A DNA stretch of 34,278 nucleotides, from the NCBI GenBank assembly GCA_945877625.1, contig CAMCSF010000006.1, positions 1 through 34,278 of the forward strand. Reading direction: 5' to 3'. Shown here in pieces: positions 1-34,278 of the stretch (its first letter is position 1; each line of letters begins with the position of its first letter). Both the position numbers and the translations under genes were made by a program. The DNA is from Methylomonas koyamae (GTDB taxonomy: Bacteria; Pseudomonadota; Gammaproteobacteria; Methylococcales; Methylomonadaceae). Below the pieces are notes generated by a model. The model ran no database searches. It was given only the letters and a program-made list of their open reading frames with translations, and was not told the origin of the DNA.

Positions 1-438
1 GTCGAAGTTGAAAAAATTATCCAAGCTCCAGCACCCGAGCCAGTGATTTTGAAACAAGCCACTTCGGATGCGGCTTTACAGTTATTGAATATTTTGCAAA
101 AAGAAGCGCGTTTTATCGACTTCATTAAAGAAGATATGGGCGTTCATGCTGATGCGGATATTGGTGCTGCAGCGCGTATCGTTCACCAAGGCTGTGCGAA
201 AGCGATTAACGAGCATTTCAAACTCGCACCAGTGAGCCAAGATCAAGAAGGTAGCAAAGTGACTCTAAATGCTGGTTTTGATGCCGCAGCGTTTCGTTTA
301 ACCGGCAACATCGTTGGCCAAGCGCCGTTTACCGGTACTTTGGTGCATAAAGGTTGGAAAGTGACTGAAGTCAATTTGCCTAAATTAACCGAAGGCCATA
401 ACCCTAATATTATCGCGGCTGCCGAGGTGGAACTATGA
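1..438 (+). CDS. DUF2760-family protein, 5'-truncated by window edge
   Basis: The reading frame is open from base 1, so this is the 3' part of a gene that starts before the window. The GTG at 43 is probably an internal valine codon. The visible part (about 145 residues) is a compact alpha/beta protein ending in AAAEVEL. I recognise it as the DUF2760 type, which is typically encoded directly before an Hsp70-family gene. It overlaps that downstream gene by four bases (ATGA at 435-438), so the two are translationally coupled and probably act together. The molecular function is unknown; a cofactor or co-chaperone role for the neighbouring Hsp70 is inference from gene order only. Confidence 0.75.
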   Translation, partial: VEVEKIIQAPAPEPVILKQATSDAALQLLNILQKEARFIDFIKEDMGVHADADIGAAARIVHQGCAKAINEHFKLAPVSQDQEGSKVTLNAGFDAAAFRLTGNIVGQAPFTGTLVHKGWKVTEVNLPKLTEGHNPNIIAAAEVEL

Positions 439-2279
439 GCCAAACTGCCCGTTATTCAGTCGGTATCGACTTAGGGACTACCCATTGTGTATTGTCTTAT
501 CTGGACTTAACCACCGCTGATGAACAAGCGATTCCCACCGTGTTAGCGGTGCCGCAATTAACCGCGCCTGGGGTGATTGAAGACAAATTGCAATTGCCAT
601 CGTTTGTTTATTTGCCACACGAAGCCGAAATCAGCGAAGGTGCTAGCGCTTTACCTTGGACCAATAATGCCGAATATTTAGTCGGTGATATTGCTCGTAA
701 TCTAGGCAGTAAAACCCCAATTCGCTTGGTTGCTAGTGCGAAAAGTTGGTTATGTCATGCCGGTGTTGATTGCAAACAAGCGATTTTGCCCTCAGAAGCG
801 CCCGATGATGTCAGCCGCATTTCACCGTTTATTGCCAGTAAAGCCTATTTGCAACATTTGCGTGATGCTTGGAATTATCAATTTCCAGAGCATCCGTTAA
901 ACCAACAAGATTTAACCATCACTGTCCCAGCCTCATTTGACCCTGCTGCGCGTGAATTAACCGTTGAGGCAGCGCGATCTATCGGCTTGCATCAAGCGGT
1001 GTTGCTAGAAGAACCACAAGCGGCTTTATACAGCTGGATTGAAAACAGCGAAGGCGATTGGCGTAGTCACGTTTCAGTGGGTGACGTAATTTTGGTGATT
1101 GACGTCGGTGGCGGTACTACCGACTTATCGTTAATCGCTGTGACAGAAGATGACGGTAATTTGCAATTAACTCGAGTTGCGGTTGGTGACCATATTTTGC
1201 TGGGTGGCGACAATATGGACTTGGCCTTGGCTTACACCGTTAAAGCCAAAATCGAAGCCGAATCTGGCAAGCGTTTGGAAGCGTGGCAAATCCAAGCCTT
1301 GACCCATGCTTGCCGCGAAGCCAAAGAAAAATTGTTCAGCCAAGCTGATGTAGACGCGATTCCATTAGTGATCGCCAGCCGTGGCTCGGCTTTAATCGGC
1401 GGCACTTTACGCAGTGAATTAAACCGTGAAGAACTCAATCGGGTGTTAGTTGAAGGCTTTTTACCGGTGGTGAATGCTGCCGATAGACCGGCAGTAAAAC
1501 CGCGCAGTGGTTTGCGCAGTGCTGGTTTGCCTTATGCCCAAGATGCGGCGATTACTCGCCATTTAGCAGCGTTTTTATCGCGTCAAATTGGCGCGGCTAA
1601 TGATTTAAAAGACATTAATTTGCCAGCACAAGCCAGCTTCTTACATCCGACCAGCGTGTTGTTTAACGGTGGGGTGTTTAAAGCCAGCGTCTTGTCTGAA
1701 CGCTTAATGCAAACCTTGAACCAATGGCTACAAGCCGAACAAGCGCCAGAGGCAAGATTATTGCAAGGCGCTGATTTAGATTTAGCGGTAGCGCGTGGTG
1801 CTTCTTATTTTGGTTTTGTCCGTCAAGGCAAAGGGGTGCGGATTAAAGGCGGTACCTCGGCGTCTTACTATGTCGGCATTGAAACTGCCATGCCAGCAGT
1901 GCCAGGCCTAGCACCAGAAATCGAAGCCTTGTGCATCGCGCCATTAGGCATGGAAGAGGGCACCGAACAAAATTTACCGAATGAAGAATTTGGCTTAGTG
2001 ATTGGCGAGCCAGTGCGTTTCCGGTTTTTCGGTTCCAAAACCCGCCGCGAAGATCAAGCCGGTACCCGCTTAGAATACTGGCAAGATGACGAGTTGGATG
2101 AGTTAGACGAAATCGAAATTACCCTGCCAGAAGAAGGCCACGCTGCCGGTGAAATCGTGCCAGTACATCTCTCAGTTGCGGCCACCGAAATTGGCACATT
2201 AGAGTTACAAGCGGTTTCTCGTCGCGATGGTCAGCGTTGGAAAATCGAGTTTGATACAAGGTTGGGGGAGTTGATTTAG
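435..2279 (+). CDS. Hsp70/DnaK-family ATPase (non-canonical, DUF2760-linked)
   Basis: This is a cytoplasmic actin-fold ATPase of the Hsp70 superfamily, 614 residues. Phosphate-1 motif GIDLGTTHCVLS lies at residues 10-21, the connect region VPASFDPAARELTVEAA at about 164-180 with LLEEPQAAL at 190-198, and phosphate-2 motif IDVGGGTTDLS at 222-232. An adenosine-type motif FNGGVFKASVL lies further on. The C-terminal part is shorter and unlike the DnaK substrate-binding domain and lid, so this is not the housekeeping DnaK. Its start overlaps the stop of the DUF2760 gene (ATGA). Such pairs are, as I recall, often followed by a second, larger Hsp70-like gene with DUF3731; none follows here, and the next 440 bases hold only what looks like degraded sequence. 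Client and role are unknown. Confidence 0.9.
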   Translation: MSQTARYSVGIDLGTTHCVLSYLDLTTADEQAIPTVLAVPQLTAPGVIEDKLQLPSFVYLPHEAEISEGASALPWTNNAEYLVGDIARNLGSKTPIRLVASAKSWLCHAGVDCKQAILPSEAPDDVSRISPFIASKAYLQHLRDAWNYQFPEHPLNQQDLTITVPASFDPAARELTVEAARSIGLHQAVLLEEPQAALYSWIENSEGDWRSHVSVGDVILVIDVGGGTTDLSLIAVTEDDGNLQLTRVAVGDHILLGGDNMDLALAYTVKAKIEAESGKRLEAWQIQALTHACREAKEKLFSQADVDAIPLVIASRGSALIGGTLRSELNREELNRVLVEGFLPVVNAADRPAVKPRSGLRSAGLPYAQDAAITRHLAAFLSRQIGAANDLKDINLPAQASFLHPTSVLFNGGVFKASVLSERLMQTLNQWLQAEQAPEARLLQGADLDLAVARGASYFGFVRQGKGVRIKGGTSASYYVGIETAMPAVPGLAPEIEALCIAPLGMEEGTEQNLPNEEFGLVIGEPVRFRFFGSKTRREDQAGTRLEYWQDDELDELDEIEITLPEEGHAAGEIVPVHLSVAATEIGTLELQAVSRRDGQRWKIEFDTRLGELI

Positions 2280-2718
2280 GTTGTTAAGCGACTGATTGAG
2301 CGGTTGTTATAGATCCATGCGTATAAACTAAAGCGAACAGCCGCTGCAACACCAGAAGGCGAAGAAGTACAATTTACAGAAACCGAAGCCAAAATAGTCG
2401 AAACAATAATCAAACGATTAGCAGAGCAAGCTAAGCAAACTGATTGGATTCCGTATTGCGATACGATGCGCCAAAATTGGTAGACATAGGATGCTGCCGA
2501 CGTCAGGAGGCGCATCGATCGCGATTGTTGCGCCTCGCATGGCTCGGCACACCCTATATTTCTTTTTGATAAAGGTGAAACTAAGCATCAAGGGCAAGTA
2601 GATCCGTATTACGCCGCATGATTTAGCCGCCGAATGCGTCTTTAGCGAATCGTTCAGAGCATCATTCAGCGAGTTTGCAAGTTTGTCCCACTAGAGCTGC
2701 AATGACAGTTTAAATAGA
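2280..2718. other. intergenic stretch without an intact gene
   Basis: About 440 bases between the Hsp70 gene and the convergent DUF2797 gene. No start-to-stop gene with a ribosome-binding site was found on either strand. The only coding-like piece is a short plus-strand frame at 2313-2483, described separately. The minus-strand frame at 2276-2515 looks like its shadow. The remainder (2484-2718) shows no recognisable feature. Confidence 0.6.
2313..2483 (+). pseudogene. possible 3' remnant of a lost gene
   Basis: The frame is open from the stop at 2310-2312 to TAG at 2481-2483 and encodes about 56 residues with protein-like composition (for example EVQFTETEAKIVETIIKRLA followed by EQAKQTDWIPYCDTMRQNW). 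It has no start codon or ribosome-binding site. The amphipathic helix and tidy end suggest the C-terminus of a decayed gene. I cannot name the family. Confidence 0.3.
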
Positions 2719-3534
2719 TTAATAACTAACTTCCACTTCATATCCGGTAAATTTACGGATATTAATCACACCGGTATCCAGTAATAAATACTGGCCTTTG
2801 ATGCCTTGCAAGACGCCGCTCACTGTGGAATCTTTATCGAAATTGAAGGATTTAACTTTGGTTGGGTATTGCAACACAGGGTAATGGATGTTGATGCTTT
2901 CCGCGCTTGGTAACGCTTCGATGGCATCAGCGCCAAATTGTTGGCTAATGGTTGCCAAACGCTGTTGGCATTTGTTGATTAAGTCATCGCGTATCGTGGT
3001 TAAATCTAACGGTTGTACATTGTTTTTTAGCATTTGCTGCCAGCTGGTTTTGTCGCTGACGTGCTCGGCGATGGCCACTTCCACCAAGCCGGAAATGTGT
3101 CGAGATTTGACTTTGAAAATCGGTAAGGCTTGTACCGCGCCTTGGTCTATCCAGCGAGTTGGGATTTGGGTTTGGCGGGTGATGCCGACTTTGATGCCCG
3201 ATGAGTTGGCGAGATAAACGTAATGCGGTTGGTAACAAAATTGTTCGCCCCAGCTCGGTTCGCGGCAAGTGCCGGCGTCATAATGGCAAGTTTCCGGCTT
3301 CATAATGCACATATCGCATTGGGCGAGTTTGATGAAGCACGGGTAGCAATAGCCTTGGTTAAAGCTTTTGCTGGTTTTCTTTTGACAATGGGTGCAAAAA
3401 ATCTGTCCGCTGTAATGTAAGCTGATTTTTTGGCCAATCAATGGGTTTAATTCTAAAAGTTGCTCGCCTAACGGTAAGCGATATGTGACTGGATTGCCCA
3501 GTTCGGTGGTCATTTTATCTAAGCTGCCTAACAC
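2719..3534 (-). CDS. DUF2797 protein (zinc-ribbon plus GIY-YIG-like domain)
   Basis: 271 residues. The N-terminal half has four CxxC-type pairs (CTHC, CYPC, CDMC and further cysteines at about residues 47-90), indicating a zinc-binding module. It is followed by YVYLANSSGIKVGITR and RWIDQGA, which resemble a GIY-YIG fold segment. This arrangement matches DUF2797. I chose the GTG at 3534 because GAGG lies about eight bases upstream and the family usually has a few residues before the KM; an in-frame ATG at 3513 is the alternative. Function is unknown; a nucleic-acid role would fit the fold (inference). It is divergent from ppa, with about 65 bases between the starts. Confidence 0.8.
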   Translation of the reverse strand: MLGSLDKMTTELGNPVTYRLPLGEQLLELNPLIGQKISLHYSGQIFCTHCQKKTSKSFNQGYCYPCFIKLAQCDMCIMKPETCHYDAGTCREPSWGEQFCYQPHYVYLANSSGIKVGITRQTQIPTRWIDQGAVQALPIFKVKSRHISGLVEVAIAEHVSDKTSWQQMLKNNVQPLDLTTIRDDLINKCQQRLATISQQFGADAIEALPSAESINIHYPVLQYPTKVKSFNFDKDSTVSGVLQGIKGQYLLLDTGVINIRKFTGYEVEVSY

Positions 3535-3563
3535 CTAATTAACCTCGGTCAAGTTTTAACAGT

Positions 3564-3572
3564 TGCTATAAT
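3564..3572 (+). promoter_or_regulatory. probable extended -10 promoter of ppa
   Basis: TGCTATAAT at 3564-3572 is a perfect -10 hexamer with the extended TGn element, 33 bases before the ppa start. No good -35 box is seen at the usual spacing, which is common for extended -10 promoters. The AGGAGG ribosome-binding site follows at 3594-3599. Confidence 0.5.
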
Positions 3573-3605
3573 AACAGTGTTTATTTTTATATCAGGAGGA
3601 TGTTA

Positions 3606-4148
3606 ATGTCGTTTACTAAGGTTTCTGCTGGAAACAATATCCCGTTCGAAATTAATGTCATCATCGAAATTCCCGCCTTTAGCGATCCGGTTAAGTATGA
3701 AGTGGATAAGTTAACCGGTGAATTAACCGTTGATCGTTTTATGGGCACGGCCATGCAATATCCCTGTAACTACGGCTACATTCCACAAACCTTGTCAGAA
3801 GATGGTGATGCGGTGGATGTGATGATTGTTTCACCTGCGCCATTGTTAAGTGGTTGTGTGATTACTTGTCGGCCAGTGGGCGTGTTGAAAATGATCGATG
3901 AAGCCGGCGCCGACCCAAAATTGTTAGCGGTGCCGATGCCTAAGTTGACGCCATTTTATAACCATGTGACCGATTACCGTGATATGCAGCCAGATAAGTT
4001 GGCAAAAATCACCCATTTTTTCCAGCATTACAAGGATTTGGAAGAAGGTAAGTGGGTCAGTGTTGAAGGTTGGGGTGGATTGGAAGACGCCAGAAAAGAA
4101 GTGATTGACGGGATTGCCCGTTATCAGGCATCTTACACTAGTCGTTAG
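3606..4148 (+). CDS. ppa: inorganic pyrophosphatase, family I
   Basis: Cytoplasmic enzyme hydrolysing pyrophosphate to two phosphates, which pulls forward nucleotide-sugar, tRNA and DNA synthesis. 180 residues, close to the usual bacterial length. The family signature EDGDAVDVM is at about residues 65-73 (metal-binding aspartates D66, D68, D71). The K30/E32/R44 set and YPCNYGYI at 52-59 line up with the E. coli enzyme, as does [14 protein letters not shown] near the end. There are ATG codons at 3600 and 3606. The AGGAGG at 3594-3599 touches the first and is six bases from the second, so 3606 is the better start. Confidence 0.97.
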
Positions 4149-4157
4149 AAAGGTTTT

Positions 4158-4192
4158 CCTCTCCCTAATTTCAATATTGGATGAAGGGGAGG
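4158..4192 (+). terminator. weak hairpin after ppa
   Basis: CCTCTCCCT (4158-4166) can pair with AGGGGAGG (4185-4192), with one imperfect position and a long loop. No T-run follows, so it may be a weak terminator or processing site downstream of ppa. Confidence 0.3.
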
Positions 4193-4223
4193 CAATGACT
4201 GAATTACTATAAATAGGATGCGT

Positions 4224-4706
4224 ATGAAAAAATTATTCGATTGTTTTTTTGTTAATAAACTGAGTTTATGCACAATACTTGCTTTATTAAGCTATTCAAT
4301 CAACGCGTATTCTATTGAGTTGCTTTGTTCTAAACCAGAGCACTTATCCAGTAATACTAATAGTAACGAATTAGGGTTTAATGTTTCTGGTGGTTTGCCT
4401 AACAGCAATATGTCAATCCAAGATGTCATGGATATTTTTTCATTTGGCTCAAAAAATATTAATGGCGAACAAGTTTTAATTTGTATTTTTCCTGATAGCC
4501 ATTCTGCCACGAAAAGCCTCTATCAAGACTTGGGGATTAAAACTTCGGTCATTCAATCCTTTACCAACAAGAATTCGATAATAGATCGCCATATAAAAAT
4601 GGTCCAGTCTGATAGTGCAATGATTTCATGCGTAACCAGTTCTTATCCCAGTATAGGTTATGTTGAAAAATTGCCTAATGAATATCAGTATCTTAGTTGT
4701 TATTAG
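4224..4706 (+). CDS. small exported protein, PstS-like periplasmic-binding fold (tentative)
   Basis: 160 residues from the ATG at 4224, which is five bases after AGGA; an ATG at 4218 overlaps that site. An N-terminal basic and hydrophobic stretch (residues 1 to about 29, ending NAYS) is a signal peptide. The body has the order seen in short phosphate-substrate-binding-like proteins: SIQDVMDIFSFGSKNINGEQ, then an aliphatic strand, a conserved-looking helix, and a terminal SYPSIGYVEKLP that resembles the 'pGAIGY' motif of that family. Three or four cysteines may form disulfides. The match is by pattern only and quite divergent. It is convergent with the subtilase gene, with only eight bases between the stops. 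AT-rich. Confidence 0.5.
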   Translation: MKKLFDCFFVNKLSLCTILALLSYSINAYSIELLCSKPEHLSSNTNSNELGFNVSGGLPNSNMSIQDVMDIFSFGSKNINGEQVLICIFPDSHSATKSLYQDLGIKTSVIQSFTNKNSIIDRHIKMVQSDSAMISCVTSSYPSIGYVEKLPNEYQYLSCY

Positions 4707-4714
4707 CGTTTTGG

Positions 4715-5770
4715 CTAATTATAGGTTTGTTTAAGTTTTTCATAATTAAGAATTCGATAGCCATATTGAGAATCTAAGGGTAGTTGTTTATTAATTTCTG
4801 TGAGTAGTTCTTCAGGGCTAATTGTGTTTTTTCCGGATAATATATCGGCAATTACACCAGCAACCATTGGTGATGAATAACTAGTGCCAATACCTGTATA
4901 GGTGCCTATTGCTTCTAAGTTGCCTAAAATATCTTCGTGAAATGTCGCTACCTTGATGCGGTTAATAATGCCTTTTTCATCATTGACATTCTTGCCGCCA
5001 CCGGGGGTATACAATTGTATTCTTGCATCATGCGGGCTATAAAATGTCAGTGATTTATCAGGATTAACAGAGCCAACACTGATGACGCCTTTGCACACAG
5101 CAGGTTCCTGTGCAGCTTTACCAAATGTATTACCCGCAGAGCTTATAATAATTGCACCCTTGGCAGATGCTTTATTAATTGCATTTTGCAGGGTATCGCT
5201 ACAATTAGTATTTCCTCCAGCAATACTGATATTAAGTACTTTTGCGGGTGTCGGGTTGTCGGGAATTCCTTCTACCGGCAAGCCAACAGACCATATAATC
5301 GAATCAATTAAATCTTTATAGTTAGCCGAGCAGGGGCCTACAGCTCTTACAGGCAAAATCATCGTTGAAGGATTTATACCATTTATACCTAGTTCGCCAT
5401 TGCCAGTGATAATACTAGCAACCTCGGTGCCATGATTTGATTTGGAGCCATTTGCTTGATTAGTGGATGGGCATTTAGCATCTTTCGGATCGGGAAAATA
5501 GTTTGAACTGCGCTTTCCACGCGGATTGATGTCTGGTGAAACCATATCAAAACCTGGCAGCACTTTGCCTTTGAGGCTGGGATGGTCAGAGTTCACACCG
5601 CTATCGATGACCGCCACTACGACTGGCTTGTTGATAGTGCCTAAAACTAATTGATTAGCATTGATTGATGATTTCTGTGCAATATTAGGGTCATCAAAAT
5701 ACCAAGGAATTTCTGTTGAATTGGCAAAATTAGAATATAAGATAGCTAGGAGTGATATGATTTTTTTCAT
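4715..5770 (-). CDS. secreted subtilisin-like serine protease (S8), no prodomain
   Basis: 351 residues. A signal peptide covers about residues 1-18. The S8 catalytic triad is visible: D56 in VVVAVIDSGV, H113 in SNHGTEVASIITG and S297 in GTSYSSPMVAG, with oxyanion N214 in SSAGN. The usual GTSMASP is GTSYSSP here. The mature domain starts almost at once, so there is no I9-type inhibitory propeptide, unlike most secreted subtilases. Several cysteines (C100, C147, C190, C226) could form disulfides in the periplasm or outside. It is the second gene of a two-gene operon, six bases after the beta-barrel gene, which suggests joint function at the cell surface. Substrate unknown. Low GC compared with the flanking housekeeping genes. 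Confidence 0.9.
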   Translation of the reverse strand: MKKIISLLAILYSNFANSTEIPWYFDDPNIAQKSSINANQLVLGTINKPVVVAVIDSGVNSDHPSLKGKVLPGFDMVSPDINPRGKRSSNYFPDPKDAKCPSTNQANGSKSNHGTEVASIITGNGELGINGINPSTMILPVRAVGPCSANYKDLIDSIIWSVGLPVEGIPDNPTPAKVLNISIAGGNTNCSDTLQNAINKASAKGAIIISSAGNTFGKAAQEPAVCKGVISVGSVNPDKSLTFYSPHDARIQLYTPGGGKNVNDEKGIINRIKVATFHEDILGNLEAIGTYTGIGTSYSSPMVAGVIADILSGKNTISPEELLTEINKQLPLDSQYGYRILNYEKLKQTYN

Positions 5771-5776
5771 ATTGAT

Positions 5777-7072
5777 CTAAAATTGATAGCCAAATCTAAA
5801 GCCTAGTGTGGTTTCTGAAACTGTTTCCTTTTCGTCAATGTATTTATTATCTGAATATCCAGTCATTGCTTGAATAATATAGTATATTCCATTTGAGAAA
5901 TTTGATCGGTATGATGCGGCAATCATTTTTTTGTTACTATTATATGGATAGTTAGACTCTTGAACATCCAAAATAGCATGCCCAAGATAGGTAACCAATT
6001 TTGACGAGTCAGTGATTGGTATGCTTATTTCAGCGCCGTAATTTTGAACAGTGACAGTGCTGTGTCCGCCCGCTTGTATTACTGAAGGAGTTATGAATAA
6101 AAAGTTATCTGTGCCGACTTGGTCCGGCGTATAAGTTGATCCATTATAATAGTTAAACGTTAAAGTAATCCCTATTTTGTCATAAATAGAGGTTCTTAAG
6201 GAACTAAATATAATTTTGTATTTATTGGATTGTGCGTCTTCAGCATTCACTTTGTAAAATATAGTGTTATCTATTTGTCCATTAAATAATGATGAGTTGG
6301 CGGTTGCTGACGCGAGGATTAGTCCTGTTCTGAAATCTAAATCATGATTGGGATTGAATGCTTGAAAGTTGAAACCAAGCTTATCATTTTGTGCTGTTTG
6401 ATTTGGTATGCTACTAAAATAATTATAAGCTGTGATATAGCTTTGATAGCCATATTCGGTTTTATCGTAACCTAAAAGATTGGGCTTGTAGTAACCCGCC
6501 TGATAGGAAATAATCCAATCATCATGGAATGAATTTAGATACATTTGAACCCCGGGGCTAGAGTTTGATGATCTATAGATACTGGTATTAGTAATTTTGC
6601 AAGATGTCGAGGGCTCCATAATCCAAGGATTATCGGGCTCATATATTCTACATAAATTCATTTTCATATTCACAAGCCCAAATTTGACACCTATAGCGTG
6701 AGTGAAGGAAAAGTCATAATCAAATCGATCAAGCTGATAGCCATTATCAAGATCGGCCCGCATATGAAGATTAATTTTTGATCGATCATTAGCAAAGGGT
6801 TGAAAGCTGCCGACATATTTAGCCCAAGGTATCGCTGTGCTGTAATAGCCTGTTTTTGTCGTATTGCGTAATAGTGGGAAATCAACACGACTAGGGCCCG
6901 TCCAATGATCGACCCCAAATTGAAAATTTTGGGTTGTAATCAAGTCATCAGAAAAATACTTTGATAAAACAGAGCTTATTTCTAGTTCGCGATTGTTTTG
7001 TTCTGCGAGTGTCAGAGTGGTGTTGATTAAAAAAAGTATTGACACTATTGTTACGTATAGCTTTTTAATCAT
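5777..7072 (-). CDS. outer-membrane beta-barrel protein, unknown function
   Basis: 431 residues with a signal peptide (about residues 1-23, cleavage near LTLA/EQ). The body is rich in alternating aromatic and polar residues typical of transmembrane beta-strands (for example YDFSFTHAIGVKFGLVNMKM, and many Tyr/Phe pairs). The C-terminus ends TLGFRFGYQF, with the terminal phenylalanine recognised by the BAM assembly machinery. No POTRA domain, plug or TonB box is seen, so it is not a classic two-partner transporter or TonB receptor. A GAGGATG ribosome-binding site lies about ten bases before the ATG. It is the first gene of an operon with the subtilase. Family not recognised. Confidence 0.75.
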   Translation of the reverse strand: MIKKLYVTIVSILFLINTTLTLAEQNNRELEISSVLSKYFSDDLITTQNFQFGVDHWTGPSRVDFPLLRNTTKTGYYSTAIPWAKYVGSFQPFANDRSKINLHMRADLDNGYQLDRFDYDFSFTHAIGVKFGLVNMKMNLCRIYEPDNPWIMEPSTSCKITNTSIYRSSNSSPGVQMYLNSFHDDWIISYQAGYYKPNLLGYDKTEYGYQSYITAYNYFSSIPNQTAQNDKLGFNFQAFNPNHDLDFRTGLILASATANSSLFNGQIDNTIFYKVNAEDAQSNKYKIIFSSLRTSIYDKIGITLTFNYYNGSTYTPDQVGTDNFLFITPSVIQAGGHSTVTVQNYGAEISIPITDSSKLVTYLGHAILDVQESNYPYNSNKKMIAASYRSNFSNGIYYIIQAMTGYSDNKYIDEKETVSETTLGFRFGYQF

Positions 7073-7503
7073 TGAAAAGCATCCTCAATATCGAGTGTTT
7101 GAATTCTCAATTTTCAATTGTCGCATGAAATCACTAAATTATGTTTAATTTATTATTATTGTTAATTTGTGTTAATTTGTGTTAATTTATGTTTTTTAAT
7201 GAGTTTAGGATAACTGCAAGCTGGATGAATTAAGGCTTTTGAATAAGGTCTGTTTTTAACTTATTGAAAAATAAAGGTAATTTATTGCGCGCTCATCATT
7301 AGCGAAGTTGCCTGTCTTGCTGTTATCGATCAGATATGTCATCTTTTTAAAAATCAAAATCACTATTTTCTCTGTCATATATAGGTTTCTGATGCTTGAT
7401 GAAAAAATCACTGTCTTTGAAGTTGATTTCTACTGGCTATTATATTATTCGCATTTTATACTGCTAATTATTGATTGTTTTATTAGGATTAATGAGGAAT
7501 ATG
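7073..7503. promoter_or_regulatory. AT-rich divergent intergenic region
   Basis: About 430 bases between the minus-strand barrel gene and the plus-strand gene at 7504. It must carry the promoters for both. It contains a 10-base tandem repeat (7161-7190), listed separately. A 67-codon frame at 7308-7511 is hydrophobic and AT-biased, without a ribosome-binding site, and is probably not a gene. No clear promoter boxes could be fixed. Confidence 0.5.
7161..7190 (+). repeat. 10-base tandem repeat, three copies
   Basis: GTTAATTTGT is repeated twice exactly (7161-7180), then once with one change (GTTAATTTAT, 7181-7190). The unit equals about one helical turn. It sits about 90 bases upstream of the barrel/subtilase operon. 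Such repeats can change copy number by slippage or bind AT-preferring nucleoid proteins. Confidence 0.8.
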
Positions 7504-8385
7504 ATGAGTGAAATTAAAAATTCAATTGTGACATTACAGCCGGGTGTCTACATATTGCGTCATTCAAAAGATGGTGGACCTGGGGCTATATCGGTTTCGC
7601 GGGCAGCTATTCGCGCTTTTGATGCAGGCAAAATTGAAACCTTGTCGACCCCAAAAACCCAAGGCAGCGTATTGCGTGATGGCGCCGATTGCATTGTGAT
7701 GCAGGTCAGTGAGGCATCAGTAGATTTGTTAGTGACTGCTTATCTAACCCAGGCGAATCAAGCAGAGCCTTTGCTCAAAATTGATAAAGTGAGTTTAGAT
7801 GCTGAAATGCCTCAAATTTCCGCGCCTGTGCAAGCAGTCGCGCCGAATAGTCCGGCGTTTGAAATCAGTCATCAAGGTCTTTCAATCATCGGCCATGTCG
7901 AGCGCACCGGCGACCTATTGGCGAGTGGCGATCAATGTCTGGGTGAACCAAGCAGTAATCTACGCCTTGAAGGCTTCCAAATCATGTGGCCAGACCGACC
8001 AGAGGGTATCGATCTTGGATACAGTGTTGCTTTGGAAGGCGTTGGTGCTACGCCAATGGTTAATACCGGACAATTCTGCGGCACACGAAACGAAGCCAAG
8101 CGCATTAACGAAGTGATGTTTGTCTTGACTGGCCCCAAGGCAGCGCAGTTTCAACTTAAAGGCACCGCCTATTTTTCAGGTGGCTTTCAAGTGCCTGTTT
8201 CCTCAGGTATGGCCTTGACTGGACCGAGCGGATTGGAACACCTAACGGCGATTAGTCTAAGCATAGCGCCTTCTAAATCGCCGAAAAAAGCAAGCACCAA
8301 TCCTTGGGATGAGTCGCCACGCACGCAGGTTTTTAAAGCCAAAGAAACTGTGACAGCCAAAACCAGAGCGAAAAAAATAAAATGA
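7504..8385 (+). CDS. hypothetical protein, beta-rich, beside glycan genes
   Basis: 293 residues from ATG 7504, six bases after GAGG (7494-7497); ATG 7501 is possible. I do not recognise the family. The first about 100 residues (IVTLQPGVYILRHSKDGGPG) form one small domain. A second, beta-rich domain runs from about residue 115 to 255 (ISHQGLSIIGHVERTGD, LRLEGFQIMWPDRPEGIDL, FCGTRNEAKRINEVMFVLTG, LKGTAYFSGGFQVPVSSG). The last about 40 residues are Lys/Thr-rich and probably disordered. No signal peptide or membrane segment. It faces the glycosyltransferase block end to end, sharing a terminator hairpin. The beta domain might bind carbohydrate, which is a guess from context and composition only. 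Confidence 0.7.
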   Translation: MSEIKNSIVTLQPGVYILRHSKDGGPGAISVSRAAIRAFDAGKIETLSTPKTQGSVLRDGADCIVMQVSEASVDLLVTAYLTQANQAEPLLKIDKVSLDAEMPQISAPVQAVAPNSPAFEISHQGLSIIGHVERTGDLLASGDQCLGEPSSNLRLEGFQIMWPDRPEGIDLGYSVALEGVGATPMVNTGQFCGTRNEAKRINEVMFVLTGPKAAQFQLKGTAYFSGGFQVPVSSGMALTGPSGLEHLTAISLSIAPSKSPKKASTNPWDESPRTQVFKAKETVTAKTRAKKIK

Positions 8386-8437
8386 TTAAGGCTGGCAGCT
8401 AGTGTCGAAGCAAATGTCGACAATTATTGATTAAACA

Positions 8438-8459
8438 CTCCCTTCGAATTTGAAGGGAG
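8438..8459. terminator. bidirectional terminator hairpin
   Basis: Perfect 8-bp stem CTCCCTTC (8438-8445) with GAAGGGAG (8452-8459), loop GAATTT. It lies between the ends of two convergent genes (7504-8385 plus, 8469-9674 minus). The T-run is poor on both sides, so efficiency is uncertain. Confidence 0.55.
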
Positions 8460-8468
8460 CCTGACAGG

Positions 8469-9674
8469 CTATATCGACCGCAGCCATTGTTTTTGTAATT
8501 TCAAACATTCGTTTAAATCGATTTCAGGAAGATTTAATAATTTGCGCGGCTCACGCTTGATTTGCAACTGCTCCACCAAGCTGTCAGCAAACAATTGATG
8601 ATCGAAAAATGGCAAAGTCGCGATGCCAAGTCGTTCAGCAAATTCTCTTACTGGCGCAGTATCCGAAGCAATCACCGGCGTCCCGCTCACAGCCGCCTCA
8701 AGCAACGACCACGATAAAACAAATGGCGTAGTCCAGTAAGCATGGACTCGACTGACATTGAGCACATCCAAGTAAGCACTGTAGGGCACCTTGCCGACGA
8801 AATGAACCCGTTGCATATCCAGTTTATCGCCGACTTCGGCGAGCAAATGCTGTTTCCAGCTCTGACCATTAGGGGCTTTATGACTGTAGCTAACCTCGTC
8901 GCCACCGACCACCACCGCATGCGCATTAGGGCGGCGGCGCAGCACTTCTGGCAGGGTGCGCATAAACACCTGAAAACCTCGCACCGGCTCAAGGTTACGC
9001 GAAACATAAGTTAACACTTCGTCACCCGGTTTAAAGCTGATTTGATTAGCTTGTCCCGCTGGCGCTAAGGTCAATTGAGCATTGGCATTGTGCTGCAACC
9101 GCGCAAGGTCGATACCATCGTGAATCACGGTGATTTTTTCTTGAGCCCAAGCCGGATAGGTGCTTTTTTGCCACTGGGTTGGCGAAATAGCCCCATCAGC
9201 GATTTCCATGCTGAGCAGGTTGGTGGTGTTTTTCAGACGTAGACGGCAGCGTTGATCAAAACTAAGTGGCGGAATTTCTGGGTCGAAACCCACATCCTGT
9301 CCTTCAAGCGCATAGTAATACTCGCAATAGATTAATAACTTCGCTTGCGGAAACACATCCTTGATAAATAGCGCTTCTCCCCAGCCGGGGTGGGCGATGA
9401 TGATGTCAGGCATAAACCCTTCGCGCTTGAGTTGGAAAGCCGCAGCAGCGCAAGCCTCAGCTCGCAAAATATGGGTTTCTTGGTTATGTAATAAAGGGTG
9501 AGTTTCTGGGGCTGAAGGTCGCAACAAGCTGTAGGGCCTCAGCATTACGCCAGTTGGCACCGGATTTTGATAAATACTCAGCGCCACTACTTTATGGCTT
9601 TTTTGCTTGGCCAAGTCGGCGGCAAGATGCACGAATTGACCGGGGAAGTTTTGGTGAATGAATAAAACCTTCAC
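8469..9674 (-). CDS. GT4-type glycosyltransferase
   Basis: 401 residues, GT-B fold, cytoplasmic, transferring a sugar from a nucleotide donor. The N-terminal Rossmann part begins MKVLFIHQNFPGQF. The linker VIHDGIDLARL (183-193) is typical of GT4. In the C-terminal domain, TYVSRNLEPVRGFQVFMRTL (222-241) and WSLLEAAVSGTPVIASDTAPVRE (starting 322) are donor-binding elements, with E326 in the EX7E-like region. Donor and acceptor cannot be read from sequence. It is the last gene of the minus-strand block, overlapping the methyltransferase stop by four bases (ATGA, 9671-9674). Confidence 0.88.
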   Translation of the reverse strand: MKVLFIHQNFPGQFVHLAADLAKQKSHKVVALSIYQNPVPTGVMLRPYSLLRPSAPETHPLLHNQETHILRAEACAAAAFQLKREGFMPDIIIAHPGWGEALFIKDVFPQAKLLIYCEYYYALEGQDVGFDPEIPPLSFDQRCRLRLKNTTNLLSMEIADGAISPTQWQKSTYPAWAQEKITVIHDGIDLARLQHNANAQLTLAPAGQANQISFKPGDEVLTYVSRNLEPVRGFQVFMRTLPEVLRRRPNAHAVVVGGDEVSYSHKAPNGQSWKQHLLAEVGDKLDMQRVHFVGKVPYSAYLDVLNVSRVHAYWTTPFVLSWSLLEAAVSGTPVIASDTAPVREFAERLGIATLPFFDHQLFADSLVEQLQIKREPRKLLNLPEIDLNECLKLQKQWLRSI

Positions 9675-10297
9675 TGGATTACTCCTGCCAGTTGATTGAA
9701 CAACTTTGAACTGGCTTTAGGCATGGTTGCGATAGCCCATAAATCCCAATATCGCCCCTCATGCACCCGCACTTCGTTAAATCCGGCATTCAGCAAACAC
9801 TGGCCGAGTGTGCTGCAAGTAAAACCGGTGCGATGCGCCATGAAATGATTGCCAGCGGCCTGTGAGGCTTGATGGCCAAAGACTATATCCAGCGCAGTAA
9901 TCGGCCCCGCAGCAGACTGATACAAGGTCGACGTCAATTGATCGTTGGCGATATGACGCGCCACTGCGCGCAGGTCTGGCACGCTGATCAGCGCAAAGCC
10001 ATTGGGCTTAAGAACACGCTTAAATTCGGCCAGCGCAACCGGTACTTCGTAAGCGTTTAAATGCTCCAAATTGTGCGATGACCAGATCGCATCAACACTC
10101 GCCTTGGCAACGGCGCTGAGGTCTGAGATGCTGCCGATAATATCCGGGTTAACGTTAGGATCGATATCGAGCCGAGTTTCTCGCCATTCGCTGGACTGGA
10201 AAAAAGCTGGCAAGCGATCAGGTCTAGCCGGTCCACAACCGACATGGAGTAATTGGCGAGTTACTAATGAAGCGGTTGAAGTGGTTTTTTGAGGCAT
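9671..10297 (-). CDS. class I SAM-dependent methyltransferase
   Basis: 208 residues. Motif I LLHVGCG at 16-22, an acidic residue at the end of strand 2 in RLDIDPN (42-48), the HNLEHL motif at 75-80 and post-I VLKPNGFALISVPDLRA at 95-111 are the Methyltransf_11 pattern. It is translationally coupled to the following GT4 gene, so it probably methylates the glycan made by this block, or a sugar precursor. About 48 bases separate its start from the upstream GT2 gene. The target is inferred only from the neighbours. Confidence 0.82.
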   Translation of the reverse strand: MPQKTTSTASLVTRQLLHVGCGPARPDRLPAFFQSSEWRETRLDIDPNVNPDIIGSISDLSAVAKASVDAIWSSHNLEHLNAYEVPVALAEFKRVLKPNGFALISVPDLRAVARHIANDQLTSTLYQSAAGPITALDIVFGHQASQAAGNHFMAHRTGFTCSTLGQCLLNAGFNEVRVHEGRYWDLWAIATMPKASSKLFNQLAGVIQ

Positions 10298-10345
10298 CTG
10301 AGTTATCTGTATTCAATGGCTGGCTAATAACAAAACTTAGGTTGT

Positions 10346-12790
10346 CTATCCGTGTTGATCAGCAATCAGTCCGGCTAAACGCGGCTGACGATCTCGTGGC
10401 GGTAAGGCTAAACCGCCAAAGGCTTGGCTGTGTGGATCGAGATTCAAGCTAGGATGGTAAGCAGGGTCGCGGACTAACACCGTCCCCCAACGCTGACGCA
10501 AGTACTCAACTTCGCGCTGAGCGCGTGCCCGTTTTTGTGGGGTGTCCTCGTGGCCTCGGCTGGCTGATTCGGCGTGCAGCAGACGCGCATAAGGCGTCCA
10601 AATAATCGACTTGCCTTGCTTGCGCAGCTTTAGGCACAAATCAACATCGTTAAAAGCCACTGGGAAGGCGTGTGCATCCATACCCCCCACGGCAAGATAA
10701 TCGCACTTACGCATAAACAGACAGGCGGCGGTGACGGCGCTGACTTGTTGCAGGAGTTGGTTACGGCCATGATTGCCCCAATCGGCTTCGGCTAGACGAT
10801 TGCCGAAGTGGCCAGCCACGTTACCGACACCCAGTAATACGCCACCATGCTGGACCATGCCATTTGGCCACAATAGTTTTGCACCGACAGCGCCGACTCC
10901 AGGGCTCAATAAATGGCTGACGATTTCCTCTAGCCAACCTTCATGCAAGGCTTCGATGTCATTATTAATTAGACCAATAATGTCGCCACTCGCGGCTTTG
11001 ACGGCTCGGTTGTTCAAATCGGCAAAATTGAAAGCACCGGGCATCGATAAAACCTTGACATGCTGTTTAGCCAGCGAGCGGAAATAGGCTTTGGTTTTGG
11101 CTTCAATGGAATCGTTGTCGATAACGATAATTTCGAGATTAGGCCATTGGCTAAATTGTTGCAGCGTTGTGATACAGCGCTCAAGCATATCCACTTGGTC
11201 GCGGGTTGGAATAATCAGGCTGATAGACTTATTTTTGTCGCTCTCGGACAGCATCCGCTGTAAACGGCGAGGCTGGAAACAACCATCGGTCTGTACTTCC
11301 GCATCCAGTTTTAATATCGCTGTCGATTCCAGTGATTGCAGGACATGCTGTGCGGCTTCGAGTCGCGCTTGTCGCTCATCAGGACTAAGCGGCGACTGGA
11401 ATTGATACAGCACACGCGGCACATGGACAATCGCTTGTTCCGCCTGTTCCCAGAGCATGGCTAATAAATGCCACGATAAACTGGCCTGATTGTCTGGTAA
11501 TGGATGACTAGCAACATCGCTTTTAAGCAAGCTGCTGCGGATTAGCATCAGTTCCAAAGGGTAATCGCTGGACAAGGCGTATTCGCGATTCCAGGCTGGC
11601 TTGAACCAAGGCTCGCCAAGATATTCACTGTCGGTGTACACCAACTGCGCATCAGGCAAATCAAATCCCTCAACAGCACAGGCGAGGGCATGAGGCGGCA
11701 GAGTATCGCCAGCGCGGATGCAGCCAATCATGTCGCACTCGGCATCAAGCGCTAATTGCAGCAGTTGGCTAAACGGTCGATTCGCTTGTCCGTCGTGGTT
11801 CGATGCAAACAGTTTCAGGTTGACGCCAGTCTGTTGATTGAGGCTGATGACCGTCCGCTCAAGCATTTCAGGATCCCTGTCGCCAGCAATAATCAAACCC
11901 ACCGTCAGGACAGCGCTGTTTTTATCAGCTAAGGCATCGGCCGTTTCAAATAATTCTGACCATTGCGAGTAATGCGTTAAACCGACACTGCGCGGCAAAT
12001 ACTGTTCGTAGCTATCAATGAGTTGATTGAGTAAGTCATTTTTATTGGCAGCCAGCAAGGCTTTGCCGCCATTCGCAAAACAGCAGACCGTGATTGGACT
12101 GCCATTTAATGGATTGCCTTGTTGGTCAACAACACGGACTTGATGGACACCGCCATCGGCCAGTGCCAGCGGCAAGCTCAGCTTAAAACCATGCCCACTG
12201 CTGTTGAAAGAAGATAGCGCCGGTAGCACTAGATTAGCGGTAGTTTCGGCGATTTTTTGCTGTCCCAAGAAAGCGCGGACCGACAAAATGCGTTTTTCAT
12301 CGCGCCCATCAACCGCCCAACCGTGAAGATTTAAGCCGCCATCGCTAAATACATGGCTGGTCGCGCTAATAGGCAATGTTTCAGTGGTGTCTTTATCGAC
12401 ATGACCTGATAACCGCACATCGCTATTGGCAATCCGAGCCGTTAACACGCCGCTTTGAGTATCAGAATAACCGCCTAAATCTGCCACAAAACCATGACAA
12501 TCATCATGCGCTTGGTCTGGCCAGATTTCGGTAAACCGCTCCGCCAAGTCATTGCGTGCAACATCAGCAATTAGGCTGGCAAATGCCTCGCCATTCAAGC
12601 AAATTTCTAACACCACCCGCGCATCTGCTTGTTGGCTATCAATCGCCCAGCCATACAGCAGACCTTGATGAATTCCCTCAAGGGCGCCATGCCAGCGGGC
12701 AGGCTTGCGCTTGGTGCGAGTTTTATTTTGTTTCAAGTTTGGTTGGTCGCTTGCGACCAGCATCGGCTCAGAGTGTGTGGTGTCTGACAT
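10346..12790 (-). CDS. large two-module GT2 glycosyltransferase with N-terminal beta repeats
   Basis: 814 residues from ATG 12790; a further upstream in-frame TTG (12850) would overlap the previous gene. Residues about 33-130 and 146-237 each carry a beta-type repeat with a GWAxD core (YGWAIDSQQADARVVLEICL and LHGWAVDGRDEKRILSVRAF). A first GT-A module follows at about 293-460 (VYTDSEYLGEPWFKPAWNRE), probably partly degenerate. A full GT2 module lies at about 522-770 (SLIIPTRDQVDMLERCI; DND near 558-560; NNDIE at 609-613; FNDVDLCLKLRKQGKSIIW). The architecture is that of large O-antigen/capsule rhamnosyl-type transferases. No Shine-Dalgarno sequence is seen eight bases after the preceding stop, so translation may depend on coupling. 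Confidence 0.85.
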   Translation of the reverse strand: MSDTTHSEPMLVASDQPNLKQNKTRTKRKPARWHGALEGIHQGLLYGWAIDSQQADARVVLEICLNGEAFASLIADVARNDLAERFTEIWPDQAHDDCHGFVADLGGYSDTQSGVLTARIANSDVRLSGHVDKDTTETLPISATSHVFSDGGLNLHGWAVDGRDEKRILSVRAFLGQQKIAETTANLVLPALSSFNSSGHGFKLSLPLALADGGVHQVRVVDQQGNPLNGSPITVCCFANGGKALLAANKNDLLNQLIDSYEQYLPRSVGLTHYSQWSELFETADALADKNSAVLTVGLIIAGDRDPEMLERTVISLNQQTGVNLKLFASNHDGQANRPFSQLLQLALDAECDMIGCIRAGDTLPPHALACAVEGFDLPDAQLVYTDSEYLGEPWFKPAWNREYALSSDYPLELMLIRSSLLKSDVASHPLPDNQASLSWHLLAMLWEQAEQAIVHVPRVLYQFQSPLSPDERQARLEAAQHVLQSLESTAILKLDAEVQTDGCFQPRRLQRMLSESDKNKSISLIIPTRDQVDMLERCITTLQQFSQWPNLEIIVIDNDSIEAKTKAYFRSLAKQHVKVLSMPGAFNFADLNNRAVKAASGDIIGLINNDIEALHEGWLEEIVSHLLSPGVGAVGAKLLWPNGMVQHGGVLLGVGNVAGHFGNRLAEADWGNHGRNQLLQQVSAVTAACLFMRKCDYLAVGGMDAHAFPVAFNDVDLCLKLRKQGKSIIWTPYARLLHAESASRGHEDTPQKRARAQREVEYLRQRWGTVLVRDPAYHPSLNLDPHSQAFGGLALPPRDRQPRLAGLIADQHG

Positions 12791-12798
12791 ACGCGTTT

Positions 12799-14832
12799 TT
12801 AATTTTGTTGGGGTGAGCTTGCTTGCTGTTGTAGCCAATCGGCCAACCAAATTTGTGGTTCAAACTGCGCATCAAGCTGAATTTGCGGGATGCCCATCGG
12901 TACGGCTTGCTCGGATTCGCTGAGTAGTAGCGAGCAGCCACTCAATCCCAGTAATGCCGCATCTGTGAGCAGTGGCGATTCTGGTTTGGTGAGTGGCGGT
13001 AACACATCAACCACACCGGTACGCCAAAGCGCTTCGTTGGCTTCGCCAATCACTAATAGCCTTAGCGTGAGCATCGTTGGCTGATAACTGGCAATCGCGC
13101 GAGCCAGCGCTAAAACTTTCCCAGCATTTGCCGAACTGATTCGATGTTGCCAAACCGCGATCCGCGCACAAGAGCTACTTAGCGGGTTCGGCACAACACC
13201 GGCAAATTCAGTTTTGTTAAGCAAACTGTTGGTGGCGGTTGTTAACCATTGTGAATTCGATTCTAGCAATGCCGCCGATAGCATCTGGCGTGGCGTGTTT
13301 AACGGATCTTGTTTAATAAACCGGTGATATTCAGGGTAGTAGTCGGGGTATCTTGCTACTAGCACCGCACGATTTTGTTGCACGCGTAGGGTCTTTTCAA
13401 AACCAAATGAAACGGTACCGGTATGGGCAATAAAAACACCCGTCGCAAGTAAATGGCGATAACCAGCGGCGCGGGCGCGCAAGCACCAATCAACTTCTTC
13501 ACCATAGCCGCGAATCAATTCCACGCCGTCCAACAGACCAATTTGATTGAGTACGCTACGTCGGATCATCATCGCAAAGCCACAGCATGAGGGTATTTCG
13601 ATGTCTTCGCTGTGTTTAGCGCGATGAAGCGATGCGGCGATAAGATCAATTTGCGCTAATTGCTGCAAGCTAGGGGCAGGGCAGGCTTTAGCGATTTTGG
13701 GGAAACTACTGATTTCGCCATTGTTCGACCAAGGCGTTACCGAGGCAATATCGGTGCTGCTGTAAAGGCTGGTTCGTAGGCGATCAAGCCAGTCACCCTG
13801 TACCAGTGTATCGGCATTGAGCAGCACCACGTCGTGGTCGGTGTGCTGGCGCAAACCACGATTGGTCGATTCAATAAAGCCAAGATTGAACGGGTTTCGA
13901 AGCAAGGTGATTTTGCCTGCTTCAGCCAAGCCATCAAGCCACGCCGATAACGCAGGTTCTGGACTCGCATCGTCAATCACCGTTACTTGGGCCGGCACTT
14001 TATTCTGAGGCAAGCTGAGTAACACGCTGTCGATACAAGCCTTAACCAAGCCATAATCGCGATAAACCGGAATAATAATATCCACTGCCTTGCTGGCTTT
14101 GCTGGTTGTCGAGGTCTTGACGATGCAGGGATGTTTAATCGCTGGCGCTGAGTCAAATACCAAGGGTGAACCTTGTAACAATTGAGGTTTTGCTTGGCCA
14201 GCACTATCAATAAATGCAACTGACCACACGCCGGCATTCTCGGGGCAGTTCAGTTTAAAGCGGCTACCATCGGCTGGGACATCATATTGAAACTGAGCGG
14301 TCTCACTGGAAACGATTAAGCGCATTGTCTGCGGTGGCCTTAAACCATCGGCAGTAAACGATTTTGCAGTAAACAAGCTGCCTTCAATGGTTTGACCAGA
14401 TTTCCAGCAAGCGCCAAAGCTAGTCGCTTGGGCTTCAAACAATTGCTGGATCAGTGAGTGATGGCTGTTGGATTGACAGCGTTCAGGTAAAAATACGGCA
14501 CCCAAATCCAGAACACTAGACCTTGCACCAGCATTAAACCAAACCTTTAGCATGGCATCCTGCACCATAGCGTTGTCAGGTTCACACAGCCAAGCGTTAT
14601 ACCAAGCCTTAGCGTTTAATTGTGGGAGGCAGGTTTGCAGAATTTTTGCCCGCAATATGGCGGGAATCATTTTTGATGGATAACGACGACAGACGTACTC
14701 AACCGCAAGGATAGCGTCAGCAAAATAGCCAGACTCTAGCGCTTCAATGGCGCGACTCAGCAAGCTATCATCACGAAGACGTGGGGAATAAATCGAAAAA
14801 AAGGGGGCAAACGCCCCCTTTAAATACCGCAT
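12799..14832 (-). CDS. GT2 glycosyltransferase with N-terminal helical and beta domains
   Basis: 677 residues as drawn. Residues about 22-130 are helical and TPR-like, residues about 140-225 form a small beta domain, and the GT2 domain lies at about 249-480: VDIIIPVYRDYGLVKACIDS, DDAS at 287-290, LLNADTLV with the DxD-like NAD at 339-341, and GYGEEVDWCLRARAAGY at 442-458. A C-terminal segment to 677 has no clear match. The start is doubtful. ATG 14832 has only a distant GAAGGG, and the first 15 codons contain a complete rho-independent terminator of the previous gene. A TTG start at about codon 24 (SLLSRAIEALE) is an alternative. Confidence 0.8.
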   Translation of the reverse strand: MRYLKGAFAPFFSIYSPRLRDDSLLSRAIEALESGYFADAILAVEYVCRRYPSKMIPAILRAKILQTCLPQLNAKAWYNAWLCEPDNAMVQDAMLKVWFNAGARSSVLDLGAVFLPERCQSNSHHSLIQQLFEAQATSFGACWKSGQTIEGSLFTAKSFTADGLRPPQTMRLIVSSETAQFQYDVPADGSRFKLNCPENAGVWSVAFIDSAGQAKPQLLQGSPLVFDSAPAIKHPCIVKTSTTSKASKAVDIIIPVYRDYGLVKACIDSVLLSLPQNKVPAQVTVIDDASPEPALSAWLDGLAEAGKITLLRNPFNLGFIESTNRGLRQHTDHDVVLLNADTLVQGDWLDRLRTSLYSSTDIASVTPWSNNGEISSFPKIAKACPAPSLQQLAQIDLIAASLHRAKHSEDIEIPSCCGFAMMIRRSVLNQIGLLDGVELIRGYGEEVDWCLRARAAGYRHLLATGVFIAHTGTVSFGFEKTLRVQQNRAVLVARYPDYYPEYHRFIKQDPLNTPRQMLSAALLESNSQWLTTATNSLLNKTEFAGVVPNPLSSSCARIAVWQHRISSANAGKVLALARAIASYQPTMLTLRLLVIGEANEALWRTGVVDVLPPLTKPESPLLTDAALLGLSGCSLLLSESEQAVPMGIPQIQLDAQFEPQIWLADWLQQQASSPQQN
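14794..14821 (-). terminator. rho-independent terminator of the DUF4214 gene, inside the next ORF start
   Basis: Read on the minus strand: AAAGGGGGC (14821-14813), loop GTTT, GCCCCCTTT (14808-14800), then more Ts down to 14796. The 9-bp perfect stem and T-run make a textbook terminator. It lies 18 bases after the DUF4214 stop but within codons 5-13 of the following GT2 frame, so the frame reads through both arms. It probably lets the surface-protein transcript end here, with a minority reading into the glycosyltransferase genes. Confidence 0.85.
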
Positions 14833-14838
14833 AGGAAC

Positions 14839-15885
14839 TTAAATAATCCCTTCAACAATGGTTACAGATCCAACTATGGTTGTTTCTGGATGTGGCGATG
14901 AACCATCAATCGTTTGGGCAGCAATTTGGCTGAATGAACAGATTAAATCTGCTCTACTCGAGCCAGTGGCCAAGGCGTTAACCCAGTATGCTATTCCAGC
15001 ATCTTCGCCATCGCGATCGAAGGTATTGTGATACAGACCATTCACAAAATCCCGATCAGATAAGCTGGCTAATGGGCTATATTCAGCCGAATTGACAAAT
15101 GCCCGACTAATGGACAATAAGCTTGCACCATCACGAGCAACGTCGAACCAATAGTTCAAACCACCGGCATCAGCATCACGACCAAATGTAGTATGGTACA
15201 AAGTAGAAACCGCTGCTTCCACGCTGTCTTTTGCGAAAATTAATGCATGACCGTTATCTAGTTGAACATATTGAATCTTAGAAATGTCAGTCGTTATATT
15301 GTTTCCAGTATGAGTTACTATGGCACGGCCATTTTGTTCGCTGATTACGTAGTTCGATGCATTACCACCGAGTTGCACAATGGCTCCATCCGAGCTTCCA
15401 CCAGTAATCGTGCTGTTACCAAGACCGGCAATAACGGTGTCATTACCTCCGCCAGTAACCACTGTCGTATTACCGGTACCTAAGGTAATTTGAGTGTCAT
15501 GAGCGTCGGAAACGACAATACGGTCATTACCAGATGACCCAACCACAATACGATCTGCAATACCATCGCCTGAAACCACAGTCGTTGGCCCATCATTAAA
15601 TGTGGCGATAACACCACCTCTGCCTTGGAAGATGACAACTGGCGCATTAACGGGAGGTTTGATGGTGGTTTGCTGAGAGTCTGAACTCCCAATGAAAACC
15701 ACTTCCGCACCAGCCGCCACCGTGACATTACCATCGGCATCGGGTGCTGCTTGAGAAAAAGTGACAGTAGTATCACCAGTGCGGGTTGTTAACCCCAATA
15801 TCTTCGTAATTGTCTCATCAGTAAAAACATCGGCATTACTATTCTGCAACGCATCGGTTACTGCTCCAGTATCTTCACTATACAT
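14839..15885 (-). CDS. RTX-like surface/secreted protein with two DUF4214 repeats
   Basis: 348 residues from ATG 15885, chosen because GGAGG lies five bases upstream; the ATG at 15897 overlaps that site. There is no N-terminal signal peptide. Residues 107-163 are Gly/Asp/Asn-rich with RTX-like character (LGTGNTTVVTGGGNDTVIAG). Two DUF4214 units follow at 222-270 (LYHTTFGRDADAGGLNYW) and 277-325 (LYHNTFDRDGEDAGIAYW). The C-terminus ends TIVGSVTIVEGII, fitting a type I secretion signal. Such proteins are exported through ABC/MFP/TolC channels, none of which lies in the window. It is the first gene of the minus-strand block and has its own strong terminator, suggesting high expression. It may be the acceptor glycosylated by the downstream enzymes (inference). 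Confidence 0.82.
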   Translation of the reverse strand: MYSEDTGAVTDALQNSNADVFTDETITKILGLTTRTGDTTVTFSQAAPDADGNVTVAAGAEVVFIGSSDSQQTTIKPPVNAPVVIFQGRGGVIATFNDGPTTVVSGDGIADRIVVGSSGNDRIVVSDAHDTQITLGTGNTTVVTGGGNDTVIAGLGNSTITGGSSDGAIVQLGGNASNYVISEQNGRAIVTHTGNNITTDISKIQYVQLDNGHALIFAKDSVEAAVSTLYHTTFGRDADAGGLNYWFDVARDGASLLSISRAFVNSAEYSPLASLSDRDFVNGLYHNTFDRDGEDAGIAYWVNALATGSSRADLICSFSQIAAQTIDGSSPHPETTIVGSVTIVEGII

Positions 15886-16181
15886 ATAAGCCTCCATTAA
15901 ATAAAACTATGGGTTGAAAATGTATAATATTAATCACGTATTTGCAAATCATATTTATTGTTATTTATTGTTATTTATTGTTATTTTTCATAAAATAACA
16001 TTTTTGTTATATTTTGATATTAAATAACTTCAAAAAATTAGATTTAGATTGTTCATTTAAAAAAAATTTTATGTGATAATGAAATTACGGTGATGAAATG
16101 AAAAATAAAGAATAGCTTGTATTTATTACATTGAAATGACTTGGCTAACTAGGATGATTTTTTTTAGGGACTTACCCATTG
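15886..16181. promoter_or_regulatory. very AT-rich divergent promoter region
   Basis: About 300 bases between the DUF4214 gene (minus) and the APS kinase gene (plus). It must drive both glycan blocks. It contains a 10-base tandem repeat (15951-15987) and, for the plus strand, an extended -10 TGTGATAAT at 16072-16080, with a weak TTCATT 17 bases upstream, about 100 bases before cysC. A minus-strand promoter is likely near 15915-15945 (TTGCAA and TATACA, 15-base spacer) but is weak by inspection. Confidence 0.5.
15951..15987 (+). repeat. 10-base tandem repeat, about 3.5 copies
   Basis: TTATTTATTG is repeated at 15961-15970 and 15971-15980, with a one-mismatch copy at 15951-15960 and a partial copy at 15981-15987. 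The period is the same as for the repeat at 7161-7190, again in front of a surface-protein gene, although the unit sequence is different. Confidence 0.8.
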
Positions 16182-16724
16182 ATGAAAATACTTGAAAATA
16201 CAATAAAGCCTAAGCCTTTCTGTATTTGGTTTACGGGTCTTTCGGGATCTGGAAAGTCAACATTAGCCTATGCAACGGAACAAGCCTTATCTGCCCAAGG
16301 TAGACCCGTTTATGTGTTAGATGGCGATAGCTTGCGCCAAGGTCTTAATAGTGATTTAGGTTTTTCTAAACAAGATCGCATAGAAAACATTCGGCGTGTC
16401 GCCGAGGTCGCTAGATTATTAGTAGACGCTGGCTTAATTGTGATCGTTTCATTGATTTCACCTTATAAACAATCTCGTTTAATCGCTAGAAATTTATTCG
16501 AAACAGACAGCTTCTTCGAAATATTTGTTGATACTCCAATAGAAGTTTGTGAACAACGCGATGTGAAGGGTCTCTACAAAAAAGTGCGCAATGGCGATAT
16601 AGCATTATTTACTGGCATCTCTTCGGAATATGAAATTCCCGAATCGCCAGAGCTACATTTGAAAACAGTCGAATTGAATGCTGAGCAGTGCTTAGAGCGG
16701 GTAATTAAGCACATCGCAACATAG
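16182..16724 (+). CDS. cysC: adenylylsulfate (APS) kinase
   Basis: 180 residues from ATG 16182; a TTG at 16179 is closer to AGGGA but less likely. It phosphorylates APS with ATP to give PAPS, the universal sulfate donor. P-loop GLSGSGKS at 19-26, [18 protein letters not shown] at about 45-62, [16 protein letters not shown] at 65-80 and [11 protein letters not shown] at 89-99 are the APS-kinase set. The enzyme is stand-alone: no CysN, CysD or reductase gene is nearby. With a sulfotransferase gene at 25541 in the same direction, it most likely supplies PAPS for sulfating the glycan rather than for cysteine synthesis (inference). Confidence 0.92.
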
Positions 16725-16789
16725 GCAGTGCTTCAAAGTCTGCAGAATCTGTCATATCAGCAAATCAATAAAGCCGAAGGTTAAATCAT

Positions 16790-17563
16790 ATGAAAGCAGT
16801 TATTTTGGCGGGGGGACTTGGAACCCGTATTTCAGAAGATACGACGTCACGCCCAAAACCCATGATAGAGATTGGTGGCAAACCCATGCTTTGGCACATT
16901 ATGAAAATTTATTCTCATTATGGGATTAATGATTTCATTATCTGCTGTGGTTACAAGGGCTATCTAATTAAGGAGTATTTTGCCAATTACTTTTTACATA
17001 TGTCTGATGTCACTTTTGATATGAAAAATAATCAGATGGAAGTGCATCAACAGTATGCCGAGCCTTGGAAAGTGACATTGGTTGATACTGGCGATGAAAC
17101 CATGACCGGCGGCCGTCTAAAACGTATTGCTGAATATGTTAAAGATGAGGAAGCATTTTGTTTGACCTATGGCGATGGTGTTAGTGATGTCAATATCAGC
17201 GAGTTGATTGCCTTCCACAAGGCTCAAAATGTGAAAGCGACTTTGACAGCAACTTTACCGCCTGGGCGTTTTGGTGCTTTGGATTTGGCTGGTAACCGGG
17301 TTAACAGCTTTGTGGAAAAACCTCAGGGTGATGGCGCCATGATTAATGGCGGGTTCTTTATTTTGTCACCCAAGGTAATTGACTATATAGACAATGATAA
17401 AACCATCTGGGAACGTGAGCCATTAGAGCGTTTAGCCCAAGAGGGTGATTTAGCCTCATTTCGTCATGCTGGTTTTTGGCAACCGATGGATACATTGCGA
17501 GATAAAGTACACCTTGAAGAACTATGGCAATCAGGCAACGTGCCTTGGAAGGTCTGGCAATGA
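16790..17563 (+). CDS. rfbF: glucose-1-phosphate cytidylyltransferase
   Basis: Makes CDP-glucose and pyrophosphate from CTP and glucose-1-phosphate, the first committed step to CDP-3,6-dideoxyhexoses. 257 residues, the normal length. The nucleotidyltransferase signature [20 protein letters not shown] is at 6-25. YGDGVSDVN carries the metal-binding aspartate, [17 protein letters not shown] the sugar-binding loop, and the protein ends with the typical [14 protein letters not shown] segment. It starts about 65 bases after cysC and its stop overlaps the rfbG start (ATGA, 17560-17563), so the two are coupled. Confidence 0.96.
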
Positions 17564-18639
17564 AGCCTGAATTTTGGCAAGGTAAAAAGGTTTTGTTAAC
17601 CGGCCATACGGGTTTTAAAGGCAGTTGGCTTTCATTATGGTTGCAGTCCTTAGGCGCTCATGTCATTGGATATGCGTTAGCACCGCCGACCAATCCCAGT
17701 TTATTTGAGGTTGCCGAAATCGCGTCAGGCATGATCAGTGTGATTGGCGATATACGCGATTTAGATAAGCTGCAAACCGTATTTGCAGAGCATCAACCAG
17801 AAATCGTCATACACATGGCGGCACAGCCGTTGGTACGTTATTCGTACATCAATCCAGTAGAAACCTATTCGACTAATGTCATGGGTACTGTGAATTTGCT
17901 GGAGGCAGTTAGGCAGTGCGCTAGTGTCAAGGCGGTGGTTAATATCACCACCGACAAATGTTATGAGAATCAAGAATGGGCTTGGAGTTACCGAGAAAAC
18001 GAGCCGATGGGTGGCTATGATCCTTATAGCAATAGCAAAGGTTGTGCCGAACTGGTGAGCGCGGCTTATCGATCATCGTTTTTTAATGCTGATCAATACA
18101 CACAACATGGTGTTGCGTTAGCCACTGTCCGCGCCGGTAATGTGATTGGCGGTGGTGATTGGGCGCAGGATCGTTTGATACCCGATATGGTTAACGCCTT
18201 TGAACAAGGCCAATGTGTGCATATTCGCAATCCTCATGCCATTAGACCTTGGCAACATGTTTTAGAGCCTTTACGCGGTTATTTAAGCTTGGCGGAAAAA
18301 TTATATGAGTACGGCACAAGTTATGCAGAAGCATGGAACTTTGGGCCCAATGATGAAGATGCCAAACCGGTGCTGTGGATTGTCGAACAAATGGCCAAGC
18401 TTTGGGGCGAGAACGGGACTTGGGAACTTGATCACAGCGAACATCCACATGAGGCGCATTATCTCAAGCTAGATATTTCCAAAGCCCGTAGCCGACTTGA
18501 TTGGCACCCTCGATTACGATTAAACGATGCGTTGCAACTGATTATTGATTGGTCAAAACAGCGTCAGACCGGTGTCAATGTACGCCAACTGACCTTAACG
18601 CAAATTCAAAATTATCAATCATTAACATCAATTTCTTAG
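17560..18639 (+). CDS. rfbG: CDP-glucose 4,6-dehydratase
   Basis: Extended SDR enzyme converting CDP-glucose to CDP-4-keto-6-deoxyglucose with bound NAD+. 359 residues from ATG 17560, which overlaps the rfbF stop; the in-frame codon at 17524 lies inside rfbF and is not used. The Rossmann motif is [15 protein letters not shown] near residue 13-27. [21 protein letters not shown] marks the substrate/cofactor region. The active-site YxxxK is in [10 protein letters not shown], and [17 protein letters not shown] is the RfbG-type sugar-nucleotide segment. Followed by rfbH after five bases. Confidence 0.96.
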
Positions 18640-18644
18640 CCTTT

Positions 18645-19967
18645 ATGCCGAATACTAAAACCCAAGCCATCAGAGATAAAATTGCCGAATTAGTCGATGA
18701 ATACGCTGCGATAACTTATGCACCGAAAACCTTTATAGGCGGTGAAACCGTGGTTCCGCCATCGGGTAAATTGTTAGGGGCAGAAGAACTTAAACTAATG
18801 ACAGAAGCGTCATTAGATGGTTGGTTAACGACGGGGCGCTTCAATGCCGAATTTGAACAAAAACTCGCAGCCTTTATTGGCGTCAAACATTTAATTACCG
18901 TTAACTCAGGTTCATCGGCAAATTTAGTGGCTTTTAGTACGTTAACGTCCAGTAAATTAGCGGATAGAGCGATTAAGCCTGGCGATGAAGTGATAGCCGT
19001 AGCCGCCGGTTTCCCCACCACGGTTAATCCGATTTTGCAATTTGGTGCAGTACCTGTGTTTGTCGATGTAGAGCCTAAAACTCACAATATCGATGCCAGT
19101 AAAATTGAAATAGCCATTAGCCCAAAAACCAAAGCCATTATGTTGGCGCACTCTTTGGGTAATCCATTTAATTTGGATGTCGTGACCGAGCTGTGTAAAA
19201 AATATAACCTCTGGTTAATTGAAGATTGTTGCGATGCTTTAGGGACTACTTATCGCGGTCAAATGGTTGGTACTTTTGGTGATATTGGTACGCTTAGTTT
19301 TTATCCAGCCCATCATATTACGATGGGTGAAGGCGGGGCCGTATTTACTAACAGTAAAAAACTGAAAATGATTGCTGAAAGTTTCCGCGATTGGGGGCGC
19401 GATTGTTTTTGCCCACCGGGAAAAGATAATACTTGTGGTAAACGGATGTGCTTTAAATTAGGGCAATTACCAAAAGGATATGATCATAAATATACCTATA
19501 GTCATTTAGGCTATAACCTGAAAATTACTGATATGCAAGCCGCCTGTGGTTTAGCGCAATTAGATAAAGCCCCTCAATTTATTCAAGCTCGTAAAGATAA
19601 TTTCGCTTTCTTAAAACAACGCTTAAAAAGCTGTGAAGAGTTTTTAGAGTTACCAGAAGCAACACCAAATTCTGATCCGTCTTGGTTTGGTTTTCCGATT
19701 ACCGTCAAACAAAATAGTCCTGTTACCCGCTTAGAATTACTCACTCATTTAGACCAGAATAAAATTGGTTCACGGCTTTTATTTGCAGGCAATTTAACTC
19801 GACAGCCTTATATGATAGGCGCTAATTTTCGGATTAGCGGCGAGTTAACCGAAACAGATAATGTGATGAATAATACATTTTGGATTGGCGTACAACCGTC
19901 TTTAACCAGAGAAATGCTTGAATTTGTAGTAACAACGATTGAAAGTTACCTTGGCATTAACAATTAA
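18645..19967 (+). CDS. rfbH: CDP-4-keto-6-deoxyglucose 3-dehydrase (E1, PMP/[2Fe-2S])
   Basis: Removes the C3 hydroxyl to give, with an E3 reductase, CDP-4-keto-3,6-dideoxyglucose. 440 residues from ATG 18645. It belongs to the DegT aminotransferase-like family, but the usual lysine is a histidine in [15 protein letters not shown], the hallmark of this dehydrase. The iron-sulfur cysteines appear in [15 protein letters not shown] plus an upstream cysteine (EDCCDAL). E1 needs an NADH-linked iron-sulfur flavoprotein reductase (RfbI/AscD type), and no such gene is in the window, so it must be supplied elsewhere. Base composition turns AT-rich here. Confidence 0.95.
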
Positions 19968-20015
19968 TCGCTATATTTTTTAATCAATAGATGAAAAAGA
20001 TAGTGCAAAACTCAG

Positions 20016-20040
20016 AAGCATTATTTTTTCAATAATGCTT
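20016..20040 (+). terminator. hairpin between rfbH and the aldolase gene
   Basis: Perfect 10-bp stem AAGCATTATT (20016-20025) with AATAATGCTT (20031-20040), loop TTTTC. There is no T-run after it and it is AT-rich, so it is better read as an intra-operon attenuator, mRNA-stability or processing element than a full terminator. It divides the CDP-sugar core genes from the extension genes. Confidence 0.4.
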
Positions 20041-20070
20041 ACCTTTAAATCGTGACTAAAGAAAACAGTT

Positions 20071-20871
20071 ATGAATAAGTTAGAAAAAGAAATGTTAGAC
20101 ATTCTCAAAAAAGGCAAAGATGAGTTTGGGTATGTCGCAGTCAAAGCAGAGTTTGAAGCCGAGGGGACTCGGATTGATGAGTTTCTCAGATTGCTTGAGC
20201 TTGCAAGACGCGTCGATCTGAAGGTCGGGCTAAAAATTGGTGGATGTGAGGCTATTCGTGACTTGCTTGAGGCACGACAAATTGGTGTTGATTATATTAT
20301 TGCACCGATGATTGAAACACCGTATGCCTTATCTAAATATATTGATGCCAAAAATAAAGTCTATGATGTTGAAGAGCAGCGAGATACTAAGTTTTTATTT
20401 AATTTAGAAACTATATCGGCATATAAACAACTTGAAAATATTGCAACGATTGCCGCTCAATCACAAGGTGCTACAGGCATCGTATTTGGTAGGGTTGATT
20501 TCTCAATGTCGGATGGTTTAGGGCGTGACAAAATTAATTCCGAAATCATTACTAATTATTGCTGTGATGTGGCGAAAGTTTGTAACGACAAAAACCTAGA
20601 ATTTGTGGTTGGCGGCGGGGTATCAATGGATTCTTTAATAGCCCTGAGAGCAATTAAAAAGATTCGTCTTGACCGATTTGAAACCCGAAAAATTATTTTT
20701 AATGGCGATGCATTAGATCAATCAAATATCGAGCAAGGCTTACTCAATGCAGTGCATTTTGAATTACTTTGGTTGCTTAATAAACGTGAATATTATAAGA
20801 CTATTGAGCGCGAAGATGATAAACGGATTGCTATGCTAGAGGAGCGGTGGGGAAAGATTCAGGTCAACTGA
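20071..20871 (+). CDS. HpcH/HpaI-family class II aldolase (or citrate-lyase-like)
   Basis: 266 residues, TIM-barrel family that makes or breaks C-C bonds using pyruvate- or acetyl-type donors with a divalent metal. The metal ligands fit E113 in FNLETISAY and D143 in [29 protein letters not shown] and [17 protein letters not shown] are the substrate-side segments seen in the family. It lies 104 bases after rfbH and 13 bases before the SDR gene. In a sugar cluster it could add a three-carbon unit or make a keto-acid used by the ThDP enzyme or the cyclase (inference). The C-terminal about 50 residues are helical and charged, beyond the usual barrel. Confidence 0.8.
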
Positions 20872-20883
20872 TACTAAATCAAT

Positions 20884-21594
20884 ATGAGTGAAAATAAAGT
20901 AATCGTATTTGGTGCAACAGGAGCAATTGGCACTGCAATTGTTGAATGGTTTAATGCACAGCAATATTCAGTAATTGCTATTAGCCGAAATCCGCCAAAA
21001 AATTCACTGTCAAATAATATTACTTGGCTTGATTGGGATGGAAATGACAACGTTGATGTTTTCTCTCAGATAAGCAAACACTCTATTCATGCTGTCGTTT
21101 GGGCGCAGGGCGCGAATTTTAATGATGACATTATTAGCTTCGAAAAAAATGCCCATCAGACTATGTATGATGCCAATGTGCTTTATATATTACTCAGTTT
21201 ACAAGTATTGATAAAACGAAATATTTTGACAAAATCAGCGCGTCTTTGTCTGATTAGTTCTATTTGGCAAAATTTGGCAAGACAAAATAAATTGTCATAC
21301 TGCATTACTAAATCAGCCTTACAGGGTTTAGTTCAATCATTGACGATAGATCTAGGTCATTTTGGGCACTTGATTAATGCAGTACTGCCTGGTGCTTTAG
21401 ATACGCCAATGACACGCTTAAATTTGGATAAAAAACAATTACATAACCTAGAAGAAATGACCCCGCTTGGATCACTATCTAGCTTGGATGATGTCTGTAA
21501 TCTAGTCGGTTTTTTATGTTCACAAAACAACACAAGTATAACTGGGCAATTTATTGCAGTAGACGGTGGATTTTCATATGCAAGAATCATTTGA
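20884..21594 (+). CDS. short-chain dehydrogenase/reductase (SDR)
   Basis: 236 residues, classical SDR length. The NAD(P) motif is VFGATGAIGTAIV at about 8-20; VVWAQGANF takes the place of the NNAG motif. A catalytic serine lies in LISSIW and YxxxK in YCITKSAL. AVLPGALDTPMTR and the terminal GQFIAVDGGFS are also typical. It probably reduces a keto group, or oxidises a hydroxyl, of the sugar or carbocycle made by this cassette. Its end overlaps the cyclase start by 17 bases, implying coupled translation. Confidence 0.87.
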   Translation: MSENKVIVFGATGAIGTAIVEWFNAQQYSVIAISRNPPKNSLSNNITWLDWDGNDNVDVFSQISKHSIHAVVWAQGANFNDDIISFEKNAHQTMYDANVLYILLSLQVLIKRNILTKSARLCLISSIWQNLARQNKLSYCITKSALQGLVQSLTIDLGHFGHLINAVLPGALDTPMTRLNLDKKQLHNLEEMTPLGSLSSLDDVCNLVGFLCSQNNTSITGQFIAVDGGFSYARII

Positions 21595-22684
21595 AGTATT
21601 GTCATCTTCAGGCAATTACGCCGTCACTGTCGGCACCGATTTATTAGCAAATGTTATCGAGCAACATGGCGACTCGATATACATTATAGATGAGCGACTG
21701 CATAGTTTTTTACCACAAATAATAACTAATTGCATACTGATCAATGCGAATGAAAATACGAAGTCGCTAGAAAGTATGTCTGAAGTGATACTGCAAATGC
21801 GTGAATTTGGCGCTAACCGTAATACTCACTTGGTGGCGATAGGTGGCGGTATTATTCAAGATATTGCAACCTTTGTTGCATCGATTTATATGCGCGGCAT
21901 TCAATGGACATATATGCCGACGACACTGTTAAGCATGGTTGATTCCTGTATTGGTGGTAAATCATCCATCAATGTTTTGGGTTATAAAAATTTAATAGGT
22001 AATTTTTATCCGCCTGTTGAGATCATGATTGATATGGCTTTTATTAATACATTGAGCGAAGAACAGTTTGTCGGTGGGTTATTTGAAGCAGCAAAAATTT
22101 GTTATGCCCACAGTTATCAATCATTTTTAGATTATTTGGATAAATCGATTTTATATCCAAGGACGACAGATGATGTTCAAAAGGTCATTGTATATACCTT
22201 AAAAACCAAAAAATGGTTTATCGAAACCGATGAGTTTGATCAGAATGAGCGTTTATTACTAAATTTTGGTCATACATTTGGCCATGCCTTAGAAGCGGGT
22301 ACCCATTTCGGTATAACGCATGGTATTGCGGTTGGGATTGGCATGGTGGTAGCGGTTGAATATGCAAAATTATCAGCCTTGTTATCGGAAACGGGCATTA
22401 TTCGAGCAGAAAACTTAATTGAGCATGTTAAATCCATGTTAGGCGGTGGTGTTAAAAGCGTAATAGAAAATCCACCGGCAATAGATTTGTTGTTAGTTTT
22501 AGATAAATTTAATAACGATAAAAAGCATCGGAAAGATTGTTATCGAATGGTTGTGCCAAAAGCCGAGGGTGAGCTAGTTTTAATAGCAGAACTTAAAAAT
22601 GATGAAGTCATTAATCGGATTAAATTAGCTTACCAACGGGGCTTAGCTAAAATTGGCTATTTAAATTATCAAGCCATTGATTGA
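21578..22684 (+). CDS. 3-dehydroquinate synthase-like sugar-phosphate cyclase
   Basis: 368 residues from ATG 21578, which has GGTGGA upstream; a GTG at 21566 is the longer option. It belongs to the superfamily that cyclises a keto-sugar phosphate with NAD+ and zinc. Visible are GGGIIQD (89-95), MVDSCIGGKSSIN (120-132) and GYKNLIGNFYPP (135-146). Zinc ligands E170, H232 and H248, with K173, R225, N229 and H236, keep the exact spacing of the well-studied fungal dehydroquinate synthase residues. One change stands out: the usual HGE after the third ligand is HGI (248-250). Being inside a CDP-sugar operon, it is probably not the shikimate aroB but a paralogue acting on a sugar precursor (inference). 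Confidence 0.85.
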   Translation: MQESFEVLSSSGNYAVTVGTDLLANVIEQHGDSIYIIDERLHSFLPQIITNCILINANENTKSLESMSEVILQMREFGANRNTHLVAIGGGIIQDIATFVASIYMRGIQWTYMPTTLLSMVDSCIGGKSSINVLGYKNLIGNFYPPVEIMIDMAFINTLSEEQFVGGLFEAAKICYAHSYQSFLDYLDKSILYPRTTDDVQKVIVYTLKTKKWFIETDEFDQNERLLLNFGHTFGHALEAGTHFGITHGIAVGIGMVVAVEYAKLSALLSETGIIRAENLIEHVKSMLGGGVKSVIENPPAIDLLLVLDKFNNDKKHRKDCYRMVVPKAEGELVLIAELKNDEVINRIKLAYQRGLAKIGYLNYQAID

Positions 22685-22687
22685 TCT

Positions 22688-23749
22688 ATGCAAAATTCAA
22701 CGACTCAATGGACATTTGAACAAGATTTAGAATTTATTCTCTCTGAGACTGAATCTATATTCAAAAGCTTTAAAGGTGGACATATCTTTTTGACGGGCGG
22801 CACTGGTTTCATTGGTTGTTGGTTATTAGAAAGTTTACGTTATGCCAATCAACGCTTAAATTTAGATATTAAAGCAACCATTTTAACTAGAAATATTGCA
22901 GCATTTTCACAAAAAGCCCCGCATTTAGCTACTGATACCAATTTTAAATTTATAGCAGGTGATGTGTGTGATTTTGAATATCCAGTTGAACAGTTTAGTC
23001 ATTTTATTCATGCCGCTACTGATGCAAGTGCTCAGTTAAATGAAGACAATCCGATTCAAATGTTTAATACGGTTGTCGAAGGAACTAGACATATTCTTAA
23101 TTTTGCTGCCGAGAACAAACCCGAAAAGTGTTTGTTTTTGAGTTCAGGGGCTATTTATGGGCAACAACCTTGGGAACTTGAAAAGGTGCCTGAAAATTGG
23201 TTAGGCGCACCGAGTTGTTTGGAGGCAAAAGCCGCCTATGCGGAAGCTAAGCGAAGTGCAGAAATGCTATGTGCTATTTATGCAAAGCAAAAATCGTTAC
23301 CTATTGCTATAGCAAGAATTTTTGCAGTTTTAGGACCTTATCTGCCGCTTGATACCCATTTTGCGGTGGGGAATTTTATACGAGATGCTATTCAAGATAA
23401 ATCGATTAAGGTGCAAGGTAATGGATTACCGTTACGATCTTATTTATATGCCTCAGATTTAACCGTTTGGCTATGGCATTTATTAGTTCGCGGTCGATCT
23501 GGCGCTGCTTACAATGTAGGTTCTGATGAATCGGTATCGATTAAACAATTAGCTGAAAAATCTGCTGTGTTATTAGCAAAAGGTGAGTATCAAATCCTTG
23601 GAGCCGATGATGGTGGGTGGAATTTAGGTCGATATATTCCAGATACTCAGTTAATTAACCAAGAGTTAAGTTTATATAGAACAGTATCATTAGACGATGC
23701 CATAACAAGAACAGCTATATGGAATGGTTGGACAGGAATTAACAAATGA
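22688..23749 (+). CDS. NAD-dependent epimerase/dehydratase family (extended SDR)
   Basis: 353 residues. GxxGxxG motif LTGGTGFIGCWLLESL starts at residue 35, with a 30-residue N-terminal extension before it. Catalytic YxxxK is Y184/K188 in YAEAKRSAEM and the serine lies in LFLSSGAIYG. IARIFAVLGPYLPLDTHF and LRSYLYASDLTVWL (starting about 254) are sugar-nucleotide binding segments. It could be the ketoreductase that finishes the branched sugar (YerF-like role) or a 2- or 5-epimerase; sequence alone does not decide. It starts four bases after the cyclase, and its stop overlaps the ThDP gene (ATGA, 23746-23749). Confidence 0.86.
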   Translation: MQNSTTQWTFEQDLEFILSETESIFKSFKGGHIFLTGGTGFIGCWLLESLRYANQRLNLDIKATILTRNIAAFSQKAPHLATDTNFKFIAGDVCDFEYPVEQFSHFIHAATDASAQLNEDNPIQMFNTVVEGTRHILNFAAENKPEKCLFLSSGAIYGQQPWELEKVPENWLGAPSCLEAKAAYAEAKRSAEMLCAIYAKQKSLPIAIARIFAVLGPYLPLDTHFAVGNFIRDAIQDKSIKVQGNGLPLRSYLYASDLTVWLWHLLVRGRSGAAYNVGSDESVSIKQLAEKSAVLLAKGEYQILGADDGGWNLGRYIPDTQLINQELSLYRTVSLDDAITRTAIWNGWTGINK

Positions 23750-25539
23750 AATTATCAGATTATATTGCTGAAAAAATCGCTGAATACGGTATTAAACATG
23801 TTTTTATGGTGACGGGTGGTGGGGCGATGCATCTTAACCATTCATTGGGGACACATAAAGATTTGGAGTGTATTTTTAATCATCATGAACAAGCTTGTGC
23901 GATGGGCGCCGAGGCTTATTATCGCTTAAATAATCAATTAGCCTTAGTCAATGTCACCTCCGGTCCGGGCGGCACAAATACAATAACCGGTGTTTATGGC
24001 GCCTTTGTCGATTCAATTGGCATGTTAGTTATTTCTGGGCAAGTAAAATGGGAAACCACTGTCAGAAGTACTGGATTGCCGTTACGCCAATATGGTGATC
24101 AAGAGCTTGATATTGAAGAATTGGTTCGACCAATTACTAAATACGCGATGATGATTACCGAGCCTGATTCAATCCGTTATCACTTAGAAAAAGCTCTGTA
24201 TCTAGCAACATCTGGTAGACCGGGTCCTGTGTGGTTAGATATTCCGCTTAATGTGCAGGCTGCGCAAATTGATCCTGCCAATTTAGTGGGATTTAATCCA
24301 AACGAATTAAATCAATTATGGAAAACCACCGATATTGCCTCTGCTAGTCAAGCTATTTTTGAAAAAATAGCCAGTTCTAAACGTCCGGTTATCTTGGTTG
24401 GTAGTGGTGTGCGACTCAGTGGTCAGCATAAAGTATTTATTAAGTTAGTAGAAAAACTGGGTATTCCTGTTGTGACCGGATGGAATGCCCATGATGCTAT
24501 TTGGAATAGTCATCCAAATTATATAGGTCGCCCTGGAACCATTGGCGATAGGGCAGGGAACTTTGCGGTTCAAAATGCCGACCTTTTATTAATTCTAGGC
24601 AGTCGTCTTAATATACGTCAAGTTAGTTATAACTGGAAAACCTTTGCTCGTGATGCCTATAAAATTTGGGTAGATATTGATGAAAATGAACTTAAAAAAC
24701 CGACTGTAATGGCAGATATGCCAATACTGGCTAGTTTGAGCGATTTATTACCAGTCATGCTAAACCAACCTTATCCCGGTGCAACCGAGGGGCATAAAGA
24801 TTGGTTAGCGTGGAATTTAGAAAGAAAGCAACGATACCCGACGGTACTGCCAGAATATTGGCAAAATGATCGAGTTAATCCTTATTGTTTTATGCAGGTT
24901 TTATTTAAACAATTAAAACAAGGTCAAAATATAGTGACAGGCAATGGCAGTGCTTGTGTGATTAGTTTTCAGGTGGCCGACTTAAAACAAAATCAACGCT
25001 TATGGACTAATTCAGGGTGCGCCTCAATGGGCTATGATTTACCTGCGGCTATTGGCGCTTGTATTGCTTCAGGTAAACAACCCACTATTTGTCTTGCGGG
25101 TGATGGCAGTATTATGATGAATTTGCAAGAGTTGCAAACTATAGTCAGCTTACAATTACCAATCAAGCTATTTATATTAAATAATTCGGGTTATGTCTCT
25201 ATCTTTCAAACCCACCACAATTTCTTTAATGGCGTCGAAGTAGGCGCAGGACCGAAATCTGGTGTCAGTTTTCCGGATTTTAAGCGGCTCTGTGAAGCCT
25301 TCGGATTACCTTATCAACGCTGTTCAGTGCATGATCAATTAGAGCACGACATAAACTTAACCTTAACAATCGATGGTCCATCGGTTTGTGAAGTTATATT
25401 AGATGAAACTCAGCTATTCGCACCTAAACTTGCATCGAAACAATTGCCGGATGGCACGATGGAATCCCCGCCACTAGAAGATATGGCACCGTTCCTATCA
25501 AAAGAGGAATTGTTATCGAATATGCCTTTTGTAAATTAA
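23746..25539 (+). CDS. ThDP-dependent acetolactate-synthase-like enzyme for sugar branching
   Basis: 597 residues, three-domain ThDP enzyme. The catalytic glutamate is E48 in FNHHEQACAMGAEAYYR. The ThDP/Mg2+ motif runs from GDGS (452-455) to NN (479-480). A central domain (about 190-340) resembles the FAD/ADP-binding domain of acetolactate synthase. The tail has PPLEDMAPFLSKEELL (575-590), a feature I associate with this sugar-cluster subgroup. Next to rfbFGH it resembles YerE, which transfers a two-carbon acetyl unit from pyruvate to C4 of CDP-4-keto-3,6-dideoxyglucose. Ordinary acetolactate synthase is unlikely: there is no regulatory-subunit gene and no ilv neighbours. Donor size is unknown and may exceed two carbons. 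Confidence 0.88.
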   Translation: MKLSDYIAEKIAEYGIKHVFMVTGGGAMHLNHSLGTHKDLECIFNHHEQACAMGAEAYYRLNNQLALVNVTSGPGGTNTITGVYGAFVDSIGMLVISGQVKWETTVRSTGLPLRQYGDQELDIEELVRPITKYAMMITEPDSIRYHLEKALYLATSGRPGPVWLDIPLNVQAAQIDPANLVGFNPNELNQLWKTTDIASASQAIFEKIASSKRPVILVGSGVRLSGQHKVFIKLVEKLGIPVVTGWNAHDAIWNSHPNYIGRPGTIGDRAGNFAVQNADLLLILGSRLNIRQVSYNWKTFARDAYKIWVDIDENELKKPTVMADMPILASLSDLLPVMLNQPYPGATEGHKDWLAWNLERKQRYPTVLPEYWQNDRVNPYCFMQVLFKQLKQGQNIVTGNGSACVISFQVADLKQNQRLWTNSGCASMGYDLPAAIGACIASGKQPTICLAGDGSIMMNLQELQTIVSLQLPIKLFILNNSGYVSIFQTHHNFFNGVEVGAGPKSGVSFPDFKRLCEAFGLPYQRCSVHDQLEHDINLTLTIDGPSVCEVILDETQLFAPKLASKQLPDGTMESPPLEDMAPFLSKEELLSNMPFVN

Positions 25540-25540
25540 T

Positions 25541-26335
25541 ATGAATATACTAAAAAAACTGCTTAAACCTTTAGGTGGATCTAAGTTAGATACCTACTTG
25601 GCTAGAGAACAATTTGCTCGAAGAAATATAGTATTTTTACATGTTCAAAAAACCGGTGGATCAAGCTTTTGGCATGCATTTTCAAAGGCATTAAACTCTA
25701 ATCCTTCATTGAATTATGGGGTAATGGATGCTCATCATGTAGCCAATCAGGTATTTGGCGATGTTGAATGTTCTTACAAGGCATTACAGGTCATAGCATC
25801 AAAATCTGTTGATTTTAGATTAAGTCGAATGATTGTTCACTACCATAGCCCCTTTGGCGATGTAACTAACTTAATCTACAATCCATTGATTATTATGTGT
25901 ATTAGATCGCCTTTACAGAGAATGCGATCTGGTTTTAGGCATTGGAGGAAGTTAAATCCTAAACAAAAAAATCCGCAAGTATTTTTCGAATATGATTCTG
26001 CTTTCGGGATTAATTATTTTCTAGCGGGTTGTCTTCCCTATGATTTATCGCCATTATCGACACCGCCGGATTTCTTCATTGACTATATCAAAAAAAATGT
26101 ATTCTTTATTTCCTTAAATGACTATAAATCGAGATCGGCAAAAATTAAGTTTCTAGAAAAACAATTACGTATTCCTGAAATAGAACCCTTTATTTATTCT
26201 AAAACTATTACAGATAAAAGTTTTGATAAAGAGTTGGATTTTCTGCTTAGCAATGATGCTGATTTCAGTTCCGAATGGAAGAAAATGCTTGATATGGAAG
26301 TTTTGTGGCACAAAAGACTTCATTTAGATGTGTAG
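25541..26335 (+). CDS. sulfotransferase (family 2-like)
   Basis: 264 residues. The PAPS 5'-phosphosulfate loop is FLHVQKTGGSSFWHAF (33-48). The 3'-phosphate element is CIRSPLQRMRSGFRHW (120-135), with R122 and S130 in the expected positions. These are the two defining motifs of carbohydrate sulfotransferases. No signal peptide or membrane anchor is visible, so it is probably cytoplasmic and acts on a nucleotide- or lipid-linked glycan. It begins one base after the ThDP gene stop and is in the same transcription unit as cysC, which makes PAPS. Acceptor unknown. Confidence 0.82.
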   Translation: MNILKKLLKPLGGSKLDTYLAREQFARRNIVFLHVQKTGGSSFWHAFSKALNSNPSLNYGVMDAHHVANQVFGDVECSYKALQVIASKSVDFRLSRMIVHYHSPFGDVTNLIYNPLIIMCIRSPLQRMRSGFRHWRKLNPKQKNPQVFFEYDSAFGINYFLAGCLPYDLSPLSTPPDFFIDYIKKNVFFISLNDYKSRSAKIKFLEKQLRIPEIEPFIYSKTITDKSFDKELDFLLSNDADFSSEWKKMLDMEVLWHKRLHLDV

Positions 26336-26388
26336 TGAGCCTATTGCTTTCTATTTTTATTGGTGTGTAATCAATTCTGGATTTTAGA

Positions 26389-28641
26389 ATGAAAACTAAA
26401 AGGAAAATCGACGATGTTAAGTCGAAACCTCTGGCGAAAAATAAAACTGGCCTAAGTAATCCTAGTCCAGCACTTTGTTTTGTCATGCCAACTTATAATC
26501 GTGAAAAAACCTTAGCTTCTGCGCTTGAACGAATCGCTTCACAAATTATTCAATCACAGTTTCGTGAATTCATGACTATTTTGGTGAGCGAAAATCAGTC
26601 TACAGATCGTTCAGCGGAAATCGCTAATAGTTTTGCGAATAAATATGATTTTATTCGTGTGATTAGTCCTGAGCAGCATTTACCTTCCGGTGAGCACAAT
26701 CTTTTTTTTGCATTGAAGCAAACGACATCCGATTTTGTCTGGTCATTTGCCGATGATGATTTACTTTTGCCGGGTAGTATTGACTGGATTTATGGTCATC
26801 TTTTACAAAGTAGTTCCGACTTTATTTTGATTAATTCACAATACTGGGGGGCTGATGGTGAGATGCTTCGTGATCGTATTCTTGATATGAATCAGGATGT
26901 TATTCACTATGATTCTTTTATCGATATATTCTGCGAGGTTGGTCCATTAACGCTTCTTGCGTCTTTTAGTTCGGTCATTTATCGGTCCAATAAAGTCGTT
27001 GCATTGGATCTCGATCGTTTTCTAAATCCCTGTCCTATTTATGCTCATGTCTTTGCTTATTTAGAGGCATTTGCTAATTCTAGTGTTGAAATTTTGAGTG
27101 CTCCTGTCGTTGTGTTGAGGCGAACTACTGTAAATGCACATTGGGAATCTGTCGCTGAACGATTCGGTTGGTATATGTATTACCCTTGGACCGGTTCTTT
27201 AGCGGTACATATTCTCCGTGCACGATCTGAAAATATTATTACCGTAGAGCAATATGGTTGTGCGCTCAACTCTAATGAGAATGGTCGCTACGGGCTAATT
27301 GCAAATTTATTGACACAATTCGTTATTCAATTGTTGCGTGCTATGGAAAGCGGAGATCCCCGTGAAATTCCATCGAGTGTGGATTTTGAAAATATACGTG
27401 CTGTTGTGCAGGGTGTTTCCTATGTCACAGTTGATACACTGGATTTTTTGCTTTGGGGGGAGAAGTATTTCGGAGAAGTCTGTTCTTTGTTAGCGCCGCA
27501 GCATCTATTATTAAATACTAGTAAAAATCGATTATATGATGCGGTTAATGGTTTTAATGCGCCAGAACATACTAATCCATGGCTAGATAAAATACGTCAA
27601 CAATTGATTGAAAAACTACATGTTATTAAACAAACCTATGTCAATTTCGGCACCATGTCTTTTGAAGTACGCCCATTTATTCTTATGGGAGGTCCGAAGT
27701 ATGTCATATTTCAATTGGCTACACGTTTTATCCTAATGTCACGAATGGTTTATCAGGAGGATTGGCGCTTGATGAATCCTAACTTTATAGATGCAGTTGA
27801 ATATTCGCCTGACTGGTTTATTTTCAGTTCTTTTGAAGAGGCATTGAAGCGTTATTTTGAATTGGAGCATTCTGTTGAAGAGTCTGAGCTTGATTCAGAT
27901 GATCGTATCATATTTAAACTGTTTCAAAATCCACCATGGGATGCGTTAGCCGATGTAATGGAAACTGAGGATATCCAATCTTTTCTAAATGCGGTTTCCT
28001 ATAGTGTCGAAATGGCAGAATTGCGACAGGTATTGAATTTAATTATTGGAAATACTAATTCTTCAGATGATGCTGAGCTTGACTTGTATCTACTTGAATC
28101 CACTCAACAGGGTTTTATTAATCCCAATTGGTATCGGCGGACATATTCTTCACGAACCCAGGGAATGGAGCGCAAAATACTTCAACAAAGTCCATTAGTT
28201 CATTACGTGATGCTGGGGGCGAACAAGGGATGGAGTTTGAGTCCATTTTTCGACGAATTTTTCTTTATCAATGCGTCTAAAGTTAAATCAAATTCAAGGA
28301 TCAAGAAGGTAAGTTCATTATCTGATCGAATCGGTTTAGCTAGGTATTTATCAGGCGATTACGAACAAGAAATTTCACCCTTCTTTTCAGTTAACTTTTA
28401 TTTGCTACAGTGTAAGAGAAATAATATTTTATTCGAAGGTTCCCCCATCATTCATTTTATAACGACTGGCATTAATTTAGGCTTGGCTCCCCACCCAGAT
28501 TGGGATGAAGACATTTATTTGAATGAAAATCGTGATGTGAAGCTGTCAAGTCAAAGTCACAGCTATTACGGTTGGATTCATTGGTGTATGCATGGGCGAT
28601 TTGAAAAACGTAAGAGTGGCTTTACAAAAAGGGTGGAATAA
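26389..28641 (+). CDS. GT2 glycosyltransferase with C-terminal polysaccharide-enzyme repeats
   Basis: 750 residues. GT-A domain at about 28-250: FVMPTYNREKTLASALERIA, VSENQSTDRS and the metal-binding ADDD at 121-124. The middle (about 290-560) is unassigned. The last about 190 residues contain repeated units of the type seen C-terminally in capsule glycosyltransferases: SPLVHYVMLGANKGWSLSPF and GSPIIHFITTGINLGLAPHP, each with an HY/HF-x3-G core followed by D/F-rich YL segments. It lies 53 bases after the sulfotransferase, with its own ATG. It probably adds or extends the sugar made by this cluster. Confidence 0.82.
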   Translation: MKTKRKIDDVKSKPLAKNKTGLSNPSPALCFVMPTYNREKTLASALERIASQIIQSQFREFMTILVSENQSTDRSAEIANSFANKYDFIRVISPEQHLPSGEHNLFFALKQTTSDFVWSFADDDLLLPGSIDWIYGHLLQSSSDFILINSQYWGADGEMLRDRILDMNQDVIHYDSFIDIFCEVGPLTLLASFSSVIYRSNKVVALDLDRFLNPCPIYAHVFAYLEAFANSSVEILSAPVVVLRRTTVNAHWESVAERFGWYMYYPWTGSLAVHILRARSENIITVEQYGCALNSNENGRYGLIANLLTQFVIQLLRAMESGDPREIPSSVDFENIRAVVQGVSYVTVDTLDFLLWGEKYFGEVCSLLAPQHLLLNTSKNRLYDAVNGFNAPEHTNPWLDKIRQQLIEKLHVIKQTYVNFGTMSFEVRPFILMGGPKYVIFQLATRFILMSRMVYQEDWRLMNPNFIDAVEYSPDWFIFSSFEEALKRYFELEHSVEESELDSDDRIIFKLFQNPPWDALADVMETEDIQSFLNAVSYSVEMAELRQVLNLIIGNTNSSDDAELDLYLLESTQQGFINPNWYRRTYSSRTQGMERKILQQSPLVHYVMLGANKGWSLSPFFDEFFFINASKVKSNSRIKKVSSLSDRIGLARYLSGDYEQEISPFFSVNFYLLQCKRNNILFEGSPIIHFITTGINLGLAPHPDWDEDIYLNENRDVKLSSQSHSYYGWIHWCMHGRFEKRKSGFTKRVE

Positions 28642-28642
28642 C

Positions 28643-29761
28643 ATGTTGCTGACAATTTTAATGGTTGTAGAACAATGCAATCAGCATAAAGAAGATAAAT
28701 ATAAGAAAGCCATTCAAAGTAGCTTGGCTAAGGTTGATATTTGGGAAGGAAATTATGAAATAGTTTCTGCTGTCATTTCAAATGATGCTTTGGACCAAGC
28801 AGTAGGGCAATTTTCTACATTAAACGCTATGTTGATTCACAATGGCTACCTTGAACAGTGTTCAGGTAAGTATATTTGGATTCTGCCTTATTCTATTTGT
28901 ATGGAGGCTAAGTCAGACATCTTAGTTTCGATTTTTCATGCGCTATCAATGGGGGTATGTTCAGTTGGATTATATTCTTATTATGACAATTCTAATCAAA
29001 AAAAGGTTGAGTTAGTTAATTCTGCCTTGGAGTTGTTGCCTGTAACACAACAATTCGATGAATTTCGCTATATCGCGCTTAAAGATAGTTTGAACGAGTG
29101 TTTTGCTAAAGGTGCAGATTTTAATACGATGTTGGTTTATCTATCATCTAAAGCATCTAATCCTATTTCAGAGTTGTTTATAAAAATTCCATTTCAATTA
29201 GTTGCTCAAGATGGACTTGGAAGTAATGTCTTTCATTCGCTCAGTTATTCCTTTTTTTCTGACACCCGTCCTTGGCATCGCGATACATTGATTTTATCCA
29301 GATGTTTTTTCAATCATATAAGTCAGACTAGCAATAAATTATCCCCTGTTCAACGCGATATTTTAATACATCTTTTATTCTCTTGTTGTAGTGCTATGGT
29401 TACTTTATCGAGATTAATTTTCAGTGAAAATAGCTCTGGCTTAATTAAGAGTCAAGCGTATTCCTTTTTAAACAAGATTACTGCAGTTCTCGATAAACTT
29501 TCTGAGTTGCCATCTATAGAACGTGAATTGTCAACCCAAATTGAAAAGCTATCTTATTTTATTAACTATTGGCAAAAAGTAGCGAGTAAATCAACTACTA
29601 TTGATAATACTGAGGTTAAAGAAAATATTTTTGATGGTGTGTTTTGGTTGGGAGAATGGGTTAAAAACGACCTTAATACGATTGGAGAAAAAATATTTCT
29701 TAATAAGGTGGGGAATGTTCGTACAGAAATTGAGAGATCTTTACTTAATCCATTATTGTAG
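28643..29761 (+). CDS. unknown protein, possibly a degenerate GT-A
   Basis: 372 residues from ATG 28643, one base after the previous stop and preceded by GGGTGGA; the ATG at 28592 lies inside the previous gene. The first about 115 residues look like an eroded GT2 fold: strand MLLTILMVVEQC, strand EIVSAVISND, helix FSTLNAMLIHNGYLEQC, strand KYIWILPYSICMEA. The acidic DxD expected after the last strand is absent (ILPYSI). Residues about 190-372 are mostly helical and unassigned. It may be a non-catalytic partner of the adjacent GT2. I do not recognise a family. It is the last gene of the plus-strand block. Confidence 0.65.
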   Translation: MLLTILMVVEQCNQHKEDKYKKAIQSSLAKVDIWEGNYEIVSAVISNDALDQAVGQFSTLNAMLIHNGYLEQCSGKYIWILPYSICMEAKSDILVSIFHALSMGVCSVGLYSYYDNSNQKKVELVNSALELLPVTQQFDEFRYIALKDSLNECFAKGADFNTMLVYLSSKASNPISELFIKIPFQLVAQDGLGSNVFHSLSYSFFSDTRPWHRDTLILSRCFFNHISQTSNKLSPVQRDILIHLLFSCCSAMVTLSRLIFSENSSGLIKSQAYSFLNKITAVLDKLSELPSIERELSTQIEKLSYFINYWQKVASKSTTIDNTEVKENIFDGVFWLGEWVKNDLNTIGEKIFLNKVGNVRTEIERSLLNPLL

Positions 29762-29886
29762 GGATCAAATTGTTTTATTACTGGGTTTGATGTTGCGTAG
29801 CTTAGTGTTGGTAATTAGATGTTTTGCCATAACAATTTCCATTTTTACATTAAGTGCAGTAACTCTTTGGCAGCATTAGATTGTTA

Positions 29887-29978
29887 CTGAATTTTATTGG
29901 ACACTAACAGACATAAAAAAACCGTAAGCTACAAGGCTTAGCGTTTTTTTTATGCCCAACGAGAGTAGTAAAATTCAG
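29887..29978. repeat. 92-base imperfect palindrome
   Basis: CTGAATTTTA at 29887-29896 is exactly inverted as TAAAATTCAG at 29969-29978. TTGG/CCAA, CATAAAAAAA/TTTTTTTTATG and the terminator core continue the pairing inward. The whole can fold as one long interrupted hairpin, like a small MITE or a compound terminator. Confidence 0.5.
29916..29952. terminator. bidirectional terminator after the glycan block
   Basis: A-run, then CGTAAGC (bulged) pairing with GCTTAGCG, then a run of eight Ts. A and T runs on both sides allow termination from either direction. It sits within a wider inverted repeat (CTGAATTTTA 29887-29896, TAAAATTCAG 29969-29978). Confidence 0.7.
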
Positions 29979-29990
29979 CTAAATCCAATC

Positions 29991-30071
29991 CTAATTGTTA
30001 ATTTTACCTAACGATAAATAGGCTTTCCACAAGCGTTTTTCGATTGCTTTGATATTTTCTAGTTGGGCCAT
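29991..30071 (-). pseudogene. hsdM: truncated N-terminus of a type I restriction methylase (HsdM)
   Basis: ATG at 30071 opens a 26-codon frame, MAQLENIKAIEKRLWKAYLS then LGKINN, ending at TAG (29991-29993). 'NIKAIEKRLW' followed by a helix is how many HsdM N-terminal domains begin. After about 17 residues the match is lost and the frame stops, so this is a leftover of a deleted hsd locus rather than a gene. Confidence 0.5.
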
Positions 30072-30121
30072 GTTGTTTTAGCTTTATTTAGCGACTTTGA
30101 ATAGGTTATCAATAGGCATAA

Positions 30122-30157
30122 AAAAACCCGCTAAGTCGGATATCTTAGCGGGTTTTT
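30122..30157. terminator. strong bidirectional rho-independent terminator
   Basis: AAAAACCCGCTAAG (30122-30135) pairs perfectly over 14 bases with CTTAGCGGGTTTTT (30144-30157), loop TCGGATAT. It can stop transcription from both sides and lies between the hsdM remnant and the mobile-element genes. Confidence 0.85.
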
Positions 30158-30182
30158 CTGGATTTTGTATGGTGCTCAGACC

Positions 30183-30302
30183 TCAATCGAATCGTAATTT
30201 AAATGATTGATTATAAAGATTTTTATCTTTATAGGTTTCTGAGTTACTGCTCAAGTTACTGTAGCGGATTAATACAGTGTTTTTCTTGGCAATCGTAACC
30301 AT
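30183..30302 (-). CDS. possible 39-residue small protein
   Basis: ATG 30302 to TGA 30183: starts MVTIAKKNTVLIRYSNLSSN and ends YNQSFKLRFD. It is downstream of and in the same direction as the RHH-like gene, about 65 bases away. There is a weak GGCGGG before the ATG. Composition is protein-like, but no family is recognised, and it may equally be a remnant. Confidence 0.3.
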   Translation of the reverse strand: MVTIAKKNTVLIRYSNLSSNSETYKDKNLYNQSFKLRFD

Positions 30303-30367
30303 CCCGCCAACTGATAATACTATACTAATCATCCATGTAATAACTATTTAATAGAGGGTAAACGATA

Positions 30368-30526
30368 TTAATTCAGCCTATCCATAGCATCCATCAATAC
30401 CATTCTGACGAATGCCGATTCACTAAGATTCAGGCTTCTGGCAGTGGTATAAACGCTACGGGCAAACGTTGGTGAAAATCGATACGATCTCATGGTTTTA
30501 AGGTGTTGGTTGTTTTGTCTTTTCAT
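30368..30526 (-). CDS. 52-residue ribbon-helix-helix-like protein
   Basis: Starts at ATG 30526, with GGAG about eight bases upstream, and ends at TAA 30368. A short strand (SYRFSPTFARSVYTTAR) is followed by two helices (LNLSESAFVRMVLMDAMDRL), as in CopG/Arc/MetJ-type DNA-binding proteins; 'LSESAFVR' matches the usual second-helix start. It is divergent from the AlpA-like gene, with a palindromic operator-like site between them, so it probably represses one or both promoters (inference). Confidence 0.6.
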   Translation of the reverse strand: MKRQNNQHLKTMRSYRFSPTFARSVYTTARSLNLSESAFVRMVLMDAMDRLN

Positions 30527-30582
30527 AAAAATACTCCGGTATTACCGATGTATTTATCATTGTGGCCGCAACTACCACTAAA

Positions 30583-30618
30583 AACCGACAGCTTATGTTT
30601 GTCGGTTAAACCGACAAA
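30583..30618. promoter_or_regulatory. operator-like palindromes between RHH and AlpA genes
   Basis: TTTGTCGGTT (30598-30607) and AACCGACAAA (30609-30618) form a perfect 10-bp inverted repeat around one base. A third half-site AACCGACA lies at 30583-30590, inverted to the middle one. Three TGTCGGTT half-sites in a divergent promoter region are a typical repressor-binding layout. The binding protein is unknown; the RHH-like protein or the AlpA-like protein are candidates. Confidence 0.65.
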
Positions 30619-30744
30619 TAACCATTCATTGACGGAATTCATTAAAAACAGCCATTTCCATCAAAAAATGCCCCTTTTTTTTCACCCAATGATAAATACT
30701 AGTAAGTCCTAAAGCGACTCAATTAAAAAATCCAAGGAGGGATT

Positions 30745-30936
30745 ATGCAGTTTATAAAATTGAAAGACGTATTAAAGCAAACCGGATTATCGCGTTCCCA
30801 TCTCTATCATCTGATGTCGGTTAATCGCTTCCCAGCGCAAATCAAAATCAGCCATAAGGTCGTGGTTTGGTTAAATCAAGATATTGAGCAATGGATGCAG
30901 GAACGGATTGAAGAACATCGCACAATCACGATGTAA
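30745..30936 (+). CDS. AlpA-family regulator/excisionase-like protein
   Basis: 63 residues. GGAGG at 30736-30740 sits four bases before ATG 30745. FIKLKDVLKQTGLSRSHLYH is the winged-helix (MerR-like) recognition part, and FPAQIKISHKVVVWLNQDIEQWMQERIEE is the canonical AlpA wing and tail. In P4-like satellites and ICEs such proteins activate integrase or excision genes. It is followed by an 8-bp hairpin and then the replication gene. Confidence 0.88.
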   Translation: MQFIKLKDVLKQTGLSRSHLYHLMSVNRFPAQIKISHKVVVWLNQDIEQWMQERIEEHRTITM

Positions 30937-30941
30937 AAAAA

Positions 30942-30963
30942 TGGGCTGATGGATGTCAGCCCA
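30942..30963 (+). terminator. hairpin after the AlpA-like gene
   Basis: TGGGCTGA (30942-30949) pairs with TCAGCCCA (30956-30963), loop TGGATG. There is no T-run after it, so it may attenuate rather than end transcription into the replication gene. The following 120 bases hold no convincing gene. Confidence 0.4.
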
Positions 30964-31084
30964 ATTATAAAGCCAGAGCACAAGGACGGTGCGCTCACTT
31001 TCATGGTAATAGTATTTATCAAATATTAAACGGAATGTCGCCCAACAGTGCTCTTGCTAAAGTCATTTAACAGGAGTTAAAACA

Positions 31085-33637
31085 ATGAAACACAACAAGG
31101 ACGTTATAGAAAACAGTAATCAAAGCCCAATCATTTACTATGTTGATGGTCTTTGCGGCTCAGGTAAGACCTTTGGTCTAGGTCGTTATATCCAGCAATC
31201 GCGCTTACATCAAAAATTCATCATTACAACACCATCTAAAGCGTTAGCAGATCAAATCCATACGCAGCTTAATGGCCTAGGTATTAGTAATTGCCACAAG
31301 ATTTATTCAAGCGATAACCGGTCATCGAATGTACCGGCACAAGTAATGGCAGCTATCAAAATTATCAATGGTTTTGGTCAAGGCGTAATAATCTGCACCC
31401 AGCAAGTTTTCCCTAATATTCACTTTATTGAAAACCGTGAGGAATGGGTGTTAGTGGTTGATGAAATTCCCAAGGTCGATCAATTTGATGCGCCAGCATT
31501 ACCCTATAACCATGGATTAATTGCTCAATACATCAATATCACAGGAACGATTGGTACCGGTCTTTATGCCATTGAAGGCAATGATGGAATAGCAAGAATG
31601 GGTGGGAATGTTGATTCAATCAATGAAATCATTCGCCCCATTATTGAAGACATTTATTCCCAGCACTATCGCTGCTATACCGATAAAACTAATTGGGATC
31701 GATTAGTCGAACAGCATCAAGTCAGTGATGATACTGTTCATGATAAGGGTTATGGCAATGACTTCAACAAGCTGTTTTTCTTGCGATTATTACAACCATC
31801 GATTTACCAAGGCTTCGCTCAAGTCATTATGATGGGTGCCAATTTCCAGCACTCATTACTGTATCGCTACTGGTCAGATTATTGCGATGTTCTGTTTAAG
31901 CCATTTACACCGATTAAACAGCAATTGCGCTATAGCCAATACAGCAATGGCCAGCGATTAACCATTCGTTATTTGCAAGAAGCCGATTGGAGCAAATATA
32001 CAGCGAGCAAAATGGTACAAGGAAAAACTCAGCTGGAATGGTTTGCTGAGAAAATTAGTGGTTTCATGGGAGATCAGCCGTTCATCTATCTGACCAACAA
32101 CACCGATAGCACTGAGTTTGCCAATGGCATCAAGGCACCGGTCATTTCCCATGGCATTAATCAGTTTAGCCATATTCATCACATCTATTTTTCACCGGCA
32201 TTAAACAATCAACCCAAACACACCGCGATGTTGATGGATTTAGGATTTGATGCCGTATTTATTAAACGCTCTATGTCCTATGAAATCGCTCATCAGGCGA
32301 TTATGCGAACTTCACTGCGAAATCCCGCTATCGATACACCGGTGACCGCCGTTGTAGTTGATAAACTCACGGCTGAAGCCATTGCGAGATTATTTCCTGG
32401 ATGCCAAATGGGGGCAATGGAGGGCGTGATCAAAAAAGTGATGGCATTAAGTGAAACCGAAAAGAAAGGCAAAACTCGATTAGCCAAACTCATTGAACTC
32501 AAGGCCTTAAATTCCGTTGTCACTCATACCGCAAGTGCTGCCATTCATCACGAAACAGATGAAATGATGTCTGAGGAAAAATTGTCCACCCATTTCTCTT
32601 ATATAGAATTTAGTGGACAAAATCTCCCAAAACCAGCTGATTTCTTGGATGTTTCATTGGGTGTGTCATTTCTGAGCTCGATTTATAACAAGTCATTGGC
32701 ACAGATCGATAGTACGCCAATGGAATTCGTCAAAACCATGCAATCAATTCATACCAATCACATCATTAGAACCAAAGACGAAAGTATTTTGTTTAATGGC
32801 GTGACCTATAAAACCGAACAATCGCGAGCACTTGATAATGTTGAGTTGGCATCGCTAGTCGTGGTTGATATTGATGACGGCGATTTATCACCGGAAGAAT
32901 TTCACCGGATTTTTACCCAAGAGCATAAGCACAGCTTTTTTATGTGCAATTCCTTCAGTCGAAGTGCCGAAAAGCCCAATAATTACCGCGCTATATTTTT
33001 CATTAACCAAGTTGTCAATGACGAGATTTATCGAGATGTCCAAGCTTATCTGCAACGGATTATTCACCAGTATGGCTACATCACTTGTTGGCCAAAAGAT
33101 CGCGTAATACAGCTAGCGAAAAATCCCAAAGCCCAATTTTCAGGCATTGATTTATCCAAAACTCACACGGCTAGTTTTTTCTATATTCCATGTAAGGTTC
33201 AAGATCGATTGGAATGGTCGTTCTTTTGGCGGGGAAACCTGAAAGATGCTGCTCAGCTGAAACGCTACGCGATTGACGTTGAAAAAGTCATTCAATATGC
33301 GCCAGCAACCACTGAGTTAGCGAAGTTGGTTTATGAATCACCCGTCAAAGTGGGCTGGGATAATCCAAATGACCCAAGGTACACACGCGAAGCCATTAAA
33401 GCCTATATCAAGCAAGGCAACTTCAAACATTTAGGTAGTCATCAAATCTATGGGCATATGGCTGCTGCCATGAACGAGGCCGGATTTACTGAGGCCGATT
33501 TTATAGAGCTGACGCCTCACATTAGCCAGTCTAAAACAGCAAAAGATGCGAGTAAGGTATGGCGTAGTTGGCAGAAATACCAACGCATTAAACGAGGCAC
33601 TCTGTACCATTTATTAGGCATTAAAAAAGCGGGTTAA
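31085..33637 (+). CDS. large helicase/primase-like replication protein of a mobile element
   Basis: 850 residues, with AGGAG seven bases before the ATG. The N-terminal part is a P-loop NTPase of the superfamily-2 helicase type: Walker A DGLCGSGKTF at 21-30, FIITTPSKALADQIH (motif Ia-like) at 45-59 and Walker B VLVVDEIP at 122-129. The middle has no clear assignment. At 591-600 LVVVDIDDGD gives a DxD pair (D595, D597), followed by HSFFMCNSFSRSAEKPNNYRAIFF, which resembles the catalytic core of archaeo-eukaryotic-type primases. The C-terminal helical part may help origin binding. Helicase upstream of primase in one chain is the reverse of the P4 alpha order. Assignment of the primase part is by pattern only. 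Confidence 0.6.
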   Translation: MKHNKDVIENSNQSPIIYYVDGLCGSGKTFGLGRYIQQSRLHQKFIITTPSKALADQIHTQLNGLGISNCHKIYSSDNRSSNVPAQVMAAIKIINGFGQGVIICTQQVFPNIHFIENREEWVLVVDEIPKVDQFDAPALPYNHGLIAQYINITGTIGTGLYAIEGNDGIARMGGNVDSINEIIRPIIEDIYSQHYRCYTDKTNWDRLVEQHQVSDDTVHDKGYGNDFNKLFFLRLLQPSIYQGFAQVIMMGANFQHSLLYRYWSDYCDVLFKPFTPIKQQLRYSQYSNGQRLTIRYLQEADWSKYTASKMVQGKTQLEWFAEKISGFMGDQPFIYLTNNTDSTEFANGIKAPVISHGINQFSHIHHIYFSPALNNQPKHTAMLMDLGFDAVFIKRSMSYEIAHQAIMRTSLRNPAIDTPVTAVVVDKLTAEAIARLFPGCQMGAMEGVIKKVMALSETEKKGKTRLAKLIELKALNSVVTHTASAAIHHETDEMMSEEKLSTHFSYIEFSGQNLPKPADFLDVSLGVSFLSSIYNKSLAQIDSTPMEFVKTMQSIHTNHIIRTKDESILFNGVTYKTEQSRALDNVELASLVVVDIDDGDLSPEEFHRIFTQEHKHSFFMCNSFSRSAEKPNNYRAIFFINQVVNDEIYRDVQAYLQRIIHQYGYITCWPKDRVIQLAKNPKAQFSGIDLSKTHTASFFYIPCKVQDRLEWSFFWRGNLKDAAQLKRYAIDVEKVIQYAPATTELAKLVYESPVKVGWDNPNDPRYTREAIKAYIKQGNFKHLGSHQIYGHMAAAMNEAGFTEADFIELTPHISQSKTAKDASKVWRSWQKYQRIKRGTLYHLLGIKKAG

Positions 33638-33643
33638 TACTGC

Positions 33644-33704
33644 TATAGGGGATACGGTTTGCCTTGTTTAATTAGGGATATCCCGTATTCCCATAGCCAA
33701 GGGA
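33644..33704. repeat. inverted and GGGATA-type repeats after the replication gene
   Basis: CTATAGGGGATACGG (33644-33658) is imperfectly inverted as CCGTATTCCCATAG (33691-33704). GGGATA-like words recur (33650, 33678, 33709). Downstream of a replication gene this could be an origin, or simply a transcription-end structure. Confidence 0.35.
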
Positions 33705-33729
33705 TAAATACGATAAGGAGTAAGACACG

Positions 33730-34071
33730 ATGAAAATAAAGGAAATATTGAGCGACAATCAGTTGTATGAAATGTGGTTATTGATGGCCGATGCAATGTG
33801 GGAAACCTTGGTTGATAACTATTCAGCTAATGATGTGTATGAAGGCTATCCGGTCAGAAGACGGATGGCTGCAAGACCAATTAGACGAGCCCCAATCCAA
33901 CGACCACCGAGAAATTTAATAAGAAAACCCGTTACAGCGCCAGCCAAGCCAGTAAAAAAACCAATGGTATCGAAGAGCCAAACGACAGGGCTAAATCCTA
34001 AGATAGATCCTATGAATGGGCCTAACTTTAAGCTGGATGATAGAAATATTATGCCGCCAGGACAGACCTGA
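33730..34071 (+). CDS. small basic Pro/Arg-rich protein, unknown
   Basis: 113 residues, with AAGGAG nine bases before ATG 33730. Residues 1-38 are helical and acidic (IKEILSDNQLYEMWLLMADA). Residues about 42-85 are rich in Arg, Pro and Lys (RRRMAARPIRRAPIQRPPRN) and likely disordered and nucleic-acid binding. The tail is Gly/Pro/Asn-rich. No family recognised. It is in the same direction as the replication gene and probably co-transcribed. Confidence 0.6.
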   Translation: MKIKEILSDNQLYEMWLLMADAMWETLVDNYSANDVYEGYPVRRRMAARPIRRAPIQRPPRNLIRKPVTAPAKPVKKPMVSKSQTTGLNPKIDPMNGPNFKLDDRNIMPPGQT

Positions 34072-34072
34072 G

Positions 34073-34087
34073 CCGTAAAATTTACGG
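34073..34087. repeat. 15-base perfect palindrome after the small basic gene
   Basis: CCGTAAA and TTTACGG are inverted around one A, starting two bases after the stop codon. It is too short-looped to be a hairpin terminator; a protein-binding site is more likely. Confidence 0.5.
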
Positions 34088-34145
34088 AACGGATAGATTG
34101 AATAATGGGCAAAAGATCCAGCTTTTAAGAATCAGTGAGTCGCTA

Positions 34146-34271
34146 GTTTTCGCGAAAGATTTTTAGGCGTCCTTGCCTAAAAATCAGGCGAAAACAAACG
34201 CGACCGCCAATGCCTGCGGCGGCCCCGATTCGTCCTCGTCACCTCGTTCAGCCCCAGCAAGGGGGCTGAAC
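34146..34271 (+). ncRNA. strongly structured non-coding segment, candidate ncRNA or origin
   Basis: Three hairpins follow each other. The first has an outer stem GTTTTCGC (34146-34153)/GCGAAAAC (34188-34195) around a perfect 11-bp stem GATTTTTAGGC (34158-34168)/GCCTAAAAATC (34175-34185). The second is CCGCC (34204-34208)/GGCGG (34218-34222). The third is a perfect 10-bp stem GTTCAGCCCC (34246-34255)/GGGGCTGAAC (34262-34271). No frame crosses it convincingly. It is GC-richer than its surroundings and runs to the window end. An ncRNA upstream of an unseen gene (for example an OMEGA/HEARO or retron type RNA), or an origin, would fit. The identity is not established. Confidence 0.4.
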
Positions 34272-34278
34272 GTAGGCT

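Follow-up and report, generated by a model that had tools for sequence, protein, structure and literature searches.

Palindrome-associated transposable elements (PATEs) are known from Haloquadratum walsbyi and, in the excerpts of the source used here, have no terminal inverted repeats, carry palindromes near both ends, cause no target duplication, occur in many copies and are of a size that leaves no room for a transposase; their palindromes resemble those of IS605-type transposons and their targets comprise 4-6 bp (PMC3119063). REPs are approximately 21-65 nt long, carry a GTAG-type tag and flank their own tnpA gene, and the REP, REPIN and BIME repeats with RAYT are characterized in the excerpted passages as dispersed hairpins with a short cleavage preference and a suspected trans mobilisation by a Y1 enzyme (PMC8266576, PMC6006769). 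IS200/IS605 elements lack inverted repeats and duplications, have sub-terminal hairpins and insert 3' of a motif on one strand (PMC7290912, PMC6006769), MITEs carry inverted repeats and are often accompanied by duplications (PMC3119063), and HEARO/OMEGA RNA (RF02033) is a structured RNA that is partly transposon-associated (PMC9755519), all as given in the parts of these sources that were available.

Here, we analysed a stretch of 34,278 nucleotides from Methylomonas koyamae (the window), which is all of contig C6 of a draft genome (G000; 2.5 Mb, 289 contigs, 81% complete; C, G and L numbers are our labels for contigs, genomes and loci). At its end lies one copy of a family of non-autonomous elements of Methylococcales, mostly 270-310 bp long, and we are highly confident that this feature is a mobile structured element. 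The PATE traits listed above recur in it; however, no IS605-type transposon with related end palindromes was found among 47 Y1 loci and the IS200-like copies of genome G032, the target consists of one fixed base followed by a base other than G, and the hairpins enclose a conserved core of ~160 nt that covaries. The element resembles the REP/RAYT systems in the traits named for them but, at ~282 nt, has three domains and a left hairpin of ~66 nt as opposed to the 20-40 nt of a REP/RAYT palindrome; GTAG stands beside the left hairpin in 1 of 83 distinct copies (the one on C70 of the own genome) and CGTC in none of the 83, and no cognate RAYT gene flanked by the element was found in the 47 Y1 loci. 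Compared with IS200/IS605, with which it shares sub-terminal hairpins, the absence of inverted repeats and duplications and one-strand insertion, the element contains neither tnpA nor tnpB, its ends differ from those of the IS200-like copies in G032, there is no consistent replichore bias (origins assumed), and its target, read on the minus strand, is limited to C at -4 and a base other than C at -5, as against 4-5 fixed nt. Such a very short target is not unprecedented, because TnpA_REP enzymes are described as cleaving at as little as CT or CA (PMC8266576, in part). The element is, like BOX, RUP, RU and MITE repeats, small, non-coding and interspersed, a comparison made at the sequence level through Rfam only; unlike a MITE of a DDE transposase, it has no inverted repeats and no target duplication, and unlike HEARO/OMEGA RNA it gave no RF02033 covariance-model match in the window or in ten homologous loci. 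We conclude that, within the broad class of non-autonomous repeats with palindromes at their ends, it represents a new family, set apart from PATEs and REPs by its conserved core and its one-base target.

A structured repeat at the contig end

The initial annotation had described positions 34072-34278 as a dense, non-coding and GC-rich array of hairpins, and in these respects it was right. The minimum free energy of the segment is -85.3 kcal/mol compared with a mean of -56.7 in shuffled sequences (z = -6.57; 0/200 shuffles as low), and the inverted repeats could be mapped, the arms of the nested hairpin to 34139-34168 and 34175-34204 and those of the perfect hairpin to 34245-34255 and 34262-34272, so that the latter has 11 pairs rather than the 10 first reported. 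The segment starts after the stop codon of the ORF at 33730-34071. The GC content of 34132-34278 is 0.565 versus 0.421 for the whole window and 0.419 for 33600-34071, and 62 of 3414 windows of 147 bases are at least as GC-rich. The palindrome at 34073-34087, which had been grouped with the hairpins, is present but is part of the flank, as is all of 34072-34131 (AT-rich, GC 0.367); the repeat itself starts at 34132 (Table 1). A tRNA scan found nothing.

Table 1. Features at the end of the window (positions in the window)
Feature	Position	Strand	Basis or remark
Palindrome CCGTAAAATTTACGG	34073-34087	.	Directly after the stop codon of ORF 33730-34071; flank, outside the element
Left 147 of ~282 bases of the dispersed element	34132-34278	+	C45 identity, boundaries, empty sites of homologues
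Domain I, left sub-terminal hairpin with internal loops	34139-34204	.	Count over homologues: 29 pairs, end bases included
Small hairpin GCC-TGC-GGC between domain I and the central domain	34212-34220	.	Alignment of 25 sequences
CCCCGAT, one strand of the stem closing the multi-branched central domain	34223-34229	.	Partner ATCGGGG on C45
Central-domain arm, 11-bp hairpin CGTTCAGCCCC/GGGGCTGAACG	34245-34272	.	Helix 9: double changes in 5/5 pairs

Contig C45 opens with the same 86 bases with which the window closes. In view of this recurrence, the end of C6 is most likely an assembly break caused by the repeat. From the 86-base overlap we infer that the window continues into C45, in which case the remainder of its copy would be C45:87-221. 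The resulting unit of ~282 bases ends with CAGCG at C45:221 and is followed by AATG, consistent with the target rule described below. A second, degenerate copy (75% identity) lies ~17 bases past the first at 239-486 of C45 (L006), making a tandem pair, and a tandem-repeat search on the same locus found no tandem repeat. The own genome also contains a further copy on C70 and fragments on C13, C25 and C88.

Aligned with one another, copies appear as a shared block with abrupt edges and unrelated flanks. The 83 distinct full-length sequences measure 248-309 bp, mostly 280-283, all too short for a transposase gene. In window orientation the element starts with YC(A/G)GNGAG and ends with TTTTCAGCG or CGCAGCG. 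There are no terminal inverted repeats (left YCRGNGAGTCGC, right TTTTCAGCG): the best correspondence between the ends is a 4-base CGCT/AGCG that is set back from the left end and is absent in other types of left hairpin. Instead, palindromes lie close to both ends, domain I with 29 pairs and domain III with 8, and the left hairpin of ~66 nt keeps one shape in at least four sequence types. Identical copies often occur within one genome, for example 5 of the first 6 fetched from G022, and therefore amplification was recent there. At L193 (5832-6227), L225 (1666-2055) and L226 (2182-2481) the element yields ORFs containing ALQVFSASLRKPARRYGYRGLKIF that could be mis-annotated as genes.

Upstream of the element, positions 30745-34071 may form a small satellite-like island, with ORFs for a 63-aa excisionase/regulator-like protein (phrog_2790), an 850-aa protein (phrog_2467) with a weak DEAD match below the Pfam cut-off and a 113-aa orphan. 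We take the 63-aa protein to be AlpA-like. A relative of the 850-aa protein was detected in 1 of 120 other genomes searched (G001); this sole genome had no copy of the element, and a role of the island for the element was rejected.

Insertion sites and distribution

Mobility itself is directly evident from empty alleles. Ten joined flank pairs were queried, and the five sites with near-full-length empty matches were examined; of the other five, three gave weaker or partial matches and two gave none. Over the five sites, 13 empty alleles were fetched or listed, and at each site the empty allele is one base shorter than the joined flanks, the absent base being the first of the element (Y). Insertion is thus clean: target bases are neither duplicated nor lost, and there is no shared core dinucleotide. 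Some alignments set the gap a few bases off, and the match lengths from the flank-pair query agree with clean insertion. One of the five sites is a sequence that is repeated within the same genome.

The insertion sites share a very short target. Of 125 distinct sites, 117 have G at +4 past the right end (P = 5e-63 assuming independent sites; background 0.236), as did most sites of earlier subsets (50/52 and 80/85), and only 7 have G at +5; on the left side no position is fixed. Read in window orientation, these sites define the target N|NNNG(not G), which on the minus strand becomes 5'-(not C)-C-N-N-N|. Among the eight sites that break the +4 rule, one has a decayed right end and in another the end is set one base off. 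Read by eye in distant genomes, the rule holds in 12/12 copies of G111, G090, G152 and G081, in both readable copies of G157 and in 3/3 copies of G078 only with the end set one base inside the shared block; this reading leaves out G053, G146 and G063, in which the copies could not be aligned, and G105, in which the right end was not resolved. In a coarse test, 44 of 85 insertion sites are spanned by a stop-free stretch of at least 150 codons compared with 66 of 170 control positions, and insertions within open frames are evenly divided between the two orientations (22 in each).

At the DNA level, matches were obtained in 36 of 101 genomes, including the window's own, and among these in 25 of the 36 other genomes of the same genus. 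Named matches to one internal pattern belong to Methylomonas (SURF-1, methanica, fluvii, koyamae, WSC-7) and to one Methylococcaceae MAG. A covariance model of 161 positions (R1) matched 142 of 251 Methylococcales genomes, covering 36 of 48 genera (E <= 0.001), with copy numbers that are lower bounds (at most 11 candidates scored per genome). In a phylum-wide sample it matched 1 of 398 genomes, which is the window's own, and none of the 397 others; both surveys used stricter filters at which weak matches are lost. Ten genomes searched more fully contain 3 to 30 R1 matches each. Four plasmid records, of Methylomonas, Methylobacter and Methyloprofundus, carry the element, and the 288,757-bp plasmid CP157006.1 of Methylomonas sp. 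AM2-LC is unusually dense with eleven matching places. The element was not matched in a phage collection nor, by one exact pattern, in viral contigs, and the titles listed in searches of the open-licence literature revealed no such repeat for Methylomonas or Methylococcales.

Conserved fold, mobilisation and rival explanations

Covariation among the homologues is strong. RNAalifold on 26 diverse full-length copies gave 41 pairs, 24 of them with compensatory double changes. In the central domain, read on the minus strand in 25 copies, 19 of 41 pairs show double changes (0/500 shuffles), 95.3% of cells pair compared with 89.1% in shuffles, and the signal collapses when the partners are slid; in two copies the stem that closes this domain carries the compensatory CCCTGG/CCAGGG. 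The two end hairpins were scored on a structure obtained from individual sequences: double changes affect 21 of 37 pairs, compared with 12.5 in shuffles, and this signal, too, drops when partners are slid. The double-change count and the covariation score are each matched by 0/500 shuffles, the number of pair types by 18/500. In the right hairpin, double changes are limited to 2 of the 8 pairs. The shuffles ignore the relatedness of the copies, for which the slid controls correct in part. Conservation of the fold through compensatory changes is seen for the left hairpin and the multi-branched core and is weaker for the right hairpin. Concerning the strand, the alifold energy is -61.8 for the minus strand and -35.5 for the plus strand, and the minus-strand structure has 116 G-U versus 16 A-C cells; since the plus-strand structure gives 24 versus 17, this bias stems partly from the choice of structure. 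These folding results are compatible with an RNA as well as with a single DNA strand.

Combining the insertion data with the fold, we suggest that the element is non-autonomous, palindrome-ended and moved in trans by an HUH/Y1-type enzyme, which is the best explanation as a whole and to which we give an even chance; the trans-acting single-strand HUH-type mechanism as such is put forward tentatively, at slightly less than that. In this model, the element would move as a folded single strand corresponding to the minus strand of the window, proposed because the wobble-rich fold is found on this strand and the target lies directly 5' of its first base. Its excision and insertion would be the work of a single-strand transposase of the HUH/Y1 type provided in trans, as has been proposed for PATEs and REPs, and the conserved core may be a folding or binding platform. 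The model is based on the absence of inverted repeats and of duplication, the hairpins near the ends and the target 5' on the best-folding strand, which are traits of single-strand HUH/Y1 transposition and of PATEs.

The searches for such an enzyme bear on this model. A search for an autonomous version with the right-end pattern in seven genomes returned 78 exact right ends, 77 of which are on an element (66 of the 67 right ends read in flanking sequence, the other 11 assigned by sequence matches), and no autonomous relative was found among them. At the 78th (L172, in G013), the final 70 bases of a copy adjoin a 442-aa transposase (Pfam DDE_Tnp_1_4), presumably IS1380-like, which we read as a second transposon that probably cut off the copy. 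Y1 genes occur in 16 of 17 genomes searched, and the only genome without one (G020) also lacks the element; Y1 genes being so common, their presence says little, and G007, G016 and G035 have Y1 genes with the element absent or present as one weak copy. By blastn, the 47 fetched Y1 loci, which are part of all Y1 matches, contain element ends only in three complete inserted copies and in a single degraded left hairpin (L199), and no Y1 group is common to the copy-rich genomes among the loci fetched. The single Y1 protein of G083 has 41-42% relatives in G000, G028 and G033 and a 33% relative in G022, with matches of ~20-27% in the loci fetched from G013, G018, G032, G011 and G009, which do not include all of their Y1 genes. 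A Y1 gene adjoining a copy in L224 (G022:C1:2383500-2387500) encodes a Y1 protein (21.8 bits, cut-off 23), RAYT-like, and was rejected as the mobiliser, as it belongs to its own GTAG REP array; the copy at this locus is inserted into that array and is among the few sites without G at +4. Likewise, the IS200-like genes of L225 and L226 (G032) were rejected, their ends being unlike those of the element. G032 also harbours a second, unrelated dispersed repeat of ~265 bp at 977-1234 and 2427-2693 of L225, with copies that are ~89% identical and one of them inverted; another copy lies at 2556-2821 of L210.

Lagging-strand transposition predicts a replichore bias. Orientation relative to the replichore is 44/108 if position 1 is taken as the origin, without a clear bias, and the best replichore split is reached by 19/500 shuffles in G018 and G078 and by 71-500/500 in six other genomes (origins assumed). 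We count against the HUH model the lack of a clear bias, of an autonomous relative and of a common Y1 group, the 8 of 125 rule-breaking sites and a one-base target that is looser than IS605-type targets.

Compensatory changes and wobble pairs on one strand, together with clean insertion and the occurrence of reverse transcriptases in 17 of 21 genomes, would also suit a structured minus-strand RNA that enters its target through reverse splicing or the action of a reverse transcriptase. We consider this route unlikely: G041, with at least 11 copies, has no RVT_1 match, which weakens the reverse-transcriptase variant, and G083 has only a 41-position RVT_1 fragment, whereas the splicing variant meets with no group I or II intron match in Rfam (window and ten loci), no sign of splicing in the 22:22 orientation within open frames, and a single fixed base in place of extended target pairing. 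Similarly unlikely is the bolder proposal of a mobile RNA or folded single-strand element whose conserved core aids its own mobilisation, for instance an RNA inserting at any 5'-CNNN| site with a host enzyme that it recruits; if true, this would be a non-coding mobile class distinct from introns, retrons, bridge-RNA and OMEGA elements. The conservation of the fold across the order could alternatively reflect a host regulatory or structural repeat (a terminator, mRNA stabiliser or protein-binding RNA) that is spread by recombination and kept for its function, and several minus-strand loops carry, by eye, GGA motifs, which we take to be putatively reminiscent of CsrA/RsmA sites. Precise de novo insertion, the identical copies within a genome, the many relatives without the element and, in the coarse test above, the lack of avoidance of open frames make this explanation distinctly improbable. 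Short, non-coding and often identical copies would also fit a MITE mobilised by a DDE transposase, or else an IS110, IS607 or tyrosine-recombinase type of non-autonomous element; with no long terminal inverted repeat, and with neither target duplication nor a shared core dinucleotide at the five empty-allele sites, we regard this explanation as very unlikely.

The candidates of the initial annotation, namely an OMEGA/HEARO RNA, a retron or a replication or transfer origin, were suggested by dense structured non-coding DNA. This structured feature is true, and the candidates proposed for it are most probably wrong; taken together we leave them only the slightest probability. The covariance-model search against Rfam gave no match at gathering for the window, and the ten homologous loci, at E up to 5, gave only two weak matches, below the cut-off, to a viral frameshift element and nothing relevant to OMEGA/HEARO; nor was a linked nuclease noticed. 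For a retron, there were no RVT_1 matches in the own draft genome (81% complete) or in G041. An origin is at odds with near-identical copies at many unrelated places of one chromosome, and the gene beyond the window that was expected to decide the matter has no fixed counterpart, as the flanks vary from copy to copy in the alignments made.

Significance for Methylococcales

As far as the open-licence titles listed in our searches show, the element founds a new family of structured mobile repeats, unusual in combining a one-base target rule with a large covarying core. Its members are spread widely through an order of methane oxidisers of environmental importance and have been active there recently. 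Contig breaks, spurious small ORFs and gene disruptions in Methylococcales genomes can be accounted for by the element. The family provides a natural test case for the mobilisation of REP-like elements without a transposase of their own.
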